Origin: Alphaproteobacteria bacterium
GTDB lineage: Bacteria > Pseudomonadota > Alphaproteobacteria > Micavibrionales > Micavibrionaceae
Length of the DNA: 64,000 bases
NCBI GenBank assembly: GCA_009995595.1
Contig: JAACPE010000001.1
Location: 806,001 to 870,000 of the forward strand
Direction: 5' to 3'
The notes under the pieces were generated by a model. That model was not told the origin of the DNA. It saw only the letters and a program-made list of their open reading frames with translations, and searched no databases. Positions 1-64,000 of the stretch are shown here, in pieces (within the stretch, counting starts at the first letter, position 1; each line of letters begins with the position of its first letter). Both the position numbers and the translations under genes were made by a program.

Positions 1-357
1 GCCACCCCCACGTTTAAGAGGTTTTACTTGTGTAAATTTTGTTTCCCAAAAACGAAGAACATGTTGCTGCACATCCAGCTCCGTCGCAACTTCGCTAATT
101 GTCCTAAAGGCTGTTGCTGATTTTTTGATGGGTGATTGTTCGACGTTGTTAGCGGCGCTCGTTTGCGCTTTTTCAGATTCGCTAGGCACTCTTTTTTGAA
201 TGGCTTCCATCTCTACGTGGCTTTCAACGCGCTTTGTTTGGAAAGGTTGCTCTGACAAAGGAGGTTGAACGGCGCGCCCAGTTTGATAACTGACTTGATC
301 AACAAGCGTTGTTTCATCAGACATAAGCGGCGGTGTGACACGTGTATGATTATTCAT
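1..357 (-). CDS. MerR-family transcriptional regulator (partial, C-terminus beyond window)
   Basis: Translating the minus strand from the ATG at 357 gives an open frame of 119 codons running off the left edge. The first ~80 residues are polar and probably disordered. From about residue 85 the frame reads [20 protein letters not shown] followed by WETKF, the helix-turn-helix and first wing of MerR-type regulators (the R-F-W-E-x-x-F pattern). It lies 60 bp downstream of the IHF-alpha gene on the same strand, the usual position of the MerR gene that follows ihfA in many Gram-negative genomes. Known relatives bind DNA as dimers; the effector domain is off the window, so the ligand is unknown. The long N-terminal extension is unusual; the gene may start further in. 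Confidence 0.85.
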
Positions 358-417
358 GGTATTTCTCTATTTCGTTAAAATAATAAAAGTTATAATTGTT
401 TAAGACGTTTCGCCTGA

Positions 418-756
418 TTAACTCTCAGACTTTGGAGTGCTCATCGCTTGCGTTGCTTTATTAATTCTGTCTTTCAGAACATGTGAGGCGCGAAATACAA
501 GAACACTGCGCGGGCTTATCGCCACTTCGATTCCTGTTTTCGGGTTACGTCCAACGCGCTCTCCCTTGTGTTTGACAGAAAAACTGCCAAAAGAGGAAAT
601 TTTAACACTGTCGCCTTTTGTTAACGCTTCCATCATCTCATCAAGCACTTGCTCGACAAGGTCAGAAGATTCGTTACGCGATAAACCCACTTGCGCGTAA
701 ACCGCTTCGGCGAGGTCGGCGCGTGTGATTGTTTTGCTTTCTGGGGGTAAAGTCAT
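418..756 (-). CDS. ihfA: Integration host factor subunit alpha
   Basis: 112-residue HU/IHF-family protein. After a short N-terminal tail it begins with the family pattern [18 protein letters not shown], has [18 protein letters not shown] as the DNA-minor-groove beta arm, and [12 protein letters not shown] in the second half. IHF bends DNA as an alpha/beta heterodimer and acts in transcription, recombination and replication. The order fabH-ihfA-merR on this strand is the classical alpha-subunit setting, which is why alpha is called rather than beta or HU. The tail STPKSES is a short nonconserved extension. It is separated from fabH by a plus-strand orphan gene, so it probably has its own promoter in 757-910. 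Confidence 0.92.
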
Positions 757-910
757 ACCTGGCTCCGTTTGTTTGTATGCCTTACGCTAAGCCCCTGCGT
801 TTTAACCGTCAACAGGTTGAATATATTTAATCACAAAAAAAGTGGATTATTTCAATGGGGTATAGTGATTACTTCAATTAATGAGGTTGTGGAACGAAGC
901 ATTAAAAAAA

Positions 911-955
911 TAGTTAATTTGTTAACTAATGCTTGAAAAGTTAACAAATTAACTA
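911..955. repeat. Perfect 17-bp inverted repeat upstream of orphan gene
   Basis: Left arm 911-927 (TAGTTAATTTGTTAACT) and right arm 939-955 are exact reverse complements, separated by 11 nt. Each arm contains the palindrome GTTAAC. It sits ~50 bp before the start of the small orphan gene at 1004 and ~155 bp upstream of ihfA. It has no adjacent T-tract on the plus strand typical of a terminator, so a dimeric operator, possibly bound cooperatively at the two GTTAAC half sites, is plausible; a cruciform or RNA hairpin is the alternative. Confidence 0.8.
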
Positions 956-1003
956 TATAAAATTGCCATAACTTAACCCCTAATCCAAAAAATGGAGACA
1001 ATA

Positions 1004-1489
1004 ATGACTATATTATCTATTGCCAGCGGTTCGAGAAGAAGAAGAATTATGGAGGATAACATCGAATCCAGCACTTGGCAAAAAGCGGCAACCAATAAGG
1101 AAACTGGCGTTGCAGTAGCATCACGGATTGCGAAACATGCATTTATGGCCACCGCAGCCTATTCATTAACAGTTGAAACTGCGCCACAGCCATATACAGC
1201 CCTTATATTTGCCGCAGTCTCTTTGGCAGCGGCATCAGAGCACGCCATTATTAAAGACCGCCTTACAAATCGGGCAGGAGAATTTAATGATTTTGATAGA
1301 AACGCATCCAAGCTAGAATTAGGATATCAAAAAGCTCTTCGTCTTACAGTTGGCTTGGCGAACGAATATAATCCGATCCCATGCCTTCGTTCGGCTTGGA
1401 ACACCCTTCCCGAGAGAGAGGGATTGCTTCGTAACGCAAGCAATACTGTGAATAGAGGCTGTCGAGCCCTAATAAGAGCGATGATGTAA
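1004..1489 (+). CDS. Hypothetical protein, orphan, with hydrophobic central segment
   Basis: 161 residues from the ATG at 1004. The frame is also open from an ATG at 992, but a good ribosome binding site (GGAGA at 994-998, 5-nt spacing) overlaps that codon and points to 1004. The N-terminus is arginine-rich (GSRRRRIMED). A hydrophobic, alanine-rich stretch around residues 50-80 (YTALIFAAVSLAAASEHA) could be one membrane helix or a buried amphipathic helix. No family is recognised. It is inserted, in the opposite orientation, between ihfA and fabH, genes that are otherwise normally adjacent, and follows a perfect inverted repeat. This arrangement suggests a later insertion; function unknown. 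Confidence 0.6.
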   Translation: MTILSIASGSRRRRIMEDNIESSTWQKAATNKETGVAVASRIAKHAFMATAAYSLTVETAPQPYTALIFAAVSLAAASEHAIIKDRLTNRAGEFNDFDRNASKLELGYQKALRLTVGLANEYNPIPCLRSAWNTLPEREGLLRNASNTVNRGCRALIRAMM

Positions 1490-1501
1490 ACTCTTAAATT
1501 A

Positions 1502-2476
1502 CTAATAACGCACAAGGGCGGCGCCCCATGTTAGGCCGCCGCCCATGGCTTCAATAAGCATCATCTGACCGCGTTTAATTCGCCCATCACGTACCGCCTC
1601 ATCAAGCGCAAGCGGAATAGAGGCCGCCGATGTATTACCGTGACGATCCACAGTGACAACAACTTTATCCATAGGCATATCAAGCTTTTTGGCGGTGGAT
1701 TCAATAATACGAATATTCGCCTGATGCGGCACAAGCCAATCAATAGAAGACGAATCAATATTATTATGTTTTAAAGTCTCTTCGACAACATCAGCCATAT
1801 AATTAACGGCGTATTTGAATACTTCGCGCCCTTGCATTTGAATGACGCCATTTTCCCCTGTGGATGACACACCGCCGGTTGTTTGTAACAACGCGCGCTG
1901 CGCTCCATTAGCATAAAGATGCGTAGAATGAATTCCTGCGCCCGCAAGACCTCTATCGTTCTCTGCCGCTTCAAGGATCACAGCCCCCGCTCCATCCGCA
2001 AAAAGAACGCAGGTTGTTCTGTCTGTCCAATCTACAATTGAGGACATTTTCTCTGCGCCAATAACCAAAATACATTTGGCTTGACCCATTTTTATAAAAT
2101 TATCCGCGGTCGCAAGCGCATAAACAAAGCCCGTGCAAACCGCCTGAATATCAAACGCTAAACAGGGGGCTATACCAAGATCCCCTTGAACTTTAACGGC
2201 TACAGAGGGGAAAGTGCGGTCTGGCGTTGTGGTTGCAACAATCACGCCGTCAATATCCGTAGCCGAAACACCAGCTGCCTGCATTGCTTTTTGTGCGGCT
2301 TTAATAGCCATCATGCCCGTTGTTTCGTCCTTGGCGGCGATGTGGCGTTCTTTAATACCGCTGCGCTGAACAATCCATTCATCGGACGTTTCAACAATTT
2401 TCTCTAAATCAGCATTCGTCATCACGCGTTCGGGCAAATAAGAGCCCGTGCCCTTGATTATAGAAGTCAAAGCCAT
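1502..2476 (-). CDS. fabH: 3-oxoacyl-[acyl-carrier-protein] synthase III (KAS III)
   Basis: 324 residues, full length. Catalyses the first condensation of type II fatty acid synthesis, joining acetyl-CoA to malonyl-ACP in the cytoplasm. The catalytic triad is visible: Cys114 in AVCTGF, His251 in PHQAN and Asn281 in HGNTSAAS. The N-terminal GTGSYLPERVMTN and the C-terminal MGGGLTWGAALVRY are typical. It follows plsX by 18 bp on the same strand and was very likely cotranscribed with it; plsX-fabH coupling links phospholipid and fatty acid initiation. The 3' end is 12 bp from the stop of the convergent orphan gene. Confidence 0.97.
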   Translation of the reverse strand: MALTSIIKGTGSYLPERVMTNADLEKIVETSDEWIVQRSGIKERHIAAKDETTGMMAIKAAQKAMQAAGVSATDIDGVIVATTTPDRTFPSVAVKVQGDLGIAPCLAFDIQAVCTGFVYALATADNFIKMGQAKCILVIGAEKMSSIVDWTDRTTCVLFADGAGAVILEAAENDRGLAGAGIHSTHLYANGAQRALLQTTGGVSSTGENGVIQMQGREVFKYAVNYMADVVEETLKHNNIDSSSIDWLVPHQANIRIIESTAKKLDMPMDKVVVTVDRHGNTSAASIPLALDEAVRDGRIKRGQMMLIEAMGGGLTWGAALVRY

Positions 2477-2494
2477 TGTTAAATACCCACCTTA

Positions 2495-3541
2495 TTAAAC
2501 GCCAACAACAGAAATGAAGGATTCTTGATCCATTAGTTGTTCTATTTGCGCTGCGACGCGCTGATTAAATCCATTTTGTACCAAATTTGCAGCAACCATG
2601 ATAGCATTAGCAGTCCCATCGGCGTCACTTCCCCCATGGCTTTTGACACACACACCATTCACACCAAGGAACATGCCGCCGTTATAATTACGTGGGTCAA
2701 CTTTTGCCTTCATCTTCTTAATCGCGCCACGCGATAGGAAATACCCTAACATTGCAAGCGGCGATGATTTAAAAGCCTGCGTCAGATATTCTTTTGAGAG
2801 CTTACCAACGCCTTCAGCAGTTTTAAGCGCAATGTTTCCAGTAAAGCCATCCGTCACAATAACATCCACTGTCCCTTTAGTGATATCATCGCCCTCTATA
2901 AAACCGTAATAAACACCCGGAAATTCTACAGTAGATAGTATTGAGGCCGCATTACGAAGCTCCTCATGCCCTTTCATGTCTTCTGTTCCAACATTTAAAA
3001 GACCAACAGTTGGTTTCGTAATCCCTTGCACCACACGCGCATACACCGCGCCCAACACTGCAAACTGAGTGAGCACTTCGGCATCACAAGAGAGATTTGC
3101 GCCCAAGTCAAGCATCACACTTTTACCATGAATAGTAGGCATCACACTGGCAATAGCTGGGCGGTTAATCCCAGGCAAACATTTAAGTATGAGTTTTGAC
3201 ATCGCCATAAGCGCGCCCGTATTACCCGCCGACACAACACCATCCGCCAGCCCATCGCGCACCGCCTCAATAGCAAGGCGCATTGATGTATCTTTACTGT
3301 TACGAACGGCAACAGAGGGCTTTTCCTCACTCGCGATATGTTTATCGGTATGGCGAATTTCAGAATGCGGTATAATTTCAGGAAATTTATCCAGCTCTGG
3401 CTTGATTTTCGCCTGATCGCCAAAAAAGATATAGCGCGCACTGTCAATTGACCCGTGAGCCTTTGCGGCGCCAGCAACCATGACTGAAGGACCAATATCC
3501 CCGCCCATGGCATCAATTGCAATTGTTTGTCTGTAATTCAT
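2495..3541 (-). CDS. plsX: Phosphate acyltransferase
   Basis: 348 residues, typical length. Converts acyl-ACP to acyl-phosphate, the donor for PlsY in phosphatidic acid synthesis, as a peripheral membrane enzyme. Family signatures are IAIDAMGGDIGPSVMVAGA at the N-terminus, VSAGNTGALMAMSK around residue 100 and the FLGVNGVCVKSHGGSD block near residue 300. It heads plsX-fabH. No Shine-Dalgarno is visible before the ATG at 3541, and a strong intrinsic terminator (3579-3606) lies only ~38 bp upstream, so expression depends on readthrough from rpmF or on a promoter squeezed into that gap. Confidence 0.97.
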   Translation of the reverse strand: MNYRQTIAIDAMGGDIGPSVMVAGAAKAHGSIDSARYIFFGDQAKIKPELDKFPEIIPHSEIRHTDKHIASEEKPSVAVRNSKDTSMRLAIEAVRDGLADGVVSAGNTGALMAMSKLILKCLPGINRPAIASVMPTIHGKSVMLDLGANLSCDAEVLTQFAVLGAVYARVVQGITKPTVGLLNVGTEDMKGHEELRNAASILSTVEFPGVYYGFIEGDDITKGTVDVIVTDGFTGNIALKTAEGVGKLSKEYLTQAFKSSPLAMLGYFLSRGAIKKMKAKVDPRNYNGGMFLGVNGVCVKSHGGSDADGTANAIMVAANLVQNGFNQRVAAQIEQLMDQESFISVVGV

Positions 3542-3578
3542 GGTTGAGACAATAAGCGATGAACGATAAAAAAGAAAA

Positions 3579-3606
3579 GAGTTTCGTTAAGGTTTTAACG
3601 AAACTC
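3579..3606 (-). terminator. Intrinsic terminator after rpmF, just upstream of plsX
   Basis: A 12-bp perfect stem (3579-3590 with 3595-3606) and a 4-nt loop; on the minus strand the stem is followed by a T-rich tract (TTTTCTTTTTT). It lies 38 bp after the rpmF stop and 37 bp before the plsX start. It should end most rpmF transcripts. Confidence 0.9.
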
Positions 3607-3644
3607 ACAATATTCTTATTATTATCGAAAAAGGCGAGAAATAA

Positions 3645-3824
3645 TTAATCGCGTGTTTCTAAAACCTGACGGCCTTTGTACATGCCAGTTTTCAGGTCGA
3701 TGTGGTGACGGCGCTTTGGCTCACCAGTATGTGCATCTTCAACCCACTGCGTTACAGTTAACGCATCATGAGAGCGGCGCATACCACGTTTAGCCGGTGT
3801 AGTTTTTCTCTTTGGAACAGCCAT
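3645..3824 (-). CDS. rpmF: 50S ribosomal protein L32
   Basis: 59-residue reading frame found by translating the minus strand from the ATG at 3824: it begins [20 protein letters not shown] and ends [13 protein letters not shown]. The [19 protein letters not shown] pattern is diagnostic of L32. The alphaproteobacterial form lacks the zinc-binding cysteines, as here. A good Shine-Dalgarno (AAGGA, 7 nt) precedes the ATG. Flanked upstream by a putative sigma-70-type promoter and downstream by a strong terminator, so it can be transcribed alone, although yceD-rpmF-plsX-fabH is a common gene order. Confidence 0.97.
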
Positions 3825-3887
3825 TTTCTTGTCCTTATATTGTTTGAATCATAACTCTTTGTTGTGACTCATCGTTATTCTGGGCGC

Positions 3888-3917
3888 TTTATAACGAATA
3901 AAATGGGGGGAGCGCAA
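3888..3917 (-). promoter_or_regulatory. Putative sigma-70-type promoter of rpmF
   Basis: On the minus strand a TTGCGC box (3917-3912) and a TATAAA box (3893-3888) are separated by 18 bp, about 64 nt before the rpmF start. The position in the yceD-rpmF gap and the good -10 support it; assignment is by eye. Confidence 0.5.
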
Positions 3918-3978
3918 GGAAAAACGTAAGAATTTCTAATAATTCATCAAAATCCCGCAAAATCTTTCAAAATCGGCG

Positions 3979-4590
3979 CTAGCGCTTTTCTTTCCAGTCT
4001 TTAAGCGCTTCAAAGGGATTTTTCTTTAAAGGACTATCTTCTGCAGGCTTAATAGCCTCATCGCTATATTGGTAAGCCGCCCCTTCTTTTTTGGGATAAG
4101 GCGGAATGGCCAAAATCAAGTGCTGGACAGCCAATTCACCCAAGTCTATTTGACCCTCTATCATATCATCCGGCTCTTCCTCTTCTGAAGCCATTTCAAC
4201 TTCAGTAGGGCCTTTACCGCTCTGATGCCCTTTATTATCACGCTCTTTAAGAGCCTTCATAAAGGATACTGTTGTCTCTTTATCCTCAAACCAGCCCTCT
4301 ATTGGCTCATCAACGGTAAAATCAAACTCGTCTGCAGTTATGGAGCATTCCAGCGTCACCAAAGCCTTGAGCGTGCCATAAACATGAACAACGCGGCCCG
4401 CTTGTTCACGGTTAAGTGTTACCTCAGCTTCGAGCGATTCGATTGACACTACACTGGCACGCACTGCAACATCTTCGCGCTGCTTTTTATCTGCTGTGAT
4501 CTTGGTTGTAACTGGCGTGTTTTCAACGCGCTCGGCATCATAATAAAAGCTCCATTCATTTTGGAAGCTTGGCTTTGGTCTTTTAGGCAC
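3979..4590 (-). CDS. YceD/DUF177 family protein
   Basis: 203 residues, highly charged. The core TLKALVTLECSITADEF...DEPIEGWF with the single Cys and the later EPDDMIEGQIDLGELAVQHL match the DUF177 (YceD) family, implicated with rpmF in 23S rRNA / large ribosomal subunit metabolism; mechanism is unsettled. It starts with GTG at 4590, overlapping the end of the cytochrome chaperone gene by 8 nt, so the two are translationally coupled. The C-terminus ends in a lysine-rich helix (NPFEALKDWKEKR) typical of the alphaproteobacterial members. rpmF follows after 154 bp. Confidence 0.88.
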   Translation of the reverse strand: MPKRPKPSFQNEWSFYYDAERVENTPVTTKITADKKQREDVAVRASVVSIESLEAEVTLNREQAGRVVHVYGTLKALVTLECSITADEFDFTVDEPIEGWFEDKETTVSFMKALKERDNKGHQSGKGPTEVEMASEEEEPDDMIEGQIDLGELAVQHLILAIPPYPKKEGAAYQYSDEAIKPAEDSPLKKNPFEALKDWKEKR

Positions 4591-5143
4591 TTTTTTTATC
4601 TTTCGTCATTTTCGTCAAAACTTCTGGGAAATTATAACCAAGCAACCCATGAACATCTTTACCGCGCATCGTCTCGCTAATTTGCTTCATGTAATAAGCC
4701 ATCGCCATGATGTGTGCTGGCTCAATCTCATCATCCTTCAATGTGCCATATATATTTCGGCGAATAGCCTCTTCCAGCGCTTTATCCTGTTTGTCATCAA
4801 TCGCATTGGCGTAACTTTGAACACGCCCTTTAAAGCCTTTCATCATACGTTTCATGTGCTTGGGTACGCTCAAATCCCCCACTCCTATCTCTCGCAGCGC
4901 CTTATCTGTAATCTTAAAATTCACATCAAATAGTTTTTGCGCCAGTTTTTCTTGGTCGGCTTTATTGAGCCCCACAATCAAAAACCCAACATGCACGCTC
5001 ATCATTTCAAAGCGGCCATCTATTGTGTCCGGCACACCAAGGCTTTCATAAAACACCGCTTTGCGAGCCGTAAGGGCGGCATATTCATATAACTTATTGG
5101 CTTGTTGTTTACGCAAAGCGCGTTCTTTAAATAAACCAAACAT
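4583..5143 (-). CDS. Ubiquinol-cytochrome c chaperone family protein (CBP3-like)
   Basis: 186 residues from the ATG at 5143; the frame stays open to 5215 but the family N-terminus corresponds to MFGLFKERALRKQQANKLYE and the longer version would crowd the divergent bamE start. The body (YGVP-like ESLGVPDTIDGRFEMMSVHV, then GVGDLSVPKHMKRMMKGFKGRVQSY with GDLSVPKxMK) is the hallmark of the CBP3/Ubiq_cyt_C_chap domain. Relatives act in assembly of the cytochrome bc1 complex, so the organism probably respires through complex III. It is the first gene of a pair with the YceD-like gene. Confidence 0.85.
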   Translation of the reverse strand: MFGLFKERALRKQQANKLYEYAALTARKAVFYESLGVPDTIDGRFEMMSVHVGFLIVGLNKADQEKLAQKLFDVNFKITDKALREIGVGDLSVPKHMKRMMKGFKGRVQSYANAIDDKQDKALEEAIRRNIYGTLKDDEIEPAHIMAMAYYMKQISETMRGKDVHGLLGYNFPEVLTKMTKDKKSA

Positions 5144-5217
5144 AAGATCAACCTTTTTTGGGCATAGGATTAACGTATCTATTGATTTTTTAAGGCTTTG
5201 AAGGGTATAGATCAAGC

Positions 5218-5679
5218 ATGAAACAATTAAATATCCTTTATGTATCTGTTTTTATTTTTGGCGCACTGGCCTTTACAGCCTGCACACCAACCATAGCAAC
5301 GCGCGGTAATATTGTTGAAGACTTCCGCATGGCCGAAATCACGCCTGGTGTTAGCTCACGTACTAATGTCCTAAAATCTTTGGGTTCCCCAACAACCAAA
5401 GCGCCTTTTGACGATAATGTCTGGTATTACATCGGCCAAAAGACTGAGAAGAAGGGCATTTTTGATCCTAAAGTCGTAGACGAAAAAATCGTTGTCGTTG
5501 CCTTTAACGAAGAGGGAATCGTGGAAGTTATGGAAGAAATAGATGCTGAGCGCATGGACATCCCCCGCGTGCGCCGAAAAACCGAAACTGGCGGCAATGA
5601 TGTCACTGTGCTTGAACAGCTTTTAGGCAATGTCGGCAAATTTAACGCCCCAGACGTTTCAGCAACGGGCGACAGATAG
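5218..5679 (+). CDS. bamE: Outer membrane assembly lipoprotein BamE (SmpA/OmlA)
   Basis: 153 residues with a lipoprotein signal peptide; the lipobox FTAC places the lipidated cysteine at 22. The SmpA/OmlA core is clear: MAEITPGVSSRTNVLKSLGS followed by the DDNVWYYIGQ strand. BamE is an accessory subunit of the BAM complex that inserts beta-barrel proteins into the outer membrane. The C-terminal ~50 residues (VTVLEQLLGNVGKFN) are the longer tail seen in alphaproteobacterial members. Transcribed divergently from the cytochrome chaperone gene with only ~74 bp between starts. Confidence 0.92.
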   Translation: MKQLNILYVSVFIFGALAFTACTPTIATRGNIVEDFRMAEITPGVSSRTNVLKSLGSPTTKAPFDDNVWYYIGQKTEKKGIFDPKVVDEKIVVVAFNEEGIVEVMEEIDAERMDIPRVRRKTETGGNDVTVLEQLLGNVGKFNAPDVSATGDR

Positions 5680-5682
5680 CAA

Positions 5683-5716
5683 AAACCCGCTTCCTATAGT
5701 ATGAGAAAGCGGGTTT
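5683..5716 (-). terminator. Intrinsic terminator, possibly bidirectional, between bamE and fliL-like gene
   Basis: Inverted repeat 5683-5692 / 5707-5716 (AAACCCGCTT and its complement) with a 14-nt loop. On the minus strand it is followed by five T residues, serving the fliL-like gene; on the plus strand it directly follows bamE but lacks a T-tract. Confidence 0.8.
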
Positions 5717-5766
5717 AGTGTTTGAGTGATTAATGATTATCAGATCATCAATCGGAGGAATTTTGT

Positions 5767-6264
5767 TTAAATGGGCTTTTGCTGAACTACCTGCAGCAAA
5801 ACATCATTAATTTGATCATCACCTAAAACTTTTGCTGTGACACGATTTAAACGTGCCTTTAGATCATCCACCTTCAGCACACCGCCCTCAAGCGACGCCT
5901 TGCGGTTTAAAACACCATACATATCTTGGATATAAGCGTCCTTTAAACGCGGTGCCAGTGACTTAGCATTGGCGGCGGCTTCATCACCATTGGCTTCTAA
6001 AACAACAACCAATGTCACAACTTGTGAGACGCCATAATTATCAATAATTGGGAGAATAAAGGGGTCAAGGTTAACAAATTTAACCTCTTTTGCCTCTTTC
6101 ATCGCTTCTTTGCCCTGCAATTCTTTTTCGGCCTTAGCCGCCTTAGCCGCCTCGCTCTCTGGGCCTATGGACGCAATCGCGGTATTTTGAAAATAAAAAT
6201 ACCCGCCCGCAGCCCCGCCGCCAGCAAGGACCAAGGCCAAAAATATCATCATTACAATTTTCAT
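5767..6264 (-). CDS. fliL: FliL-like flagellar basal body-associated protein
   Basis: 165 residues. N-terminal membrane anchor (VMMIFLALVLAGGGAAGGYF, residues 4-23), an Ala/Glu/Lys-rich linker, then a periplasmic domain starting with VKFVNLDPFILPII and ending LGDDQINDVLLQVVQQ, matching the FliL fold (LDPFxVNL ... VxDVLFTxFVVQ). FliL surrounds the flagellar stator and stabilises it. The gene is isolated from other flagellar genes, but motAB lie about 9.5 kb away in this window. FliL paralogues of uncertain function exist, so the symbol is tentative. Confidence 0.75.
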   Translation of the reverse strand: MKIVMMIFLALVLAGGGAAGGYFYFQNTAIASIGPESEAAKAAKAEKELQGKEAMKEAKEVKFVNLDPFILPIIDNYGVSQVVTLVVVLEANGDEAAANAKSLAPRLKDAYIQDMYGVLNRKASLEGGVLKVDDLKARLNRVTAKVLGDDQINDVLLQVVQQKPI

Positions 6265-6455
6265 ACGTAACCCCTATAAACCCTTAAAAAGACAGCCGAT
6301 TGTCCCGAAAGCGTTAGTCCCTAACTATCCAAATAGCTTTGAATACTCTTTAAGGCTACAAAATAAAGGTTAACAATACGTGTAGATCAAGCGTTTTTAT
6401 TGTTTTTCTTCAACAGGTTACCCCTGTATGAAAAATATGATTTTAGATAAAAAAA

Positions 6456-6483
6456 ATGGCCCTGTTTTTTTAAACAGAGCCAT
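6456..6483 (-). terminator. Intrinsic terminator of the thioredoxin-like gene
   Basis: Arms 6456-6467 and 6472-6483 pair with one mismatch around a 4-nt loop; on the minus strand it is followed by eight T residues. It sits 23 bp after the stop of the gene at 6507-6953. Confidence 0.85.
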
Positions 6484-6506
6484 CTTTGATTTATCTAATT
6501 TAAAAA

Positions 6507-6953
6507 TTAAGACGCATTAACGATGGCAGTCACTAACTTGGCCGCAATTTGTGATTCTGTGTCATCTTTTCCAATTGTATCAATGATTTGACCATCAGAA
6601 CCAACGAGTGTCACAAAGCCAGTTTTTGCACCAAACTTTTGCAAAAGACCACCGAGTTCTTCATCAGTTGCCAACACTTTTGTCGCTTCAATTGTTTCTT
6701 TAGAGCTAAAATCAAGCTTCACAACAGCAATCTTATCCATATTGATTGCCTGCATGGCCTGTTCCATTTTTGGCCCTAGCACTTTACAAGCGCTACAGCT
6801 GTCTGAGTAAAACACGACAGCTTTAACTTTTGGTGCTTCTGCCGTCATCGCTGGCTTTTCATCCATCATCTTTTTTGTATCCATGTCATCCATGGCATGC
6901 GCCTTAGGCATAAAAGCGAGAACAGCAAAAGCGAGTGTGAGTAATGATTTCAT
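6507..6953 (-). CDS. Periplasmic thioredoxin-like protein
   Basis: 148 residues. Signal peptide with cleavage after AHA (about residue 20), then a Met/Lys/Asp-rich spacer and a thioredoxin fold. The redox motif is CSAC (Cys53, Cys56) in VVFYSDSCSACKVLGP, with a later KTGFVTLVGSDGQIID strand lacking the usual cis-proline threonine context. CSAC differs from the reducing CGPC of thioredoxin. Likely a thiol-disulfide protein of the periplasm; substrate unknown. Monocistronic, with its own terminator at 6456-6483. The methionine-rich spacer (MDDMDTKKMMDE) could bind metal, which is speculation. Confidence 0.75.
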   Translation of the reverse strand: MKSLLTLAFAVLAFMPKAHAMDDMDTKKMMDEKPAMTAEAPKVKAVVFYSDSCSACKVLGPKMEQAMQAINMDKIAVVKLDFSSKETIEATKVLATDEELGGLLQKFGAKTGFVTLVGSDGQIIDTIGKDDTESQIAAKLVTAIVNAS

Positions 6954-7050
6954 TATAATATCCTTTAAAAAGTTGCGTAAAAAATAAATTTACTCCACCC
7001 ATTCGCGTTTGCTATAAATAGGGTTACAAAAAAATACAGATCAAATGAAG

Positions 7051-7617
7051 TTAGCGTGTTGTCTTTGCAACACCGTCAAGTATCGCATTCACGAGCTTGA
7101 CTTCCGCATCATCATAAAATGCGCGGGCGGCGTGAAGATAGTCGTTGATGATAATGGGTGCGTCAATAGATTGATGAACCATCAATTCAAACGTCCCAGT
7201 TAAAAAAAGAGCGTATAAAAGAGGCTCTTTCGCCCGTTCTGTCGCTGGCTCAGGGCTCTGGCCATTTAAGGAAACGGCCATTTCTTGTTTTTGCTTTCCC
7301 GCCGCGCGGTTCGCATTAACCATCTCATTAAGCTGTTCGAAATGGGTGAAAGTGCCAATCACAATATCTTTGAACAATTCACAGTTTGGCGTAACGAGTT
7401 CGTCGCCATCAATGTCAATGCCCCCTGCGCGATGATTCAAAAATTCTTTTACAGCATCTTCGGGAGATTGCGTGTTTTTATTTGATAAAATTTGATAAAC
7501 AGCCTGCACAGCCAGCAAACGCGCGGCACTGTTTTGCGCCTTTTTTGACCCTGTATTGGCTCTAGAAGGCGCTTGGTCTTCGTTTGTGTTGTGTTTATCA
7601 GGCTGATTATCAATCAT
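7051..7617 (-). CDS. nusB: Transcription antitermination factor NusB
   Basis: 188 residues. The NusB fold is recognisable from SAARLLAVQAVYQI (residues ~30-43) and the C-terminal block APIIINDYLHAARAFYDDAEVKLVNAILDGVA, which carries the conserved I-x-E/D-Y...VN-x-ILD pattern. NusB with NusE binds boxA RNA and supports rRNA antitermination. There is a ~28-residue charged N-terminal extension and a central insert longer than in E. coli. It follows ribH by 40 bp; ribH-nusB adjacency is very common, and so it should share the FMN riboswitch leader. Confidence 0.9.
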   Translation of the reverse strand: MIDNQPDKHNTNEDQAPSRANTGSKKAQNSAARLLAVQAVYQILSNKNTQSPEDAVKEFLNHRAGGIDIDGDELVTPNCELFKDIVIGTFTHFEQLNEMVNANRAAGKQKQEMAVSLNGQSPEPATERAKEPLLYALFLTGTFELMVHQSIDAPIIINDYLHAARAFYDDAEVKLVNAILDGVAKTTR

Positions 7618-7657
7618 AAATTTTCTTTATCTTTTAAGGGCTTATTGTGCGGCCTTG

Positions 7658-8149
7658 TTATGCAGCCTTCTTCTCTTGCATGAATGCGCGGCGATTTTCA
7701 AGCGTTTTGATACACGCATTTGCAGCTTCCGCCCCTTTTTGCACGAAATGATCAAAGAAATATTTTTGATGGCTTTCATGCTCATGGAAATTAAGCGGTG
7801 TTAAAACAACTGATAAGATTGGCACTCCCGTATCAAGTTGAACACGCATCATGCCATCAATCACCGTAGAAGCGACAAAGTCATGGCGATAAATTCCGCC
7901 ATTCACAACGAAGCCGCAGGCAACAATAATGGCATAATCACCCGTTTCGGCGATCCATTTTGATTGAAGCGGTATTTCAAGACTACCCGGGACATCAAAG
8001 ATATCAATTTGGCTTTTTGCAAAGCCCGCTTTTTCCATCTCAGCTATAAAGCTATCACGGCCCTGCCCGACAATATCATCGTGCCATTGCGCTTGGATAA
8101 AGGCGATCTTTTGACCGCCCAGTAAGTTTTTAGGATTAATCTGATTCAT
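7658..8149 (-). CDS. ribH: 6,7-dimethyl-8-ribityllumazine synthase, type II (RibH2-like)
   Basis: 163 residues. Makes the lumazine precursor of riboflavin from the ribityl-pyrimidine and dihydroxybutanone phosphate. The sequence follows the Brucella/Mesorhizobium RibH2 type rather than the standard one: KIAFIQAQWHDDIV, FDVPGSLEIPL, NGGIYRHDFVASTVIDGMMR, and VVLTPLNFHEHESHQKYFFD in place of the usual TxxTxEQAxxRxG segment. Type II enzymes are decamers in the characterised cases. The start has an AAAGGA site. An FMN riboswitch lies ~90 nt upstream. Normally RibH1 occupies this operon position, so this is a substitution. Confidence 0.9.
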   Translation of the reverse strand: MNQINPKNLLGGQKIAFIQAQWHDDIVGQGRDSFIAEMEKAGFAKSQIDIFDVPGSLEIPLQSKWIAETGDYAIIVACGFVVNGGIYRHDFVASTVIDGMMRVQLDTGVPILSVVLTPLNFHEHESHQKYFFDHFVQKGAEAANACIKTLENRRAFMQEKKAA

Positions 8150-8240
8150 GGTTTTTTCCTTTCATCTGTTAAACAACCAGAATCAGGGCATGTGACTAAA
8201 TGTAGCAAACACACTTCTCGGGCGTTGCTTCATCTAGACG

Positions 8241-8382
8241 CTCTCTTTCATCCGGACTATGACCGTCGGCTGAGGCTTCTCACCTCATCTGCTTGACCTT
8301 TTATACAAGAATATAAAAGCGCTCGCGGGCTCATGTCATAAAAACATATACCGCCGGTAGGGAGTTTCACCCTGCCCTGAGA
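8241..8382 (-). promoter_or_regulatory. FMN riboswitch (RFN element) controlling ribH-nusB
   Basis: Read on the minus strand from 8382, the leader contains the RFN landmarks in order: CAGGGCAGGGTGAAACTCCC, CTACCGGCGGTAT, a variable stem around AGCCCGCGAGCGC, then GATGAGGTGAGAAGCCTCAG, CCGACGGTCATAGTCCGGAT and GAAAGAGAG. It starts 34 nt downstream of the ribE stop and ends ~91 nt before the ribH start. Known RFN elements bind FMN and repress transcription or translation; no clear terminator follows, so translational control of ribH is favoured. Confidence 0.96.
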
Positions 8383-8416
8383 ACTATAGTCTTTATAAGG
8401 AATTGTAATTTTATTA

Positions 8417-9013
8417 TCAAGAAGATTGCATATCAAGCATACGCGCCATGTAACGTGCGAGCATATCAATTTCCAGATGGACGCTATCGCCTTCTTGGCG
8501 CTGGCTCAATGTTGTTTTATCCCAAGTATGCGGGATAATATTAACGCCAAAGCAATTGCCCTCAACCTCATTAACCGTTAATGAAATACCATCAAGTGCC
8601 ACAGATCCCTTAGGGGCAATAAACCTTGCAAGATCTTGCGGCACTTCAAAGCGCAAACGCCATGAGTCGCCCTCAGCGTTCAAGTGCGTTAACGTGGCAA
8701 GGCCGTCAACATGTCCAGATACTATATGCCCACCCAGTTCATCACCAACCTTCAAGGCACGCTCAAGATTAACGCGCGTGCCGATATTCCATGTACCGAT
8801 AGTGGTTTTGGATATACTCTCTGCGGACACATCGACAAAGAACACATCCCCATTCTTTTCAACAACCGTCAAACAACAGCCAGAGCAGGCGATGGACGCG
8901 CCTATATCCACCATATTAAGGTCAAATGTGGTTTTGATACCAAGGCGCACATCGCCGCCCGTTTTATCGAGGGTCTGAACACTGCCAATATCTGTAATAA
9001 TTCCTGTAAACAT
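8417..9013 (-). CDS. ribE: Riboflavin synthase alpha chain
   Basis: 198 residues with the duplicated lumazine-binding architecture: MFTGIITDIGSV at the start of the first half (residues 1-~95, IACSGCCLTVV) and GHIVSGHVDGLATL at the start of the second, with SVALDGISLTVNEV mirroring the first-half motif. Dismutates two lumazines to riboflavin. It lies 9 bp downstream of ribD on the same strand. The FMN riboswitch is downstream of it, so ribE itself is not under that element. Confidence 0.96.
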   Translation of the reverse strand: MFTGIITDIGSVQTLDKTGGDVRLGIKTTFDLNMVDIGASIACSGCCLTVVEKNGDVFFVDVSAESISKTTIGTWNIGTRVNLERALKVGDELGGHIVSGHVDGLATLTHLNAEGDSWRLRFEVPQDLARFIAPKGSVALDGISLTVNEVEGNCFGVNIIPHTWDKTTLSQRQEGDSVHLEIDMLARYMARMLDMQSS

Positions 9014-9022
9014 GCCCTTACC

Positions 9023-10123
9023 TTATTGTGCCTTCTCATAAATATCCAGCATATCTTGACCTAAAATGCGCCTATCAATAAATTTTAATTTTATTGAATT
9101 ATTTAAATTATTTATATTTATTTCTTGAATTGAATTATAAGCGCCCGACCCTAAAATAGAAGCAGAGTGAAACCATAAGAACCGATCAAATAGGCCACAC
9201 TTTAGAAAACCTGTCGCAACCTGCGCGCCGCCCTCTACAAGAACACGTGTAAGCCCTTTTTCTGCTAAAACACCCATCAAACTCTTCAGATCAATCTGAC
9301 CGTCTTCATTAACAGGAAGCGTCAAAATCTCTGCACCCTTCTTCAACAGCATTTGCGCTTCATTTTTGGATTTTGATGTCACAACCCAAACGGGGTTTTT
9401 ATCAATAAAATCAAAGAGTTTTTCCTGACTACTCAGTCGTAACTGCGTGTCTAAGACAATACGAACAGGTGCATGATCCACGCCCTCAATTCGCGATGTT
9501 AAGCTTGGATTATCCGCCAATATTGTGTTCACTCCCACAAGAATGGCATCATGTTGTGACCGTTCAATATGGGCAAATCGGCGTGCCGCAACACCCGTGA
9601 TCCATTTTGATTCGCCGCTTGCCGTGGCAATTTTACTATCCAGCGTCGAGGCCGTTTTTAAAGTGATAAGCGGGCGCGCCTTCTCTCTTGCTAAAAAATA
9701 CCCTGCGTTTAACGCGCGGCACTGACCATCTAAAACGCCAGTGACGACCTCAATTCCAGCATTTTGAAGCATGGATATACCCTGCCCGCTAACACGCGTA
9801 TCAGGGTCGAGCGTACCAATCACGACCTTACCTAAACCTGCATCAATCAAAGCCTGAGCGCAAGGCGGTGTTTTTCCAATATGGGCGCATGGCTCTAAAG
9901 TGACAAAAGCGGTTGCCCCTTGAGCAGATTTGCCTGCCTGAGCGAGAGCCTGCGTTTCGGCATGCGGCCTGCCGCCATCTGCTGTTCTTGCGCGGCCTAT
10001 AACAAGGCCGTCCTTAACAATAACACAACCAACACTGGGGTTTGGCGCAACACGCCCAAGCCCTGTCCGCGCCATATTCAGCGCCGAGCGCATGTGCCAT
10101 ATATCGGCATCACGATAACTCAT
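9023..10123 (-). CDS. ribD: Bifunctional diaminohydroxyphosphoribosylaminopyrimidine deaminase / reductase
   Basis: 366 residues, two domains. Residues 1-~145 are a cytidine-deaminase-like zinc domain: His54 and Glu56 in HAE, Cys79 and Cys88 in LEPCAHIGKTPPC. Residues ~150-360 are the NADPH-dependent reductase (LKTASTLDSKIATASGESKW, VLVEGGAQVATGF). Performs steps two and three of riboflavin synthesis. Its ATG overlaps the nrdR stop codon by one base (TAATG), implying coupling. The last ~30 residues are Asn/Ile-rich and locally AT-rich compared with the rest. Confidence 0.96.
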   Translation of the reverse strand: MSYRDADIWHMRSALNMARTGLGRVAPNPSVGCVIVKDGLVIGRARTADGGRPHAETQALAQAGKSAQGATAFVTLEPCAHIGKTPPCAQALIDAGLGKVVIGTLDPDTRVSGQGISMLQNAGIEVVTGVLDGQCRALNAGYFLAREKARPLITLKTASTLDSKIATASGESKWITGVAARRFAHIERSQHDAILVGVNTILADNPSLTSRIEGVDHAPVRIVLDTQLRLSSQEKLFDFIDKNPVWVVTSKSKNEAQMLLKKGAEILTLPVNEDGQIDLKSLMGVLAEKGLTRVLVEGGAQVATGFLKCGLFDRFLWFHSASILGSGAYNSIQEININNLNNSIKLKFIDRRILGQDMLDIYEKAQ

Positions 10124-10590
10124 TATTTTTGCTGCGCCTGAAGCTCGCGGACGTTTTCGAGGAAGGCGTTAAAGTCTTCTGGATTACGAAAATCTTTGTA
10201 GACCGAGGTATAACGGATATAGCCCACAAGGTCGAGCTGTATGAGTGCGTTCATAACTAAATCGCCAATACGGCCTGCGGCCACTTCCTGCTCGCCTTCG
10301 CTTTCAAGTTGGCGAACAATACCTGTTGCGGCTTTTTCAATTGCCGCCATCTCGACAGGACGCTTACGCAGGGCCACACTCATAGAGCGAATAATCTTGT
10401 CGCGATCAAAAGCCTGCAATCGTCCGTCGGATTTAATGACGATTAAATCACGCAGTTGCACACGCTCATAAGTCGTGTAGCGCCCCCCACAAGAGTTACA
10501 AGCGCGTCGCCGGCGGATTGCTGTATTATCCTCCGCAGGACGCGAATCTTTCACTTGTGTGTCTTCGCTATTGCAAAAGGGGCAAAGCAT
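10123..10590 (-). CDS. nrdR: Transcriptional repressor NrdR
   Basis: 155 residues. N-terminal zinc ribbon with Cys3, Cys6, Cys31 and Cys34 ([18 protein letters not shown] and [18 protein letters not shown]), then an ATP-cone domain (residues ~46-136) that senses ATP/dATP. NrdR represses ribonucleotide reductase operons. It sits between glyA (21-bp gap) and ribD (1-bp overlap), a frequent arrangement in alphaproteobacteria. Confidence 0.97.
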
Positions 10591-10611
10591 AATTTAGTGC
10601 CTTTATTGGCT

Positions 10612-11925
10612 TTACTTGTAAATCGGGAATTTTTCACAAAGCGCTTTAACACGCGCTGTCACTTCATCCAGATTTGCAGTAGGCTCTGTTTTATCTTCAG
10701 ATTTTTCTAAATCATCGAGGATATCGGCAATCATATTACCGACCTCAGTAAACTCAGCAATACCAAAACCACGCGTGGTTGGCGCAGGCGTACCAAGGCG
10801 AATCCCTGATGTCGTAAATGGCCCTTCTGGGTCATTTGGCACGGTGTTTTTATTACAAGTTAAACCTGCACGATCCAGCGCTTTTTCTGCATGTTTGCCA
10901 AAGAAAGACTTACCGCGCAGATCAACGATAAGGACGTGTGAGTCTGTTCCGCCTGACACGATGTTATAACCACGTGCCTGAAGGCTAGAAGCTAAGGCGC
11001 GGCAGTTATCAATCACTTGCTGCGCGTATATCTTAAACTCAGGCTTGAGTGCCTCACCAAAAGCAACGGCCTTTGCTGCGATTACGTGCATCAAAGGGCC
11101 GCCTTGAAGGCCTGGGAAAACACCCATGTTGAAGCCTTTAGAGAATTTCTCATCATTCCAAAGAATTAAACCACCACGCGGCCCGCGAATAGATTTATGA
11201 GTTGTTGTCGTACAGACATCGGCATATGGAAGTGGTGATGGGTAAACACCTGCCGCAATGAGGCCAGAATAATGAGCCATATCAATCATGAGATACGCGC
11301 CAACTTCATCGGCAATTTCACGGAATTTTGCCCAATCAATCACGCGGGAATACGCAGAAGCGCCGCACACGATCATCTTAGGCTTGTGCTCATGCGCTTT
11401 TTTACGCACGTCATCATAATCAATCTGTTGATTATCATCAGCAACACCATAGGCCGCAAAATCAAACCATTTCCCTGATTGGTTCACCGGAGATCCATGC
11501 GTCAAATGGCCACCATGATCAAGACGCATACCAAGTACTTTATCACCTGGCTCAAGAAGAGCTAAATAAACAGCCTGGTTTGCCTGCGCACCAGAATGTG
11601 GCTGAACGTTCGCAAAGTTACATTTAAAAAGTTTTGTGACACGCTCAATCGCAATATTTTCGGCAATATCAACAAACTCACATCCCGCATAATAACGCTT
11701 ACCCGGCAGACCTTCAGCATATTTATTGGTAAAAATAGAGCCTTGGGCCTCCATTACAGCTTTTGATACAATATTTTCAGAAGGAATAAGTTCAATTGAG
11801 TGCTGCTGACGATCCAGCTCTTTTTCAATTGCTTGGGCAATAATAGGGTCAGCTTCCTCTAATGTCGCTGTCCAGAAATTATCTGGTGTCATATCTTGTG
11901 GTTTCATTGCTGTGGCATTACTCAT
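10612..11925 (-). CDS. glyA: Serine hydroxymethyltransferase
   Basis: 437 residues, full length. Interconverts serine and glycine with tetrahydrofolate, the main one-carbon source. The PLP lysine is Lys244 in [14 protein letters not shown]; the substrate motifs [13 protein letters not shown] and [13 protein letters not shown] are intact. AAGGA Shine-Dalgarno 8 nt before the ATG. Follows rpiB by 30 bp and leads nrdR-ribDE; one-carbon and riboflavin synthesis genes share the operon. Confidence 0.98.
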
Positions 11926-11955
11926 TTTAGGTCCTTTATTTTTGTTTCATTTTGT

Positions 11956-12384
11956 TTAATCGGATAATTTATCAATGCGGCGTTGATGACGCCCACCTTC
12001 AAATTCTGTTTCTAAGAATGTTTTAACAATATCAAGAGCAGCCTCAGTCCCCGTGATACGCTCTCCAAGGCACAAAACATTTGCATCATTATGTTCACGC
12101 GTGAGCCGCGCCATTGTTGCATTGGTACAGAGCGCCGCGCGAATTCCGGGGTTACGGTTACAGGCTATGGAAATACCAATTCCCGTGCCGCAAATCGCCA
12201 CGCCAAAGTCAGCATCACCATCAGCAACAGTTTCGGCGACGGCCTTACCAAATTCAGGGTAATCAACAGAATTTTTGTCATCGCCTGTGCCCAAATCGAT
12301 CCAGTTCAAATCAAAGCTATCTTTGATAAACTCTTTGAGGTTATAGCCCCCATGATCGCTAGCGATGGCAACTTTTAATTTCAT
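11956..12384 (-). CDS. rpiB: Ribose-5-phosphate isomerase B
   Basis: 142 residues of the RpiB/LacAB family. Catalytic Cys65 lies in the anion-hole motif CGTGIGISIACNR, and the N-terminal ASDHGGYNLK carries the general base region. Interconverts ribose-5-phosphate and ribulose-5-phosphate; ribulose-5-phosphate is also the riboflavin precursor. First gene of the rpiB-glyA-nrdR-ribD-ribE run; the 88 bp upstream of it (12385-12472) hold no gene and presumably the operon promoter. Confidence 0.95.
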   Translation of the reverse strand: MKLKVAIASDHGGYNLKEFIKDSFDLNWIDLGTGDDKNSVDYPEFGKAVAETVADGDADFGVAICGTGIGISIACNRNPGIRAALCTNATMARLTREHNDANVLCLGERITGTEAALDIVKTFLETEFEGGRHQRRIDKLSD

Positions 12385-12472
12385 CTATAGTCCTTGCCGC
12401 TTTTATAGGGTTTGCGCGGCTTTCATGCAATATAATTCTTACAATTCGTACCCATTCATCTGTGAAAAGAAT

Positions 12473-12673
12473 TTAATCTATGATCTCTTTTTTACGAAGA
12501 ACGTATTCAAGGCGTTTAAGGGCGTTTCGTTGTAAGATAACTTCTGGCGTTGTCGATGGCCCTTGAATGGAAACTTCAATAAGCGTTTTTGTGTCCATAG
12601 CAGATACTTTAACAAACTGCCCCACAGCATGCATCTCAATAATGACTTCACGATTTTGTAGCGGCATTTCCAT
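12473..12673 (-). CDS. Small DUF6898-like protein
   Basis: 66 residues from the ATG at 12673 (a second ATG lies two codons on). The frame continues open upstream, but that extension is antisense to the acyl-CoA dehydrogenase and has the composition of a shadow. The pattern VIIEMHAVGQFVKVSAMD followed by T-x-x-x-EVSIQGP and LKRLEYVLR resembles a small conserved alphaproteobacterial family (DUF6898) of unknown function. It is divergent from the dehydrogenase gene with only 19 bp between starts. Confidence 0.7.
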   Translation of the reverse strand: MEMPLQNREVIIEMHAVGQFVKVSAMDTKTLIEVSIQGPSTTPEVILQRNALKRLEYVLRKKEIID

Positions 12674-12680
12674 CTTGTGA

Positions 12681-12686
12681 TATACT
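12681..12686 (+). promoter_or_regulatory. Putative -10 box giving a leaderless gcdH transcript
   Basis: TATACT at 12681-12686 ends 6 nt before the ATG at 12693, the distance expected between a -10 box and the transcription start. No Shine-Dalgarno lies before that ATG. No good -35 is visible. Confidence 0.35.
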
Positions 12687-12692
12687 ATATCT

Positions 12693-13880
12693 ATGAATGA
12701 TAAGAATAAAAGAGCTGAATTTAATTGGGAGGACCCACTCCTTCTTAGTGAACTTCTAACCGATGAAGAGCGCATGGTGCAAGACACCGCAAGAGGCTTT
12801 GCACAAAGCACACTTTTGCCAGGCATTATCGAAGCCAATCGACATGAGAAATTTGATCCAAACATAATGAAGCAAATGGGCGCGCTCGGTCTTTTGGGCG
12901 CGACGCTAGAGGGCTATGACTGCTCTGGTGTATCTTACACGGCCTATGGTTTAATCGCGCGGGAGATGGAGCGCGTTGATTCTGGTTATCGCTCTGCCCT
13001 TTCGGTGCAATCCTCTCTAGTAATGTACCCCATTTATACTTTCGGCTCTGAAACACAAAAAGAAAAATTCTTACCAGGGCTCGCAAGCGGACAGCAAATT
13101 GGCTGTTTTGGCCTCACAGAACCCGATGGCGGATCAGACCCATCCACGATGGTCACACGTGCCAAATCTGTGAAAGGCGGGTATAAAGTTTCTGGCGCAA
13201 AACAATGGATTACAAACTCCCCGATTGCGGATGTCTTTATTGTTTGGGCAAAGGACGATGAGGGAAAAGTCGGCGGCTTTATCCTCGAAAAAGGGATGGA
13301 AGGGCTTGTTGCGCCCAAAATTGAAGGTAAATTTTCTTTAAGAGCCTCCATTACTGGCGGGATCATGATGGACGAGGTTTTTGTCCCTGAGGAAAATCGT
13401 TTACCTGAGGCCTCTAGCTTAAAAGCGCCCTTTATGTGTCTGAATTCGGCGCGTTTTGGGATCAGTTGGGGCGTTATGGGCGCAGCAGAAGCCTGCTGGC
13501 ATCAGGCACGCAGCTATACAATGGACCGCGTGATATACGGCAAACCCCTTGCAGGCCATCAACTTGTTCAAAAGAAACTTGCCGATATACAAACAGAGAT
13601 TACGCTTGGCCTATGCGCCGCGCACCGACTTGGGTCATTAATGGATCAGCACCGCGCCCCACCCGAAGCTATATCCATGTTAAAACGCAACAATTGCGGA
13701 AAAGCCCTTGATATTGCAAGATTATCTCGCGATATGTTGGGTGGTAATGGGATCGCCGATGAATACCACGTGATCCGCCATATGATGAATTTAGAGGCTG
13801 TAAACACGTATGAAGGGACACATGACATCCATGCCCTCATTTTGGGCCGCGCCCAGACAGGCATTGCCTCTTTTGAATAA
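12693..13880 (+). CDS. gcdH: Acyl-CoA dehydrogenase, glutaryl-CoA dehydrogenase type
   Basis: 395 residues. The N-terminal [20 protein letters not shown], the substrate-site segment [19 protein letters not shown] and the C-terminal [18 protein letters not shown] are the pattern of glutaryl-CoA dehydrogenase; the catalytic base is Glu374 in [11 protein letters not shown] contacts include [14 protein letters not shown] and QWITNS. Converts glutaryl-CoA to crotonyl-CoA in lysine/tryptophan breakdown, passing electrons to ETF. No other lysine-degradation gene is nearby. It may be translated from a leaderless mRNA. Confidence 0.88.
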
Positions 13881-13890
13881 ATTTAAGAGT

Positions 13891-14352
13891 TTAACCAGAC
13901 ATTCCTGTAAATTGTGTCTGTGAGTTCCAAAAACGCTCGAGCATTTGCATGGTTTTTGTTACATCCTTCAATCGCTCTTCAGAGAGGTCTGTCCCCTGAA
14001 TTTTACCCTCATGGCGTTTAAACATCTCACTGAGGACCTCATAAAGCCCCTTACCTTTTTCGGTCAATTTCACGCGTATAGAACGTTTGTCATGGACAGA
14101 GCGTTCTTGCTCAAGATAGTCATTTTCAACCATTTTCTTAACGTTGTATGACACGTTCGAGCCTAGGTAATATCCCCGCAAAGTCAACTCGCCTACCGTC
14201 ATATCATCATGACCAATATTATAGAGGATCATAGCCTGAACGTTGTTAATGTCTTGTATGCCCTTACGGTCAATCTCAACCTTGACGACATCAAGGAAGT
14301 AACGGTGCAAGCGTTCAATGTGTTGAATGGCTTCATAATAGGCTGTGGTCAA
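13891..14352 (-). CDS. MarR-family winged-helix regulator (LdtR-like)
   Basis: 153 residues, starting with TTG at 14352, which is supported by a strong GGAGAG site 6 nt upstream. The winged helix runs from about residue 35 to 105 (DMTVGELTLRGYYLGSNVSY is the recognition region, SVHDKRSIRVKLTEKG the wing). The YYLGSNVSYNVKKMVENDYL motif is characteristic of an alphaproteobacterial group containing LdtR, which has been linked to control of L,D-transpeptidases; that link is an inference here, although an L,D-transpeptidase gene occurs at 26.3-28.3 kb. Divergent from hemB, with palindromes between. Confidence 0.8.
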   Translation of the reverse strand: MTTAYYEAIQHIERLHRYFLDVVKVEIDRKGIQDINNVQAMILYNIGHDDMTVGELTLRGYYLGSNVSYNVKKMVENDYLEQERSVHDKRSIRVKLTEKGKGLYEVLSEMFKRHEGKIQGTDLSEERLKDVTKTMQMLERFWNSQTQFTGMSG

Positions 14353-14415
14353 AACGGTCTCTCCAGTTAAAAAATGTCGTGGATGACATTATTTCTATTG
14401 ATTATAAGGCATGGA

Positions 14416-14480
14416 ATACTCTAGTGATACTCTAAAGGTATGAATGTTTACATTCTCCCTAAAATAGCATACCTAGTATG
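14416..14480. promoter_or_regulatory. Candidate operator cluster between marR-like gene and hemB
   Basis: Three symmetric or repeated elements lie in the 163-bp divergent gap: the 8-mer ATACTCTA twice (14416-14423, 14427-14434) at an 11-bp period, i.e. one helical turn; GAATGT-TT-ACATTC at 14442-14455; and CATAC-CTA-GTATG at 14468-14480. The last ends 35 bp before the hemB ATG. MarR proteins bind such palindromes and commonly regulate the divergent gap. Confidence 0.55.
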
Positions 14481-14515
14481 GATTAAAAGCCCTTTAAAAT
14501 TATATAAAATTTGAT

Positions 14516-15619
14516 ATGTCTGATAAACCTGATTTAAAAGCTTTCCTGCCCGCTGACTTAGCGAAAAACCTTAGCGAGCCTAAGTCTCATGCGGAGCTGA
14601 TGAAGCATAAGCGCCTTACAGATAATGCGTTTCCGCACGTAAGAATGCGCCGCCTTCGTCAAAATGCCGCCATTCGGGATATGGTGCGCGAGAATAATTT
14701 GTCTCCAGACGACTTTATTTATCCGCTTTTTATTGAAGAAAATACTTCCGAACGCTCAGAAATTAAGAGCTTACCAGGCATTTACCGCGAAACCGAAAAA
14801 TCTATGGGGGCGGTAGTGAAAGAAGCTGCGCGTGAAGGCGTTCGCGGCGTAATGGTCTTTGGCGTTTCTCATCATAAAGATCACACTGGATCAGATTCTA
14901 TGGACCCGAACGGTCTTCTTGCCCGCATGATTGACCGTGCCAAGCAAGCGTCACCCGAAACAGCCGTTATCGCAGATTTGTGTTTTTGTGAGTACACAGA
15001 CCACGGTCATTGCGGCCCTATTAATGAGCGCGGCGATGTTGATAACGATAAAACAATTGAAAACATTGCCATGCAGGCCGAAGTTGCCGCCGAAGCTGGG
15101 GCAGATATCGTAGCCCCCTCTGGAATGATGGACGGTCAGGTTTCTGTTATTCGTCATGCGCTTGATGTAACAGGCTTTACTCATATCCCCGTTATGGCTT
15201 ATGCCGCAAAATTTGCGTCAAACTTTTATGGCCCCTTCCGTGATGCGGCTGGGTGCTCTCTTGGTCATGTCGAAAACGTGCCAAAACACCGTAAAACATA
15301 CCAAATGGACCCTGCTAATGGCCGCGAAGCCATCCGCGATGCACTGATGGACGAAGCTGAAGGCGCTGATATACTTATGGTTAAACCAGGCATGGCCTAT
15401 CTTGATATCCTAAAAGAACTGCGTCAAAAGACAGACCTCCCTCTCGCGGCCTATCAAGTTAGCGGCGAATACGCGATGATGAAGTTCGCAGCCCAGGCTG
15501 GCGCTCTTAATTTTCAAGATGTGATGTTGGAGAGCCTTATGGCTTTCAAACGCGCTGGCGCGGATATGGTCTTGTCTTATTCTGCCATTGAAGCCGCACG
15601 CTGGATCAAAAACGCCTAG
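14516..15619 (+). CDS. hemB: Delta-aminolevulinic acid dehydratase (porphobilinogen synthase), zinc type
   Basis: 367 residues. Condenses two aminolevulinates to porphobilinogen in haem synthesis. Schiff-base lysines are Lys232 (YAAKFASNFYGPFRDAAG) and Lys290 (MVKPGMAYLDIL). The metal site is the cysteine-rich form DLCFCEYTDHGHCG with Cys156, Cys158 and Cys166, i.e. zinc-dependent like E. coli, not the aspartate-rich magnesium form found in Bradyrhizobium and Pseudomonas. A ~35-residue N-terminal extension precedes the conserved RMRRLR. No Shine-Dalgarno; a TATAAA box ends 7 nt before the ATG, so it may be leaderless. Confidence 0.97.
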   Translation: MSDKPDLKAFLPADLAKNLSEPKSHAELMKHKRLTDNAFPHVRMRRLRQNAAIRDMVRENNLSPDDFIYPLFIEENTSERSEIKSLPGIYRETEKSMGAVVKEAAREGVRGVMVFGVSHHKDHTGSDSMDPNGLLARMIDRAKQASPETAVIADLCFCEYTDHGHCGPINERGDVDNDKTIENIAMQAEVAAEAGADIVAPSGMMDGQVSVIRHALDVTGFTHIPVMAYAAKFASNFYGPFRDAAGCSLGHVENVPKHRKTYQMDPANGREAIRDALMDEAEGADILMVKPGMAYLDILKELRQKTDLPLAAYQVSGEYAMMKFAAQAGALNFQDVMLESLMAFKRAGADMVLSYSAIEAARWIKNA

Positions 15620-15768
15620 GCGCTTATTGACCCTAAATTTCTGTATGTTTTGCCGCATCACCTTGAAAAAATAGGCAAATAAAGCCATGATGACAGGTAT
15701 CGTATTTTTGCGATTCTTGCGTGTTTACTCTGTAATTACAAATTTCATAAGAAGGATTAAAAAGACCC

Positions 15769-16662
15769 ATGAAAATTGTCGGCCTCGTAATGGTTTTATT
15801 CTGTACCTTTGGCGGTCTTTTGATCGCTATGGGCTTTGATATCCCTAAGTTCATTAAATTAATGGGCCTTATTGGTAAAGCCGTTCCAGGCGAATTTGTT
15901 ATCATTTTTGGTTGCGCCGTCTGCGCGTTTATTGTCGCCAATTCCCCCACAACCATCAAAACGACACTGTCATACTTTAAAGCAATCACAAAACCTGAGG
16001 CGCACAGTAAAGACGACTATATTGAACTGCTCAGCATGCTTTATACTCTCTTTAAACTGGCACGCACAAAAGGGTGGCTAGCGCTTGAACAACATATTGA
16101 AAACCCTGAAGAAAGCTCACTTTTCGGTCAGTTTCCAAACTTTCAACATAACCACCATGCGCTTGTTTTCCTATGCGATTATTTACGTATCATCTCTCTT
16201 GGAAATGAAAACCCTTATGAGATAGAAGCGTTAATGGATGAAGAAATCGAAACAATCTCCCATCATGAACAACACCCCAGCCATGCCATGCAAACCATGG
16301 CTGATGGTATTCCTGCGCTTGGAATTGTTGCCGCGGTTTTAGGGGTTATTAAAACCATGTCATCAATTAACGAGCCCCCAGAAATTCTGGGTAAAATGAT
16401 TGGTGGTGCGCTTGTGGGAACTTTCCTTGGCGTTTGGCTTGGTTATACGTTTATTTCACCGATTGCGGGGGCCATGAGAGGGCGCGCCGATTCAGAAATC
16501 ATGTATTTCAAAGCTATTAAAGTTGGCGTTATTGCCTTCTTAAACGGCGCTGCCCCTCAAGTTTCTGTTGAATTTTCACGTAAGTTCTTACCCCATGATG
16601 TTCAGCCAAAATTCCTAGAACTCGAAGAGCATTTGAATGCGCTCCCTAGCCCCGCAGCATAA
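15769..16662 (+). CDS. motA: Flagellar motor stator protein MotA
   Basis: 297 residues, four membrane helices: two near the N-terminus (residues 1-20 and ~40-62), two later (~180-200 MADGIPALGIVAAVLGVIKT and ~205-230 MIGGALVGTFLGVWLGYTFI). The cytoplasmic loop carries charged residues that contact FliG. Forms the ion channel of the flagellar stator with MotB. AAGGA ribosome site ~10 nt upstream. motB follows after 18 bp. No other flagellar gene is adjacent. Confidence 0.95.
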   Translation: MKIVGLVMVLFCTFGGLLIAMGFDIPKFIKLMGLIGKAVPGEFVIIFGCAVCAFIVANSPTTIKTTLSYFKAITKPEAHSKDDYIELLSMLYTLFKLARTKGWLALEQHIENPEESSLFGQFPNFQHNHHALVFLCDYLRIISLGNENPYEIEALMDEEIETISHHEQHPSHAMQTMADGIPALGIVAAVLGVIKTMSSINEPPEILGKMIGGALVGTFLGVWLGYTFISPIAGAMRGRADSEIMYFKAIKVGVIAFLNGAAPQVSVEFSRKFLPHDVQPKFLELEEHLNALPSPAA

Positions 16663-16680
16663 GGAAAAAGCGTAAACGCT

Positions 16681-17691
16681 ATGGCTAATAAGAACGACGA
16701 GCTCAATAATATCATTATCAAAAAGGTCAAAAAGGTTGGCGGGGGCCACCATGGCGGTGCTTGGAAAGTGGCCTATGCTGACTTTGTAACGGCGATGATG
16801 GCGTTCTTCCTTCTTCTCTGGCTCTTAAATGTTTCAACCGAAGAACAGCTCAAAGGGATTGCCGATTACTTTTCCCCTACCCCTATGATATCTAAAGAAA
16901 GCTCTGGCGCAGGCGGCATGCTTGGCGGGACGACAATGGTTGTTGAAGGGGCAATGATATCTGAAAAGCAAGAGCCCGTGCCTAAAGAAGTGACCGAAGC
17001 GCCTGCACTTCGCCCAGGGACATTACCGCCCCGCCCTGACAAACAAGACATCGGACAAAGCGGCAAAAAACTGACAGATGAAGAAATCTTAGAGCAAATT
17101 CGCCAATGGGAAGAAAAAGCCTTCACGCAAGTGAAAGAGCAGCTAGAACAAGCGATGAAATCGGCAGAAATGCAAGAGCTTGTCGATAGCATGCAAATTG
17201 ATATGACGCCTGAAGGCCTTCGAATTCAGCTTATTGACCAGGAAAACAAACCCCTCTTTAAAAGCGGAAGCGCTGCCCTTGAGGAACATAGCAAGCTTCT
17301 TTTGAAAAAAGTATCGGATGTTATCTTAAAAATGCCCAATGAGTTATCCGTGCGCGGCCATACTGACAGTGTTCCTTATGGACCAGGCGCAAGCTATACA
17401 AACTGGGAGCTTTCTGCGGACCGTGCCAATTCATCACGTCGTTATTTAGAGAAAAATGGCATTCCCGCCACCCGTGTAAACAACGTAGTGGGTAAGGCCG
17501 ATACAGACCATCTTTTTGCTGATAACCCAACAGATGGGCGCAATCGCCGCATTAGTATTATCTTGCTGCATGAGTTCCTTGTGGTCGAAGAAGGCACGAA
17601 TATGAGCACCCGCGCCAAAGCCCGCCTTGAGGAAGAAGAAACCGAAAAACAGCTCTATGAGCGAACCGAAGGCGCAATTCGCTTTCCTTAA
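16681..17691 (+). CDS. motB: Flagellar motor stator protein MotB
   Basis: 336 residues. Short cytoplasmic N-terminus with KKVGGGHHGGAWKVAYADFV leading into the single membrane helix; the ion-binding aspartate is in YADFVTAMMAFFLLLWLLN, the proton-type arrangement. A Pro/Glu-rich periplasmic linker (residues ~70-160) is followed by an OmpA-like peptidoglycan-binding domain (VRGHTDSVPY, LSADRANSSRRYL, NPTDGRNRRISI). Anchors the stator to the wall. Its last 4 bp overlap the stop of the convergent orphan gene. Confidence 0.96.
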   Translation: MANKNDELNNIIIKKVKKVGGGHHGGAWKVAYADFVTAMMAFFLLLWLLNVSTEEQLKGIADYFSPTPMISKESSGAGGMLGGTTMVVEGAMISEKQEPVPKEVTEAPALRPGTLPPRPDKQDIGQSGKKLTDEEILEQIRQWEEKAFTQVKEQLEQAMKSAEMQELVDSMQIDMTPEGLRIQLIDQENKPLFKSGSAALEEHSKLLLKKVSDVILKMPNELSVRGHTDSVPYGPGASYTNWELSADRANSSRRYLEKNGIPATRVNNVVGKADTDHLFADNPTDGRNRRISIILLHEFLVVEEGTNMSTRAKARLEEEETEKQLYERTEGAIRFP

Positions 17692-18287
17692 GGTCTGAAA
17701 GTTAAGTCCCCAGCTTGCGGCAATCTTGCATATTGTGTTAACTCGCGCTGTAATTTTATGAAATCTGGCTTTTGATTATGGTCTATAGATTTTAAAATAT
17801 GGCCTACAGATTGCAGGGTTTTTTCTGCTTGCTCTCTAGTTTGCGGCGCTCGTAAACCTAAGGATTTTGTATTAAAATGAACATCCGAGCCGTGTTTTCC
17901 TGTCAGATCGTATTGGTAATCCTCTATTTCTATAGAAATTTTTATGGATTCCATCCTCCTATCTGCTCCAGCAACACCGATATCAATTCTTAAATAGCGC
18001 CGACCATTGGCCTGATTAGACGTAATCGTGTAAAACCCGCCTCCCTCAACAAAATCATCTGTATTAGGACGCCCACTTTTAATAACTCTCTCTATCTCCC
18101 CCTCGGCTTTATGCCGAACCAATAACTTGGTTGGGACAAAGTGACTTCTGAGCGAATTTCCTTGACCGGGACGTTCAGAGTTAGGCCATAACGCATTAAA
18201 TATATTTGTAGTTGCAGAGGGTATAACGTCTTTTTGTAAAAGAGATGCTAGCTCAGCACGCGTAAATTTAAAAAGCCTCGATTTCAT
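17688..18287 (-). CDS. Hypothetical protein, no family recognised
   Basis: 199 residues, mixed charge, no signal peptide, no membrane helix, no cysteine. The first helix (MKSRLFKFTRAELASLLQKD) is amphipathic and resembles a small DNA-binding or docking helix, but this is not convincing. A central beta-rich part (GGGFYTITSNQANGRRYLRI, then SIKISIEIEDYQYDL) is followed by a helical C-terminus. It is wedged between motB and parC, convergent with motB and sharing 4 bp with it, and 46 bp upstream of parC on the same strand. Function unknown. Confidence 0.65.
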   Translation of the reverse strand: MKSRLFKFTRAELASLLQKDVIPSATTNIFNALWPNSERPGQGNSLRSHFVPTKLLVRHKAEGEIERVIKSGRPNTDDFVEGGGFYTITSNQANGRRYLRIDIGVAGADRRMESIKISIEIEDYQYDLTGKHGSDVHFNTKSLGLRAPQTREQAEKTLQSVGHILKSIDHNQKPDFIKLQRELTQYARLPQAGDLTFRP

Positions 18288-18333
18288 AGATGTTTATTAA
18301 CATAAAAGTATTCATTATGTCAAAATTTAGCTA

Positions 18334-20586
18334 TTACCCAAACGTATTGCTCTTTGGGAAGCCATTGGGCGGTAAACGTCCTGCTTGGGCGCGGTTGCCA
18401 ACCCATGGATTAAGATCGCCAACGAGTGTTTCACCCGTGCCGTATTTATAGGTCAAACCATCGGCCCAGATAAAGGTCTTAAAGTCCCCAAGGCCACCAT
18501 CTTTATATTTTTGCAAAATCACGCCGCGGCCTTTAGTCATTTCAGGGATTTCTTCAAGGGCAAAGACAATCATTTTACGGTTTTTACCAATAACGGCAAC
18601 ATGGTCATGGCCTTCACCGATTGGCTTACAGAGCTTAGCCTCTACTTTGCCAGACACATTCAAAACCTGTTTTCCATTTTTTGTTTGCGCAAGAACATCG
18701 GCCATTTTCACAATAAAGCCACGCCCATCATCGGCAGCCACAATCATTTTTTCCTCAGGCTTATACACTTGCATATCCACAATATCGGCATCATTGGGCA
18801 AGTTCACGATAATACGCAGGGGCTCCCCAAAGCCGCGGCCGGGGGGAAGCTCATCCCCACCGATTGTATAAAAACGCCCGTTTGATCCAAAAACAAGAAT
18901 TTTATCGGTTGTCTGCGCCTCAAGCACAAATTTTGCACGATCACCGTCTTTATATTTAATCCCTTTTGGATCAATATCGTGCCCTTTCATGGCCTTAACC
19001 CAGCCCTTAGAGGAACAAAGCACCGTAATCGGTTCTTTTTCAATCATGGCTTCTTCGAGGCTTTCAATATCCACAGGCTCTGGCGCTTTACCAATTTGTG
19101 TGCGGCGCTTTCCAAGGGCCGTTTTAGGACCAAAAATTTCTTGTAAGCTATTGATTTGCTTTTTAATAACGGTCCACTGACGCGCTTCGGACTTGATGAG
19201 TTTATCGAGAGCATCGCGCTCTTTTGATAATTCATCATGCTCCGTTTGCAATTCAATTTCCTGCAATTTATTTAACGCACGAAGGCGCATATTCAGGATC
19301 GCTTCAGCCTGAATTTCAGTCAGCTTAAACTCTTTAATCAACTCTTCTTTAGGATGATCTTTTGTGCGGATAATTTTAATAACTTTATCCACGTTCAGAT
19401 AAACCGTCAAAAACCCTTCAAGCACCTCTAAACGATAGAGTACTTTTTCAAGGCGATGTTGCGAACGGCGCACCAAGACAACTTGCTGATGATCGAGCCA
19501 TGCCTGAATAGCAGCCTTTAGCCCCATAACCTGAGGCACAAGGGCTCCTGACTCTGTGTACCCCAACACATTAAGGTTCATATTAAAGCGCGTTTCAAGG
19601 TCAGTGGAGCGAAAAAGCGCCTCCATAAGAAGCTCTGCTCCAACATTTCCTGAGCGCGGGACGAGCACTATACGTATATCTTCCGCGCTCTCATCACGGA
19701 TATCATCAAGAAGTGGTAATTTCTTATTCATCACCAAATCAGCTATCTTTTCGATCAGCCGTGATTTTTGAACCTGATAGGGGATTTCAGTAATGATAAT
19801 TTGATATGTACCGCGCTTAAGCTCTTCTACTTCCCATTTCGCGCGCACTCGAAACGCACCTTTACCCTCTTCATAGGCTTTAATGATGTTTTCTTTTGGC
19901 TCAACAAGAATACCGCCAGTTGGAAAATCTGGACCTTTAATAAAACTCGCCAGTTTTTTTGGTGAGATATCTTCATCCAGCATTGCTAATGCAGCATCAC
20001 AAATTTCTGCGACATTAAAAGGCGGAATATTTGTTGCCATACCCACAGCTATACCTGTTGATCCATTTGCAAGCAGATTAGGAAAAGCACCAGGTAATAC
20101 GACAGGCTCAGATTCTGATCCATCATAGTTAGGGCGAAAATCAACCGCGTTTTCCCCTATTCCCTCTAACATGAGTTGAGCAACAGCTGTTAAGCGAGCC
20201 TCGGTATATCGCATGGCGGCGGCGTTATCGCCATCAATATTACCAAAGTTCCCCTGCCCATCGACAAGCGGGTAACGCACATTAAAGTCCTGAGCAAGGC
20301 GCACCATAGCATCATAAACCGAGCTATCACCGTGGGGGTGATATTTACCAATGACGTCACCAACCACACGCGCCGATTTCTTGGGCGCAAGCTCTGGACG
20401 CAAATTCAGCTGTGACATTGCATACATCAGGCGGCGATGAACAGGCTTCATTCCGTCGCGCACATCAGGTAAAGCGCGATCCATAATCGTTGAGAGCGCA
20501 TAAGATAAATAGCGCTCAGACAGGATTTGCCCCATCTGTTGATCAATTATTTTCGGTTCGATAGCGGGTTCGTTCTTTTTAGCCAT
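18334..20586 (-). CDS. parC: DNA topoisomerase IV subunit A
   Basis: 750 residues from the ATG at 20586 ([11 protein letters not shown]); the frame extends to a TTG at 20613, less likely. Breakage-reunion domain with catalytic Tyr127 ([10 protein letters not shown]) and quinolone-determining region [18 protein letters not shown], in which the first Ser and the Asp hold the two classical resistance positions. The spacing and [15 protein letters not shown] fit both GyrA and ParC; the alphaproteobacterial ParC-type [13 protein letters not shown] and the shorter beta-pinwheel C-terminus ([14 protein letters not shown]) favour ParC. Decatenates replicated chromosomes with ParE. Confidence 0.93.
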
Positions 20587-20676
20587 GAAGCTTTTTAACG
20601 GCTTATTGACCAAAAACCAAGACGGATAATGTAATTAGTCCATAAAAGAATTATACCATGACAAGACTAAATTATA

Positions 20677-21063
20677 TTACTGAGCGATTTCCACAGGCTT
20701 ACGGTTTTCATCTATAGCGACAAAAGTGAAAACGCCCTCTGTGACCATACGCGAATTATTGATCGCTTCGGCGCGTGCGCGTGCCCATGATTGGACATGG
20801 ACGGCGATAGAGCTGCGCCCTGTGCGGACGATTTCGGTATAAAAACTCACTTCGTCCCCTACAAAAACAGGTTGGTGAAAGTTCATACTATCAACCCCTA
20901 CTGTCACGACGCGGCATTTTGCAAGCGAAGTGGCCTCTGATGCACCAGCTAAATCCATTTGTGAGAGCAGCCAGCCGCCAAAAATATCACCATAGGCGTT
21001 GGTATCGGCAGGCAAAGGCACGACGCGTAATGTTGGTATTTTGTCAGGAAGTTTTTGTGTCAT
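20677..21063 (-). CDS. Acyl-CoA thioesterase, YciA-like hotdog protein
   Basis: 128 residues forming one hotdog domain. The diagnostic run is PADTNAYGDIFGGWLLSQMD, with Asn and Asp in the NxxGDIFGGWLLSxMD active-site pattern, then VGVDSMNFHQPVFVGDEVSF. Hydrolyses acyl-CoA esters. Lies between recO (23 bp away) and parC on the same strand, with no obvious functional link. Confidence 0.9.
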   Translation of the reverse strand: MTQKLPDKIPTLRVVPLPADTNAYGDIFGGWLLSQMDLAGASEATSLAKCRVVTVGVDSMNFHQPVFVGDEVSFYTEIVRTGRSSIAVHVQSWARARAEAINNSRMVTEGVFTFVAIDENRKPVEIAQ

Positions 21064-21086
21064 GGATATATCCTATTTCATTATCG

Positions 21087-21830
21087 TTACAATGGCAGCA
21101 TGTCGGCAAATCGTTGTTGGAATAATAAACGCGCTTCTGGCACACCCTTGGTATGGTGAGCAAAAACCCAGTGTTCAAGAAAATGGCCAGTCATTTTGAG
21201 AGCTATCAAGACATCTTCATTATCCCCAGCAGTATCTGCACGATTGCAATTAGGACGCAAAAAATGCGGTAAGACCAATAATTTCTCCTTATATGGCGCA
21301 GCCTCAGCGCGGCTTACGGCGCGGCCCGACTTGGGTGATACGTATTCAAGGGTCAACGGGTCTCCATGAGCGGCACATTTATCAAGCTCTAAACGAAAAC
21401 CTAGCTCACGTAAAAGCGATATTTCCCACATAACATAGCTGACAGCCCAATAATCACTCTCAAAAGATGTCATTAGTTGAAGTAATCCATGATAAAGTCC
21501 TGTATGTCCCTCGCGCTCCGGTAATGCACAATCACATAAGCTACAGGCTGACAAAAGCGCGGCGAGCTTTAAGGGCTCATCTAAAATGCCATAAGGAAGC
21601 CCACCCTCAGGCTCAAGGGCATAAGTACCAAGACTTTCATTATCACGGGCGCTCCAATCACATTTGACTTGCGAGCCTGGCTCTAACATTGCACGTTTAT
21701 TTTTACTCTGAGCACCATGAACATACCCCGCATGACGGCCATTATTTTCAGTCAACAACGCCACAATCGCGCCGCCCTCACCATGGCCGCGCGCTGATAA
21801 AACGATCCCTTGATCTGTCCATCTTTCCAT
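21087..21830 (-). CDS. recO: DNA repair protein RecO
   Basis: 247 residues. OB-fold N-terminus with WTDQGIVLSARGHGEGGAIV and GYVHGAQSKNKRAMLEPGS, the alphaproteobacterial RecO pattern, then a helical domain and a region with Cys residues (LDKCAAHGD...YVSPKSGRAVSREA-like). RecO loads RecA onto SSB-coated gaps with RecR. Its start is 15 bp from the divergent dehydrogenase start at 21846. Confidence 0.93.
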   Translation of the reverse strand: MERWTDQGIVLSARGHGEGGAIVALLTENNGRHAGYVHGAQSKNKRAMLEPGSQVKCDWSARDNESLGTYALEPEGGLPYGILDEPLKLAALLSACSLCDCALPEREGHTGLYHGLLQLMTSFESDYWAVSYVMWEISLLRELGFRLELDKCAAHGDPLTLEYVSPKSGRAVSRAEAAPYKEKLLVLPHFLRPNCNRADTAGDNEDVLIALKMTGHFLEHWVFAHHTKGVPEARLLFQQRFADMLPL

Positions 21831-21845
21831 GGCACGAGTATAGAC

Positions 21846-22838
21846 ATGACTGATATTAAAATCGACGCTTTAAGATCACTATGTGAAGGTATTTTGCTTA
21901 AAACAGGTTTATCGCAAGATCACGCCACTATTGTAATCGATCATTACCTTGAAAATGAGCTATCGGGTAAGACATCGCATGGTATGGTGCGCGTCATTCA
22001 AGTAGCAAACGCTATAGAAAAAATAGGGCTGCCCAAAAAAGCACCCGAGACGATAATATCTAAAACGAATATGGCTTTGATAAATGGAAACATGAACCTT
22101 GGCCCTGTTGTTGGTAAAATGGTTATGGATCAGGCAATCAGTCTTGCAAAAGAACACGGCATATCACTGGTTGGTGCCAATACGTATTTTGGCAATACAG
22201 GCAGCATGGCCTATTACCTGCGCCGCCTTGCTGATGAGGGGCTTATTGGGCTGATGAGTTGTAGCTCAGAATGTATGGTTGCTGCGCCTGATGGCAAAGA
22301 GCGCTTGCTCGGCACAAACCCTATTGGTCTTGGTGTGCCCTCCGACGAAGGCAATCATTTCATCGCTGATTTTGCGACTTCTGCGATAGCTTATGGTAAA
22401 ATTTTAGTGGCCATGGATAAAGGCGAGCCGATCCCCACAGGCTGTATCATTGATAAAGACGGTAATCCGTCAACTGACCCCAAGGATGCGGCGCAAGATG
22501 GTGCCATTTTGCCGCTTGCCGATTATCGCGGCTTTGCCCTTGGGCTTTTTGTCGAGATGATTGGCCTGATGCTTGGCGGTGAAGTGCTTCATAATGAAAC
22601 CTATGGCAAGGACGCCTTGTTTATAATCTCTATTGATCCCGCTCATTTAGGTGGCGCGCATTATTCAAAACGCGTATGCAATATCCTCAATACCATGAGA
22701 CAAAGCACCCCTGCCCCGCATAAAAACTCCGTCAACATGCCCGGCGATCGATCATCAGCGCGTCTGCACGGTTCTATTCAGCGCGGCAGTATTGATGTCG
22801 CCGATAAAACACTGGAAAAACTGAAGGCTTTAGCATGA
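21846..22838 (+). CDS. Malate/L-lactate dehydrogenase-family (Ldh2) oxidoreductase
   Basis: 330 residues from the ATG at 21846; the frame is open 12 codons earlier but that version overlaps recO. Belongs to the Ldh_2/MDH_2 family: the dyad region HYLENELSGKTSHGMVRV with the catalytic His, GLMSCSSECMVAAPDGKERLLGTNPIGLGVP for the NAD(P) site, and ADYRGFALGLFVEMIGLMLG near the C-terminus. Members oxidise 2-hydroxyacids (malate, lactate, ureidoglycolate, dehydrogluconate) or reduce imines; the substrate cannot be told. It overlaps nadX by 4 bp (ATGA), and the two plus the phosphatase form an operon. Confidence 0.88.
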   Translation: MTDIKIDALRSLCEGILLKTGLSQDHATIVIDHYLENELSGKTSHGMVRVIQVANAIEKIGLPKKAPETIISKTNMALINGNMNLGPVVGKMVMDQAISLAKEHGISLVGANTYFGNTGSMAYYLRRLADEGLIGLMSCSSECMVAAPDGKERLLGTNPIGLGVPSDEGNHFIADFATSAIAYGKILVAMDKGEPIPTGCIIDKDGNPSTDPKDAAQDGAILPLADYRGFALGLFVEMIGLMLGGEVLHNETYGKDALFIISIDPAHLGGAHYSKRVCNILNTMRQSTPAPHKNSVNMPGDRSSARLHGSIQRGSIDVADKTLEKLKALA

Positions 22839-23617
22839 AAAAAGACATAAAAATTGGCGTCGCAGGATGCGGCGCACTCGGGTCAATTGTTGTATCAGCT
22901 CTTCAAAAAGGGATAGAAGGGTTTGAATTTATTGGTATTTCTGACACCGCCTCACCTGAAACAACTGCACCGAATATGAGCTTTAACGACCTCACCTCTC
23001 AATGTGATTGGGTTGTGGAATGTCTGCCCCCAAAGATCGTTCCCGAGATAGCAGATATCGTGTTATCGAAAGGTAAAACGCTTGTGATGATAAGCGCTTG
23101 TGCAATGCTTCTTTATCCCGAGCTTTATGAGAAGGTAAAAAATAGTGCGGGGCGTGTGCTGATACCCTCTGGCGCTTTATCTGGGCTAGACGCTGTTGTA
23201 GCACTTGGCTGTGCAGGGATTGAGAGCGCCAAGATTGCAACCACCAAACATCCCAGAGGGCTAAGCGGCGCCCCTTATATCATTGATAATAAGATTGATT
23301 TAGAGACCTTAAGTGAACCGAAAATGATCTTCAGAGGGAACGCCTTTGAAGCGGCCAAAGCCTTTCCCGCCAACGTCAATGTCGCTGCAACCTTAAGTAT
23401 TGCAGGAATTGGGCCTGAAAGAACGCAAGTTGAAGTGTGGGCCGACCCTGCCATAAAAGGCAATTCACATAAAATAACAGTAACAGGCGGTACCAGCACC
23501 ATCACATCAGAAGTGCTCAACCTACCTGATCCAAGTAACCCCAAAAGCTCTCAACTAGCGGGCTATTCCATCGTGGCCTTTTTGAAAAAACAATCGGGCA
23601 AAGTGCAGGTTGTGTAA
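22835..23617 (+). CDS. L-aspartate dehydrogenase-like protein (NadX family)
   Basis: 260 residues. Rossmann start KIGVAGCGALGSIVVSALQK, then a conserved IPSGALSGLDAV and the C-terminal signature GNAFEAAKAFPANVNVAATL followed by ERTQVEVWADP, which defines aspartate dehydrogenase (NadX/ASPDH). Known members deaminate aspartate to iminoaspartate, feeding NAD synthesis or catabolism. No nadA or nadC is adjacent, so the physiological role may be catabolic. Translationally coupled to the Ldh2 gene in front and immediately followed by a phosphatase gene. Confidence 0.85.
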   Translation: MKKDIKIGVAGCGALGSIVVSALQKGIEGFEFIGISDTASPETTAPNMSFNDLTSQCDWVVECLPPKIVPEIADIVLSKGKTLVMISACAMLLYPELYEKVKNSAGRVLIPSGALSGLDAVVALGCAGIESAKIATTKHPRGLSGAPYIIDNKIDLETLSEPKMIFRGNAFEAAKAFPANVNVAATLSIAGIGPERTQVEVWADPAIKGNSHKITVTGGTSTITSEVLNLPDPSNPKSSQLAGYSIVAFLKKQSGKVQVV

Positions 23618-24178
23618 ATGTTACCACAAAAATCTTTTTACATGATCCGCCATGGTGAAAGCGTTGCTAACAGGGACGGTTATTTTAGCGGTAATCTTGA
23701 CGTGGAATTAACGAATACCGGCAAACAGCAAGCCGTAAAGGCACGCACCACATTTGAATCCTTGCCCATAAAACCGACTATAATTATCCACTCCCACCTC
23801 TCTAGAGCGCGTGATACAGCGAGTATTATTAACGCTGGATATCAATTGCCGATGATAGAAACACATTTATTAGGAGAACATCACTTTGGCGATTGGGAAA
23901 AGATGCCTTGGCAGGACGTTCGTCCCGCTTTCTTGGCAGGCCAAAACCCACCCAACGGTGAAAGCCATGAGGACTTCAAAAACCGATGTCATAAAGGTTT
24001 TCAATTTGCGCTAAAGCACGAAGGCACCCCGTTAATTGTTTGCCATGGCGGCGTTTTTAGGGGCTTTAGCGCTCTATACGGAAAAGAAATGCATGGTATC
24101 ACGAACTGCACACTCTATTCATTCGACGTGTATGAGAGCGAGCCTGACTTTCCATGGAAGATTACGCTGATTGAATAG
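23618..24178 (+). CDS. Histidine phosphatase (phosphoglycerate-mutase-like)
   Basis: 186 residues. The catalytic RHG motif is YMIRHGESVANRDGYFSGN, with the second His in IVCHGGVFRGF and the acid in GEHHFGDWE. It resembles GpmB/CobC-type phosphatases rather than the true glycolytic mutase, lacking its longer insertions. Starts at the base after the nadX stop. The last 17 bp overlap the end of the convergent folP gene. Substrate unknown; it may act on a product of the two dehydrogenases. Confidence 0.83.
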   Translation: MLPQKSFYMIRHGESVANRDGYFSGNLDVELTNTGKQQAVKARTTFESLPIKPTIIIHSHLSRARDTASIINAGYQLPMIETHLLGEHHFGDWEKMPWQDVRPAFLAGQNPPNGESHEDFKNRCHKGFQFALKHEGTPLIVCHGGVFRGFSALYGKEMHGITNCTLYSFDVYESEPDFPWKITLIE

Positions 24179-24986
24179 CACGCCAAACATCAAGCGCCTG
24201 TTTTGATTCTTTTACATCATGCACACGGAAAATTTGAACGCCTTGATCATATCCGCGCAGCATAGCAGCAATTGATCCGGGCAATCGATCCTGTGGGTTA
24301 GTCTGTGGACAAATTTTTTCAATGAAGCTCTTTCGTGACGCACCCAGTAAAATTGGACAGCCTAGATTATGAAATTTATCTAAGTTATTTAGTAATTTAA
24401 GATTATCTTCTAATGTTTTACCAAAACCAATTCCAACATCAAGAATGACCCGATTTGGATCTATTCCTGCCTGTGCACAAACTTCAAGACGTTTTGCCAA
24501 AAACGCATAAACCTCTCCCTCCACATCACCGTAGAGGGGGTGATTTTGCATGGTCTCTGGTGTGCCTTTCATATGCATCAAGATGATTGGTATCTGAGCC
24601 TTTGATATGACATATATTGACTCATCATCATAAGCTAACGCACTGACATCATTAATAATATCTACGCCCAAATGAATTGCCTTTTGCATCGTATCAGCAT
24701 GACGGGTATCGACCGATATTGGCGTTTTACAACCCGAGGCTTTAATACCCTCAATGACAGGAAGTATTCGTGCTTGCTCGTCCAGCGGAGAAACAGGCTT
24801 TGCCCCCGGCCTTGTTGATTCGCCGCCAATATCCAAAATACTGGCACCCTCCTGAACTAAGTTAAGTGCGTGCGCGATTGCGCGCTCTGGGTTTATAAAA
24901 TTACCGCCATCAGAAAAACTATCAGGCGTGACATTGACAACCCCCATCAATAAGGGCTTATTTGATATGAGGTTTTTTAAATCCAT
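24162..24986 (-). CDS. folP: Dihydropteroate synthase
   Basis: 274 residues, TIM barrel. Signatures LMGVVNVTPDSFSDGG (pterin/pyrophosphate loop), ILDIGGESTRPGA and DVGIGFGKTLEDNL are intact. Joins dihydropterin pyrophosphate to p-aminobenzoate; target of sulfonamides. Overlaps the folK stop by one base, so the pair is coupled. Convergent 17-bp overlap with the phosphatase gene at its 3' end. Confidence 0.97.
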   Translation of the reverse strand: MDLKNLISNKPLLMGVVNVTPDSFSDGGNFINPERAIAHALNLVQEGASILDIGGESTRPGAKPVSPLDEQARILPVIEGIKASGCKTPISVDTRHADTMQKAIHLGVDIINDVSALAYDDESIYVISKAQIPIILMHMKGTPETMQNHPLYGDVEGEVYAFLAKRLEVCAQAGIDPNRVILDVGIGFGKTLEDNLKLLNNLDKFHNLGCPILLGASRKSFIEKICPQTNPQDRLPGSIAAMLRGYDQGVQIFRVHDVKESKQALDVWRAIQSA

Positions 24987-25492
24987 TATAAACTTACACC
25001 ATCAAGCCTCTTGGCCTCTTGCCCCTTAGGAAGCTCACGCAGAAGCATCATGATTGAATGACCCAAAACAGGATGAGTCCAATTCTCAGAAAGTTCAAAT
25101 AAGGGCTCTAAAACAAAGGCTCTTTTGTCCATTCGCGGGTGCGGCACAATGAGCCGATCTGCTTCTTTAATAATGTCATCATGATATGCAATCAAATCCA
25201 GATCAAGCAAACGCGGCGCATTTTTTTCGCTCCGCACACGCCCAAATTCTGATTCAATATCGAGCAAAATACCCAATAGATCATGCGCAGATTTCTGTGT
25301 TTCTATCGCAATAACACCATTGTGATAATCAGGGATATTAGGATCAAAAGGAACGGGCGCCGTAAGCCAAATAGAAGAACGCTGGAGCACTTTTACGCCG
25401 CGCCCCTCTAAAGACTCTACGGCCTTAGACAACGTCTCTGGTGGCGTCCCAAATTGGCTAGGAAGATTAGCGCCCAATGCAACATAGATCAT
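24986..25492 (-). CDS. folK: 2-amino-4-hydroxy-6-hydroxymethyldihydropteridine pyrophosphokinase
   Basis: 168 residues from the ATG at 25492 (MIYVALGANLPSQ). Family motifs: the GALNS-like N-terminus, FGRVRSEKNAPRLLDLDLIAY and VPHPRMDKRAFVLEPL. Phosphorylates the pterin for FolP. The frame remains open to 25522, but that start lies inside an intrinsic terminator, and family alignment favours 25492. Unusually, the GAGGG ribosome site (25507-25503) forms part of the 3' arm of that terminator and the U-tract runs straight into the AUG. Confidence 0.95.
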   Translation of the reverse strand: MIYVALGANLPSQFGTPPETLSKAVESLEGRGVKVLQRSSIWLTAPVPFDPNIPDYHNGVIAIETQKSAHDLLGILLDIESEFGRVRSEKNAPRLLDLDLIAYHDDIIKEADRLIVPHPRMDKRAFVLEPLFELSENWTHPVLGHSIMMLLRELPKGQEAKRLDGVSL

Positions 25493-25522
25493 AAAAAAAA
25501 TGCCCTCAAAAGTTGAAGGCAT
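25493..25522 (-). terminator. Intrinsic terminator abutting the folK start codon
   Basis: On the minus strand 25522-25500 forms a 10-bp stem with one G-T pair and a 3-nt loop, followed by seven T residues (25499-25493) and immediately by the folK ATG. It lies 30 bp after the DUF882 gene stop. The stem's 3' arm contains the folK Shine-Dalgarno. Confidence 0.85.
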
Positions 25523-25552
25523 CTTAAATAAAATATCAAATGTTATAAAGGC

Positions 25553-26170
25553 TTAACTGCCCCAGGTCCTAAAATCACCCGAATCGACATGAACAAAATC
25601 ACTACGTGAGTAGTAGCCCACCCCACCAGCGCGCAGAGACTCAGCAATATCACGAAGACGCGCCGTTGAATAATCTTCCATATGGAAGTCGATGGCCTGC
25701 CCTTTCATGTGAAGGGATTTTTTGGCAACCCCGCCAGAAGCCTGACGCAGCTTACGATTTGTAGAGGGACATCGATAACCAGAGAGTATATCAAGCGGTT
25801 GATTCCGCCCAGTTAATTTGTGCACTTGGTAAATTATATCCAAGACACGCGGATCCATAGGATATTCTTTATCAGCGCGGTGGTCGCGCAATACATGATT
25901 AATTTGATCAAACGCATCTGGTAAATATTTATCACCTACACGGTAAACGCCTGCAAAGCTCTCTCCTGTGTGTGCATTACGAAAAGAAATACGACGTGCA
26001 CCGCCTTTACGTTGTGGCAGAGGAACAGCCATGGCAGGATTAACGAGGCCAGGAATAAGAAGTCCGCCAAGCGTTGCCGCGCCTATAGAGAGAAAGGAAC
26101 GACGATCTATACCTTTGGGCATATGATTGTCAATTTGAACATCTAAGGGATTTTTATTTATATCGACCAT
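25553..26170 (-). CDS. DUF882 / M15-type murein endopeptidase (YcbK/MepK-like), Tat-exported
   Basis: 205 residues. Twin-arginine-like signal (IDRRSFLSIGAATLGGLLIP) with cleavage near residue 48. The catalytic domain has the zinc pattern of M15A peptidases: His154 and Asp161 in LHMKGQAIDFHMED and His194 in DFVHVD; LSGYRCPSTNRKLR is also typical. E. coli MepK cleaves 3-3 peptidoglycan cross-links. It sits 107 bp downstream of an L,D-transpeptidase that makes such links, on the same strand, and is followed by a terminator. Confidence 0.88.
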   Translation of the reverse strand: MVDINKNPLDVQIDNHMPKGIDRRSFLSIGAATLGGLLIPGLVNPAMAVPLPQRKGGARRISFRNAHTGESFAGVYRVGDKYLPDAFDQINHVLRDHRADKEYPMDPRVLDIIYQVHKLTGRNQPLDILSGYRCPSTNRKLRQASGGVAKKSLHMKGQAIDFHMEDYSTARLRDIAESLRAGGVGYYSRSDFVHVDSGDFRTWGS

Positions 26171-26277
26171 GATATTTTATAGCTTCTTTATTTTCTTATC
26201 GTCTAATTAAATTTATCCAGAAAGGGGACTTTTCAGAAATAGAAAAAGCATGTTTAAAACAACATACATTCCTAAGG

Positions 26278-28266
26278 TTACTCATTAAAAGTTAACAAAT
26301 CAACACTATCCTTACTTTTTTGTTCTTGCTCTGATTCTTGGCTCACGTTCTTCAAGACCGTTTCTGGTCTCTGATTCTGCTTTTGAATCATGGGCTTAGG
26401 TATGTCAAGCACTTGATTTTCAGCTTGAGTCTTAACCACAGTTTTAGACTTTTTTATGACGCGGGCAGGTGTAATTTTAGGCAAATCAGGCTTTTCTGCT
26501 ACCATAGTGGATGGAAAACCAACCCCGTCCATATCATCCAGTGCGCGGCGCAAAACAGCATCACTACCATAAATATCATAACCATAAACAAGCTGCCCCT
26601 GATCCCCTATCCAAATTGTATGGTATAGAATATAGACAGGAATGTGACGCTCTGCGGCTATTTCGGTTTTACGGCCAGAATCAATTATTTTTTGTGTTTT
26701 TTCTGGCGTCCACCCTGTATTTCCCTCAAGAATAAAATTCGCCATTCGTACAGGATCTTCCATACGAATACAGCCAGAGCTTAGCGCCCGATTAGAGCGT
26801 TCAAAATAATTTGGCTCATTCGTATCATGCAGATAAATATTATAGGGGTTGCTCATAAACACACGTACTTTACCAAGCGGATTGCGACTTCCCGGAGGTT
26901 GTACCATTTGAACACCGTGCAACTCATTTTGGGTCATGGCTGACCAATCAACAGTTGTTGGGTCAATTGTTTGGCCGTTGTGAACAACTTCAATCCCTTT
27001 ATTAGCAAGATACATAGGATCGCCTTGCAGACCAGGTAAGAAATCTTCTTTTTTAATTGTGGGCGGCACAGTCCATGTTGGGTTTAAACGCACCCCGGTA
27101 ATTTCTGTATTAAATATATTTGTTGCGCGTTCTGGTCTGCCGACAACAACCTTCATATCAAAGGCAATCTTATCGTTTTCAATCGCCCATAAATGAGCAG
27201 CTGGGACATTCACAACAACGTAACGCTCTGGCTTTTCTTGTTCTACCCAACGAAGGCGCTCCATATTCACCAAGATTTGATTGATATGATCATCTTGAGT
27301 CTTGTTCATGATATAGGCTGTTTGAGGGCCAATAATACCATCGGCAGCAAGACCATGAGCGCGTTGAAACGCCATAACACTCTGTGCTAATTCGTCATCA
27401 TAAAGCGTGTTATTAGGATTAGAATCATCAATAGTAAAACCCATTCTCCCACGCAGTGCAACAACCTCACTGCGGCGCGTTCCGGGCCTTAAAATGCCGT
27501 TTGATAAACGAACTTCCTCTGGTCTTTTGGTTACGGGCGTATTGTAAAGCTTAACAAGCTCTTTTTGCAGCATCTTGTAAAGCTTACCTTGAGGAGCAAA
27601 GCTTTCAAGAGCTTTTGAAACATTACGCGCAGATTTAATTTGAGATAGCACGGTTTCCGTAAGCAGTGGCTGCTTCCAATATCTTGCGTGCAAGCCAATA
27701 TCGCTTGCATTAACGCGCATCCCTGATAAGTCGCGGGCATAGCGTGCCATGGCGTCGCTCAAGAGAAGCTCCAAATGTGGCGATTTTTTCAAATCAAACG
27801 GAGCTCTTTCTGCCTTTAAAACATCACGAATTTCACGCGTATGATATTGCTCCGGATTCAGTCCATGCTCCCATGCTTTTTCGAGAATATTTAAAATATT
27901 TTGCGGCGTATCTTGAGTTGATGTGAACTGAGAGATCAGCGAACTTGATGTCCACGCATAGGCATAATCATTCGCCCCATAAAAACCCATTAAGCCTTTG
28001 GGGTCTTGAAAGCGGATATTACCAATGCGCCCTTTTTGTAAAAGCGCTTGTAGGTCAGGATTTTGCCTACTTTGCTTAAACTCCTGCTGCGATTCCTGCA
28101 TAGCATTAGGCTGTACGTCTGATCCGAGGGACTCCCTACTAGCGGTAATGCGTTCATCAATACCCGATGACATTTGAGCGTGAGCCACGCCGAGACCTAA
28201 AAAAGCCATCAAAACAAAAGCGATGAGAGCCACTACATGGCTATTTTTACAGGTCAGATTATTCAT
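26278..28266 (-). CDS. L,D-transpeptidase with peptidoglycan-binding domain (YcbB/LdtD-like)
   Basis: 662 residues. Signal peptide (residues ~1-30, HVVALIAFVLMAFLGLGVAHA), a large helical N-terminal scaffold, a peptidoglycan-binding domain around residues 270-335 (MAFQRAHGLAADGIIGPQTA), then a YkuD catalytic domain with YLHDTNEPNYF and SSGCIRMEDP; nucleophile Cys499. This order is the LdtD/YcbB type that forms 3-3 cross-links in peptidoglycan. The C-terminal ~70 residues are Lys/Gln-rich and low-complexity. Its neighbour is a MepK-like hydrolase. Confidence 0.9.
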   Translation of the reverse strand: MNNLTCKNSHVVALIAFVLMAFLGLGVAHAQMSSGIDERITASRESLGSDVQPNAMQESQQEFKQSRQNPDLQALLQKGRIGNIRFQDPKGLMGFYGANDYAYAWTSSSLISQFTSTQDTPQNILNILEKAWEHGLNPEQYHTREIRDVLKAERAPFDLKKSPHLELLLSDAMARYARDLSGMRVNASDIGLHARYWKQPLLTETVLSQIKSARNVSKALESFAPQGKLYKMLQKELVKLYNTPVTKRPEEVRLSNGILRPGTRRSEVVALRGRMGFTIDDSNPNNTLYDDELAQSVMAFQRAHGLAADGIIGPQTAYIMNKTQDDHINQILVNMERLRWVEQEKPERYVVVNVPAAHLWAIENDKIAFDMKVVVGRPERATNIFNTEITGVRLNPTWTVPPTIKKEDFLPGLQGDPMYLANKGIEVVHNGQTIDPTTVDWSAMTQNELHGVQMVQPPGSRNPLGKVRVFMSNPYNIYLHDTNEPNYFERSNRALSSGCIRMEDPVRMANFILEGNTGWTPEKTQKIIDSGRKTEIAAERHIPVYILYHTIWIGDQGQLVYGYDIYGSDAVLRRALDDMDGVGFPSTMVAEKPDLPKITPARVIKKSKTVVKTQAENQVLDIPKPMIQKQNQRPETVLKNVSQESEQEQKSKDSVDLLTFNE

Positions 28267-28358
28267 TTGAGTTGAGGCGACTTCGTTAATATCTATTTTA
28301 TAAAATGGGGTTATAAATACATTCTATCATAAATAATACCGCAGATTACAAAAACCTC

Positions 28359-30080
28359 TTAAAGATCAACAAAAGTATGCGTCTCTCCTTTTGCACCAGG
28401 GTGCGTAACCGCCCCTTTTTCAGCAGAACCTACTGTTTGAGTATATTTCCAAATCGCTCCTGACTGGTAATTATGCGCCCGTGGCTTCCAGTTTTTCTTA
28501 CGATCGGCTAATTCTTGGTCGGATAATTTTACATCCATCGTACCCGTTATGGCATCGATACGGATAATATCGCCATCTTGCAAAAGGCCTATAGGGCCGC
28601 CAACATAAGCTTCGGGGGCAACATGGCCAACACAAAAGCCGCGCGTTCCACCTGAGAAGCGTCCATCTGTGATAAGAGCAACCTTATCTCCTAACCCTAA
28701 ACCATACAGAGCCGAGGTGGTTGAGAGCATTTCGCGCATACCTGGCCCACCTTTTGGGCCCTCGTTGCGAATCACAAGAACTTCACCTTCATTAATGTCT
28801 TTGGCTTGGACGGCATCAAAACAGGCTTGCTCCCCTTCAAAGACACGTGCAGGCCCTTCAAAGACAAGGTTCTCAAGACCAGCAATCTTAACGATAGACC
28901 CTTCTGGACATAGATTTCCCCTCAGGGTAACAACGCCGCCCGTCGGGTGAATTGGGGTTTTTACTGGAAAAACAACATCTTGATCTTTTGGGAATGTAAC
29001 GCCTTCAAGATTTTCAGCGATCGTTTTTCCTGTTACCGTCATGCAATCACCATGAATAAAACCATGATCGAGAAGTTCTTTGAGCACAACACCAACCCCG
29101 CCCACATCATACAGGTCTTTGGCAACGTATTTACCGCCAGGACGGAGGTTTGCAATCAGAGGGGTGCGTTTAAAGATTGCACCAACATCATGCAAATCAA
29201 AGTCAATACCACATTCATGCGCCATAGCAGGTAAATGAAGGCCCGCATTGGTTGAGCCACCAGTTGCCGCCACAATTGCTGCCGCATTTTCGAAGCTTTT
29301 ACGGGTCACAATATCACGAGGGCGCAAGTTATTCTTAATAAGTTCCATAACAGCGCGGCCAGAGGCTTCCGCGTACTCATCTCGGCTTTCATAGGGTGCG
29401 GGCGCCCCAGCAGAATTAGGCAAAGCCAAACCTATCGCCTCAGAAACACACGCCATGGTATTGGCTGTAAATTGACCCCCACATGCACCGGCGCTTGGAC
29501 ACGCAACGCATTCTAGTTCTTTCAGATCTGCATCTGAAAACTCGCCCGATGCGTGCTTACCAACACCTTCAAAAACACTAATAACATCAACATCTTTGCC
29601 GCGAAACTTGCCAGGAAGAATTGACCCGCCATACATAAAAACAGAAGGCACATTCAGGCGAAGCATAACCATCATCATGCCCGGTAATGACTTATCGCAG
29701 CCCGCCAAACCGACAAGGGCGTCATAACAATGTCCACGCATAGTCAGCTCAACCGAATCCGCAATAACCTCTCGCGATACAAGCGAGGAACGCATGCCTT
29801 CATGTCCCATCGCAATACCATCTGTCACTGTAATTGTTGTAAACTCACGCGGCGTACCGAAGGCCGCTTTGACCCCTTTTTTAACGGCCTGTGCCTGACG
29901 CGATAAGGCGATATTACAAGGGGCTGCCTCATTCCAGCAGGTTGCGACTCCGACTAAAGGCTGATGGATTTCTTCTTCTGTCAAACCCATCGCGTAATAA
30001 TATGAGCGGTGCGGCGCGGATTTAGCCCCTTCGGTTACATAACGGCTCACAAGTTTAGATTTATCCCATTTTTGAGTCAT
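28359..30080 (-). CDS. ilvD: Dihydroxy-acid dehydratase
   Basis: 573 residues from the ATG at 30080 ([18 protein letters not shown]), which has a GAGG site 7 nt upstream; an open frame runs 62 codons further but overlaps the PH-domain gene. Iron-sulfur ligands are in [14 protein letters not shown] and [33 protein letters not shown] is the C-terminal active-site loop. Penultimate step of valine and isoleucine synthesis. ilvE lies about 28 kb away in the window, so the pathway is dispersed. Confidence 0.97.
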
Positions 30081-30132
30081 CGTGCATCCTCTATTTTTTG
30101 ATTTTTTTATAAATAAGGGCAATAAACGGGCG

Positions 30133-30690
30133 TTAATCGTTATTACCTTTTTTATTTTTTGATCGCGCCGCCTCAATCGCTTTACGAAAACGAATAGGCT
30201 TTTCAATAGGCGGTAGTAAAATATCACCAACACCCGTTCCGCGAACCATAACACGGCCATATCCAAAGATACGCCCTAAAGCGCCCTGAAGAACGTTGAC
30301 CCCTTCAATACGGTCGATATTAATCTCGCCCACATAACGTGCAACAAGTCCGCGTTTATATGAAAGGCGATGTGACGTTACGGCTATTTCAGTAGTTGCG
30401 CGGATAATCATCATTTGTGCAAATTTAAGCAGACCAATACAGAAAATCATAACAGCAACAATTTTAACACCGGGGTGGATAGTTTTAATTTGGTCAATCA
30501 GCCCTAGACGCGCCATGGCACTATTATGAAAGATTAAAGGCTCAAACTTGATTGCAACGCCGATAATAACGACAGCCAAGCCAAAGAAAAAAACAATGTT
30601 AAACGCTGCTACGACATTATACATCCAATGAAAACGTGCCACATGAATCAGTTTTTCATCTTCTGCAAGTGACTGTTGAATATAAAGCAT
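30133..30690 (-). CDS. PH domain-containing membrane protein (bPH_2/YdbS-T type)
   Basis: 185 residues. Two N-terminal membrane helices (residues ~25-48 and ~78-98) followed by a bacterial PH-like domain: [50 protein letters not shown]. This is the common bPH_2 pattern of small membrane proteins of unknown biochemical role. It lies 52 bp upstream of ilvD and 34 bp downstream of pfkA on the same strand. Confidence 0.85.
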
Positions 30691-30724
30691 GAAGCCCCCT
30701 TTGCTTTATTAATTTATTAAATGT

Positions 30725-31813
30725 CTATTCATCACCAAGGGAAATACCTAAACCGCGCGCAGTTTTAACTAGCGTGCTGTCTTTATCTACCTCCTGATAC
30801 GCCGCAATAGCGTCTTCGATAGCAACATCAACAACTTCGCGATTTTTCCATGCAACCATGCGATCAAACTTACCTTGTTCAATCAACTCAACAGCCTTAA
30901 CACCGAAGGCTGAGGCCAATAAACGGTCATTATAGGTCGGCTGTGACCCGCGCTGGACATGCCCTAAAACGGTTACACGAGCCTCTGAGCCTGTCATTTT
31001 AGCGATTTGCTCACTAAGATAGTTACCAATTCCACCATAACGCTTTTGGCCATCGGCAAAAGTCACCCAGAATGGCTCCCCATCTGGCTTTTTGACAGCC
31101 TCTGAGACAATAACAAGGGCAAAATTACGCCCCGTGGCCTGCACGCGATTAATTTTTGCGGCCACAGCCTCTAGATTATATTTTATTTCGGGGATCAGGA
31201 TAATATCGGCCCCGCCAGCTATACCTGCCGCCAGCGCAATATGCCCAGCATCACGCCCCATAACCTCTAAAATCATAACGCGGTCATGGCTCGCAGCAGT
31301 GGGCTGTAGCCGATCAAGAGCCTCCGTTGCCACAGAAACTGCAGTATCAAAGCCTACAGACGCTTCCGTCAGGCCAATGTCATTATCAATTGTCTTAGGA
31401 ATACCAACCATCGGCACGCCGCCGGCCTGCGCCAGACGTCTTAAAATAGCGTGCGATCCATCGCCGCCAATTCCAATAACGGCATCCAGTCCCATTTTAT
31501 CATAATTGGCGATAATTTCATTGGTGCGGTCTTTAAAAGTACCATCAGGCATCGGGAAATGGAACGGGTCACCTTTATTGGTTGTGCCCAATATCGTGCC
31601 GCCCATACGCATCACAGTGCCATCAAACTCTTGGGGGATTAAAACCCTATAAGCAGGCTCTTCTTTAAGCAAACCTGCGGTGCCCTCCAAAATACCGAAA
31701 GTTTCCCAGCCTTTTTGGTGCGCGCTGTGCACAACCGCGCGAATAACAGCATTCAAGCCTGCGCAATCCCCGCCGCTCGTCAGAATTCCGATTTTTTTAA
31801 TTAGTTTTGCCAT
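30725..31813 (-). CDS. pfkA: 6-phosphofructokinase, ATP-type signature
   Basis: 362 residues. Phosphorylates fructose-6-phosphate. GILTSGGDCAGLNAVIR and IGIGGDGSHAILRR give the nucleotide loop; Gly119 (GGDG) rather than Asp at the donor-determining position predicts ATP rather than pyrophosphate, while Lys140 (PKTIDND) replaces the Gly seen in E. coli PfkA, the combination of group III ATP enzymes. Catalytic Asp143. MGRDAGHIAL and LGHVQRGSQPTYNDR bind the sugar. Classical Pfk is uncommon in alphaproteobacteria, many of which use the Entner-Doudoroff route. Confidence 0.92.
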   Translation of the reverse strand: MAKLIKKIGILTSGGDCAGLNAVIRAVVHSAHQKGWETFGILEGTAGLLKEEPAYRVLIPQEFDGTVMRMGGTILGTTNKGDPFHFPMPDGTFKDRTNEIIANYDKMGLDAVIGIGGDGSHAILRRLAQAGGVPMVGIPKTIDNDIGLTEASVGFDTAVSVATEALDRLQPTAASHDRVMILEVMGRDAGHIALAAGIAGGADIILIPEIKYNLEAVAAKINRVQATGRNFALVIVSEAVKKPDGEPFWVTFADGQKRYGGIGNYLSEQIAKMTGSEARVTVLGHVQRGSQPTYNDRLLASAFGVKAVELIEQGKFDRMVAWKNREVVDVAIEDAIAAYQEVDKDSTLVKTARGLGISLGDE

Positions 31814-31948
31814 GGATTTTTTTACCGTCCTATATTAAGTGACTTAATTTTTTATCCTATTCGCGGCTCTAAACCAAGCCTAAACACGATAAAGAATAAA
31901 TAATGGACAGAAAATTACTGATTAAAATCAAATAGTTTAACCTTTTGC

Positions 31949-31974
31949 TTATCAAATCCATATTTTTTTGATAA
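31949..31974. promoter_or_regulatory. Operator-like inverted repeat between pfkA and DUF465 gene
   Basis: TTATCAAA (31949-31956) and its exact complement TTTGATAA (31967-31974) are separated by 10 nt. They lie in the 204-bp divergent gap, 43 bp before the DUF465 gene and ~136 bp before pfkA. No regulator is assigned. Confidence 0.4.
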
Positions 31975-32017
31975 AGTAATAAATCCTAGTAACTTACAGC
32001 GTGTTTCTTAATTTCCA

Positions 32018-32218
32018 ATGGAAGATATTTCAGACTTAGAAGAAAAGCTTGCAAACCTTGAGCGTGAGCACAAAGACCTTGATGAGGTGATAGAACGCCT
32101 TCGTCAAACGCCGCATGTTGATTTCTTACAAATGAAGCGCCTTCAAAAAAAGAAGCTGATGTTAAAAGATACCATTCAGCGCATACGCAGTGATCTTTTA
32201 CCTGACATCATCGCTTAG
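32018..32218 (+). CDS. DUF465 (YdcH-like) small coiled protein
   Basis: 66 residues, almost entirely a charged helical hairpin: LEEKLANLEREHKDLDEVIE, then QMKRLQKKKLMLKDTIQRIR. This matches the YdcH/DUF465 family, with a central xLKRxKLxLKDxI motif. Role unknown in the family. First gene of a plus-strand run with purE, purK and fumC. No Shine-Dalgarno is visible before the ATG. Confidence 0.88.
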   Translation: MEDISDLEEKLANLEREHKDLDEVIERLRQTPHVDFLQMKRLQKKKLMLKDTIQRIRSDLLPDIIA

Positions 32219-32274
32219 CCCCCTTTTTTATTTATATATTGATTTTCAGGGCGAAATAGTGGATTTTGTGACCC

Positions 32275-32772
32275 ATGACACATTCGGATCAAGACCCTTT
32301 AGTCGGTATCATCATGGGTTCCCAATCAGATTGGGATACTATGAACCATGCTCATACCATACTACACGAACTTCAAGTAAAGCATGAAGTCAGAATCGTT
32401 TCAGCCCATAGAACACCTGAGCGGATGACCCGATATGCGTCTGAAGCAAAAGACCGTGGGCTCAAAGTCATTATCGCGGGCGCTGGTGGCGCGGCGCATT
32501 TACCGGGCATGGTCGCGGCAATGACCCCATTGCCTGTGCTTGGTGTTCCTGTGCAGTCAAAGGCGCTGAATGGCATGGATAGCCTTCTTTCTATTGCCCA
32601 AATGCCTGGTGGCATTCCTGTGGGTACATTGGCGATCGGTGAGGCTGGTGCAAAAAATGCAGGCCTTTTGGCAGCTGCAATTCTTGCAACTAACGACCCA
32701 GAGCTAATGTTACGCCTTGAAGCCTATAGAAAGGCTCAAAGCGACGCTGTGGAAAACACCCCAAAAGATTAA
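32275..32772 (+). CDS. purE: N5-carboxyaminoimidazole ribonucleotide mutase
   Basis: 165 residues, class I Pur[31 protein letters not shown] with the catalytic His, and [26 protein letters not shown] followed by [20 protein letters not shown] are intact. Moves the carboxyl of N5-CAIR to C4 in purine synthesis. purK follows 93 bp later. Confidence 0.97.
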
Positions 32773-32865
32773 CATATTAAATTTTCATTTTTAGCCTGAG
32801 CCACAACCAAAACAAGTAAAATTAATTCTTGTTTTAGAGACAACTTCACGCCATAACATATTGTT

Positions 32866-33945
32866 ATGAAACTAAAAATACAAATACTTGGAATTTTAGG
32901 CGGCGGTCAATTAGGCCGTATGTCCGCCCTTGCCGCGGCGCGTTTGGGGATCAACACAATTATCCTTTGCCCCGAAAAAGACTGCCCCGCTAGCCTTATC
33001 AGCACAGATTTTATTCAAGCGGATTATGAGGACGAAACAGCACTTAAAAAACTGGCAGATCAATGTGATGTCATTACATACGAATTTGAAAATATACCAT
33101 TGAAAACAATAGAGTTTATACAAAAACATAAACCTGTTTATCCAGACCATCGACTTTTAGAGGTCTCACAAAACCGTCTGAAAGAAAAACAGTTCTTAAA
33201 TGATATTGGTATTCAAACGGCTCCTTGGGCACCGTGTTATAGTGAAAATGACATTAAAGTAACACTTGAACAGTGGCAGACACCAAAATGCATCATTAAA
33301 ACAGCGCGTTTCGGTTATGATGGTAAAGGTCAATTATTACATGATAATAACAGTAGTTATTTAGAGTCTTGGACAAGCTTACAAACTGACGAAGCCGTCA
33401 TAGAAGGTATCATAGATTTTGATTATGAGATTTCCGTAATAGTTGCTCGTGATGTCAAAGGAACAATAAAAACCTATCCTATCGGTATTAATGAGCATAA
33501 AAATCATATCCTGTGGAAAACAACTGCACCTGCTAACATCCCCTCAAAGATACAAAGTAGCGCATCAAAACTCGCACATTTAGTTGCAGAGAAAATTGAG
33601 CTTGTTGGCGTGCTCACGCTCGAACTTTTCATTACAAAAGAGGGTAATATCTTGGCCAATGAGATTGCGCCGCGTACCCATAACAGTGGTCATTGGACGA
33701 TTGAGGCCTGTCATGCCTCACAATTTGAAAATCATGTCCGCGCTGTCTGCGGCCTTCCTCTTGGTTCAACGGATGCCTTTGCCAAGGCCGAGATGATCAA
33801 CCTTGTGGGCGATGATATTAGTGACATTCCATCCTATTTAGAGCAAGATAACGCCCATATTCACCTTTACGGCAAAACAGAAAGCCGTGAAGGCCGCAAA
33901 ATGGGACATGTGACACTGATTTCTAACTTGGATAATGCTCATTAG
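32866..33945 (+). CDS. purK: N5-carboxyaminoimidazole ribonucleotide synthase
   Basis: 359 residues, ATP-grasp. GILGGGQLGRMSALAAARLG at the N-terminus, CIIKTARFGYDGKGQ for ATP and NEIAPRTHNSGHWTIEACHASQFENH as the catalytic loop. Carboxylates AIR with bicarbonate. The start codon is part of a perfect 7-bp inverted repeat (32852-32868), and no ribosome site precedes it. The upstream gap (32773-32865) has no other feature. Confidence 0.96.
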   Translation: MKLKIQILGILGGGQLGRMSALAAARLGINTIILCPEKDCPASLISTDFIQADYEDETALKKLADQCDVITYEFENIPLKTIEFIQKHKPVYPDHRLLEVSQNRLKEKQFLNDIGIQTAPWAPCYSENDIKVTLEQWQTPKCIIKTARFGYDGKGQLLHDNNSSYLESWTSLQTDEAVIEGIIDFDYEISVIVARDVKGTIKTYPIGINEHKNHILWKTTAPANIPSKIQSSASKLAHLVAEKIELVGVLTLELFITKEGNILANEIAPRTHNSGHWTIEACHASQFENHVRAVCGLPLGSTDAFAKAEMINLVGDDISDIPSYLEQDNAHIHLYGKTESREGRKMGHVTLISNLDNAH

Positions 33946-34020
33946 GCTTAAAATCCCCCTAGACTCTTACTTCTCAATCTATAATCTGTGCGGGATATAG
34001 AGCATAAATTAGAGGGAATC

Positions 34021-35436
34021 ATGACCAATACAGCATCAAAAGCAAAAGCAACGCGCATAGAAACCGACTCAATTGGTGAAGTGGAGGTTCCCGCAGACGC
34101 CTATTATGGCGCGCAAACACAGCGTTCGCTCCTTAATTTTAATATCGGCACAGAAAAAATGCCCGCGTCACTTATACGTGCCCTTGGTATCCAAAAGAAA
34201 GCGTCCGCCATGTCAAACATGGCACTTGGTATTATGCCAGAAGATATTGCGACGCCTATCATGAATGCTGCAGACGAAGTGATTGACGGCACACTCGCTG
34301 ACCAATTTCCCCTCGCTGTTTGGCAGACAGGTTCAGGCACGCAAAGCAATATGAACGCCAACGAAGTGATCGCTGGTCTCGCTAACGAGGTCTTGACTGG
34401 TACCCGCGGCGGTAAAAACCCCATTCATCCCAATGATCACGTCAATATGGGTCAATCATCGAACGATACATTCCCCACCGTCATGCATATCGCTGCGGCA
34501 GAACAAGTGCATCATGCCCTTATCCCTGCGCTAGAGGAGCTTCATAGCGCCCTTGATGCCAAAGCCAAAGCTTTCGAAAAAATTGTTAAAAATGGACGCA
34601 CTCATTTACAAGATGCTACGCCCCTGACGCTCGGTCAGGAGTTTTCAGGTTATGCCAAGCAAATTGAATATGGTATTGCGCGTATCGTGGCATGCTTGCC
34701 GCGTCTGATGCAGTTGGCGCAAGGCGGCACCGCCGTAGGAACAGGTATTAACTGTAAGGCTGGGTTTGATATCAAATTTGCCGAGACTGTCAGTGACATT
34801 ACAGGATTAGAATTTGAAACAGCCGAAAATAAATTTGAAGCTCTCGCAGCACATGATGCGATGATTGAGCTTTCTGGAGCCCTGAATGTTCTTGCCGCGT
34901 CACTCATGAAGATTGCGAATGATATACGCCTTCTTGGCTCTGGCCCACGCTCTGGCATTGGTGAGCTCATTTTACCTGCGAACGAGCCTGGCTCGTCCAT
35001 TATGCCTGGTAAAGTAAACCCAACGCAATGTGAAGCCATCACGATGGTGTGCGCTCAAGTCATGGGTAATCATACAACCGTTACTATTGCAGGGAGCCAA
35101 GGACATTTTGAGCTGAATGTTTACAAGCCTGTCATTATTTATAATGTGCTTCAATCCATTGAGCTTATTGCCGATGCCTCTGTCAGCTTTACCAAAAACT
35201 GTGTTGTTGGGATTGAGGCAGATGAAAAACGCATTACAGCGCTCATGCAAAACTCACTTATGTTGGTGACCGCATTAAACCCACATATCGGGTATGATAA
35301 CGCCGCAAAAATTGCAAAAACAGCCTATGCAAATGGTACAACGCTCAAAGAAGAAGGCGTGAATTTAGGCCTGCTTACGGCAGAGCAATATGATGAATGG
35401 GTGAACCCCCTTGATATGATTAAACCACGCGACTAA
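34021..35436 (+). CDS. fumC: Fumarate hydratase, class II
   Basis: 471 residues from the ATG at 34021, which has GAGGG 5 nt upstream; the frame is open from 33988. Substrate motifs [35 protein letters not shown] and the superfamily signature [15 protein letters not shown] are intact. Class II (iron-free) fumarase of the citric acid cycle. The product carries a short polar N-terminus before [20 protein letters not shown]. The RHH gene follows after 12 bp. Confidence 0.97.
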
Positions 35437-35448
35437 TGGACGCGATAA

Positions 35449-35697
35449 ATGGATAAGGCCACTCTTGCCGAGATTTTGAACGCGCCGATCATTAAAAGAT
35501 CAGTGATGATTTCAGGTCATGCGACAAGTGTATCAATTGAAAAACCTTTTTGGGACATTTTGAAGAAAAGCGCGCAAGAGCAAGAGACCTCAATTAATAA
35601 GCTCATCACACTTATTGATGATGCGCGCCCTAAAACAACGCATAACGTTAATCTATCTAGCGCCATAAGACTTTATGTTTTAAATCGTTTAAAATAA
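35449..35697 (+). CDS. Ribbon-helix-helix (RHH_4-like) small protein
   Basis: 82 residues. The core KRSVMISGHATSVSIEKPFW, then INKLITLIDDARP and a terminal LSSAIRLYVLNRLK, matches the RHH_4 family common in alphaproteobacteria. Ribbon-helix-helix proteins bind DNA as dimers through the first strand. It lies 12 bp after fumC and ends with 9 bp overlapping the end of the convergent AsmA gene. Targets unknown. Confidence 0.83.
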   Translation: MDKATLAEILNAPIIKRSVMISGHATSVSIEKPFWDILKKSAQEQETSINKLITLIDDARPKTTHNVNLSSAIRLYVLNRLK

Positions 35698-38600
35698 CCC
35701 TTTAAGAAGATTGTTCACGGCATCCTCAGGTGTTTCGCTATTGAGAATCTCATTAAGAGCATCTTCTGGTTTTTCAATTTTCTTCGGCTCAACCACGGGT
35801 TCTGCTGTTGGTACGACGGCAGTTTCTGGTGCTACGTTATTTGTTGGATCTGGCTCAGGCACAGCATTATCGTTGGCAGGAGTATCCGTTGTCACAGGCG
35901 GCTTATTCTGCTCTCTCGGTAGTATGCCAAATTGTTGAAGCTTGTTGGTCACATCGCTACCTAATACATCAGGAAGCTCTTTAACAAGTTTACGTTTAAG
36001 CTTATCACTGACGTAATCTTCCAAGACCTTCTTACCAAACGTATCCGCTGGGTTATCAAGCGGCCCCTTTATTTTTACAGTAAAGGGCTCTAAATCTGTA
36101 ATTTGCTTAAGTGTAATAAGATGGTCTGTATTGATTGTCCACTCAGGCAAGTTCACAAAACCTGTTGAAGCAATTTTGGATGTCTCGCTCTCAAGTGTCA
36201 TTGATTCAATATTCACAACGCCTTTAGTGATTTTATAAGCACCATCAAGTGTATCAAATTGCGTTTGCCCGCCACTCGTCGCACCATCAATAAGACTAGT
36301 GACTGAATCAATTAACTTATCATTGACCGCAAGACCGCGTGCCATTTTATTCAGGTCAAATCCTTTAATAATAATATTCTTACCATTCAGAGCGGCAGTT
36401 CCATCTAATGCATTAATAAGCGCATTTGCACTTTCCCCATTAGATGTAACATCCAAATTAAATGCAACAGTACCCGAACTTTGCAGTTTTTTCGATTTGC
36501 TTAAAGCAAAAGCGAGCGCCTCAAGCGAAATATCATTCATCGCAGTATCAATTTTTATAGAAAGAGGCCCACCTGATTGGGACGGAGCATTTACGCCGGC
36601 GTTTAATGTTGCTTGACCGCCGAAAACTTCGGCCTTCATACCATTAATATTAAGCGCTCCATTTTGTACTTTAATAGTCGTTGAAGGCTGTGAAAAATTC
36701 CATGCACCATAAGTGATAGAGTTAGCAGACAAGTCTAAATCAACATTCATTGTATTCATCCAATCAACGTTAATAGGTGTCTTTGACCATCTTTCCTTAG
36801 ACGATGAAGCAGAAGCACCAGAAGCATCAGCTCCCCCTGCTGATTGAGAGGCCGTTTTTGCCCCAAGCAATTGATCAAGCGCAATCGTGCCTGCTTGCAA
36901 TGCGCCAGTAATACTCTGTTTTGATCCCGTCTGATCAATTTTTAAATTACCGCTAAATGTGCTCGCCCCTAAGGTGGTTTTCATCTCTGATAGGGTAATT
37001 ACTTTGTCATTAAGAGATACTTTTGCAGCAAAGTTAATTGGTTGTGCTAAACCTTCGCTACTTTTGAAATCGGGAGAGACGACACGTATCGCCTGTATAA
37101 AATTAGGATGCTTTAAACCAACCCCCATGTCGCTTATTTGCGGTTTAGTCATAGCATTTTTAATTAGGCCGGAAATATCAAGCTGCCCATTCATAGCTTT
37201 AATATTTGCCGATGTGCTTAGAGAGTCTATCGCCCCTTTTACAGTCGCTGAAGCATCTACAGCCTTCAGGGTTTCAGGCAGTTTAGAGGCATCTACTTTT
37301 ATCGCTTTAGCAAAAGATTGAATATCTTGCGTCTTTAGACCAAGCGTTAAATCAAGCCCCGATAGATCGCTCCTATTGCCTATGACACCATTCGCACTCA
37401 TAGCCGCTCCCAGATAATCATTAACAGAAGCATTTTTGAGAGTGAGCTTATTACCAACGCTCTCACAAGTTAAACGCACGCCGTTGATCGTAACACCATT
37501 GGCTTGTAATTTTTGGATGCTAATATCAAAAACAGCATCAACAGGTAAATTAAATTCTTTAAGCGGCTTCAAGGCATCATTCGCATTGCCTCCTGCCTTA
37601 CTTGACCCCGTTGATTGCACTTGCTCTGCACCGCTCACAGTTTTTGATCCGCCCGATAGCTTATCAAGATCAAGTTCGGTTGCAGAAATATCAATGGCAA
37701 CTTGGTCACGTCCGCCCGCCAAAGATGGGGTATAACGGCCCCCTAGCCCAATAACAGAATCATCGAGCTTAAGAACACTATCCTTTAGGCTTATTGATTT
37801 TGGGGAAAGAACACCCTTTAAATCCCAACGTACAGCCTTAAATAATTGCGCTGTTTTGTTATCGATTTTAGGAACAAAAGCTTTAACTGCATTATCAAAT
37901 TGACCGACATACCCGTCTATAGCAAAACTCGCAGTAGGATCGGCGTAAGTGACTGCCCCCGTTGAGGAAGAAACAGAGGATGACGCATAAGCAAGATTGA
38001 CCTTGCCTTCTGTCTTACCCTGACCCGGAATGCCTAACGCCTTAAAGGTAACAACAGATTTTGCGCCTTTTTTATCAAGTGAAACAAAAACGCCTTTAAA
38101 TGATTTACCATCAAAATCTATACCAGGTGTGTCAAAAGCAATTACCGCATCAATGGCCATAGGTAATGTCAGGCTGCTAGGAATGAAACCTTTATTATTT
38201 GTTGTGGTGTCATTTGCTGCAACGTTCTTTTGGCCACTTACATTATCTGATGAGATTGCTGAGACTTTGTTCAAATCAATGACCTGGTTAAATTTTAAAT
38301 TTGCGTTCAAACGAACAGGATTTTTTTCTTTGAAATTTGAAAGGGCAACTTTTCCTTGTGCGCGTGCATCGCCGACAAAGGCAATAAGATCGTTGAATTC
38401 AATTTTATCTTGACCTGCGGTAAGCACGCCCTCTATTTCAATTTTCTGATTAAGGGCTGCTGGAACACTTCCTCCCAATTGCGCTGCAATCTGGGCTGGT
38501 TTTTGGACGCTCGCTTTAACTTGACCTTGGACATCAAAAGGTGCCTTTATACCAACGATGCCATTATAACTAAATCCTGCCTCTGCCTCAGGGATCATGA

Positions 38601-39315
38601 ATTCTGCATTAATGCCAATACTATCCTTACGCGGGTCAAAGGAATCCATTTTCACATCAAGACGCATCGCAATATCATTATATGTCAGACCGCCATCAAT
38701 AGCGAACGGGCCATTTAATGTACTAGCTTTTAATGTCGTATTGATTGCCTGAATGGAATGAGTTTTATCTTTTTTGTGATCTATGAATGTGAGGCTTCCG
38801 TTTTCGATCATCACACTGTTCAGCGCGATTGAATCAAGGGCGTTACTAGCTGCTTGATTAACTGTCTTATCAATAACCTTAGCCCCCTCTTCCCCTGCGA
38901 TAACTTTAACATCAGAGAGCATTTCCATTTTTTTGGTTATCCACGACCCTTTGCCATCTTTTAAAATTTCAACCGTAATAACAGGGTCAATTAACTTTAC
39001 AAAATCAACGGCAATTTCTTTTTTCAAAAGCGGCATGAGCTGAATGCCCACTTCGGCGCTTTTCATGGTAAGCAAGTTTTCAAATTTAACTTTTTTGGGC
39101 GCTTCGACAATCAGCCCCTCAATTTTCAAGCGCGGGCTTGGTAAAATTGCGAGCGAAAGATCACCTGTTACATCAACATTATAGCCTGTTGCTTTGCGCG
39201 CCTCTTCAATGATTAGCGGCTTGTATTTATTCCAGTCAATAAAACTTGGCCCAACCAGCACCGCAATAATAAGAAGAAATAAAAAAGATCCAATAAAAAG
39301 TAGCGTTTTTTTCAA
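35689..39315 (-). CDS. AsmA-family envelope protein
   Basis: 1208 residues. N-terminal membrane anchor (KTLLFIGSFLFLLIIAVLVG) followed by the AsmA start WNKYKPLIIEEARKATGYNV...GDLSLAILPSPRLKI. The long middle consists of beta-rich repeats, and the C-terminal AsmA_2 part includes ADITGTA-like FNLDVTSNGESANALINALDGTAALNG. The last ~75 residues are Pro/Glu-rich and end NLLKGLF. AsmA-like proteins bridge inner and outer membranes and are linked to phospholipid transport. Starts with TTG at 39315, supported by AGGAG 7 nt upstream; an out-of-frame ATG-CTT-TGA overlaps it. Confidence 0.88.
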   Translation of the reverse strand: MKKTLLFIGSFLFLLIIAVLVGPSFIDWNKYKPLIIEEARKATGYNVDVTGDLSLAILPSPRLKIEGLIVEAPKKVKFENLLTMKSAEVGIQLMPLLKKEIAVDFVKLIDPVITVEILKDGKGSWITKKMEMLSDVKVIAGEEGAKVIDKTVNQAASNALDSIALNSVMIENGSLTFIDHKKDKTHSIQAINTTLKASTLNGPFAIDGGLTYNDIAMRLDVKMDSFDPRKDSIGINAEFMIPEAEAGFSYNGIVGIKAPFDVQGQVKASVQKPAQIAAQLGGSVPAALNQKIEIEGVLTAGQDKIEFNDLIAFVGDARAQGKVALSNFKEKNPVRLNANLKFNQVIDLNKVSAISSDNVSGQKNVAANDTTTNNKGFIPSSLTLPMAIDAVIAFDTPGIDFDGKSFKGVFVSLDKKGAKSVVTFKALGIPGQGKTEGKVNLAYASSSVSSSTGAVTYADPTASFAIDGYVGQFDNAVKAFVPKIDNKTAQLFKAVRWDLKGVLSPKSISLKDSVLKLDDSVIGLGGRYTPSLAGGRDQVAIDISATELDLDKLSGGSKTVSGAEQVQSTGSSKAGGNANDALKPLKEFNLPVDAVFDISIQKLQANGVTINGVRLTCESVGNKLTLKNASVNDYLGAAMSANGVIGNRSDLSGLDLTLGLKTQDIQSFAKAIKVDASKLPETLKAVDASATVKGAIDSLSTSANIKAMNGQLDISGLIKNAMTKPQISDMGVGLKHPNFIQAIRVVSPDFKSSEGLAQPINFAAKVSLNDKVITLSEMKTTLGASTFSGNLKIDQTGSKQSITGALQAGTIALDQLLGAKTASQSAGGADASGASASSSKERWSKTPINVDWMNTMNVDLDLSANSITYGAWNFSQPSTTIKVQNGALNINGMKAEVFGGQATLNAGVNAPSQSGGPLSIKIDTAMNDISLEALAFALSKSKKLQSSGTVAFNLDVTSNGESANALINALDGTAALNGKNIIIKGFDLNKMARGLAVNDKLIDSVTSLIDGATSGGQTQFDTLDGAYKITKGVVNIESMTLESETSKIASTGFVNLPEWTINTDHLITLKQITDLEPFTVKIKGPLDNPADTFGKKVLEDYVSDKLKRKLVKELPDVLGSDVTNKLQQFGILPREQNKPPVTTDTPANDNAVPEPDPTNNVAPETAVVPTAEPVVEPKKIEKPEDALNEILNSETPEDAVNNLLKGLF

Positions 39316-39470
39316 AGCATTGCTCCTATGTATACAAATACGTAAATTATTTAGCCCTGAGGGGCATAAAATCAGTGATAGAACTTTATAATATGAAATA
39401 TGCCCTATCTCAAATAGTTCCCTGTTTGAGAGGTTGTAATATTAAACTATGGCTTTTATCAGGCTAAGCT

Positions 39471-42400
39471 TTATAGGCTACCTATTTGAGAGGCCACTTT
39501 ATCACGTGCGTCCATGGCAATATCCATATCATCTGCAGATGTTTGGTGCGCAATCACGCCAACACTGCCTTTTTTCTCAAAAAAGATGACCGATGATGAC
39601 ATTGAACTATTTGTACCAAGACACGCGAGTTCATACGTCGAATAGCCATTGCCTTGGCTTGCAGGAACTGAAGCAAAATCACCAGCGCAGCGGCTTTTTT
39701 GTTCGTTGATATAATTATTGGCAAACTGTGAGGCATTACCCACCTGCCCAGAATTGGCAACTTGCGCTACGCCAGAGAGTTCTGGCGTATTCCAGCGATA
39801 TTGATAAATCTCACCAGGTTGTTTTTCCATACGAATACTGCCTGCAGAAATCCCTGCACGCTGTAAAACATTTTGGATATCACTTTGGCCAATGCTTGGC
39901 GCAGGGATTTCCTGTGGTTTTGGCGCCTGAAGAACTTGTGTCGGCTGGGGTGCTGCCTCAGGCACAACTGCAGCCATACGAGCACCTGTTGGTTCTGGAA
40001 GATCAAGAGGTGTTGCTAAACGTCCCATATTTGCCGCAACGTCAGTTTCCGCCTTAGCCACGCGGCGTTCCTTTTGGGAGAGCGCGCGTTGCAAGCTTGC
40101 AATGTCTGTTCCTTTTTCTGCAAGTTCTTTTTCACGCGCAGCAAGTGATTGTTTAAGTGTGGCAATTTCTGCCTCTTTTTGAGCGACATCTTGCTGTGAG
40201 ACGATTGATTGGGAGCCACGAGAGGCAAGTTGCACGCTAAGCGCTGCTATCTCTTGATTTTTTTGAGCAGATTCAGCCGCAATTTCTTTCAAAAAATCTT
40301 CTTTGATTTTAAGAGAAGCCTGAAGGGCTGCAACTTCTTTTTGCTTTTGCTCCAGTGTTTCAGAGACCTGCTCTGTCCCTGATGATTTTTGTGAGACCGC
40401 AGTTTGTAGAGAACGAATTAGTGTATCTTGCTCAACAAGCTTTGAAGCCATTTGCTGATTTTTTTGTTGTTCCGTTTCAAGTGTCGACTTTAAAGTTGCT
40501 AATACTTGAGGTTCAACTTGAGGCGCAGACTCTTTCAAGGCTAAAGAGGATTTCAACTGGGCGATCTCAACATCTTGTTCAACAAGTTTAGACGCCATTT
40601 TCTGATTTTCTTGTTGTTCCGTTTCAAGAGTCGACTTTAAGGTCGCTAATACTTGAGGTTCAACTTGAGGCGCAGACTCTTTCAAAGCTAAAGAGGATTT
40701 CAACTGGGCGATCTCAACATCTTGTTCAACAAGTTTAGACGCCATAGTTTGCATCTTTGTTTTTTCTACAGCGAGTTCCGCTTCAACATTTGATAGCTTT
40801 ATTTCTTTTTCTTTTAAAGTAGCTTCAACCGGATTTTTTGCGTTTTGATTTGCTACAAGCTGAGATTGTAACAGTGATATCGCAGTATCTTGCTCAATCA
40901 GTTTTGCGGAAATTTGCGCTGATTTTGTTTTTTCAGCATTCAACTCTGATTGAGCCTTGGCTAGCTCCGTCGTTTTTTCGTTTAAGCTTTGTGCTAAAGG
41001 ATTGGCCTCATTAGCTTTAGCATTTAACTGTTCTTGAAGTGACGAAATTTTGGAATCTTGCTCCATGGTTTTAGCTGACAATTCCGCAAGCTTTTTCTTT
41101 TCAGCCTCAAGCTCTGATTGAGCCTTGGCTAGCTCTGTCGTTTTTTCGTTTAAGCTTTGCTTTAAAGGGTTGGCTTCATCCGCTTTAGCATTCAACTGTT
41201 CCTGTAACAGCGAGATTTTTAAGTCTTGCTCAATAGTCTTAGTGGATAACTGCGACAGCTTCTCTTTTTCGGCACTCAAGTTAGTTTGAAGCGTTAACAC
41301 TTCATTTTCTTTTGTTGCTAGAATTGGTTCAAGTGGATTGGCAGCTGATTTTAGTGTCTGAATTTCTGCTTGCGCTAATTGCAACTTATTTTGCACCTCA
41401 GACAAAGCAATCATGTCTTTCTTGAGTGTCTCAACTTCAGAGAGTTTTTCTTTTACTCGCGCTTCATAGTCGTCAGCTCTTTTTTTTTCTAAAATAAGAC
41501 GTTCATTAAGCTCTTTAACTTCTATTTCAAGCTCTGGCGAATTTGCCTTTTCTTGCGCTTCCTTCAGTTTATTCTCGAGCTCCATGAGACGTTCACGCTG
41601 ATTGTCCGAGGCAACAGCAGGATCAAAGAGCATACTTTCCAATTTCTTAACCTCTTGTGAATGACTTAAACGCTGTGCCTCAAGTTGAGCACCAAGGCGT
41701 TGAATTTCGCGTTGAGATTCATTAAAACGTTGCGTTACCTTTTGTAAGTTAAAGTCATTACCTGTTTCATTCAATAATGCATTTTCTTGCGTGACACGTA
41801 ATTCTTCTATCTCGGTTTTCAATCGTAAATTATCTGAAGTTGCGGCCTCTAACTGCGCTTCAAGCTCGCGCGCCTTTTGCATAGCTTGCGTTCCAATTTC
41901 AACTTTTGCACTATCAATAGCACCACGCGCTTGTTTTGCATCTTCAAAGAACTTTTTATTCTCGGCTTCTAACTCAGCGATACGCGCTTCAAACGCTGAA
42001 ATTTTTGCCATGCGCTCTTGCTCTTTAAGGGCATCTGCTTCCGACATTTTTTGAAGCTCGGCGTCTTTGGCTTTACTCATCTCTTCTTTAAGGGCTGCCA
42101 TTTCTTTTTCAAGTCGAGCGTTCGTCTCATTTGCCCTTTCAAGCTCTTCATTTGCTGCATCCATACCAGCACTGTCCGTATTGCTTTGCGCGCTGAGAGC
42201 TTGCTGCTCCAAAAATGAATTTTTTTCTTTCAGCACTTCAATCTGCATCATTAAATCAGCAATTTTAGGCTCCATATCCGATGTAGTAACAGATGGCATA
42301 ACAGGGCTTGGTGGCACTGCAACTTTTGCAGGGATCTCTTTTGCAACTTTCGCAGCTGGCTGAATCACCTTTGGCTCATCTTTAATGACAATAGGCTCAG

Positions 42401-43220
42401 GGGCCTCAATAGCCTTTACAGGCTCAGGCGCTGATTTTGATTTGAAATTGCCAACCGTTTCAATCTCATTAGCAACAGGCTCTTTAGCTTTGGGCGTTAC
42501 GACATTTTTAAGCGCTTGAGCGGCTTGCGCAAAAGGTGATGACGCTTTTTCTTCATTTTTTTCTTCGACTATTTCTTCAACTGTTTCTTCAACTGTTTCT
42601 TCAACTTTAGATTCGGTGTCATCGGAAAGTTTTTGTGCAGAAAAACCAGACAAACTCTCTGTCTTCTCGGCGCTCGCAACCACTGTATCATCGCCGCCTT
42701 TTAAAGCTTTCAAGCAAGCGTTCAAATCAGAATTACCACCTTCAAAGCCCGAGAGATCAAAGCTGTATTCTTTTCCATCCATTTCCACTTTAAGCGTATT
42801 GGATTTAGCCAGCGCTTTTAAAAAACTTTCATCCCATCCAAGGCGAACGACCATGGCCTGCTTAGAGGCAGGCATCATTTCATAAGCACGGATTTGTCCC
42901 GGCCCTGGTTGCAGCGTCAAGCTGTAGGCTTTATCAAGATCAAGAGTGTCATTTTGAAAATCAATTGCTAGAGAATACTCCTCTGCCATATTGCGGCCCA
43001 TTGTGAAAACAATGCCCTCGTTGTACTCACGAGCGAGGGTGCAATAAGGGTCACCGCTCCCCCCGTTTGCATTAATTTTTGTAATCGACCAATTTGTTTG
43101 CGGTTTTAAGGCAACGCCTGATTTATCCTGCGCTTTCACATGAGTTACGCTTGAAACACCGCCTAGCGTAATCGCAATTGTGAGAGCGAGAAGTGATGTT
43201 TTAACAATAGGCTGACGCAT
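39471..43220 (-). CDS. Exported giant coiled-coil protein with shared N-terminal two-cysteine domain
   Basis: 1249 residues. Signal peptide ending HVKA (about 30). Residues 45-170 form a beta-rich domain bounded by Cys60 and Cys169, similar in layout to the neighbour's N-terminus. Residues ~175-310 are Glu/Pro-rich. Residues ~320-1065 are almost continuous heptads with tandem repeats of 56 and 49 residues, ending in proline-rich segments. A C-terminal cap (~1105-1249; YQYRWNTPELSGVAQVAN, two more cysteines in SRCAGDF and ELACLG) ends in VASQIGSL. Predicted periplasmic rod; no known family for the whole. Transcribed after the TcpQ-like gene with a 101-bp gap. Confidence 0.8.
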   Translation of the reverse strand: MRQPIVKTSLLALTIAITLGGVSSVTHVKAQDKSGVALKPQTNWSITKINANGGSGDPYCTLAREYNEGIVFTMGRNMAEEYSLAIDFQNDTLDLDKAYSLTLQPGPGQIRAYEMMPASKQAMVVRLGWDESFLKALAKSNTLKVEMDGKEYSFDLSGFEGGNSDLNACLKALKGGDDTVVASAEKTESLSGFSAQKLSDDTESKVEETVEETVEEIVEEKNEEKASSPFAQAAQALKNVVTPKAKEPVANEIETVGNFKSKSAPEPVKAIEAPEPIVIKDEPKVIQPAAKVAKEIPAKVAVPPSPVMPSVTTSDMEPKIADLMMQIEVLKEKNSFLEQQALSAQSNTDSAGMDAANEELERANETNARLEKEMAALKEEMSKAKDAELQKMSEADALKEQERMAKISAFEARIAELEAENKKFFEDAKQARGAIDSAKVEIGTQAMQKARELEAQLEAATSDNLRLKTEIEELRVTQENALLNETGNDFNLQKVTQRFNESQREIQRLGAQLEAQRLSHSQEVKKLESMLFDPAVASDNQRERLMELENKLKEAQEKANSPELEIEVKELNERLILEKKRADDYEARVKEKLSEVETLKKDMIALSEVQNKLQLAQAEIQTLKSAANPLEPILATKENEVLTLQTNLSAEKEKLSQLSTKTIEQDLKISLLQEQLNAKADEANPLKQSLNEKTTELAKAQSELEAEKKKLAELSAKTMEQDSKISSLQEQLNAKANEANPLAQSLNEKTTELAKAQSELNAEKTKSAQISAKLIEQDTAISLLQSQLVANQNAKNPVEATLKEKEIKLSNVEAELAVEKTKMQTMASKLVEQDVEIAQLKSSLALKESAPQVEPQVLATLKSTLETEQQENQKMASKLVEQDVEIAQLKSSLALKESAPQVEPQVLATLKSTLETEQQKNQQMASKLVEQDTLIRSLQTAVSQKSSGTEQVSETLEQKQKEVAALQASLKIKEDFLKEIAAESAQKNQEIAALSVQLASRGSQSIVSQQDVAQKEAEIATLKQSLAAREKELAEKGTDIASLQRALSQKERRVAKAETDVAANMGRLATPLDLPEPTGARMAAVVPEAAPQPTQVLQAPKPQEIPAPSIGQSDIQNVLQRAGISAGSIRMEKQPGEIYQYRWNTPELSGVAQVANSGQVGNASQFANNYINEQKSRCAGDFASVPASQGNGYSTYELACLGTNSSMSSSVIFFEKKGSVGVIAHQTSADDMDIAMDARDKVASQIGSL
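40464..40745 (-). repeat. 147-bp tandem duplication inside the coiled-coil gene (7 heptads)
   Basis: Copy one 40464-40610 and copy two 40611-40745 differ at only a handful of positions. Both encode the MASKLVEQDVEIAQLKSSLA unit; 147 bp = 49 codons = 7 heptads, so the duplication keeps coiled-coil register. Confidence 0.9.
40933..41268 (-). repeat. 168-bp tandem repeat inside the coiled-coil gene (8 heptads)
   Basis: Copies 40933-41100 and 41101-41268 share long identical stretches (for example GATTGAGCCTTGGCTAGCTC at 40948 and 41116). 168 bp = 56 codons = 8 heptads. More diverged than the 147-bp repeat, hence older. Confidence 0.85.
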
Positions 43221-43321
43221 TGATCATTTTCCTTATAGTCTTATAAAATAAAATAAAATTAAGCATTTATTATTACGCGTGCCCAATAATGGTTGTGCCA
43301 TCGGGTCTTAATGTAACTTTA

Positions 43322-45001
43322 TTAGCCATTTCGATTAGAAAAGACAAATAATGTCTGACGGCCCGTTATTGGATCTTTATTTAATTGTGCTTGGGGGTAA
43401 ATTCCTTCCATCGCAAACTGTTCCAAAACGCTCTGAATGGCGGACTCATAAGACTGTGTATTATTAATACCACGTTTGAGTTCAAAATTTTGACCTGATT
43501 GCCAAACAAAATCAATGCCTGCCTGTTTTGACCAAAACTCTAGAACGCCTTGCAAGCTTGCCCCAGCGGGAGCGGACCACTTAAACGGCACGTAATCAAC
43601 ATCACGCGGCGGCATTACATCAGGAATAACAGGCGTAGGTGTGACTGGGTAAGCACCACGGGGCGCAGACACCATATCAGGAGAAACACGCGGCGCCATA
43701 TTTCCGGAAGAGAGGCGCGGCGATGCTAAAGGCTCAGGCGGCGACAATTGCGCTAGAGCTGCCGGCGCATTGGGGCTCATCATAGGAGCGCCAATTGGCA
43801 TAGGGGCAACAGGTATGGGAGCCATTCCAGCCATATCTGCACGAAGCCCTGTTGCGGCAGAATTTTGTGCAATCAACATCTGAACAGCTTCATTAAATGT
43901 GCCGCGATGTTCAAAATCACCCATAACTGGCGTTGGTTCACCCGCTTGCCATTGCACATCAACATTAGCGCGATCGCCCCAACGATTGATAACAGAAGCA
44001 ATGCTCTCTCCGTCTTTTGCAGACCAAACCATCTGCTCTGTCGCCATATCGATATTTTTAACTGGGAGTGAGTTGTCTTTTTGACCTGTCATGCTGCGGG
44101 GTTTGGTGTTTGCACGATTATCATGTGGCGCAGCTTTACTAATATTTGATGTTCTGTTGCGATCTCCCCATTCAGGATAGGTTTTCAATGGCTCTAAAGA
44201 CGCCATAGCTGCTGGCTCTGCAGGTTCAGGAACAGACCCACCAACTGGTAAAGGCACACTCGGCACTGAACCCGCCATAATTGGTGCAGGCGCAGGAACT
44301 GGCGCCGTTGTGAAAGGTGTTGGTGCAGCAGCCATCGGCGTGATTGGTGTCGGGGCGCCTGCTATCATCGGCTCAGGCACAGGCACAGGTGCAGGTGCAG
44401 GTGCAGGAGCTGGCGCCGTCATTGAAACCATCGGATCTGCAACGGGAAAAGCCGCCATCGGCGCGTCCATTGCTGGCGCAAAACATTGTTCCAAACGTGT
44501 CATGCCCTCTTCAATCCCAGAGAGCAAAAAGCGGAATGTATTTCCCTCAACGTCGATAATCAAAGGCGCATTTCGCGCAATACTTTTGTAAAATCCAGAT
44601 GAGTCTTTAATTTTAAAAAGAAGAATGCTCTCAGAAAAAGCCGTGCTATCAACGTTATATTGTCCGCCATCGGTCGTGATAAGAGCGTTATATTTTCTTC
44701 CTTGACGGAAAATTTCTTGACGAAAGTCAATCGCCATCGCCATGACCTGACCGCCACCACCAGAAATCCGAAGGGAGAACCCGTTATCAAATCCAGCCGT
44801 CATCACACAAGGAAGACGGATATCGTTAAACTTTGCTGCTTGCGATAAAGGGGTTTTTTGAACTTGCCATGGATCAACAATATTAAATGTCGGAATATCA
44901 ATCATCGCCCCTGCAGGCTGCGCTTTTGCTTCGATACCTATAAGGCAATAGCACCCTATTAAGGCCGTTATAATGAGTAGTTTTTTAGAAGAATGAAACA
45001 T
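43322..45001 (-). CDS. Exported protein with shared N-terminal domain and two TcpQ-like domains
   Basis: 559 residues. Signal peptide ending AKAQ (about 27). A domain bounded by Cys65 and Cys173 resembles the N-terminal domain of the neighbouring coiled-coil protein. Residues ~180-320 are Pro/Ala-rich with an APAP tract. Then two copies of a domain like the C-terminal TcpQ family: 326-379 (WSAKDGESIASVINRWGDRA, then VDVQWQ) and 475-556 (WSAPAGASLQGVLEFWSKQA, then IDFVWQ), separated by another proline-rich linker. TcpQ-like domains occur in type IV pilus and conjugation-secretion envelope proteins. No secretin or pilin gene is nearby, so the assembly partner is unknown. Confidence 0.78.
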   Translation of the reverse strand: MFHSSKKLLIITALIGCYCLIGIEAKAQPAGAMIDIPTFNIVDPWQVQKTPLSQAAKFNDIRLPCVMTAGFDNGFSLRISGGGGQVMAMAIDFRQEIFRQGRKYNALITTDGGQYNVDSTAFSESILLFKIKDSSGFYKSIARNAPLIIDVEGNTFRFLLSGIEEGMTRLEQCFAPAMDAPMAAFPVADPMVSMTAPAPAPAPAPVPVPEPMIAGAPTPITPMAAAPTPFTTAPVPAPAPIMAGSVPSVPLPVGGSVPEPAEPAAMASLEPLKTYPEWGDRNRTSNISKAAPHDNRANTKPRSMTGQKDNSLPVKNIDMATEQMVWSAKDGESIASVINRWGDRANVDVQWQAGEPTPVMGDFEHRGTFNEAVQMLIAQNSAATGLRADMAGMAPIPVAPMPIGAPMMSPNAPAALAQLSPPEPLASPRLSSGNMAPRVSPDMVSAPRGAYPVTPTPVIPDVMPPRDVDYVPFKWSAPAGASLQGVLEFWSKQAGIDFVWQSGQNFELKRGINNTQSYESAIQSVLEQFAMEGIYPQAQLNKDPITGRQTLFVFSNRNG

Positions 45002-45204
45002 CGGATTAAATCGCTATCTACCTATCAAATAATATTTGAGTCTTATCATATTCAAGTATTGATCAGAACACACGTCTCATCACTACCTAATTTTGAATGT
45101 GAAAATCTCTATGACACTAAGCAGACAAAAGGCTTCCTGCAAGTTTTTTGTGGTCTTTTTCAGGGTTATCAAAGGGTTTTTTAGATTATAGTGGCCTTAA
45201 TAAA

Positions 45205-46318
45205 TTACGCATCGTTTTTCTTATCTAAACGCTGTGCTAGAGCCCCTTCAAGGAATCGGTCGATATCCCCGTCCAAAACGGCATATGAGTCCGTATTTTC
45301 AATAGCAGTGCGTTGATCTTTGACCATTTGATAAGGATGTAAAACATAGGAGCGAATCTGGTGTCCCCACCCTATCTCACTCTTTTCACCATGCGCGGCA
45401 GAGGCATCATCTTCTCGCTTTTGGATTTCACGCTCATATAAACGGGCTTTGAGCATATCCAGAGCCTCTGCTTTGTTCTTGTGCTGGGACCGTCCGCTTT
45501 GGCATGATACAACGATATTTGTCGGAATGTGCGTTATCCGTACGGCACTATCAGTCGTATTGACGTGCTGTCCTCCCGCGCCGCTCGAACGGTACGTATC
45601 AATACGCAGGTCTTTCTCCTCAATTTCGATATCAATACTATCATCAATAACTGGCGCAACCGAAACAGAGGCGAAACTAGTATGACGGCGCGCGCTTGAA
45701 TCATAAGGTGAAATACGAACAAGGCGATGGACACCATTTTCTGTTTTAAGCCAGCCATAGGCCATTTCACCATGAATACGTATCGTAGCGGATTTTATAC
45801 CTGCTTCTTCTCCATCACTCCGATTGAGGAGAGAAACCTTAAAATCGCGCCGATCCGCCCACCGCGAATACATACGCAATAACATCTCGGCCCAATCTTG
45901 AGATTCGGTTCCGCCTGCGCCTGAATTAATCTCTAAATAGGCATCATTGGGGTCAGCTTCACCAGACAACAAACTCTCAAGTTGCAGTTTTTCGGCCTCG
46001 ATCTTCATAGCACTTAAAGACTTTTCAGCCTCAATCACTATGTCCTCATCCCCTTCGGAATCGGCAAGCTCAATAAGATCAATCGCATCGGCGACGTTAG
46101 TTTCAATTATTTTTACGGCAGATATTTGCGCCTCTAGACGATTGCGCTCACGCATAATTTTTTGCGCTGTCTCTGTATCAGACCATAAATCAGGATCTTC
46201 GGCTTGGGCATTGAGCTGGGACAGCTTTTCTAATGCTGCGTCCCAGTCAAAGATGCCTCCTCAGCAGTGATAAAGCACTTTGTATATCTTTTATGACTGC
46301 TTCGGTTTCGGCTTTCAT
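45205..46318 (-). CDS. prfB: Peptide chain release factor 2, with programmed +1 frameshift
   Basis: 370 residues when the frameshift at 46249 is taken. Frame one runs from the ATG at 46318 for 23 codons ([20 protein letters not shown] then RHL) to an in-frame TGA; skipping its T continues as [20 protein letters not shown] to the stop at 45205. Recognises UGA and UAA. GGQ loop in [20 protein letters not shown]; the codon-reading tripeptide region is [18 protein letters not shown] (SPY instead of SPF, frequent in relatives). Reading without the shift gives a truncated N-terminal peptide, as in the autoregulated E. coli gene. Confidence 0.96.
46246..46261 (-). promoter_or_regulatory. prfB recoding site (SD-like stimulator plus CUUUGAC)
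   Basis: On the minus strand AGGAGG (46261-46256) is followed after 3 nt by CTT-TGA-C (46252-46246), the exact arrangement of the RF2 autoregulatory frameshift site. Confidence 0.96.
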
Positions 46319-46341
46319 CTTACTATAATACAAGAGGGCTA

Positions 46342-46911
46342 TTAGGCGGCTTCTTGGTCCATCATCATATTATTTGTGAACACATCCTGCATCATTTCAA
46401 TGAACATATCCATATTGTCCAAATCCGCAATACCCGTCAGCATTGCATTATCAATCATCATTGGCTCTTCTGACCACTTTGCGCCCATTTTTATGGCTTC
46501 ATCACGCATAGCAACAGGGCCCGCAACGGTACGGCCATCAATTTGCTCACTCATAATCATTAAAGAAAGCGCATCCCCCATAACAGCAACAGGCTTATGC
46601 GCCGCCATAAAGCTACCGATAAAGCGTTTTGTGTGCGCTGTAGATTTTAGCTTTTCAATGCTGCGCTGCCCGCCTGGGATCAAAAGACCCGCATAATCAA
46701 CACCCAGTGCTGTATTTAATGACGCATCAACAGCGAAATTGTGCCCCCATGCTTGACCTTCCCAGCCATTAACCAGACCTTGATTTGTGCTGATAATTTT
46801 GAGCGTGGCGCCCATCTCAATAAAGCTACGTTGTGCTTTAATAAATTGTTTTTCTTCGAAACCGTTTGCAACCAACGCTGCGACTTTCATGCCAAGCATA
46901 GCTTTTGTCAT
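46342..46911 (-). CDS. DJ-1/PfpI-like protein lacking the catalytic cysteine
   Basis: 189 residues. Flavodoxin-like fold with MKVAALVANGFEEKQFIKAQ, the conserved Glu19, then LLIPGGQRSIEKLK. Where active members have the nucleophile elbow A-x-C-H/N-G, this has VAVMGDALSL, with Met111 in the cysteine position; the protein has no cysteine at all. It is therefore probably not a protease, chaperone-glyoxalase or amidotransferase of the usual kind, but a binding or scaffold protein. Monocistronic, 30 bp upstream of prfB on the same strand. Confidence 0.8.
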   Translation of the reverse strand: MTKAMLGMKVAALVANGFEEKQFIKAQRSFIEMGATLKIISTNQGLVNGWEGQAWGHNFAVDASLNTALGVDYAGLLIPGGQRSIEKLKSTAHTKRFIGSFMAAHKPVAVMGDALSLMIMSEQIDGRTVAGPVAMRDEAIKMGAKWSEEPMMIDNAMLTGIADLDNMDMFIEMMQDVFTNNMMMDQEAA

Positions 46912-47153
46912 AGAAACACCCTTTTGTTTTTCTGGTTATAATTAGATTTTTGATAAGACGTTATCGAGTCTATATGCGAAGCCAGTGACTTAGTGTCTTT
47001 TAAGGCCTCGATCAAATCGTGCGAAGAATTAAGCGATCAAACCAAGATTGTCAAGCACAGCGAAGCAATTTAACCATATTTTTTATGTTAATTTAAAAAT
47101 CGCCGCCAAATTCACATATAAACTGGAAAAAGTCCTTTTTTTTCAAAGATATC

Positions 47154-47180
47154 TTTACATTAAAGGGCACTCGCTATAAA
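47154..47180 (+). promoter_or_regulatory. Putative promoter of the OmpA-type lipoprotein gene
   Basis: TTTACA (47154-47159) and TATAAA (47175-47180), 15-bp spacer (16 if CTTTAC is used), about 48 nt before the start codon. Short spacing lowers confidence. The rest of the 317-bp gap 46912-47228 holds no gene, terminator or other structure that I can support. Confidence 0.4.
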
Positions 47181-47228
47181 AATGCAGAGATATTTTATTT
47201 TGCAGAAAAAATGCGAGGGAGTTTCCAA

Positions 47229-48137
47229 ATGAAGGTCACACAATTACTAACAACAATTATGGGTGTTGCCGTCTTATCGACAGCGGCTTGCTCACCTTAC
47301 TTACATAAATTCGAAGAGCAAAAAGCTTTGGAAGAAGCCTCTCCAATCGGAAATCCATTCACACAACGTTTAACGATGGAATATAAGAGCTTCGTTGAGA
47401 GTGAATTGACTGAATTTGACGATCATGCAGATAGCTTGCATTTTTCTCGTAAAGGTCTAGCAGCGGCACGCGGAGATATGGTAATGCCTGAACAAGTGAG
47501 TGATTGGCAACTACTACCTGGCCACGCTGAAGAGCTTATTGTCACACGCTCACGCCTCGTTAATGTTTTTGACCTAGGTGCTCGTGAAATCCAACCGGAT
47601 CTCTCAGCGTTCGCACAAGCCCGTTTTGATTGCTGGATTGAGAATCAAGAAGAAAACTTCCAACCTGATGAAATTAGCGCTTGTAAGTCACAGTTCTTAG
47701 ATGCACTGGCTCAGCTTGAGGCCGCAATGCCAGTGGCACCGCCACCTGCACCAGCTCCAGAGCCAACCGCATTTGACGTTGACCCATCAGAGCCAATGAA
47801 AGTTGAAGATGCGAAATACATCGTCTTCTTTGACTTTGACAAATCAGTACTTAATGCAGGAGCACAAAGCATTCTTGATGCTGCAGCTGAAGAAGCAAAA
47901 TCACGTAGCTTAAACGCTGTGAATGTTGTGGGTCACGCTGATACATCTGGAAGTAATGCTTATAACCTTAAGCTTTCTAACAAACGGGCAAATGCTGTTC
48001 GTGACGCGTTGGTCGAACGAGGAGTTAGCCCAGGCTTGATTAATTCGAACTACCGCGGTGAAGAAGAACTTCTCGTTGATACGCCTGATGGTGTTCGTGA
48101 GCCGGCAAACCGTCGTGGTGAGATTTCTTTCCAATAA
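47229..48137 (+). CDS. OmpA-family peptidoglycan-associated lipoprotein
   Basis: 302 residues from the ATG at 47229, preceded by GAGGGAG; an upstream ATG at 47211 overlaps that site. Lipobox LSTAAC puts the lipidated cysteine at 21. Residues ~25-190 are a family-less domain (FEEQKALEEASPIGNPFTQR, then DLGAREIQPDLSAFAQARFDCWIE), then a short proline-rich linker and an OmpA domain (FFDFDKSVLNAGAQSILDAA, GHADTSGSNAYNLKLSNKRA, REPANRRGEISFQ). Tethers outer membrane to the wall. No tol-pal genes adjoin, so it is not the standard Pal. Followed by a strong terminator. Confidence 0.9.
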   Translation: MKVTQLLTTIMGVAVLSTAACSPYLHKFEEQKALEEASPIGNPFTQRLTMEYKSFVESELTEFDDHADSLHFSRKGLAAARGDMVMPEQVSDWQLLPGHAEELIVTRSRLVNVFDLGAREIQPDLSAFAQARFDCWIENQEENFQPDEISACKSQFLDALAQLEAAMPVAPPPAPAPEPTAFDVDPSEPMKVEDAKYIVFFDFDKSVLNAGAQSILDAAAEEAKSRSLNAVNVVGHADTSGSNAYNLKLSNKRANAVRDALVERGVSPGLINSNYRGEEELLVDTPDGVREPANRRGEISFQ

Positions 48138-48163
48138 AGATTTCTAAAAAATAGATTTTGATG

Positions 48164-48187
48164 AAGGCCGGTTTATCCGGCCTTTTT
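48164..48187 (+). terminator. Intrinsic terminator of the OmpA-type lipoprotein gene
   Basis: AAGGCCGG (48164-48171) pairs with 48177-48184 around a 5-nt loop, followed by a run of T residues. It lies 27 bp after the stop. Confidence 0.93.
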
Positions 48188-48250
48188 CTTTGAGCACTCT
48201 AAGCCCATTTTATTGTTTCAATTCAAAGTGATGCGGATTAAACTCATTCC

Positions 48251-49693
48251 ATGGATTATCGTCCCCTTCTCTATGTCATTGGCGTATTGCTTGCGATCTT
48301 AGCGCTTAGCATGACAATTCCCTTATTGGCTGATCTCGCTGTCGGCAATGAGGATTGGAAGACGTTTTTCTTTTGCCAGATTTTTACGGCATTTTTTGGC
48401 GGTATTCTTATCCTTACTAATGCCGGCCAAGGCTTTCAACTAAATGTGCGCCAAGCCTTCCTGCTGACTGCTTTTAGCTGGATCGCGCTCAGCCTATTTG
48501 CTGCAGCCCCCTTTGCGATGTCTAATTTGAATATGAGCCTCACTGATTCTGTCTTTGAGGCCGTGTCAGGGATTACGACTACTGGGTCGACAGTGATAAA
48601 GGGACTCGATACTGCGCCACCTGGCATCTTGCTCTGGCGGGCCATTCTACAATGGCTCGGTGGTATTGGTATTATCGTCATGGCACTCTCTGTGCTTCCC
48701 TTCCTAAAAGTCGGCGGTATGCAGCTTTTTAAAACAGAAAGCTCTGAAAATGAAAAAGCTCTCCCCCGCGCAACGCAGCTTGCGGCCTCAATAGGCTTAA
48801 TCTATCTAGGGTTAACTATTATCTGCATGCTGTGTTACCAAATGGCCGGATTAAGCTCCTTTAATGCGTGGGCGCATGCGATGACTACAATTGCAACGGG
48901 CGGCTTTTCAACTTTTGACGCCTCCTTCAGCAATTTTGACACTGTATGGGTAGAAATTGTTGCTATCGTTTTTATGCTTATGGGTGGCCTACCCTTTATT
49001 TTATATGTCAAGGCCCTTAAAGGAAACTGGAAGGCGCTTTTTAGAGATTCGCAAGTCAAAACCTTTCTAAAAATCGTTGCCTTTGCAGTGATTTCAATGA
49101 CAATTTATCTTATTGCCCAAGACCGCGAAGATTTTGCCAAGGCCTTACGCCGCGCGAGCTTTAACGTCGTCTCAGTGATTACTGGAACAGGTTACACCAA
49201 TGGTGATTATGGTGCATGGGGCGGTTTTGCGGTGAGTCTAGTATTTTTTCTTATGGTCATCGGTGGCTGCGCGGGATCAACCACATGCGGTATTAAAGTT
49301 TTTCGCTTTCAGGTTCTCTATGCCGTTGCCATCACACAGCTAAAAGAACTTTTGCATCCGCACGGTGTTTTTATGCCCCATTATAATGGCAAAGCCCTGC
49401 CAAAAGGTGTTGCCACCTCAGTGATGAGCTTTTTCTTTGTTTATATCTTATGTTTTGCCGCGCTTGCCGTATCACTATCATTCATTGGTCTTGATTTTAT
49501 GACGGCAATGTCTGGCGCGATAACATCGATATCTAATGTTGGGCCGGGTCTGGGTGATATTATAGGGCCAACAGGCACGTTTCAACCACTCCCTGATAGT
49601 GCCAAATGGCTCATGTGTATTGGTATGGTTTTAGGAAGGTTAGAGCTCTTCACAATTCTTGTTCTTTTTATACCACATTTTTGGAGAAAGTAA
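48251..49693 (+). CDS. trkH: Trk/Ktr potassium uptake protein TrkH
   Basis: 480 residues, ~10 membrane helices with four pore loops, each with a glycine selectivity residue: GITTTGSTV, TTIATGGFSTFD, SVITGTGYTNGDYGAWGGF and SISNVGPGLGDIIGP. Loop one precedes LDTAPPGILLWRAILQWLGGIG, another family block. Imports K+ driven by ion gradients, usually with the cytoplasmic TrkA gate, which is not in the window. No upstream partner; convergent with the lipoprotein gene, whose stop is adjacent. Confidence 0.96.
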   Translation: MDYRPLLYVIGVLLAILALSMTIPLLADLAVGNEDWKTFFFCQIFTAFFGGILILTNAGQGFQLNVRQAFLLTAFSWIALSLFAAAPFAMSNLNMSLTDSVFEAVSGITTTGSTVIKGLDTAPPGILLWRAILQWLGGIGIIVMALSVLPFLKVGGMQLFKTESSENEKALPRATQLAASIGLIYLGLTIICMLCYQMAGLSSFNAWAHAMTTIATGGFSTFDASFSNFDTVWVEIVAIVFMLMGGLPFILYVKALKGNWKALFRDSQVKTFLKIVAFAVISMTIYLIAQDREDFAKALRRASFNVVSVITGTGYTNGDYGAWGGFAVSLVFFLMVIGGCAGSTTCGIKVFRFQVLYAVAITQLKELLHPHGVFMPHYNGKALPKGVATSVMSFFFVYILCFAALAVSLSFIGLDFMTAMSGAITSISNVGPGLGDIIGPTGTFQPLPDSAKWLMCIGMVLGRLELFTILVLFIPHFWRK

Positions 49694-50260
49694 TTATTGA
49701 ACGCCATGACGGCGCGCAATCTCCATGACTTGGGCGTCAATTTCAGCCATCACGCTTTCAAGAAAAACCATCTGGCGTTTTTCCTTCTTTGCCAATGAGA
49801 TATAATGCGGAATATTTACAGATCGGGTTAGTGCAATAGTATAGGCTTTTGAGCCCTCATTCATCTGTGTTGGGGTGAGTGATAAAACTATGTCAGCCTT
49901 GTAAACATTACCGCCGCTAAACATTCCCGCAACGCTTCCTTTCTTTATCGTCTTTGTGACCGCTGCACGCTCAATATCAAAAATTGCGTTTGATTGCACA
50001 TGATCTGCAAGCACAAAACGATTTTGCGCATAACGGTTTAGCATCGTTGTCAGCGGGATAATCAAACTTTGCCCAACATCATCTAAGCCCGGCCTAAAGC
50101 TCTGCTTTGTATGAACTGCGCCCGCAAAAGAGAGTGGGGTTAAATGTGTATAGGAAATATCTGCAAGCGGTTTTCCTTGAGGCTTTGGCATATCTGCGCA
50201 GGCACTAAGAAAGGAAAATGTAAAAATAAGAATAAAAGCGTTAAGAGTCCTTTTTAACAT
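49694..50260 (-). CDS. Hypothetical lipoprotein
   Basis: 188 residues. Lipoprotein signal with lipobox FLSAC, lipidated Cys21. The mature part has a conserved-looking TPLSFAGAVHTKQSFRPGLD motif and helices near the C-terminus (FLESVMAEIDAQVMEIARRH). No domain recognised. It overlaps the end of hsp33 by 20 bp and probably shares its transcript. Function unknown; envelope location inferred from the lipobox. Confidence 0.75.
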   Translation of the reverse strand: MLKRTLNAFILIFTFSFLSACADMPKPQGKPLADISYTHLTPLSFAGAVHTKQSFRPGLDDVGQSLIIPLTTMLNRYAQNRFVLADHVQSNAIFDIERAAVTKTIKKGSVAGMFSGGNVYKADIVLSLTPTQMNEGSKAYTIALTRSVNIPHYISLAKKEKRQMVFLESVMAEIDAQVMEIARRHGVQ

Positions 50261-51194
50261 TCTTAATCATAGTCTCAATTTGAAGTGGGTCAAAGATATA
50301 ATCGGTGCTACAAAATTCACATTTCATTTTTATTTCACCGTCAACGGTCATTTCTTCACGGTCTTCAGCAGACATCATAATGAGTACATTCTCGACTTTT
50401 TCATTTGAACAACGGCAAGAGCGAGTCATCGGTGTTGGCGCAAACACACGCACGCCTTCTTCGTGAAAAAGCCGCAGCAAAATGTCATGCCCCGTTAAGT
50501 CGGGACTAAGTAATTCATCCTCAGTACAGCTTTCAAGCAAAACCATGGCGCGGCGCCAGTCATCTTCATCAAAATTACTAGCCTTGGCATTGCCACCTTC
50601 TTCTGGAAGACGCTGCAACATAATGCCAGCCGCTCTCCATACACCTTTGCGCATTCCAACGGCCATTTTAATACCCGTATCTATTTGCTCTGATTGTACA
50701 AAGTAATGCTGCACACATTCCACCAAAGACGCCCCTTTTAGCTCAACAATACCTTGATAAATCTCAGCGTGTCGCCCTTGATCAACTGTAAAAGCCAAAT
50801 ACCCCTTGCCCAATAATTGCGCCAAATGGTTATCATCACTCTCATCCAAATCATCAGAAAAACTGCCGAGCTGAGATACAATCTTCTCGAGGCGCTCTTC
50901 CTTAAAGGTCGCACAACCACGCACGCCCCCCTTTGATGTGATATCCGATACCAACATGGGAATCGGGCCATCCCCTTGGGTCTGAAGCGTAAATATCCCA
51001 TCATATTTGAGCATAGAAGACAACAGCGCACAAAGCGTCATCGTCTCCCCCAAAAGCTGGCTAACCACTTTAGGGTATCCATGTTTGACGATAATATGAT
51101 CCAGCACATTATCAAGACGCACTATGCGCCCTCGCAAATTTGATGATTCAAGTTGAAACGGCCTAATCACATTGCCCGTAATCTCATCACCCAT
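50241..51194 (-). CDS. hslO: Redox-regulated chaperone Hsp33
   Basis: 317 residues from the ATG at 51194, which has GGAG 9 nt upstream; a GTG at 51209 is less likely. N-terminal domain (FQLESSNLRGRIVRLDNVLD), LTLQ/DGP-like FTLQTQGDGPIPMLVSDI, and a C-terminal zinc site with CRC in TRSCRCSNEKVE and CEFC in MKCEFCSTDYIF. Oxidation releases zinc and activates holdase function. Neighbours do not clarify its role. Confidence 0.95.
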   Translation of the reverse strand: MGDEITGNVIRPFQLESSNLRGRIVRLDNVLDHIIVKHGYPKVVSQLLGETMTLCALLSSMLKYDGIFTLQTQGDGPIPMLVSDITSKGGVRGCATFKEERLEKIVSQLGSFSDDLDESDDNHLAQLLGKGYLAFTVDQGRHAEIYQGIVELKGASLVECVQHYFVQSEQIDTGIKMAVGMRKGVWRAAGIMLQRLPEEGGNAKASNFDEDDWRRAMVLLESCTEDELLSPDLTGHDILLRLFHEEGVRVFAPTPMTRSCRCSNEKVENVLIMMSAEDREEMTVDGEIKMKCEFCSTDYIFDPLQIETMIKNVKKDS

Positions 51195-51223
51195 TACAGA
51201 AAACTCCACGCATAATTATCTAT

Positions 51224-52105
51224 TTAGCTTTTAATTTTATATCCAGTGCGCAGCATCTGAAGCGCCAGTGCAGATAAGGCAATATTAACAACGATCAGAA
51301 GCACAAGGCCAATCATGACATTCCCATCTGCATGCCCAATAAAGCCAAAACGGAACCCATCAATCATATAAAAAAACGGGTTATAATGTGCCAACTTGTC
51401 CCAAAATGGTGGCAATTGTGACACGGAATAAAATGTCCCTGATAAAAACGTCATCGGCGTGACAACAAAGTTTGTCACAGCAGCAATATGATCAAATTTC
51501 TGCGACCAAATTCCTGCCAAAAGTCCCAGAATAGCAAGCATCATACAACCCAAAACACCAAAGGCGAGTATGTACCAAATAGAATGCACATCCATACCAA
51601 CAACCACGAAGATAATTAACCAAACAGCAAACCCAACAACCGCGCCCCGTGCAATCGCGCCCACAATAAAGCCTGTGTATAGCTCAGTTGCGGATAAAGG
51701 CGGCATGATAATATCAACAATATTACCCTGCACCTTTGCAATCACGAGAGAGGAGGACGTATTTGAAAATGCGTTTTGTACCATAGTCATCATAAGTAAA
51801 CCGGGCGCCAAAAACGTCAAATATGGAATATCGCCAATCGTGCGTGTAATCCCGCCAAAGGCAAGGGCAAAAACAGCATAAAAAAGTAATGTCGTAATCA
51901 TTGGCGCGACAATAGTCTGCGTGTAAACGCTCATGAAACGCCCAATTTCTTTACCAATAAGCGTTTGAAGGCCTACACGGTTAAGACTAGGTATTTTACG
52001 CGGGGTTAACCCCCTATTTATCTCGTCATTATGTTTTATTTGTTCGGCGGGCATAAGAGGCTTTCTGTTGGATTTAACCTTAAAATAGTGAATAATCAAT
52101 ACCAT
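51224..52105 (-). CDS. ABC-2 type transporter permease (YadH-like)
   Basis: 293 residues from the ATG at 52105; an internal ATG at 52054 (MPAEQIKHNDEI) is also possible, and its use would free the divergent recX region. Six membrane helices, with LIGKEIGRFMSVYTQTIVAP at the N-terminus and the FVVTPMTFLSGTFYSVSQLP motif before the last helices typical of ABC-2 permeases related to YadH/polysaccharide exporters. No ATP-binding subunit is adjacent; it lies upstream of hsp33 on the same strand. Substrate unknown. Confidence 0.88.
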   Translation of the reverse strand: MVLIIHYFKVKSNRKPLMPAEQIKHNDEINRGLTPRKIPSLNRVGLQTLIGKEIGRFMSVYTQTIVAPMITTLLFYAVFALAFGGITRTIGDIPYLTFLAPGLLMMTMVQNAFSNTSSSLVIAKVQGNIVDIIMPPLSATELYTGFIVGAIARGAVVGFAVWLIIFVVVGMDVHSIWYILAFGVLGCMMLAILGLLAGIWSQKFDHIAAVTNFVVTPMTFLSGTFYSVSQLPPFWDKLAHYNPFFYMIDGFRFGFIGHADGNVMIGLVLLIVVNIALSALALQMLRTGYKIKS

Positions 52106-52763
52106 GTCATACCCAGCAGAAAAAGAGGATTTTACAAACGGTACTAAAACCGCGCCTGATCAAATTGATCTAAACACGAAAAAGCCGTTTGAGCGCAAAA
52201 AACCAAAAGTTCCGCGTAAAATCACAGAAAGATACCTTCATAATGCTGGGCTTGCATATTTACAACGTTTTTCCTCCAGCTCTGCCAATTTCAGGCGTGT
52301 CATGTTGCGTAAAATCGATAAATCGTGCCGTCATCACACAGATCAAGATAAGAACAACTGCGAGGCAATCCTTGATAAAATCATTTTAAAGTTTCAGGAT
52401 TTAGAGTTACTTAATGATGATGTGTACCTTCGCGGTATGGTCATCTCCTTAAGTCGGCGCGGATTATCCTCACGTCTAATTCAACAAAAACTAATACAAA
52501 AGGGATTGCCGCTGGACGATATTAGCTGTGCCCTCAAATTATACGAAGAAGAAGAATATGAAACAAACGGACAAGCCGATCTTTACGCTGCCATTATTTA
52601 TTGTCGAAAGAAAAAATTCGGGCCGTTTGACATTATGGAGAGAAAAGATCCGGAAAAGTCACTCGCCTCAATGGCGCGCGCTGGCTATAGCTATGAGATA
52701 GCACAAAAAGTTTTAAAAATGCCCATGCAGGTCATCGAAGAAGAATTTAGATTTCTTCTTTAA
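52104..52763 (+). CDS. recX: Regulatory protein RecX
   Basis: 219 residues. A basic, disordered N-terminus (~35 residues; KKPFERKKPKVPRKIT) leads to the RecX helical repeats: YLHNAGLAYLQRFSSSSANF, LLNDDVYLRGMVISLSRRGL and the FGPFD...LARAGYSYEIA C-terminus. RecX modulates RecA filaments. Its ATG shares the CATG palindrome with the possible start of the divergent permease gene. The last 17 bp overlap the sensor kinase gene end. Confidence 0.82.
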   Translation: MSYPAEKEDFTNGTKTAPDQIDLNTKKPFERKKPKVPRKITERYLHNAGLAYLQRFSSSSANFRRVMLRKIDKSCRHHTDQDKNNCEAILDKIILKFQDLELLNDDVYLRGMVISLSRRGLSSRLIQQKLIQKGLPLDDISCALKLYEEEEYETNGQADLYAAIIYCRKKKFGPFDIMERKDPEKSLASMARAGYSYEIAQKVLKMPMQVIEEEFRFLL

Positions 52764-55341
52764 CGGAGGGATCAGCAGCCTGCACCTCGGCTTGAGCCTG
52801 ACGTTTTTTATTATGGGTTACACGCTCTGCTGGGAATACTAGGGTGACTGTTGTACCTACACCTTTTTGTGACACAAGCTCTAGTTCACCACCATGAAGA
52901 CGCATTAAGGATTTCACTAATGTTAAACCCAAACCTGTACCTGATTTTGAACGGCTATGTTCTGTATTCAGTTGACCAAACGGTGACAGAGCCTTTTCAA
53001 TCTCATCTTCATGCAAACCCACTCCCGTATCTGTGATTGATAAACGCAATTTACCATTTGAATCAATTTCAGAGTGAATCGTCATGACAGCGTTTTCAGG
53101 GCTGAACTTAACAGCATTCGACACAAGGTTAATCAACATCTGTTTAACGGCTTGCGCCTCACCTACCAAGCCTAAAGAGGTATCAATCACCTTGTTGTGA
53201 ACCTGCATTTTATTTTGACGGATTTTAGTCCCCAATAGCATAAGCGTATTTGATACGATCTCGCTAATGTTTATATGCCCTTCATTAAGAGAGCGATCGC
53301 CCGCTTCAATACGAGAAACATCTAAAATTTCGTTGATAATCTGCAAAAGACGATTACCGCTTTGAAAAATATTGTCGGAATATTCAACATATTCTTTTTG
53401 CGCGATGTCACCAAAGGCTTGGTTCTTGATAATTTCAGAAAAACCAATAATAGAGTTCAGCGGCGTTCTTAATTCGTGGCTCATATTTGCCAAAAACTCA
53501 GATTTAGAACGGTTAGCAAGGTCAGAGCTCACCTTTTCTTCTTTTAATGCAAGCTCTGCTTTTTTACGCTGATCAATATCTTCCATGCTACCCTCGAAAA
53601 ATAAAAGAGTACCATCATCATCATAAACGGGGCGCACATTTTCACTCACCCATATAATAGAACCATCATGTTTGCGTATACGTATTTCTTCAAAGCCAGC
53701 GGCCTTTGACGCAACAATAGACTGCAAGAAACGTTCACGCTTGACATCATCAACATAGATTTCATTATTAACATTCTGCACATTGCGTAGCATATCTTCA
53801 GGAGATTTATACCCCAAAATAAAGGCCATAGAAGGGTTTGCGCTTAAATACTGTCCTTCTGGAGTGACTTGGTAAATACCAGCTGCCGCATTTTCAACAA
53901 TTGCGCGATATTTCTTTTCGGCTTCACTGAGTGCTTGCTCGGCGCGGCGGCGCTCTTCAACATCTGTGATCGTTCCTACAATCCGCAAATCTTTATTCTC
54001 ATCTTGACGGATCATTGAGATTGTAAGCTCAACGGCGCGGAATGTTCCATTAGAAGTTCTGAGACGTGTAAACGCACGATAAGGTTGTTTTTGACCTTTT
54101 ATCAGGAGTTCAAAATTACGCTTTTGTTCCTCTTGATCTTGAGAATAGAGCATATCAAAAAAGATACGCCCAATAGATTGATCCGTCGCAAATCCCGTTA
54201 CTTTTTTCCATGTTTCATTGATAAAAACAATTTTTCCATCCACACCCAGCTCGAAAATAATATCGCTTACCGCATTAATGATCGCACGGTTTTCACGTGC
54301 TGATTTTTGGATCATGTTATTTAGACGCTCACGCTCGCTCATTTCTTGGCTAAGTTCATAATTTTTATAAGCAAGTTCTTTATTCATACCCGACAACTTG
54401 ATCGACTGACGTTGATTGTTACGCACATAAAGAGTTCCGATAAGCGTCAGTGTTAAACCGAATAACAGCATAAGAAACGGAATTTTTCGTAAGAAAGACT
54501 CTCGCCCTTGAATAATTAAATTAATTTGGCAATTAATATCGCGACCAAGAAAATTGAAGTTAAAGAAATGCACTGTTTCATCAGTGCGACGCGTTAAATC
54601 AGCACTGTTATCTTTTGCAGTAAATTCAAAGAAAGATTCGCTCGATGTTTTATCTATTGCATTAAAATAGCTAATTGAGGTTTTCTTTTCTAACCAAGAC
54701 ATTTCTATAAAGTTTTGAAAATTTGTAATTCCAATCAAAAGACCATCTTTATTTTCGTGATTTTTTGCCCTATACATAACTCCAAAATACTTACTATCAA
54801 TAATATTTTCTAAGCTCTCATCTAACGTAAGCATAAAACGGCTATCCGATTTTTGCCCCTTAAAGCTATCAAGCATTTTATCAATCACTTGTGCATCTTC
54901 ACGAGGATTACTGGCAAAAGAGTCAATTTTTTTATAAACCTGCTGGTTAAGCTGTGCTGAATCTTCCAAATCATCAACCCACCAAATTTGGTCGAAATAC
55001 TTCGTTTTTTCAGGAGATTGCGAGAGGTACCTGCGTAATTTTTCGTGGCTCATACCATCAGCAATCTGAATGGTGTAAGAGAGAGAAAATAAAGCATTTT
55101 CTGCTAACTCAAAATTCTGTATTGCCTTCTCTTCAACCTGCTCTATGGTCTGCGCGAGATCATCACGAACAATTTCTTCAATAAAAATGCTTAAGGTCGC
55201 AAAAGCTGTTATCGTCAAAATAAGTCCATTTATAAACACCATAAGCTGCGCCATGTTGCTCGAAAGCCACCCGTTGCTGCTCTTTATGGGATCCGGCACT
55301 GCAAGACCAGGTCTATAATTATCATTACCGACTAAAGACAT
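52747..55341 (-). CDS. Membrane-bound PAS sensor histidine kinase
   Basis: 864 residues. Membrane helix near 30-52, periplasmic sensor region to ~285, second helix ~287-310 (FLMLLFGLTLTLIGTLYV), coiled linker, PAS/PAC one (~350-460, ISDIIFELGVDGKIVFINET-like), PAS/PAC two (~475-590), HisKA with phosphorylated His in FLANMSHELRTPLNSIIGFS (~635), HATPase (NLVSNAVKFSPENA, DTGVGLHEDE, GTGLGLTLVKSLMRLHGG). No receiver domain or cognate regulator adjoins. Resembles the PleC/DivJ-type alphaproteobacterial kinases in architecture, but signal and pathway are unknown. Confidence 0.92.
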   Translation of the reverse strand: MSLVGNDNYRPGLAVPDPIKSSNGWLSSNMAQLMVFINGLILTITAFATLSIFIEEIVRDDLAQTIEQVEEKAIQNFELAENALFSLSYTIQIADGMSHEKLRRYLSQSPEKTKYFDQIWWVDDLEDSAQLNQQVYKKIDSFASNPREDAQVIDKMLDSFKGQKSDSRFMLTLDESLENIIDSKYFGVMYRAKNHENKDGLLIGITNFQNFIEMSWLEKKTSISYFNAIDKTSSESFFEFTAKDNSADLTRRTDETVHFFNFNFLGRDINCQINLIIQGRESFLRKIPFLMLLFGLTLTLIGTLYVRNNQRQSIKLSGMNKELAYKNYELSQEMSERERLNNMIQKSARENRAIINAVSDIIFELGVDGKIVFINETWKKVTGFATDQSIGRIFFDMLYSQDQEEQKRNFELLIKGQKQPYRAFTRLRTSNGTFRAVELTISMIRQDENKDLRIVGTITDVEERRRAEQALSEAEKKYRAIVENAAAGIYQVTPEGQYLSANPSMAFILGYKSPEDMLRNVQNVNNEIYVDDVKRERFLQSIVASKAAGFEEIRIRKHDGSIIWVSENVRPVYDDDGTLLFFEGSMEDIDQRKKAELALKEEKVSSDLANRSKSEFLANMSHELRTPLNSIIGFSEIIKNQAFGDIAQKEYVEYSDNIFQSGNRLLQIINEILDVSRIEAGDRSLNEGHINISEIVSNTLMLLGTKIRQNKMQVHNKVIDTSLGLVGEAQAVKQMLINLVSNAVKFSPENAVMTIHSEIDSNGKLRLSITDTGVGLHEDEIEKALSPFGQLNTEHSRSKSGTGLGLTLVKSLMRLHGGELELVSQKGVGTTVTLVFPAERVTHNKKRQAQAEVQAADPSVKEEI

Positions 55342-55523
55342 AGATATCTCAACGTTATCTTGTTAATTTTATAGAAATACCCATAGATACACCGCGAAAT
55401 ACCATAGTCGCACTATAATATCATGCTACAAAGGTATTAATAGAGTACTAATAAAATCGAGATAAAGATAAGAAAATAGGGAGTTATTTCAACTTGTTAG
55501 GGTAATTCTAGCTAATAATCCGA

Positions 55524-55550
55524 TTGACCAACTTCATTATTTTTTATAAA
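55524..55550 (+). promoter_or_regulatory. Possible csaA promoter
   Basis: TTGACC (55524-55529) and TATAAA (55545-55550), 15-bp spacer, 23 bp before the csaA start. The spacer is short. The rest of the 231-bp divergent gap (55342-55572) shows nothing else I can support. Confidence 0.35.
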
Positions 55551-55572
55551 CGAACTGCAAAAGGGCAAGGCA

Positions 55573-55908
55573 ATGACCATTACATATGATGATTTTTTAA
55601 ACGTAGATATACGTGTCGGTGAGATTATAGAAGCAAAAGATTTCCCAGAAGCTCGCCGCCCCGCCTACCAGTTACGTATAAATTTTGGCGATGAAATAGG
55701 CATTAAAAAAACATCAGCTCAGATTACTCAAAACTATACTTTAGAGTCATTACAGGGCAAATATGTAGCTGCTGTTATCAATTTTCCGCCAAAGCAAATT
55801 GGTCCCTTTATGTCAGAAGTTCTTGTATTAGGCTTCATGGACGAAAATAATAATGTCACTCTCGTATCACCAGACAAAGCTGTCCCATTAGGGGGGCGCT
55901 TACATTAA
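55573..55908 (+). CDS. csaA: tRNA-binding export-associated chaperone CsaA
   Basis: 111 residues, single OB-fold tRNA-binding domain (YDDFLNVDIRVGEIIEAKDF, KTSAQITQNY, VAAVINFPPKQIGPFMSEVL, LVSPDKAVPLGGRLH). Matches CsaA, a homologue of the C-terminal domain of methionyl-tRNA synthetase, proposed as an export chaperone. Stands alone, in front of the convergent EnvZ-like gene. Confidence 0.93.
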   Translation: MTITYDDFLNVDIRVGEIIEAKDFPEARRPAYQLRINFGDEIGIKKTSAQITQNYTLESLQGKYVAAVINFPPKQIGPFMSEVLVLGFMDENNNVTLVSPDKAVPLGGRLH

Positions 55909-55911
55909 AGG

Positions 55912-57249
55912 CTATAACGGCAAATCTAAAATAACGCGTAAGCCTCCCATCGGGCTTTTATCTAATTCAATACTACCGCCATGCGATGAAATGATATCTT
56001 GTGCAATCGTAAGCCCTAATCCAACGCTTGCTGTTTTAACGTTGCGTGATTTATCACCGCGATAAAACGGCTTAAACACATCTTCATATTGGTCAACGCT
56101 TAAACCTTCTCCATTATCATCAATAAAAATACGAATAGAGCTCTCTTTTTTCTCTAAAGTCACCTGCACCATATCCGCAAAGCGGTCAGCGTTGGTAAGG
56201 ATATTAACAATACACCGAATGATTGCCATTTCTTTAACGGGAACCATATATTTTTCTGCAGGCGCATTTAAAATAAACTGTGCATCCAAATGGGTAACGG
56301 AATCAATCGCACGCTGTGTTAATTCTTTGAGATCAACATCCCTTGTTTCTTCACCAGCCTCACCGCGCGCAAATTGTAAGTAAGCACTAATCATTTTTTC
56401 CATGTCATTTATATCAGCCTTCATGGCTTTAACGTCATCGGTTTCCTTCATCATTTCAAGCTGAAGCTTCATCCGTGTGAGCGGCGTTCTAAGGTCGTGT
56501 GACACACCCGCCAACATCGTTGTACGCTGTTGTATTTGACGATTAATACGGTCTTTCATATCAAGAAAAGATTGCGCCGCGAGCCTGATTTCGCTTGATC
56601 CGCTTACCTTAAAGAAAGGAATATCCCGACCCTTACCAAATCGATCCGCCGCCACCGCCAAACGCCGTATAGGACGAATTTGATTACGCATAAATAAAAT
56701 CGCAACAATTAAAAGAACAAAAGACGCCCCAATCATCCAAAGTAAAAAGATATAAGACGACGAAGAAAAAATACGTTTTAGGCTAAAATTATAATTTAAA
56801 AATTGATTTTCTAATTGCACTTGAATCAGGACATCACGATCTTGCGTATTAATAGATATTTGATGCGGATAATCAATTTTGTACTCTGCCGCTTTGTCTA
56901 AAGCTTTATAAACAAGATAAGGCCATGAGTTAAATAGCGTAAATTTTGGCTTTTCTAGTTCTTTGAATGTCCCTTCTTCAGAGGTCAAAATAATTTTTAG
57001 ATTACTCTCACTCGCTTGTTGAATCTCATAAAACTGATAACGCGGAGGCTCATCCGTAACCATTTGCGTGATCGCGGCAATTTCACCCATAACACCATCG
57101 ACCAAACGCCGTGTGACCTCATCCCAATATCGATCCAAGAATACAAAAATTGTGATAATTTGAATAAGCAAAACAGGCACGGTTAAAATTAAAAGTGAAC
57201 GTGCAAATAATCCTTTAGGCATGATTGATCTTATGATCCGAGTACTCAC
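55912..57249 (-). CDS. EnvZ-type sensor histidine kinase
   Basis: 445 residues, beginning with GTG at 57249, which has GAGG 6 nt upstream. First membrane helix (ARSLLILTVPVLLIQIITIF, about 16-36), periplasmic part to ~165, second helix (~168-190, FLLWMIGASFVLLIVAILFM), HAMP (RNQIRPIRRLAVAADRFGKG), HisKA with GVSHDLRTPLTRMKLQLEM, and HATPase (NILTNADRFADM, DNGEGLS, GLGLTIAQDIISSHGG). The SHDLRTPLTR motif is EnvZ-like. Immediately downstream of its regulator gene (1-bp gap), so a cognate pair. Signal unknown. Confidence 0.93.
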   Translation of the reverse strand: MSTRIIRSIMPKGLFARSLLILTVPVLLIQIITIFVFLDRYWDEVTRRLVDGVMGEIAAITQMVTDEPPRYQFYEIQQASESNLKIILTSEEGTFKELEKPKFTLFNSWPYLVYKALDKAAEYKIDYPHQISINTQDRDVLIQVQLENQFLNYNFSLKRIFSSSSYIFLLWMIGASFVLLIVAILFMRNQIRPIRRLAVAADRFGKGRDIPFFKVSGSSEIRLAAQSFLDMKDRINRQIQQRTTMLAGVSHDLRTPLTRMKLQLEMMKETDDVKAMKADINDMEKMISAYLQFARGEAGEETRDVDLKELTQRAIDSVTHLDAQFILNAPAEKYMVPVKEMAIIRCIVNILTNADRFADMVQVTLEKKESSIRIFIDDNGEGLSVDQYEDVFKPFYRGDKSRNVKTASVGLGLTIAQDIISSHGGSIELDKSPMGGLRVILDLPL

Positions 57250-57250
57250 T

Positions 57251-57973
57251 TTATTCCTCCATAATTTCTGCGCGGAGCAAATATCCCTGCCCGCGCACAG
57301 TTTGTAAGTAACGCGGTCTGTTGCTGTCTTCTTCTAGTTTACGGCGCAAACGTGTTACCTGCACATCAATTGTGCGTTTATTGGGATCAAGGTTACATTG
57401 CTGCGATAAATAATCCCTACTCACCACATCCCCGGGGGTTTGCATTAAAATCTGCAATAAATTAGCTTCAACATTCGTTAAGGCGATGCGTGTTTGCCCA
57501 TCAAATAATTCTGGATGGTCAATATCAAACTGCCACTGCCCTATTTGCACCTTGGTAATTTTACTGTTTTCTTTTGGTACACGTTTTAAAACCGCATCAA
57601 TACGAAGGACCAATTCACGCGGATCAAACGGTTTAGGGATATAATCATCCGCGCCTGCCTCAAGCCCCAAAATACGATCTTCCACTTCACCCATCGCCGT
57701 AAGCAAAATTACAGGCGTTTGGTTGCCTTGGACACGAAGACTTTGAGTGAATTCAACGCCGCTATCGCCCGGCATCATAACATCGACAATCAAAATATCG
57801 AAACTATAGAGTTTCAAAAAACCCGCCGCTTCCTCTGCGCTACCTGCCACCATGGCAATATAGCCCTTTTCATTCAAATACCGCGCGACAAGGTCACGAA
57901 TGCGCTCATCATCGTCAATCACAAGGACATTGACCTTATCGGCATAATTCTCTTTTAAGATTTCTTTTTTCAC
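57251..57973 (-). CDS. OmpR-family response regulator
   Basis: 240 residues, GTG start at 57973. Receiver domain (~13-130) with acidic pocket VIDDDER, phosphorylated Asp in ILIVDVMMPGDSGVEF and Lys in DDYIPKPFDPREL; winged-helix DNA-binding domain (~140-236, LTNVEANLLQILMQTPGDVV, RTIDVQVTRLRRKLEEDSNR, YLQTVRGQGYLL). Partner of the kinase that follows. Divergent from ilvE with only 64 bp between starts. Confidence 0.95.
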   Translation of the reverse strand: MKKEILKENYADKVNVLVIDDDERIRDLVARYLNEKGYIAMVAGSAEEAAGFLKLYSFDILIVDVMMPGDSGVEFTQSLRVQGNQTPVILLTAMGEVEDRILGLEAGADDYIPKPFDPRELVLRIDAVLKRVPKENSKITKVQIGQWQFDIDHPELFDGQTRIALTNVEANLLQILMQTPGDVVSRDYLSQQCNLDPNKRTIDVQVTRLRRKLEEDSNRPRYLQTVRGQGYLLRAEIMEE

Positions 57974-58037
57974 AGTGTATAGCTATAATTCTCTTTTTAA
58001 TAAGATAACAGTAATAAAAGAATACAGGAAAATTGAT

Positions 58038-58913
58038 ATGGCTGCAGGTGATTTTAGTGATCGTGATGGATTAATCTGGATGGATGGGGAAATCATTCCA
58101 TGGCGTGATGCCAAAGTCCACGTTCTGACACATGGGTTACACTATGCTTCTTCTGTATTTGAGGGAGAACGCGCCTATGATGACAACATTTTTCGCATGC
58201 ATGACCATTCAAAACGCCTGATCCGCTCAGCTGAGCTTATTGATATGCAAATGACCCTCACCGCCGAAGAACTCGATACCGCAAAACGCGAAATTTTAGA
58301 AGCCAATAAGCTTACCAATGCCTATATCCGCCCTATTGCCTGGCGCGGCAGCGAGCAACTCGGTATTTCTGCACAAGCCACAAAAACACATGTCGCCATC
58401 GCCTGTTGGGACTGGCCGAGCTATTTCTCCCCCGAAGCGCGCGAGAAAGGCATATCGCTACAAACCTCTAAATGGGCGGCGCCCATGCCAAACACAGCCA
58501 CCACGGCGAGTAAAGCCGCAGGTCTTTATGCAACCCACACTATGTCCAAACATTCCGCAGAAGCAAAAGGGTATACAGATGCGCTTATGCTTGATTACCG
58601 TGGTTATGTGGCAGAGGCAACGGGCGCAAATATCTTTCTTGTCCAAGATGGTGTTTTGCGTACCCCCGATCCTGACTGTTTCTTGAACGGCCTCACAAGA
58701 CAAACTGTTCTCTCTCTAGCAGAGGAACTCAAAATCCCAACTGAAATATGTCATATCAAACCAGAGGAATTAAAAAACACTCAAGAAGTCTTTTTAACGG
58801 GCACAGCTGCCGAGGTGACTGCCGTGGGTAAAATTGATGATCTTGAGTTCTCAGTTGGGCCTATAACCCGCCAGCTCCGTGATGCTTACGAATCTTTAGT
58901 GCGTCAAAGATAG
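58038..58913 (+). CDS. ilvE: Branched-chain amino acid aminotransferase
   Basis: 291 residues from the ATG at 58038 (AGGAA 8 nt upstream); the frame is open from 57975 but would abut the regulator gene. Class IV PLP transaminase: WMDGEIIPWRDAKVHVLTHG, FEGERAY, catalytic Lys in TTASKAAGLYATHTMSKHSA, and YRGYVAEATGANIFLV. Last step of valine, leucine and isoleucine synthesis. No terminator recognised in the 139 bp that follow, which are AT-rich and gene-free. Confidence 0.95.
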   Translation: MAAGDFSDRDGLIWMDGEIIPWRDAKVHVLTHGLHYASSVFEGERAYDDNIFRMHDHSKRLIRSAELIDMQMTLTAEELDTAKREILEANKLTNAYIRPIAWRGSEQLGISAQATKTHVAIACWDWPSYFSPEAREKGISLQTSKWAAPMPNTATTASKAAGLYATHTMSKHSAEAKGYTDALMLDYRGYVAEATGANIFLVQDGVLRTPDPDCFLNGLTRQTVLSLAEELKIPTEICHIKPEELKNTQEVFLTGTAAEVTAVGKIDDLEFSVGPITRQLRDAYESLVRQR

Positions 58914-59052
58914 AAAAAACAAACAAAACTGCAAAAACAGCTAAGTCATTGATAAATATAATAAAATAGATATTTTTTATAGAAATTTGCTATTTCTTAA
59001 TCTTTTTAGGTAATATTAAGCATAATTACATAAAAAGAGGCTTTATCAATTA

Positions 59053-61050
59053 ATGGCAATTAGAGACCTAGACACAGCGCAGCAAGCACAGCTCATTCAA
59101 GAGTTGTCAGAGCTTATGGGCGCACCAGAAGGTCTTATTACAGCTGCTAACCTAGAAACAGTTGCTACGCGCATGTTTGCATCGGGGCAATCTTTTGATA
59201 CCCGCTCCTCTGGTACTATCGAAGACCTCATGAATGGCGAAATGCCAGAGGCAACAGACCCACAATCACAATGGAGCCAAATGGCCAGCCGCGCCATTAA
59301 TGGCCGCGCCGCTGCAGGGGACAGTATTTTCCTTCTCGAAGCTTTAGGTCGTGACGTCTATGGCGGTAATTTTGATATCGATGGAACGCTTACTGATCAA
59401 GAACTCGCAGAACTTAGCATTATTCGCAATGGCCTGGAAAATGGATTAACAATCCCTCAAATCGGCAGAGATTTTGAAGTTGCACGCTATGAACAGGCTC
59501 AGGCAGCTGCCGCCGAAGCAGAAGCGACACTTGATTCACAACAAGGTGTTCTTCAAATTCAAACACAAATGGCCGCTCTTGGTTGGATCGAAGAGTCTGA
59601 CATAACAGGAGAATGGACACGTGACCAAGCCAGAATATTGGTTGATAACACCTATTCAGATATGCGTTCACAAGAAGCCCTCATCGGTGAGCACGGCGAA
59701 CAGGGATTTTTAAACTTAACACGCGGCGCATTTACAGCTGGAGCAAATCCAAACCTGACGCTTGATATTGCTGGTGCAAATCGCCTTTTAGGTGAGTTCA
59801 CACAAGGTCAGGATTTTTCACAAATCATTTCCCAAGCTATTACCTCTGGCGATGCAGATCAAATTCGTATAGCACAGGGCTTAACAGGTCAGCGCATCAC
59901 TGGGGAATGGGATGAAGCAAGTTTAAATGCTGCTATTGAAGAATTAGAAGGTGGCGCAATCACAGAATTCCCACCATCAATGTATGGCCAAGCCAATCAG
60001 CTTATGTGGGGTGAATTACAAGAAGCATTCCAAGCAGGCACTCTTCCTCTTCCTGAAGGGGCTGACCCAAATAGTTTTGCTTTAGATCTTATGGACCCTG
60101 CCTCTCATGCTGCGTATTTTGAATTTGTAGCATCACAGCATGATCACGCCGCCGTTATCGCACAGGCCCAAGCTTTGAAAACAACAATTGGTGTTGAAGC
60201 AGCAGTCCAAGCACCAGCAGAAGCCGTTTTGGATGCAGGTGTGGAAGCAATCTATGATGCAGGAGAATCACCTTACGCTATTGAGAGCGCTGGAGCAGAA
60301 GCAGCTCTTCTGCGTTCAGAAGTTGCGCGCCTTGCAGGGGACACAGCCACTCAGTTATCAGAGCAAGAAATTGCTGTTCAAGAAATGGGCGCAGCGCTTG
60401 ATGCCGCCGAAATCAACTTTGTTGAAATGAACATGACAATGTTCAGAACAGCAGGTTATCATTTAGGAGTTGCCGGAAGTGAGCATGCCGCCATTTTCCA
60501 AGAGGGCACCGCAGCAGAACTATCTGACTTTATTACTTCACGCACCAATGAAGAGTTGTATTTCATTTTATACGATAGCAATACATCTTTATATCCGGTC
60601 ATCTCAGGCGCAATGCCAGGCGCAGGATGGCAGGACATTGTTGATGCGCGTCAAAATCTAGACATTGCGAGAGAAGAACTCGAAGCATTCCGTGCTCTCC
60701 ATGGCGAAACAGCGCCAGTTGTTGCGCCTGAAGCGGAACCAGAAGTATCACCAGAAAGACCACAACCTTTAGGCGAAGATCTTGTGGCAGGTACCGAAAC
60801 GACCGTTCAAGGCTTGATAGAAGAAGCACAAGTTGCTGCGGCAACTTATGGTTATGAGCCAGGTCAAGTAGATTACAGCTTTAGCCGTGCTTTAAGCGGA
60901 CGTGAAACTGGCATCGCAGCCGACCCAAATGTAGCCGGAAGCGTAGTCAGAGCGAGTTTCTCATCTAGTGCTTTAGGCGAAATAGCCGATATTTCAGGCC
61001 AAATACAAAGAGCTGAAATTACACGAACAGGCATGAGCTTTACAGTCTAA
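59053..61050 (+). CDS. Large acidic protein of unknown family with degenerate peptidoglycan-binding-like repeats
   Basis: 665 residues, acidic, Ala/Glu/Gln-rich, no cysteine, no signal peptide and no membrane helix. Two segments carry the same ITGEW motif: 164-200 (LQIQTQMAALGWIEESDITG) and 268-297 (IRIAQGLTGQRITGEWDEAS). Each resembles a degenerate PG_binding_1 unit (alQ-x-aLG...vtG-x-wd-x-at). A related segment sits at ~90-128. A proline-rich linker (~560-580) precedes a C-terminal ~75-residue domain ending GMSFTV. Isolated between ilvE and ychF. Possibly exported without a classical signal, or cytoplasmic; function unknown. The GAGG ribosome site lies 12 nt from the ATG, longer than usual. 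Confidence 0.7.
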   Translation: MAIRDLDTAQQAQLIQELSELMGAPEGLITAANLETVATRMFASGQSFDTRSSGTIEDLMNGEMPEATDPQSQWSQMASRAINGRAAAGDSIFLLEALGRDVYGGNFDIDGTLTDQELAELSIIRNGLENGLTIPQIGRDFEVARYEQAQAAAAEAEATLDSQQGVLQIQTQMAALGWIEESDITGEWTRDQARILVDNTYSDMRSQEALIGEHGEQGFLNLTRGAFTAGANPNLTLDIAGANRLLGEFTQGQDFSQIISQAITSGDADQIRIAQGLTGQRITGEWDEASLNAAIEELEGGAITEFPPSMYGQANQLMWGELQEAFQAGTLPLPEGADPNSFALDLMDPASHAAYFEFVASQHDHAAVIAQAQALKTTIGVEAAVQAPAEAVLDAGVEAIYDAGESPYAIESAGAEAALLRSEVARLAGDTATQLSEQEIAVQEMGAALDAAEINFVEMNMTMFRTAGYHLGVAGSEHAAIFQEGTAAELSDFITSRTNEELYFILYDSNTSLYPVISGAMPGAGWQDIVDARQNLDIAREELEAFRALHGETAPVVAPEAEPEVSPERPQPLGEDLVAGTETTVQGLIEEAQVAAATYGYEPGQVDYSFSRALSGRETGIAADPNVAGSVVRASFSSSALGEIADISGQIQRAEITRTGMSFTV

Positions 61051-61059
61051 CAAACTGCT

Positions 61060-62163
61060 CTAAACATTAAATCTAAATAAAATAATGTCCCCATTGGCAA
61101 CGATATATTCTTTGCCCTCTTGGCGCATTTTACCGGCGTCTTTTGCCCCTTGCTCACCGTTATTATTTACAAAATCATCATAGGCAATGACTTCGGCTTT
61201 AATAAAACCTTTTGTAAAATCTGTATGGATCGCCCCTGCGGCTTCTGGCGCTTTTGCACCTTTTCGGATAACCCAACTGCGCGTTTCTTTTGGTCCTACT
61301 GTGAAATAATTATGCAAGTTCAACAAATCAAATCCCTCGCGGATAATCTTATCTAATCCTGCTTCTTCCAGACCAATCGTTTCAAGGAATTCAGCGCGCT
61401 CATCGGCGCTATCTAGTTGTGCTATTTCTGATTCAATAGACGCACAAATCGTGACCGACTTTGCCCCTTTTTCAGCAGCCATCACTTCAACTTTCTTTGT
61501 CCAATCATTACCGGTCGCCGCGTCATCTTCGTTCACGTTGCAAATGTAAAGAATTGGTTTTGCCGTTAGCATCCCCATATTCTTACTCCAGCGCACCTCC
61601 TCTGGCGTCTCTGGCGTATAATCACGCGCAGGCTTACCTTCATCAAGAAGCGCTTTATATTTCAACATTAAATCATGCTGCCCTTTAAATTCTTTATCAC
61701 CGCCTTTTGCTTTACGCGCCACATTATCAATTTGCTTTTCAAGACTTTCCATGTCGGCGATGAGCAGCTCAGTCTCAATTGTTTCAGCATCCCGCACAGG
61801 GTCAACACTGCCATCGACATGAGTAATATCATCATCTTCAAAACAACGCAGAACATGAAGGATCGCATCCGTTTGACGAATATTGCCAAGAAATTGATTC
61901 CCCAGCCCCTCGCCCTTACTCGCACCTTTCACAAGGCCCGCTATATCCACAAATTCAAGTTGAGCCGGAATAATTTTGGCAGAGCCACCAATCTTGGCAA
62001 TCACTTTAAGACGGCTATCTGGTACTGCAACTTTGCCCACGTTTGGCTCAATCGTGCAAAACGGGAAATTCGCCGCCTGCGCCGCCGCTGTAGCCGTTAA
62101 CGCGTTAAAAAGCGTCGATTTTCCAACATTGGGAAGCCCTACAATACCACAATTAAAACTCAT
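61060..62163 (-). CDS. ychF: Ribosome-binding ATPase YchF (OLA1 family)
   Basis: 367 residues from the ATG at 62163 ([20 protein letters not shown]), with AAGGA 8 nt upstream; a longer frame to 62214 overlaps pth. P-loop [28 protein letters not shown], and NVNEDD in place of NKxD, so ATP rather than GTP specificity. C-terminal TGS domain ([20 protein letters not shown]). Binds the 50S subunit. Convergent with the unknown 665-residue gene. Confidence 0.96.
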
Positions 62164-62179
62164 TATTTTTTCCTTTATT

Positions 62180-62764
62180 TTAAACTTTAAAATCTTCGGC
62201 AACGCGCGTCCCAAAATTGCTTTTGTTTTCTTTTAACAAATGCTCAACGTGACGCGACACGATATCAATGAAAAACGGCAAATCTTTTTTTTCATCTTTT
62301 GAAAAATCCGACAGGACATATCCACTCACACGGTTTTTATCACCAGGGTGATCAATACCCAAACGCACGCGCCAATAGTCTTTTGCGCCCTCATTGCTGG
62401 CGAGATGGTTATCTATGGATTTAATCCCATTATGCCCCCCACTACCACCGCCTTGCTTGACCTTGACCTTGAAAGCAGGAATATCAAGCTCATCATAAAA
62501 AACAATAATGTTATCGGACGGGATTTTATAAAACTTCGCGCACGCACCAACAGATTGACCAGACTCGTTCATATAAGTCATCGGCTTCAATATCACAGCC
62601 TTTTGACTGCTAATGCGCCCTTCACTTAGCGCCCCTTGAAATTTTGACTTATACTCAGGGAAATGATTATCGGCGGCAATCTGATCGACCGCCATAAAGC
62701 CAATATTATGACGATTTGCCTTATATTTATCACCTGGATTCCCAAGACCAACCAACAACCACAT
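62180..62764 (-). CDS. pth: Peptidyl-tRNA hydrolase
   Basis: 194 residues from the ATG at 62764 ([20 protein letters not shown]), the family start; the frame also opens at 62800 (MLGIFKKKK), with no better ribosome site. Catalytic His is in [51 protein letters not shown] and [20 protein letters not shown] complete the fold. Cleaves peptidyl-tRNA released from stalled ribosomes. ychF follows by 16 bp, a very common pair, and rplY precedes. Confidence 0.96.
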
Positions 62765-62817
62765 ATCGCCAATCTTCTTCTTTTTAAAAATACCCAACAT
62801 AGGACGTTATAAACAAA

Positions 62818-62848
62818 AAAAGAGGACACTGAAAGAGCGCCCTCTTTT
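62818..62848 (-). terminator. Intrinsic terminator between rplY and pth
   Basis: AAAAGAGG (62848-62841) pairs with CCTCTTTT (62825-62818) on the minus strand around a 15-nt loop, followed by further T residues. It lies 21 bp after the rplY stop. Confidence 0.75.
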
Positions 62849-62869
62849 AAAATTAAACATAAGAAGAAA

Positions 62870-63517
62870 TTATTCTTTATTTTCTTCTGCAGGTGCATCG
62901 CCTTGCGCTGTTTCGCCTTCTTCACCCTCTGCTGGCTCATCATCTAGTACGACGCGCGGAGCAGAAACGGCAGCAAGAGCAAAGTCACGATCAGAGATAG
63001 CAGGCTTTGCCCCTTCAGGCATATTAGCGTTGCTGATTTTTATGGCATCGCCAATTTGCGCTTTTGACAAATCAACATCAATGGATTCAGGAATGTTTTT
63101 CGCTTTACAGTTAATATCAACCTCGAAACGCACAACATTCAAAATTCCTTTTGCTTGCGCCGCTGGGCTCTCTTCATAACCAATATAGTTTACAGGCACA
63201 GAAACTGTGATTGATGTTTTATCTGTCACGCGCAAGAAATCAACGTGCATCACGTTATCTGTCACTGGGTGAAGCTGTGCATCACGCGCAAGAACAGTGT
63301 GCTTCTCTCCATCAACATCAAGCTCACAAATCATTGTGAACATGTGACCCTTGTTATATTCAAGGTTCGTCTCTTTTGTTGGAAGTGAAATAGTTACAGG
63401 TTCTTTTTTGTCACCGTAAATTACGGCTGGTGTTTGTTTATCACGACGGATTGCACGGGCGGCCCCCTTACCGGCTCCCTCACGTTTCGTCGCTGTCATC
63501 TTATATTGTCTAGACAT
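62870..63517 (-). CDS. rplY: 50S ribosomal protein L25/general stress protein Ctc
   Basis: 215 residues. Basic N-terminal L25 domain (MTATKREGAGKGAARAIRRD, VIYGDKKEPVTI) binding 5S rRNA, then the CTC-type beta domain (HVDFLRVTDKTSITVSVPVN) and a glutamate-rich tail. The long L25/Ctc form is usual in alphaproteobacteria. Order prs-rplY-pth-ychF on this strand is widely conserved. Confidence 0.95.
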   Translation of the reverse strand: MSRQYKMTATKREGAGKGAARAIRRDKQTPAVIYGDKKEPVTISLPTKETNLEYNKGHMFTMICELDVDGEKHTVLARDAQLHPVTDNVMHVDFLRVTDKTSITVSVPVNYIGYEESPAAQAKGILNVVRFEVDINCKAKNIPESIDVDLSKAQIGDAIKISNANMPEGAKPAISDRDFALAAVSAPRVVLDDEPAEGEEGETAQGDAPAEENKE

Positions 63518-63544
63518 AGCTTTTTCCTTTAAAATAAAATTATG

Positions 63545-63563
63545 GCCATCCTCCAGGGGTGGC
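63545..63563 (-). terminator. Possible weak terminator between prs and rplY
   Basis: On the minus strand GCCACCC (63563-63557) pairs with GGATGGC (63551-63545), 7 bp including one G-T pair, 5-nt loop, followed by an AT-rich tract. The T-run is interrupted, so attenuation rather than full termination is likely. Confidence 0.35.
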
Positions 63564-63642
63564 AGGCCTTGTGATGGGCAATAAATAGCAATTTACCGCC
63601 TATTTCAAGGATTTATTTAGGAATGACGCTGTTTTTTAAGGC

Positions 63643-64000
63643 TTATTTGAACAACGCAGAGATAGAGCGCTCTTCAGCAATACGTTTTATCGCCTCCCCA
63701 ATAAGTGGCGCAACCGAGAGCTGCTTAATATTAGACGCCATTTTAACAGACTCAGTTGCTGCGATACTATCGGTAATAATAAGACTTTCGAGCGCAGATT
63801 CCTTTACACGCGCAATTGCGCCGCCCGATAAAACACCATGTACCACATAAGCATCGACTGAAAGAGCGCCCATTTGCTTAAGCGCATCCGCCGCATTACA
63901 GAGCGTACCGGCAGAATCCACGATATCATCAACCATAATACAATGCTTTCCTTCGACATCACCAATGACGTTCATCACCTCAGAAATGCCTGCTTTTTCA
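63643..64000 (-). CDS. prs: Ribose-phosphate pyrophosphokinase (C-terminal part, cut by the window edge)
   Basis: The frame stays open through the right edge and reads [20 protein letters not shown] followed by [20 protein letters not shown], the PRPP-binding loop ([10 protein letters not shown]), then [12 protein letters not shown]-like [15 protein letters not shown] and [12 protein letters not shown] at the C-terminus. Forms PRPP for nucleotide, histidine and NAD synthesis. Only about the last 119 residues are visible. Upstream part lies beyond 64000. Confidence 0.95.

Follow-up and report, generated by a model that had tools for sequence, protein, structure and literature searches.

Within the window, as we call the whole stretch of 64,000 nucleotides that was analysed in a Micavibrionaceae-like genome, open reading frames and profile matches place four genes on one strand in the order L,D-transpeptidase (ldt), mepK, folK, and folP (Table 1). 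On the minus strand the stop codon of mepK is separated from the folK AUG by a gap of 60 nt, and inside this gap sits a hairpin whose 13 pairs and seven U residues have the form of an intrinsic (Rho-independent) terminator, that is, a stable stem-loop with a U-tract directly 3' of it. The minimum free energy of the hairpin is -14.5 kcal/mol, whereas shuffled sequences average -3.76 (a z of -4.9), and none of 200 shuffles was as stable. It also has the most pairs of the eight terminator-like sites in positions 23000-28500, a region whose shuffles average 6.0 such sites. The original prediction had described a 10-bp stem followed by seven U residues running up to the base before the folK AUG, with GAGGG in the 3' arm at a 10-nt spacing from that AUG; both parts of this description are borne out, and the hairpin is real, placed as described, and far beyond chance.

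Table 1. Genes and sequence features of the mepK-folK region (window coordinates) and two further elements of the same genome (G000, contig coordinates)
Feature	Coordinates	Strand	Basis and remarks
mepK (DUF882, peptidoglycan L,D-endopeptidase)	25553..26170	-	NCBIfam NF053624.1, E 1.5e-58, above cut-off; stop codon 25555-25553
folK	24986..25492	-	TIGR01498.1, E 3.6e-32, above cut-off; AUG 25492-25490
folP	24162..24986	-	TIGR01496.1, E 5.8e-98, above cut-off; first base coincides with the final base of the folK stop codon
-35-like TTTATA (predicted)	25544..25549	-	17 nt from the -10; p 0.063 for the locus alone
-10-like TAAGAT (predicted)	25521..25526	-	Overlaps stem foot; TA[A/T]GAT in 8/8 hairpin-bearing genus loci
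Terminator-like hairpin	25497..25525	-	Folding and covariation; 13 pairs with A/U flanks (core 10 bp)
5' arm of core stem, AUGCCUUCAA	25522-25513	-	Sequence
Predicted folK transcription start, A25514	25514	-	Inferred; inside 5' arm; an A preceded by C, seventh base downstream of the -10
Loop CUU	25512-25510	-	Sequence
3' arm of core stem, UUGAGGGCAU	25509-25500	-	Sequence
Shine-Dalgarno GAGGG within 3' arm	25507-25503	-	10 nt from folK AUG
U-tract, seven U	25499-25493	-	Sequence; last base adjoins folK AUG
nuoC element	G000:C1:766536-766566 (L148)	minus	TTGGAA-N17-TATAGT, then terminator-like hairpin, U run adjoining AUG; score 10.4
Lipoprotein-like gene element	G000:C1:329597-329629 (L178; L179)	plus	Compact layout, TATAAG at stem foot; score 6.6

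Conservation of the pre-folK hairpin

Among 104 genomes of the family, folK was matched in 84. We examined 83 folK loci, 81 of them from the family, and mepK lies 0-200 nt upstream in 64 of these 81, spanning 28 genera. The genus sample consisted of ten genomes, of which nine have a folK match; the tenth (G003) has none, in a genome rated 99% complete. In eight of the nine genus species with folK, a hairpin is present whose end lies 2-4 nt from the start of folK, on its upstream side. In the ninth, G002 (L089), the end of mepK is the beginning of folK (gap 0) and no hairpin is present, which suggests coupled expression of mepK and folK in this species.

When the stems of the eight genus sequences are aligned, 97.5% of cells pair, compared with at most 51.3% in slid controls. 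Two-sided changes are found at six of the ten stem pairs, and 0/500 shuffles reach such covariation in this eight-sequence alignment. Covariation of the stem across relatives had been proposed beforehand as a check on the original prediction, and the hairpin passes it. The loop varies freely across loci both in sequence and in length (3 to 10 nt).

In other genera, hairpins of other sequence occupy the same site before folK, and their 3' arm is usually the Shine-Dalgarno sequence. A survey of 51 mepK-folK gaps of 25-130 nt, in which a fixed rule was applied and stems beyond the genus were judged without alignment, identified a hairpin 0-8 nt before folK that beats 40/40 shuffles in 19 gaps (six genera). 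The abutting hairpin was matched by at most one of 40 shuffles in 22 of the 51, and the remaining 29 gaps have no such abutting hairpin. Among these 19 loci, L072 looks like an ordinary terminator nested within a longer stem. The pre-folK hairpin is therefore common, not universal. At L043 and L039, where 31 and 13 nt separate mepK from folK, there is no hairpin, and TATAAC or TATTAT lies approximately 7-8 nt upstream of the folK start, as would suit a leaderless folK mRNA. In the genus g3 (L025, L026, L059, L060, and L062), folK has another upstream neighbor and lies within open frames of 428-432 codons.

The Shine-Dalgarno sequence also shows a consistent polarity within the stem. This genome carries a 16S-like tail with CCTCC, and in the window the 3' arm forms a duplex with the anti-Shine-Dalgarno sequence at an energy of -6.1, compared with -3.7 when the arms are swapped. 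Across 29 loci picked by hand for an abutting hairpin with mepK upstream, a set that was also used in part of the promoter scoring, binding by the real 3' arm was stronger than that of the arm-swapped version in 24, equal in four, and weaker in one, with means of -6.2 and -3.3 kcal/mol, respectively. This set omits L024, L046, L062, L065, L072, L080, and L088, and includes the weaker loci L040, L044, and L061.

A predicted promoter at the stem foot

In all eight hairpin-bearing genus loci, a -10-like hexamer is found at the foot of the stem (TAAGAT in six, TATGAT in two), such that part of TAAGAT doubles as part of the stem. An unconstrained scan for the best -35/-10 combination placed the -10 at -1 or -3 relative to the first base of the stem in each of the eight, and the -35-like hexamers 16-17 nt upstream read TTTATA, TTTATT, TTTATT, TTTTCA, TTGCCT, TTGCCT, TTGTAA, and TTTAAT. 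In our reading of the alignment, the base preceding the -10 hexamer is variable across the genus while its TA is invariant, and its first T is unpaired. Near the stem foot in other genera, TATAAG, TATAAA, TATAAC, or TAGAGT is found.

Thirty ordinary terminators from this genome served as the comparison for the stem-foot promoter scores; they were taken from 34 census rows at a distance of at least 17 after four were dropped that looked coding, weak, or duplicate. The eight genus loci score 7.7-10.3, whereas none of the ordinary terminators exceeds 6.7. For the 19 rule-based loci the difference gives p = 2e-6, or p = 0.0045 by genus means. Other results speak against a promoter, as does the sharing of part of TAAGAT with the stem. 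A hairpin-preserving shuffle test was uninformative within the genus (median p 0.617) and gave p = 0.015 across genera, and a test of the -35 by genus medians gave p = 0.052 for 31 hand-chosen sites. The window promoter matches the consensus at 8/12 positions and is absent from the list of a simple consensus scan. We also attempted to derive the organism's own promoter from genome-wide enrichment of -10 hexamers, which was abandoned as the signal was too weak to use; TAAGAT behind TTG showed no clear enrichment in this genome (3 found, 2.0 expected). On balance we regard a sigma70-type folK promoter at the stem foot, with its weak consensus matches, as likely.

The original prediction had named a transcription start inside the stem as the finding that would speak against it, and the -10 anatomy predicts such a start. 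With transcription beginning at this predicted base of the 5' arm, no hairpin would form in the message of folK itself. Computed folding of the window RNA gives a cost of 15.0 kcal/mol for opening GAGGG in the long RNA and of 1.8 kcal/mol in an RNA starting at A25514, and the latter stays within 1.7-2.2 kcal/mol when the start is shifted by up to 2 nt. The genus means are 13.1 (long) and 2.8 kcal/mol (short). Opening is more costly in the long RNA in 20 of 21 hand-chosen loci; the exception, L077, runs in the opposite direction, with no gain in access to the Shine-Dalgarno sequence in the short RNA. A ribosome site that is closed in a long RNA and open in a shorter one, as in leaders of the phage T4 gene e type, is thus found at folK by computed folding. 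Because a conserved, covarying, terminator-like hairpin holds the folK Shine-Dalgarno sequence, read-through RNA is predicted to be terminated and poorly translated, which supports the proposal that the folK ribosome site is sequestered in such mRNA.

Insulation, switching, and comparison with known systems

We consider it probable, from the arrangement of these sequence elements, that the mepK-folK gap is a compact insulator in which the folK mRNA starts within the stem. Polymerases coming from ldt-mepK would halt at the hairpin and U-tract, and any RNA that reads through would retain the hairpin and leave folK untranslated. The folK-folP genes would be driven by a sigma70-type promoter of their own, with the stem foot as its -10 box, and their mRNA would begin in the 5' arm at about A25514, thus carrying no hairpin and exposing GAGGG. 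In such an arrangement folK would be insulated from the transcription of the cell-wall genes and would rely on its own promoter, and neither a ligand nor a switch would be necessary. The original prediction had folK expressed by way of ribosomes, a factor, or an internal promoter; the last of these is favored by our analysis, and the other two are left unsupported.

It is less likely, though worth weighing, that the hairpin is an ordinary mepK terminator abutting folK by compactness, with the Shine-Dalgarno sequence in the 3' arm as a side effect of crowding and folK either served by a promoter elsewhere or relying on leaky read-through. In its favor, the folK promoter is weak by consensus, and in the census 43/768 codirectional gene pairs have terminator-like hairpins, a few of which sit against a start simply through their position. 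Against this explanation stand the retention of the pre-folK position, the covariation, and the retained Shine-Dalgarno polarity of the 3' arm despite sequence change, as well as stem-foot promoter scores above those of ordinary terminators.

More doubtful still is a true switch, in which folK-folP would be expressed from read-through mRNA after a protein, a small RNA, or translation of mepK opens the stem. The strong closure of the Shine-Dalgarno sequence in the long RNA would fit such a device, and terminator hairpins holding a ribosome-binding site have been proposed as a class: terminators no more than 15 nt from a start codon may hold the ribosome site and are attenuator candidates, the rimP leader among them, and as of 2010 its authors counted no experimental case of the class (PMC2965389). 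The folK hairpin differs from these candidates in lying after the end of a gene, in having no visible sensing part, and in the predicted promoter at its foot. The U-tract would terminate a read-through RNA first, and the loop, free to vary in length and sequence, is unlike a bound site. Opening by mepK ribosomes is disfavored by distance, as the extended stem starts 27 nt past the mepK stop codon in the window and the stem-foot GATG lies 29-61 nt past it in the eight hairpin-bearing genus species; the footprint of a ribosome stopped at the mepK stop codon should not reach that far. Translational coupling of folK to mepK through the stem was rejected for the same reason. Nor is there any sign that a factor or ligand opens the stem. 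When 24900-28500 was searched for folate or other riboswitches, no Rfam family reached its gathering score (the best match, JA04, scored 28.2 bits where 81 are required). The window has 27 nt from the mepK stop codon to the extended stem, and no second shared fold that might act as an antiterminator upstream of the terminator was seen by eye.

It is very improbable that the stem is coding, with folK starting at AUG 25522 in the 5' foot and the hairpin incidental to a 10-residue extension: this AUG is in frame with folK and opens the longest ORF (24986-25522, frame open in the window), but among the seven other hairpin-bearing genus species the stem-foot AUG is out of frame in five and followed by an in-frame TGA in two, all seven have an in-frame stop codon 5-11 codons before the folK AUG, and in the long form the folK profile match does not begin until residue 13, and a conserved coding extension was therefore rejected.

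Insulation with a start inside the stem, rather than a switch, is the most likely mechanism, and by analogy the element may work like the leader of T4 gene e, combined in this case with a terminator and placed before housekeeping genes. As described in the excerpted account of that system, a long early RNA hides the ribosome site of gene e in a structure that cuts lysozyme synthesis 100-fold, nearby late promoters yield RNA that lacks the 5' portion of this structure, and soc, 49, and I-TevI have leaders of the same type (PMC3014915). The two would be alike, as far as that account goes, in that read-through RNA hides the Shine-Dalgarno sequence and a nearer promoter, at folK a predicted one, starts within or after the 5' strand and gives a well-translated RNA. 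The late promoters of T4 serve timing, and no terminator is described in the excerpt (PMC3014915), whereas the folK hairpin has a U-tract, ends the upstream gene, and is joined to a predicted sigma70-type promoter on a housekeeping operon. The comparison concerns the way of working, and no homology is claimed.

In IS10/Tn10 and IS200, a hairpin and/or terminator keeps outside transcripts from making transposase. The folK hairpin would resemble these in guarding against outside transcription but differs in that they are mobile elements averting harmful expression, while folK is a chromosomal folate gene with no transposase. Terminators at the 5' end of insertion sequences are also noted in the literature (PMC2965389). 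A literature search found no paper on a folK hairpin element, which is not proof of absence.

The same layout at other genes

A loose search of 1.19 Mb of this genome returned 51 hairpins lying 0-8 nt before a possible start, mostly within longer reading frames. By eye, three intergenic loci share the full layout, namely folK, a gene that we take to be nuoC, and a lipoprotein-like gene (Table 1; the names nuoC, nuoB, and AlgF are presumed). We tentatively suggest, with less confidence than for the folK insulator itself, that these represent a chromosomal class of self-unlocking insulator in which a palindrome of ~30 nt would be at once the terminator of one gene, a lock on the next gene's ribosome site, and the initial transcribed region of that next gene's promoter. 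The same tentative reading would have the element kept by covariation at folK in the genus, recurring ahead of folK in other Micavibrionaceae-like genera, at nuoC, and at the lipoprotein-like gene, with species shifting between an insulated state (hairpin and promoter) and a coupled one (0-nt gap, G002). If the insulator reading of folK is right, it shows how about 60 bp of a small genome can accommodate a terminator, a promoter, and a ribosome site that do not interfere with one another, by a device already described for a phage lysis gene. The resulting signature is a terminator that abuts a start codon, has the Shine-Dalgarno sequence as its 3' arm, and carries a -10 box at its foot, and it can be looked for in any genome with mapped RNA ends. 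It also counsels caution, in that such hairpins alone are no evidence for riboswitch-like switching.

The nuoC element is not found throughout the genus and was rejected as a genus-wide feature: among nine other genus loci, a like arrangement is present only in G002 (L151), where we read the alignment as showing a large insert between the arms. By eye, nuoC appears to directly follow nuoB in most of the other genus loci. In this genome another reading frame ends 78 nt upstream of nuoC; in most relatives, a nuoB-like end is found there.

The lipoprotein-like gene was matched in three of the ten genus genomes, this one included, and its abutting hairpin is present here and in G001 and absent in G007. 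The codirectional-pair census missed this element, as its U-tract falls below the rule, and it was found by looser hairpin searches. The hairpin of the related gene in G001 is a different one; it contains AGGAG, and it and its U-tract lie directly against the AUG. Three further abutting hairpins of this genome score lower (4.8, 4.2, and 0.2), and the six abutting hairpins differ from the 30 ordinary ones in stem-foot promoter score at p = 0.010.

Follow-up and report, generated by a model that had tools for sequence, protein, structure and literature searches.

IalB-domain proteins are common in Alphaproteobacteria and at least one of them is essential: RgsG of Sinorhizobium, a periplasmic protein found at the growing pole (PMC7327166). 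The same work describes the GPR/RgsE polar proteins, which carry a very long coiled coil and belong to the alphaproteobacterial envelope or pole (PMC7327166), and which the locus studied here resembles in kind only. A third point of comparison is the TcpQ family (Pfam PF10671: TcpQ, BfpG, LngC); the TcpC secretin needs the eponymous member for its stability and for its location in the outer membrane (PMC4971541). Here we describe a pair of adjacent genes that brings together an IalB-type domain, TcpQ domains and a long coiled coil across the order Micavibrionales, which contains predators (Micavibrio, known from culture, preys on bacteria as an epibiont; PMC3189940). The pair is a concrete starting point for finding out what IalB-type domains bind. 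It joins parts of known kinds in a new way, and this combination is retained in an order with predatory members; the functional roles are ones that we infer.

P1 is preceded by a TcpQ-domain gene in most loci of three families

The pair is located in a window of 64,000 nucleotides (the whole stretch of DNA analysed) from the 1.99 Mb genome of a Micavibrionaceae relative, with a completeness estimate of 99.97%. Both open reading frames lie on the minus strand, as do all features of the pair given below, and their coordinates are those reported in an earlier note on this DNA. P1 (39471..43220; 1249 aa, from the ORF and its translation) is an exported protein composed of an N-terminal domain (hereafter ND), a coiled-coil rod and a cap. 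P2 (43322..45001; 559 aa), also exported, consists of an ND, a Pro-rich linker, a TcpQ domain, a further linker and a second TcpQ domain. Both products start with signal peptides, P2 lies 101 bp upstream of P1, and we saw no terminator-like site between the two. The signal peptide of P2 contains a lipobox-like string, LIGC; because the string is not kept in relatives, we rejected the reading of P2 as a lipoprotein and consider lipidation, judged by sequence comparison, unlikely to be a family trait.

The earlier note had proposed conserved adjacency as a check on the pair, and adjacency is indeed strongly kept: in 31 of 33 loci from three families of the order (f1, f2 and f7), the gene next upstream of P1 has the same orientation and encodes one or two TcpQ domains, with a spacing of -8 to 195 bp in the 30 measured loci (in the 31st, L066, an assembly gap interrupts P1). 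A search with a narrower alignment had returned 11 close loci. Since this adjacency holds across three families, P2-P1 is, on the evidence of sequence, a genuine, vertically kept two-gene module of Micavibrionales. Whether relatives of one gene occur without the other, which the earlier note regarded as decisive against its proposal, has a mixed answer: the pair is kept in 31/33 loci, but P1 stands without an adjacent P2 in two genomes (G019 and G022), and ND-cap proteins without TcpQ exist elsewhere. The flanks of the pair hold prfB, DJ-1, an OmpA-type lipoprotein, a 480-aa membrane protein and AsmA, with PHB genes in relatives; considered as a clue to function, these flanking genes look like plain synteny.

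The shared N-terminal domain fits a divergent member of the IalB superfamily

The ND spans residues 44-170 of P1 (42711..43091; Cys60 and Cys169) and residues 60-174 of P2 (44480..44824; Cys65 and Cys173). All of the cysteine positions and motifs listed in the earlier note are present in both proteins: AIDF at residue 85 in P1 and 90 in P2, DGKEYSFDLSG at 148 in P1 and EGNTFRFLLSG at 152 in P2, and LNAC at 166 in P1 and LEQC at 170 in P2. That the two domains are homologous, as had been proposed, is supported at three levels. In single-sequence searches of their own genome, the P2 query finds the P1 ND with an E of 2.5e-5 and the P1 ND query finds P2 with an E of 8.5e-6; iterated HMMs collect both families whether seeded with the P1 ND or the P2 ND; and hhalign aligns the P1 ND family with the P2 ND family over 130 columns (probability 99.6%, E 8.5e-25). 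One Trp and the cysteine pair are invariant in the P1 and the P2 family alike, and with an identity of 15-23% the NDs of P1 and P2 are very diverged. In a tree of 94 ND domains the P1 clade (support 100/95) and the P2-type clade (98/91) each run across several families, and therefore the two NDs are, as far as the tree can tell, old paralogs and do not stem from a recent copy.

While sequence searches of Pfam, PHROGs and the PDB with the ND assigned no family, structure prediction and profile comparison both point to IalB. The AlphaFold model of the P1 ND (pLDDT 92.6, pTM 0.83, from an alignment that included P2 rows) has as its best Foldseek match in the PDB the IalB structure of Bartonella henselae, 3DTD (E 6.2e-4, TM 0.65), and the two 3DTD chains are the only PDB matches with E < 0.001, the second with a TM of about 0.61-0.62. 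When all 94 NDs were compared with IalB (PF06776) profiles built from the same order as the pair, hhalign gave a probability of 95% and an E of 4e-8 over 118 columns, i.e. the whole domain; eight column-shuffled controls reached at most 0.5%, and cap and TcpQ profiles 0.5% or less. An earlier test with narrower alignments had given 61% over half of the domain. No ND family member reaches the Pfam gathering cut-off for IalB (the best, one of 44, has an E of 0.0025), and in a PF06776 search of 55 genomes the matches listed did not include the P1 or the P2 locus of the source genome. Taken on the predicted fold and the profiles, the most fitting description of the ND is a divergent member of the IalB superfamily: it is likewise a small exported β domain with cysteines, but it heads larger multi-domain proteins, whereas canonical IalB stands alone and has extra cysteines. 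The part in host-cell invasion associated with IalB (invasion associated locus B) would not be expected of the ND. Of the ‘undescribed envelope module’ put forward in the earlier note, the conserved gene pair thus stands, but the domain does not qualify as undescribed, since fold and profile comparison place it in a superfamily already known in kind. The next meaningful fold match after IalB is the N-terminal domain of MotY (2ZF8; LPHT ring 8Z5N), with a TM of 0.54 and an E of only 0.05-0.3; this match to the model is weaker than that to IalB and we take it as a lead only. P1 and P2 have no peptidoglycan-binding OmpA domain.

The presence of homologous NDs in adjacent genes had led to the suggestion that the shared domain binds P1 to P2, or both to one common partner. 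This suggestion is weakened by the distribution of the domain and we now consider it improbable: an ND is absent from 9 of the 30 adjacent TcpQ partners, which means that ND docking is not what generally holds the pair together; the NDs of P1 and P2 have diverged as far as described above; and there are other ND proteins that have no partner of this kind, as is true of the P1 proteins of the two exceptional genomes and the ND-cap proteins that lack TcpQ.

P1 is predicted to combine a long jointed coiled coil with a PsbP/DcrB-fold cap

The middle of P1 is a coiled-coil rod of proline-jointed segments (about residues 319-1069; 40013..42266). A crude coiled-coil count gives 755 residues, in agreement with the rod of ~745 residues with a cap that had been read from the sequence before; the topology of the rod is inferred. 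Tandem Repeats Finder detects two repeats within the rod, both in heptad register: a 147-bp repeat (49 aa, seven heptads; 40425..40745) in 2.2 copies with a 94% match, and a 168-bp repeat (56 aa, eight heptads; 40930..41242) in 1.9 copies with an 83% match. Prolines are found at residues 534, 562, 629/632, 685, 741, 797, 851/855 and 900/904, all but the first two marking repeat joints.

Coiled-coil helices rise by 0.15 nm per residue. If straight, 745 residues would extend for about 110 nm, which is several times the usual width of the periplasm, and a rigid strut standing perpendicular across it is therefore unlikely. The earlier idea of a straight rod spanning the periplasm also fits poorly with the ND-to-cap distance, which is 943 residues in this P1 and ranges from 425 to 1302 in the P1 orthologs of the TcpQ-paired families, and with the prolines at the repeat joints; a jointed chain that is accommodated within the periplasm or runs along it would be the better fit. 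A rod that measures more than 100 nm if straight could also suit a surface fibre, with both proteins crossing the outer membrane and the rod serving in prey attachment; the relatives include epibiotic predators such as Micavibrio (PMC3189940). We regard such a fibre as very improbable: neither an outer-membrane anchor nor a sorting signal or an exporter was seen, the folds of the cap and the ND are known from periplasmic proteins, and ND-cap proteins are found in large-genome Alphaproteobacteria of other families as well.

The C-terminal ~140 residues of P1 are conserved and contain two further cysteines. The cap proper (residues 1114-1244, Cys1178 and Cys1200; 39489..39881), delimited with a cap HMM and modelled by AlphaFold with a pLDDT of 93.4, has the fold of PsbP, DcrB and the EagT6/SciW chaperones in Foldseek (E 1.4e-4 to 1e-3, TM 0.43-0.56); the representatives of this DcrB/PsbP/DUF1795 fold are 6E8A, 2XB3 and EagT6 6XRF, matched by the cap model with an E of about 1e-4 and a TM of about 0.5. 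On this model the cap is of the same fold class as the PsbP/DcrB proteins, which is not the same as membership of the family, and sequence-level searches of Pfam, PHROGs and the PDB matched it to no named family.

P2 carries two TcpQ domains, and candidate rings are encoded elsewhere

The identification of two TcpQ-type domains in P2 is firm. The protein matches PF10671 with an E of 2.4e-21 and 76 bits (cut-off 27), and each of the two copies is above the cut-off by itself, at 42.8 and 42.4 bits: the first covers residues 326-384 (43850..44026) and the second residues 474-553 (43343..43582), which in a phmmer search also matches the lipoprotein of PDB entry 9u5s (E 8.5e-5). P2 differs from described TcpQ proteins in having an IalB-type head and two TcpQ copies, and in lacking an adjoining pilus operon. 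It is the only protein of the source genome in which Pfam detects TcpQ.

As the earlier note had observed, pilus and secretion genes are missing from the surroundings of the pair: no secretin or pilus gene is found among the annotated neighbours of P2, and no partner ring adjoins the pair in any locus that we read. The genome does encode candidates elsewhere, namely three secretins (C7:11710, C1:432334 and C1:85612) and a DotB/DotC/DotD set near flagellar FlgK. Secretins are present in 58/58 and DotC in 54/58 relatives, and being this widespread their co-occurrence with the pair is no test of a link. Candidate rings thus exist in the genome, and the linkage evidence points to none of them.

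Could P2 supply TcpQ function specifically to a T4BSS-type DotB/DotC/DotD machine? In relatives, other TcpQ proteins adjoin DotC/DotD/DotB or a PilN-type secretin, and the source genome combines DotC with TcpQ matches in P2 only. Yet the source-genome ortholog at the Dot-locus TcpQ site ends in an STN-like (N0) domain, meaning that it has diverged and is not missing, and families f2 and f7 have both a two-TcpQ P2 and a T4BSS-linked TcpQ protein, i.e. there has been no exchange of one for the other. On these two grounds we rejected the idea that the extra TcpQ of P2 replaces one lost from the Dot locus, and we give a Dot-specific role little credence.

Compact relatives in other Alphaproteobacteria suggest how the rod grew

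Of 286 genomes sampled from the class, 23 have an ND, not counting the source genome and two of its family, and in a phylum-wide sample every ND match comes from Alphaproteobacteria. We read 21 ND proteins from outside the order: 13 also have a cap and none has TcpQ. These compact ND-cap proteins (mostly 300-470 aa, with a linker of 14-57 aa and in one case 197) have a signal peptide, ND and cap in the order found in P1, from which they differ by their short linker and by the lack of both a coiled coil and a TcpQ neighbour. No common neighbourhood of the ND-cap genes was found in other Alphaproteobacteria. In families f3 and f5, ND-cap proteins without TcpQ are often encoded in tandem.

P1 has the build of a compact alphaproteobacterial ND-cap protein in which the short linker has expanded to a long coiled coil with joints; in this genome, the expansion includes in-frame duplications of heptad multiples. 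The pair documents a route from a compact envelope protein to a giant rod via repeat duplication in heptad register.

Possible roles of the pair

The reading that we tentatively favour, while holding it to be far from assured, is that of a vertically inherited Micavibrionales envelope module in which P1 is a tether or scaffold and P2 a TcpQ adaptor for a ring encoded elsewhere. The two proteins would be made together and act together in the periplasm. P1 may serve as a flexible tether or scaffold that has a binding domain at either end and that runs along the periplasm or is folded within it, and not straight across. By analogy with TcpQ and the TcpC secretin, the TcpQ domains of P2 may bind to an outer-membrane ring or keep it stable; the candidates for this ring are a secretin and the DotC/DotD set. 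The ND would be a binding domain that helps to seat the proteins in the envelope, and not an obligatory link between P1 and P2. Such a ring role would not be general, since the ND-cap proteins of f3 and f5 lack TcpQ. Separately, we note that the P1 genes without an adjacent P2 in G019 and G022 sit uneasily with a tether-adaptor pair.

The main competitor, somewhat doubtful in our judgement, is a stand-alone periplasmic scaffold or spacer acting in cell shape, at the pole or in envelope integrity, with TcpQ domains that bind something other than a pilus or secretion ring. It would explain why each gene of the pair has kept no partner at the locus but the other, why f3 and f5 have ND-cap proteins that manage without TcpQ, and why linker length varies as freely as in a spacer. 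In Sinorhizobium, moreover, a protein with an IalB domain (RgsG) and one with a coiled coil (RgsE) both function at the growing pole (PMC7327166), and as RgsG is both essential and polar, a scaffold of this kind stays alive as an explanation. It has to contend with the retention of TcpQ domains in 31/33 loci and with the fact that known TcpQ proteins serve secretins (PMC4971541).

A more specific version of the tether-adaptor reading strikes us as unlikely: that an IalB-type protein, stretched to ~425-1300 residues, and a TcpQ protein would form a dedicated periplasmic tether-and-ring adaptor, bracing or positioning a secretin or Dot-type ring used in predation. If true, this would be the first structural role for IalB-type domains.

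Finally, some f1 genomes encode a third ND protein elsewhere, which has a rod motif as in P1 (...NWNLExATMRYNEAERQ...LExMLFDP) and lacks a cap. We considered whether it compensates for ND-less TcpQ partners and rejected the idea: the overlap extends to only four of the nine ND-less genomes (G010, G015, G016 and G020), and G034 has both.

Other ND and IalB-like proteins

Apart from the P2-P1 pair, part of the family encodes, at a separate locus, a third protein with the N-terminal two-cysteine domain (ND), which we refer to as ND3 (517–697 aa; loci L184-L190, L074 and L075). While ND3 shares the LFDP coiled-coil motif with the rod protein P1, it has neither the PsbP/DcrB-fold cap nor TcpQ domains. 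A second, very uniform IalB-like family of approximately 175 aa with two cysteines (L124, L126, L128, L132 and similar) co-occurs with canonical four-cysteine IalB in many Micavibrionales genomes. In families f3 and f5 (L093, L094 and L101), the ND-cap genes arranged in tandem face both a gene for a response regulator and one for a conserved 171–179 aa protein that has no Pfam match.

Secretion-type genes and prfB

The host genome (G000) carries a T4BSS-type DotB/DotC/DotD set near flagellar FlgK (L214 7018-13537, corresponding to about 82500-89000 of contig C6), and DotC is present in 54 of the 58 relatives. This is in contrast to the genome paper of Micavibrio aeruginosavorus, where a type IV secretion system was reported absent (PMC3189940). 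A hybrid arrangement is seen in family f7 (G043, L211 3510-16573): a type IVb pilus secretin, PilO and a TcpQ protein directly adjoin DotB/DotC/DotD. The third secretin of G000 lies within a type IV pilus-like cluster (L204 7148-15400, about 83600-91900 of contig C1) together with a prepilin peptidase, T2SSE ATPase and T2SSF, as well as a 568-aa protein with ASPM-SPD-2-Hydin/HYDIN-type Ig domains.

Finally, prfB, which flanks the P2-P1 pair, contains a programmed +1 frameshift site of the classic type (46080-46345, minus strand; AGGAGGCATCTTTGAC), and the 316-aa ORF at 45205-46155 is the post-shift portion of prfB only.
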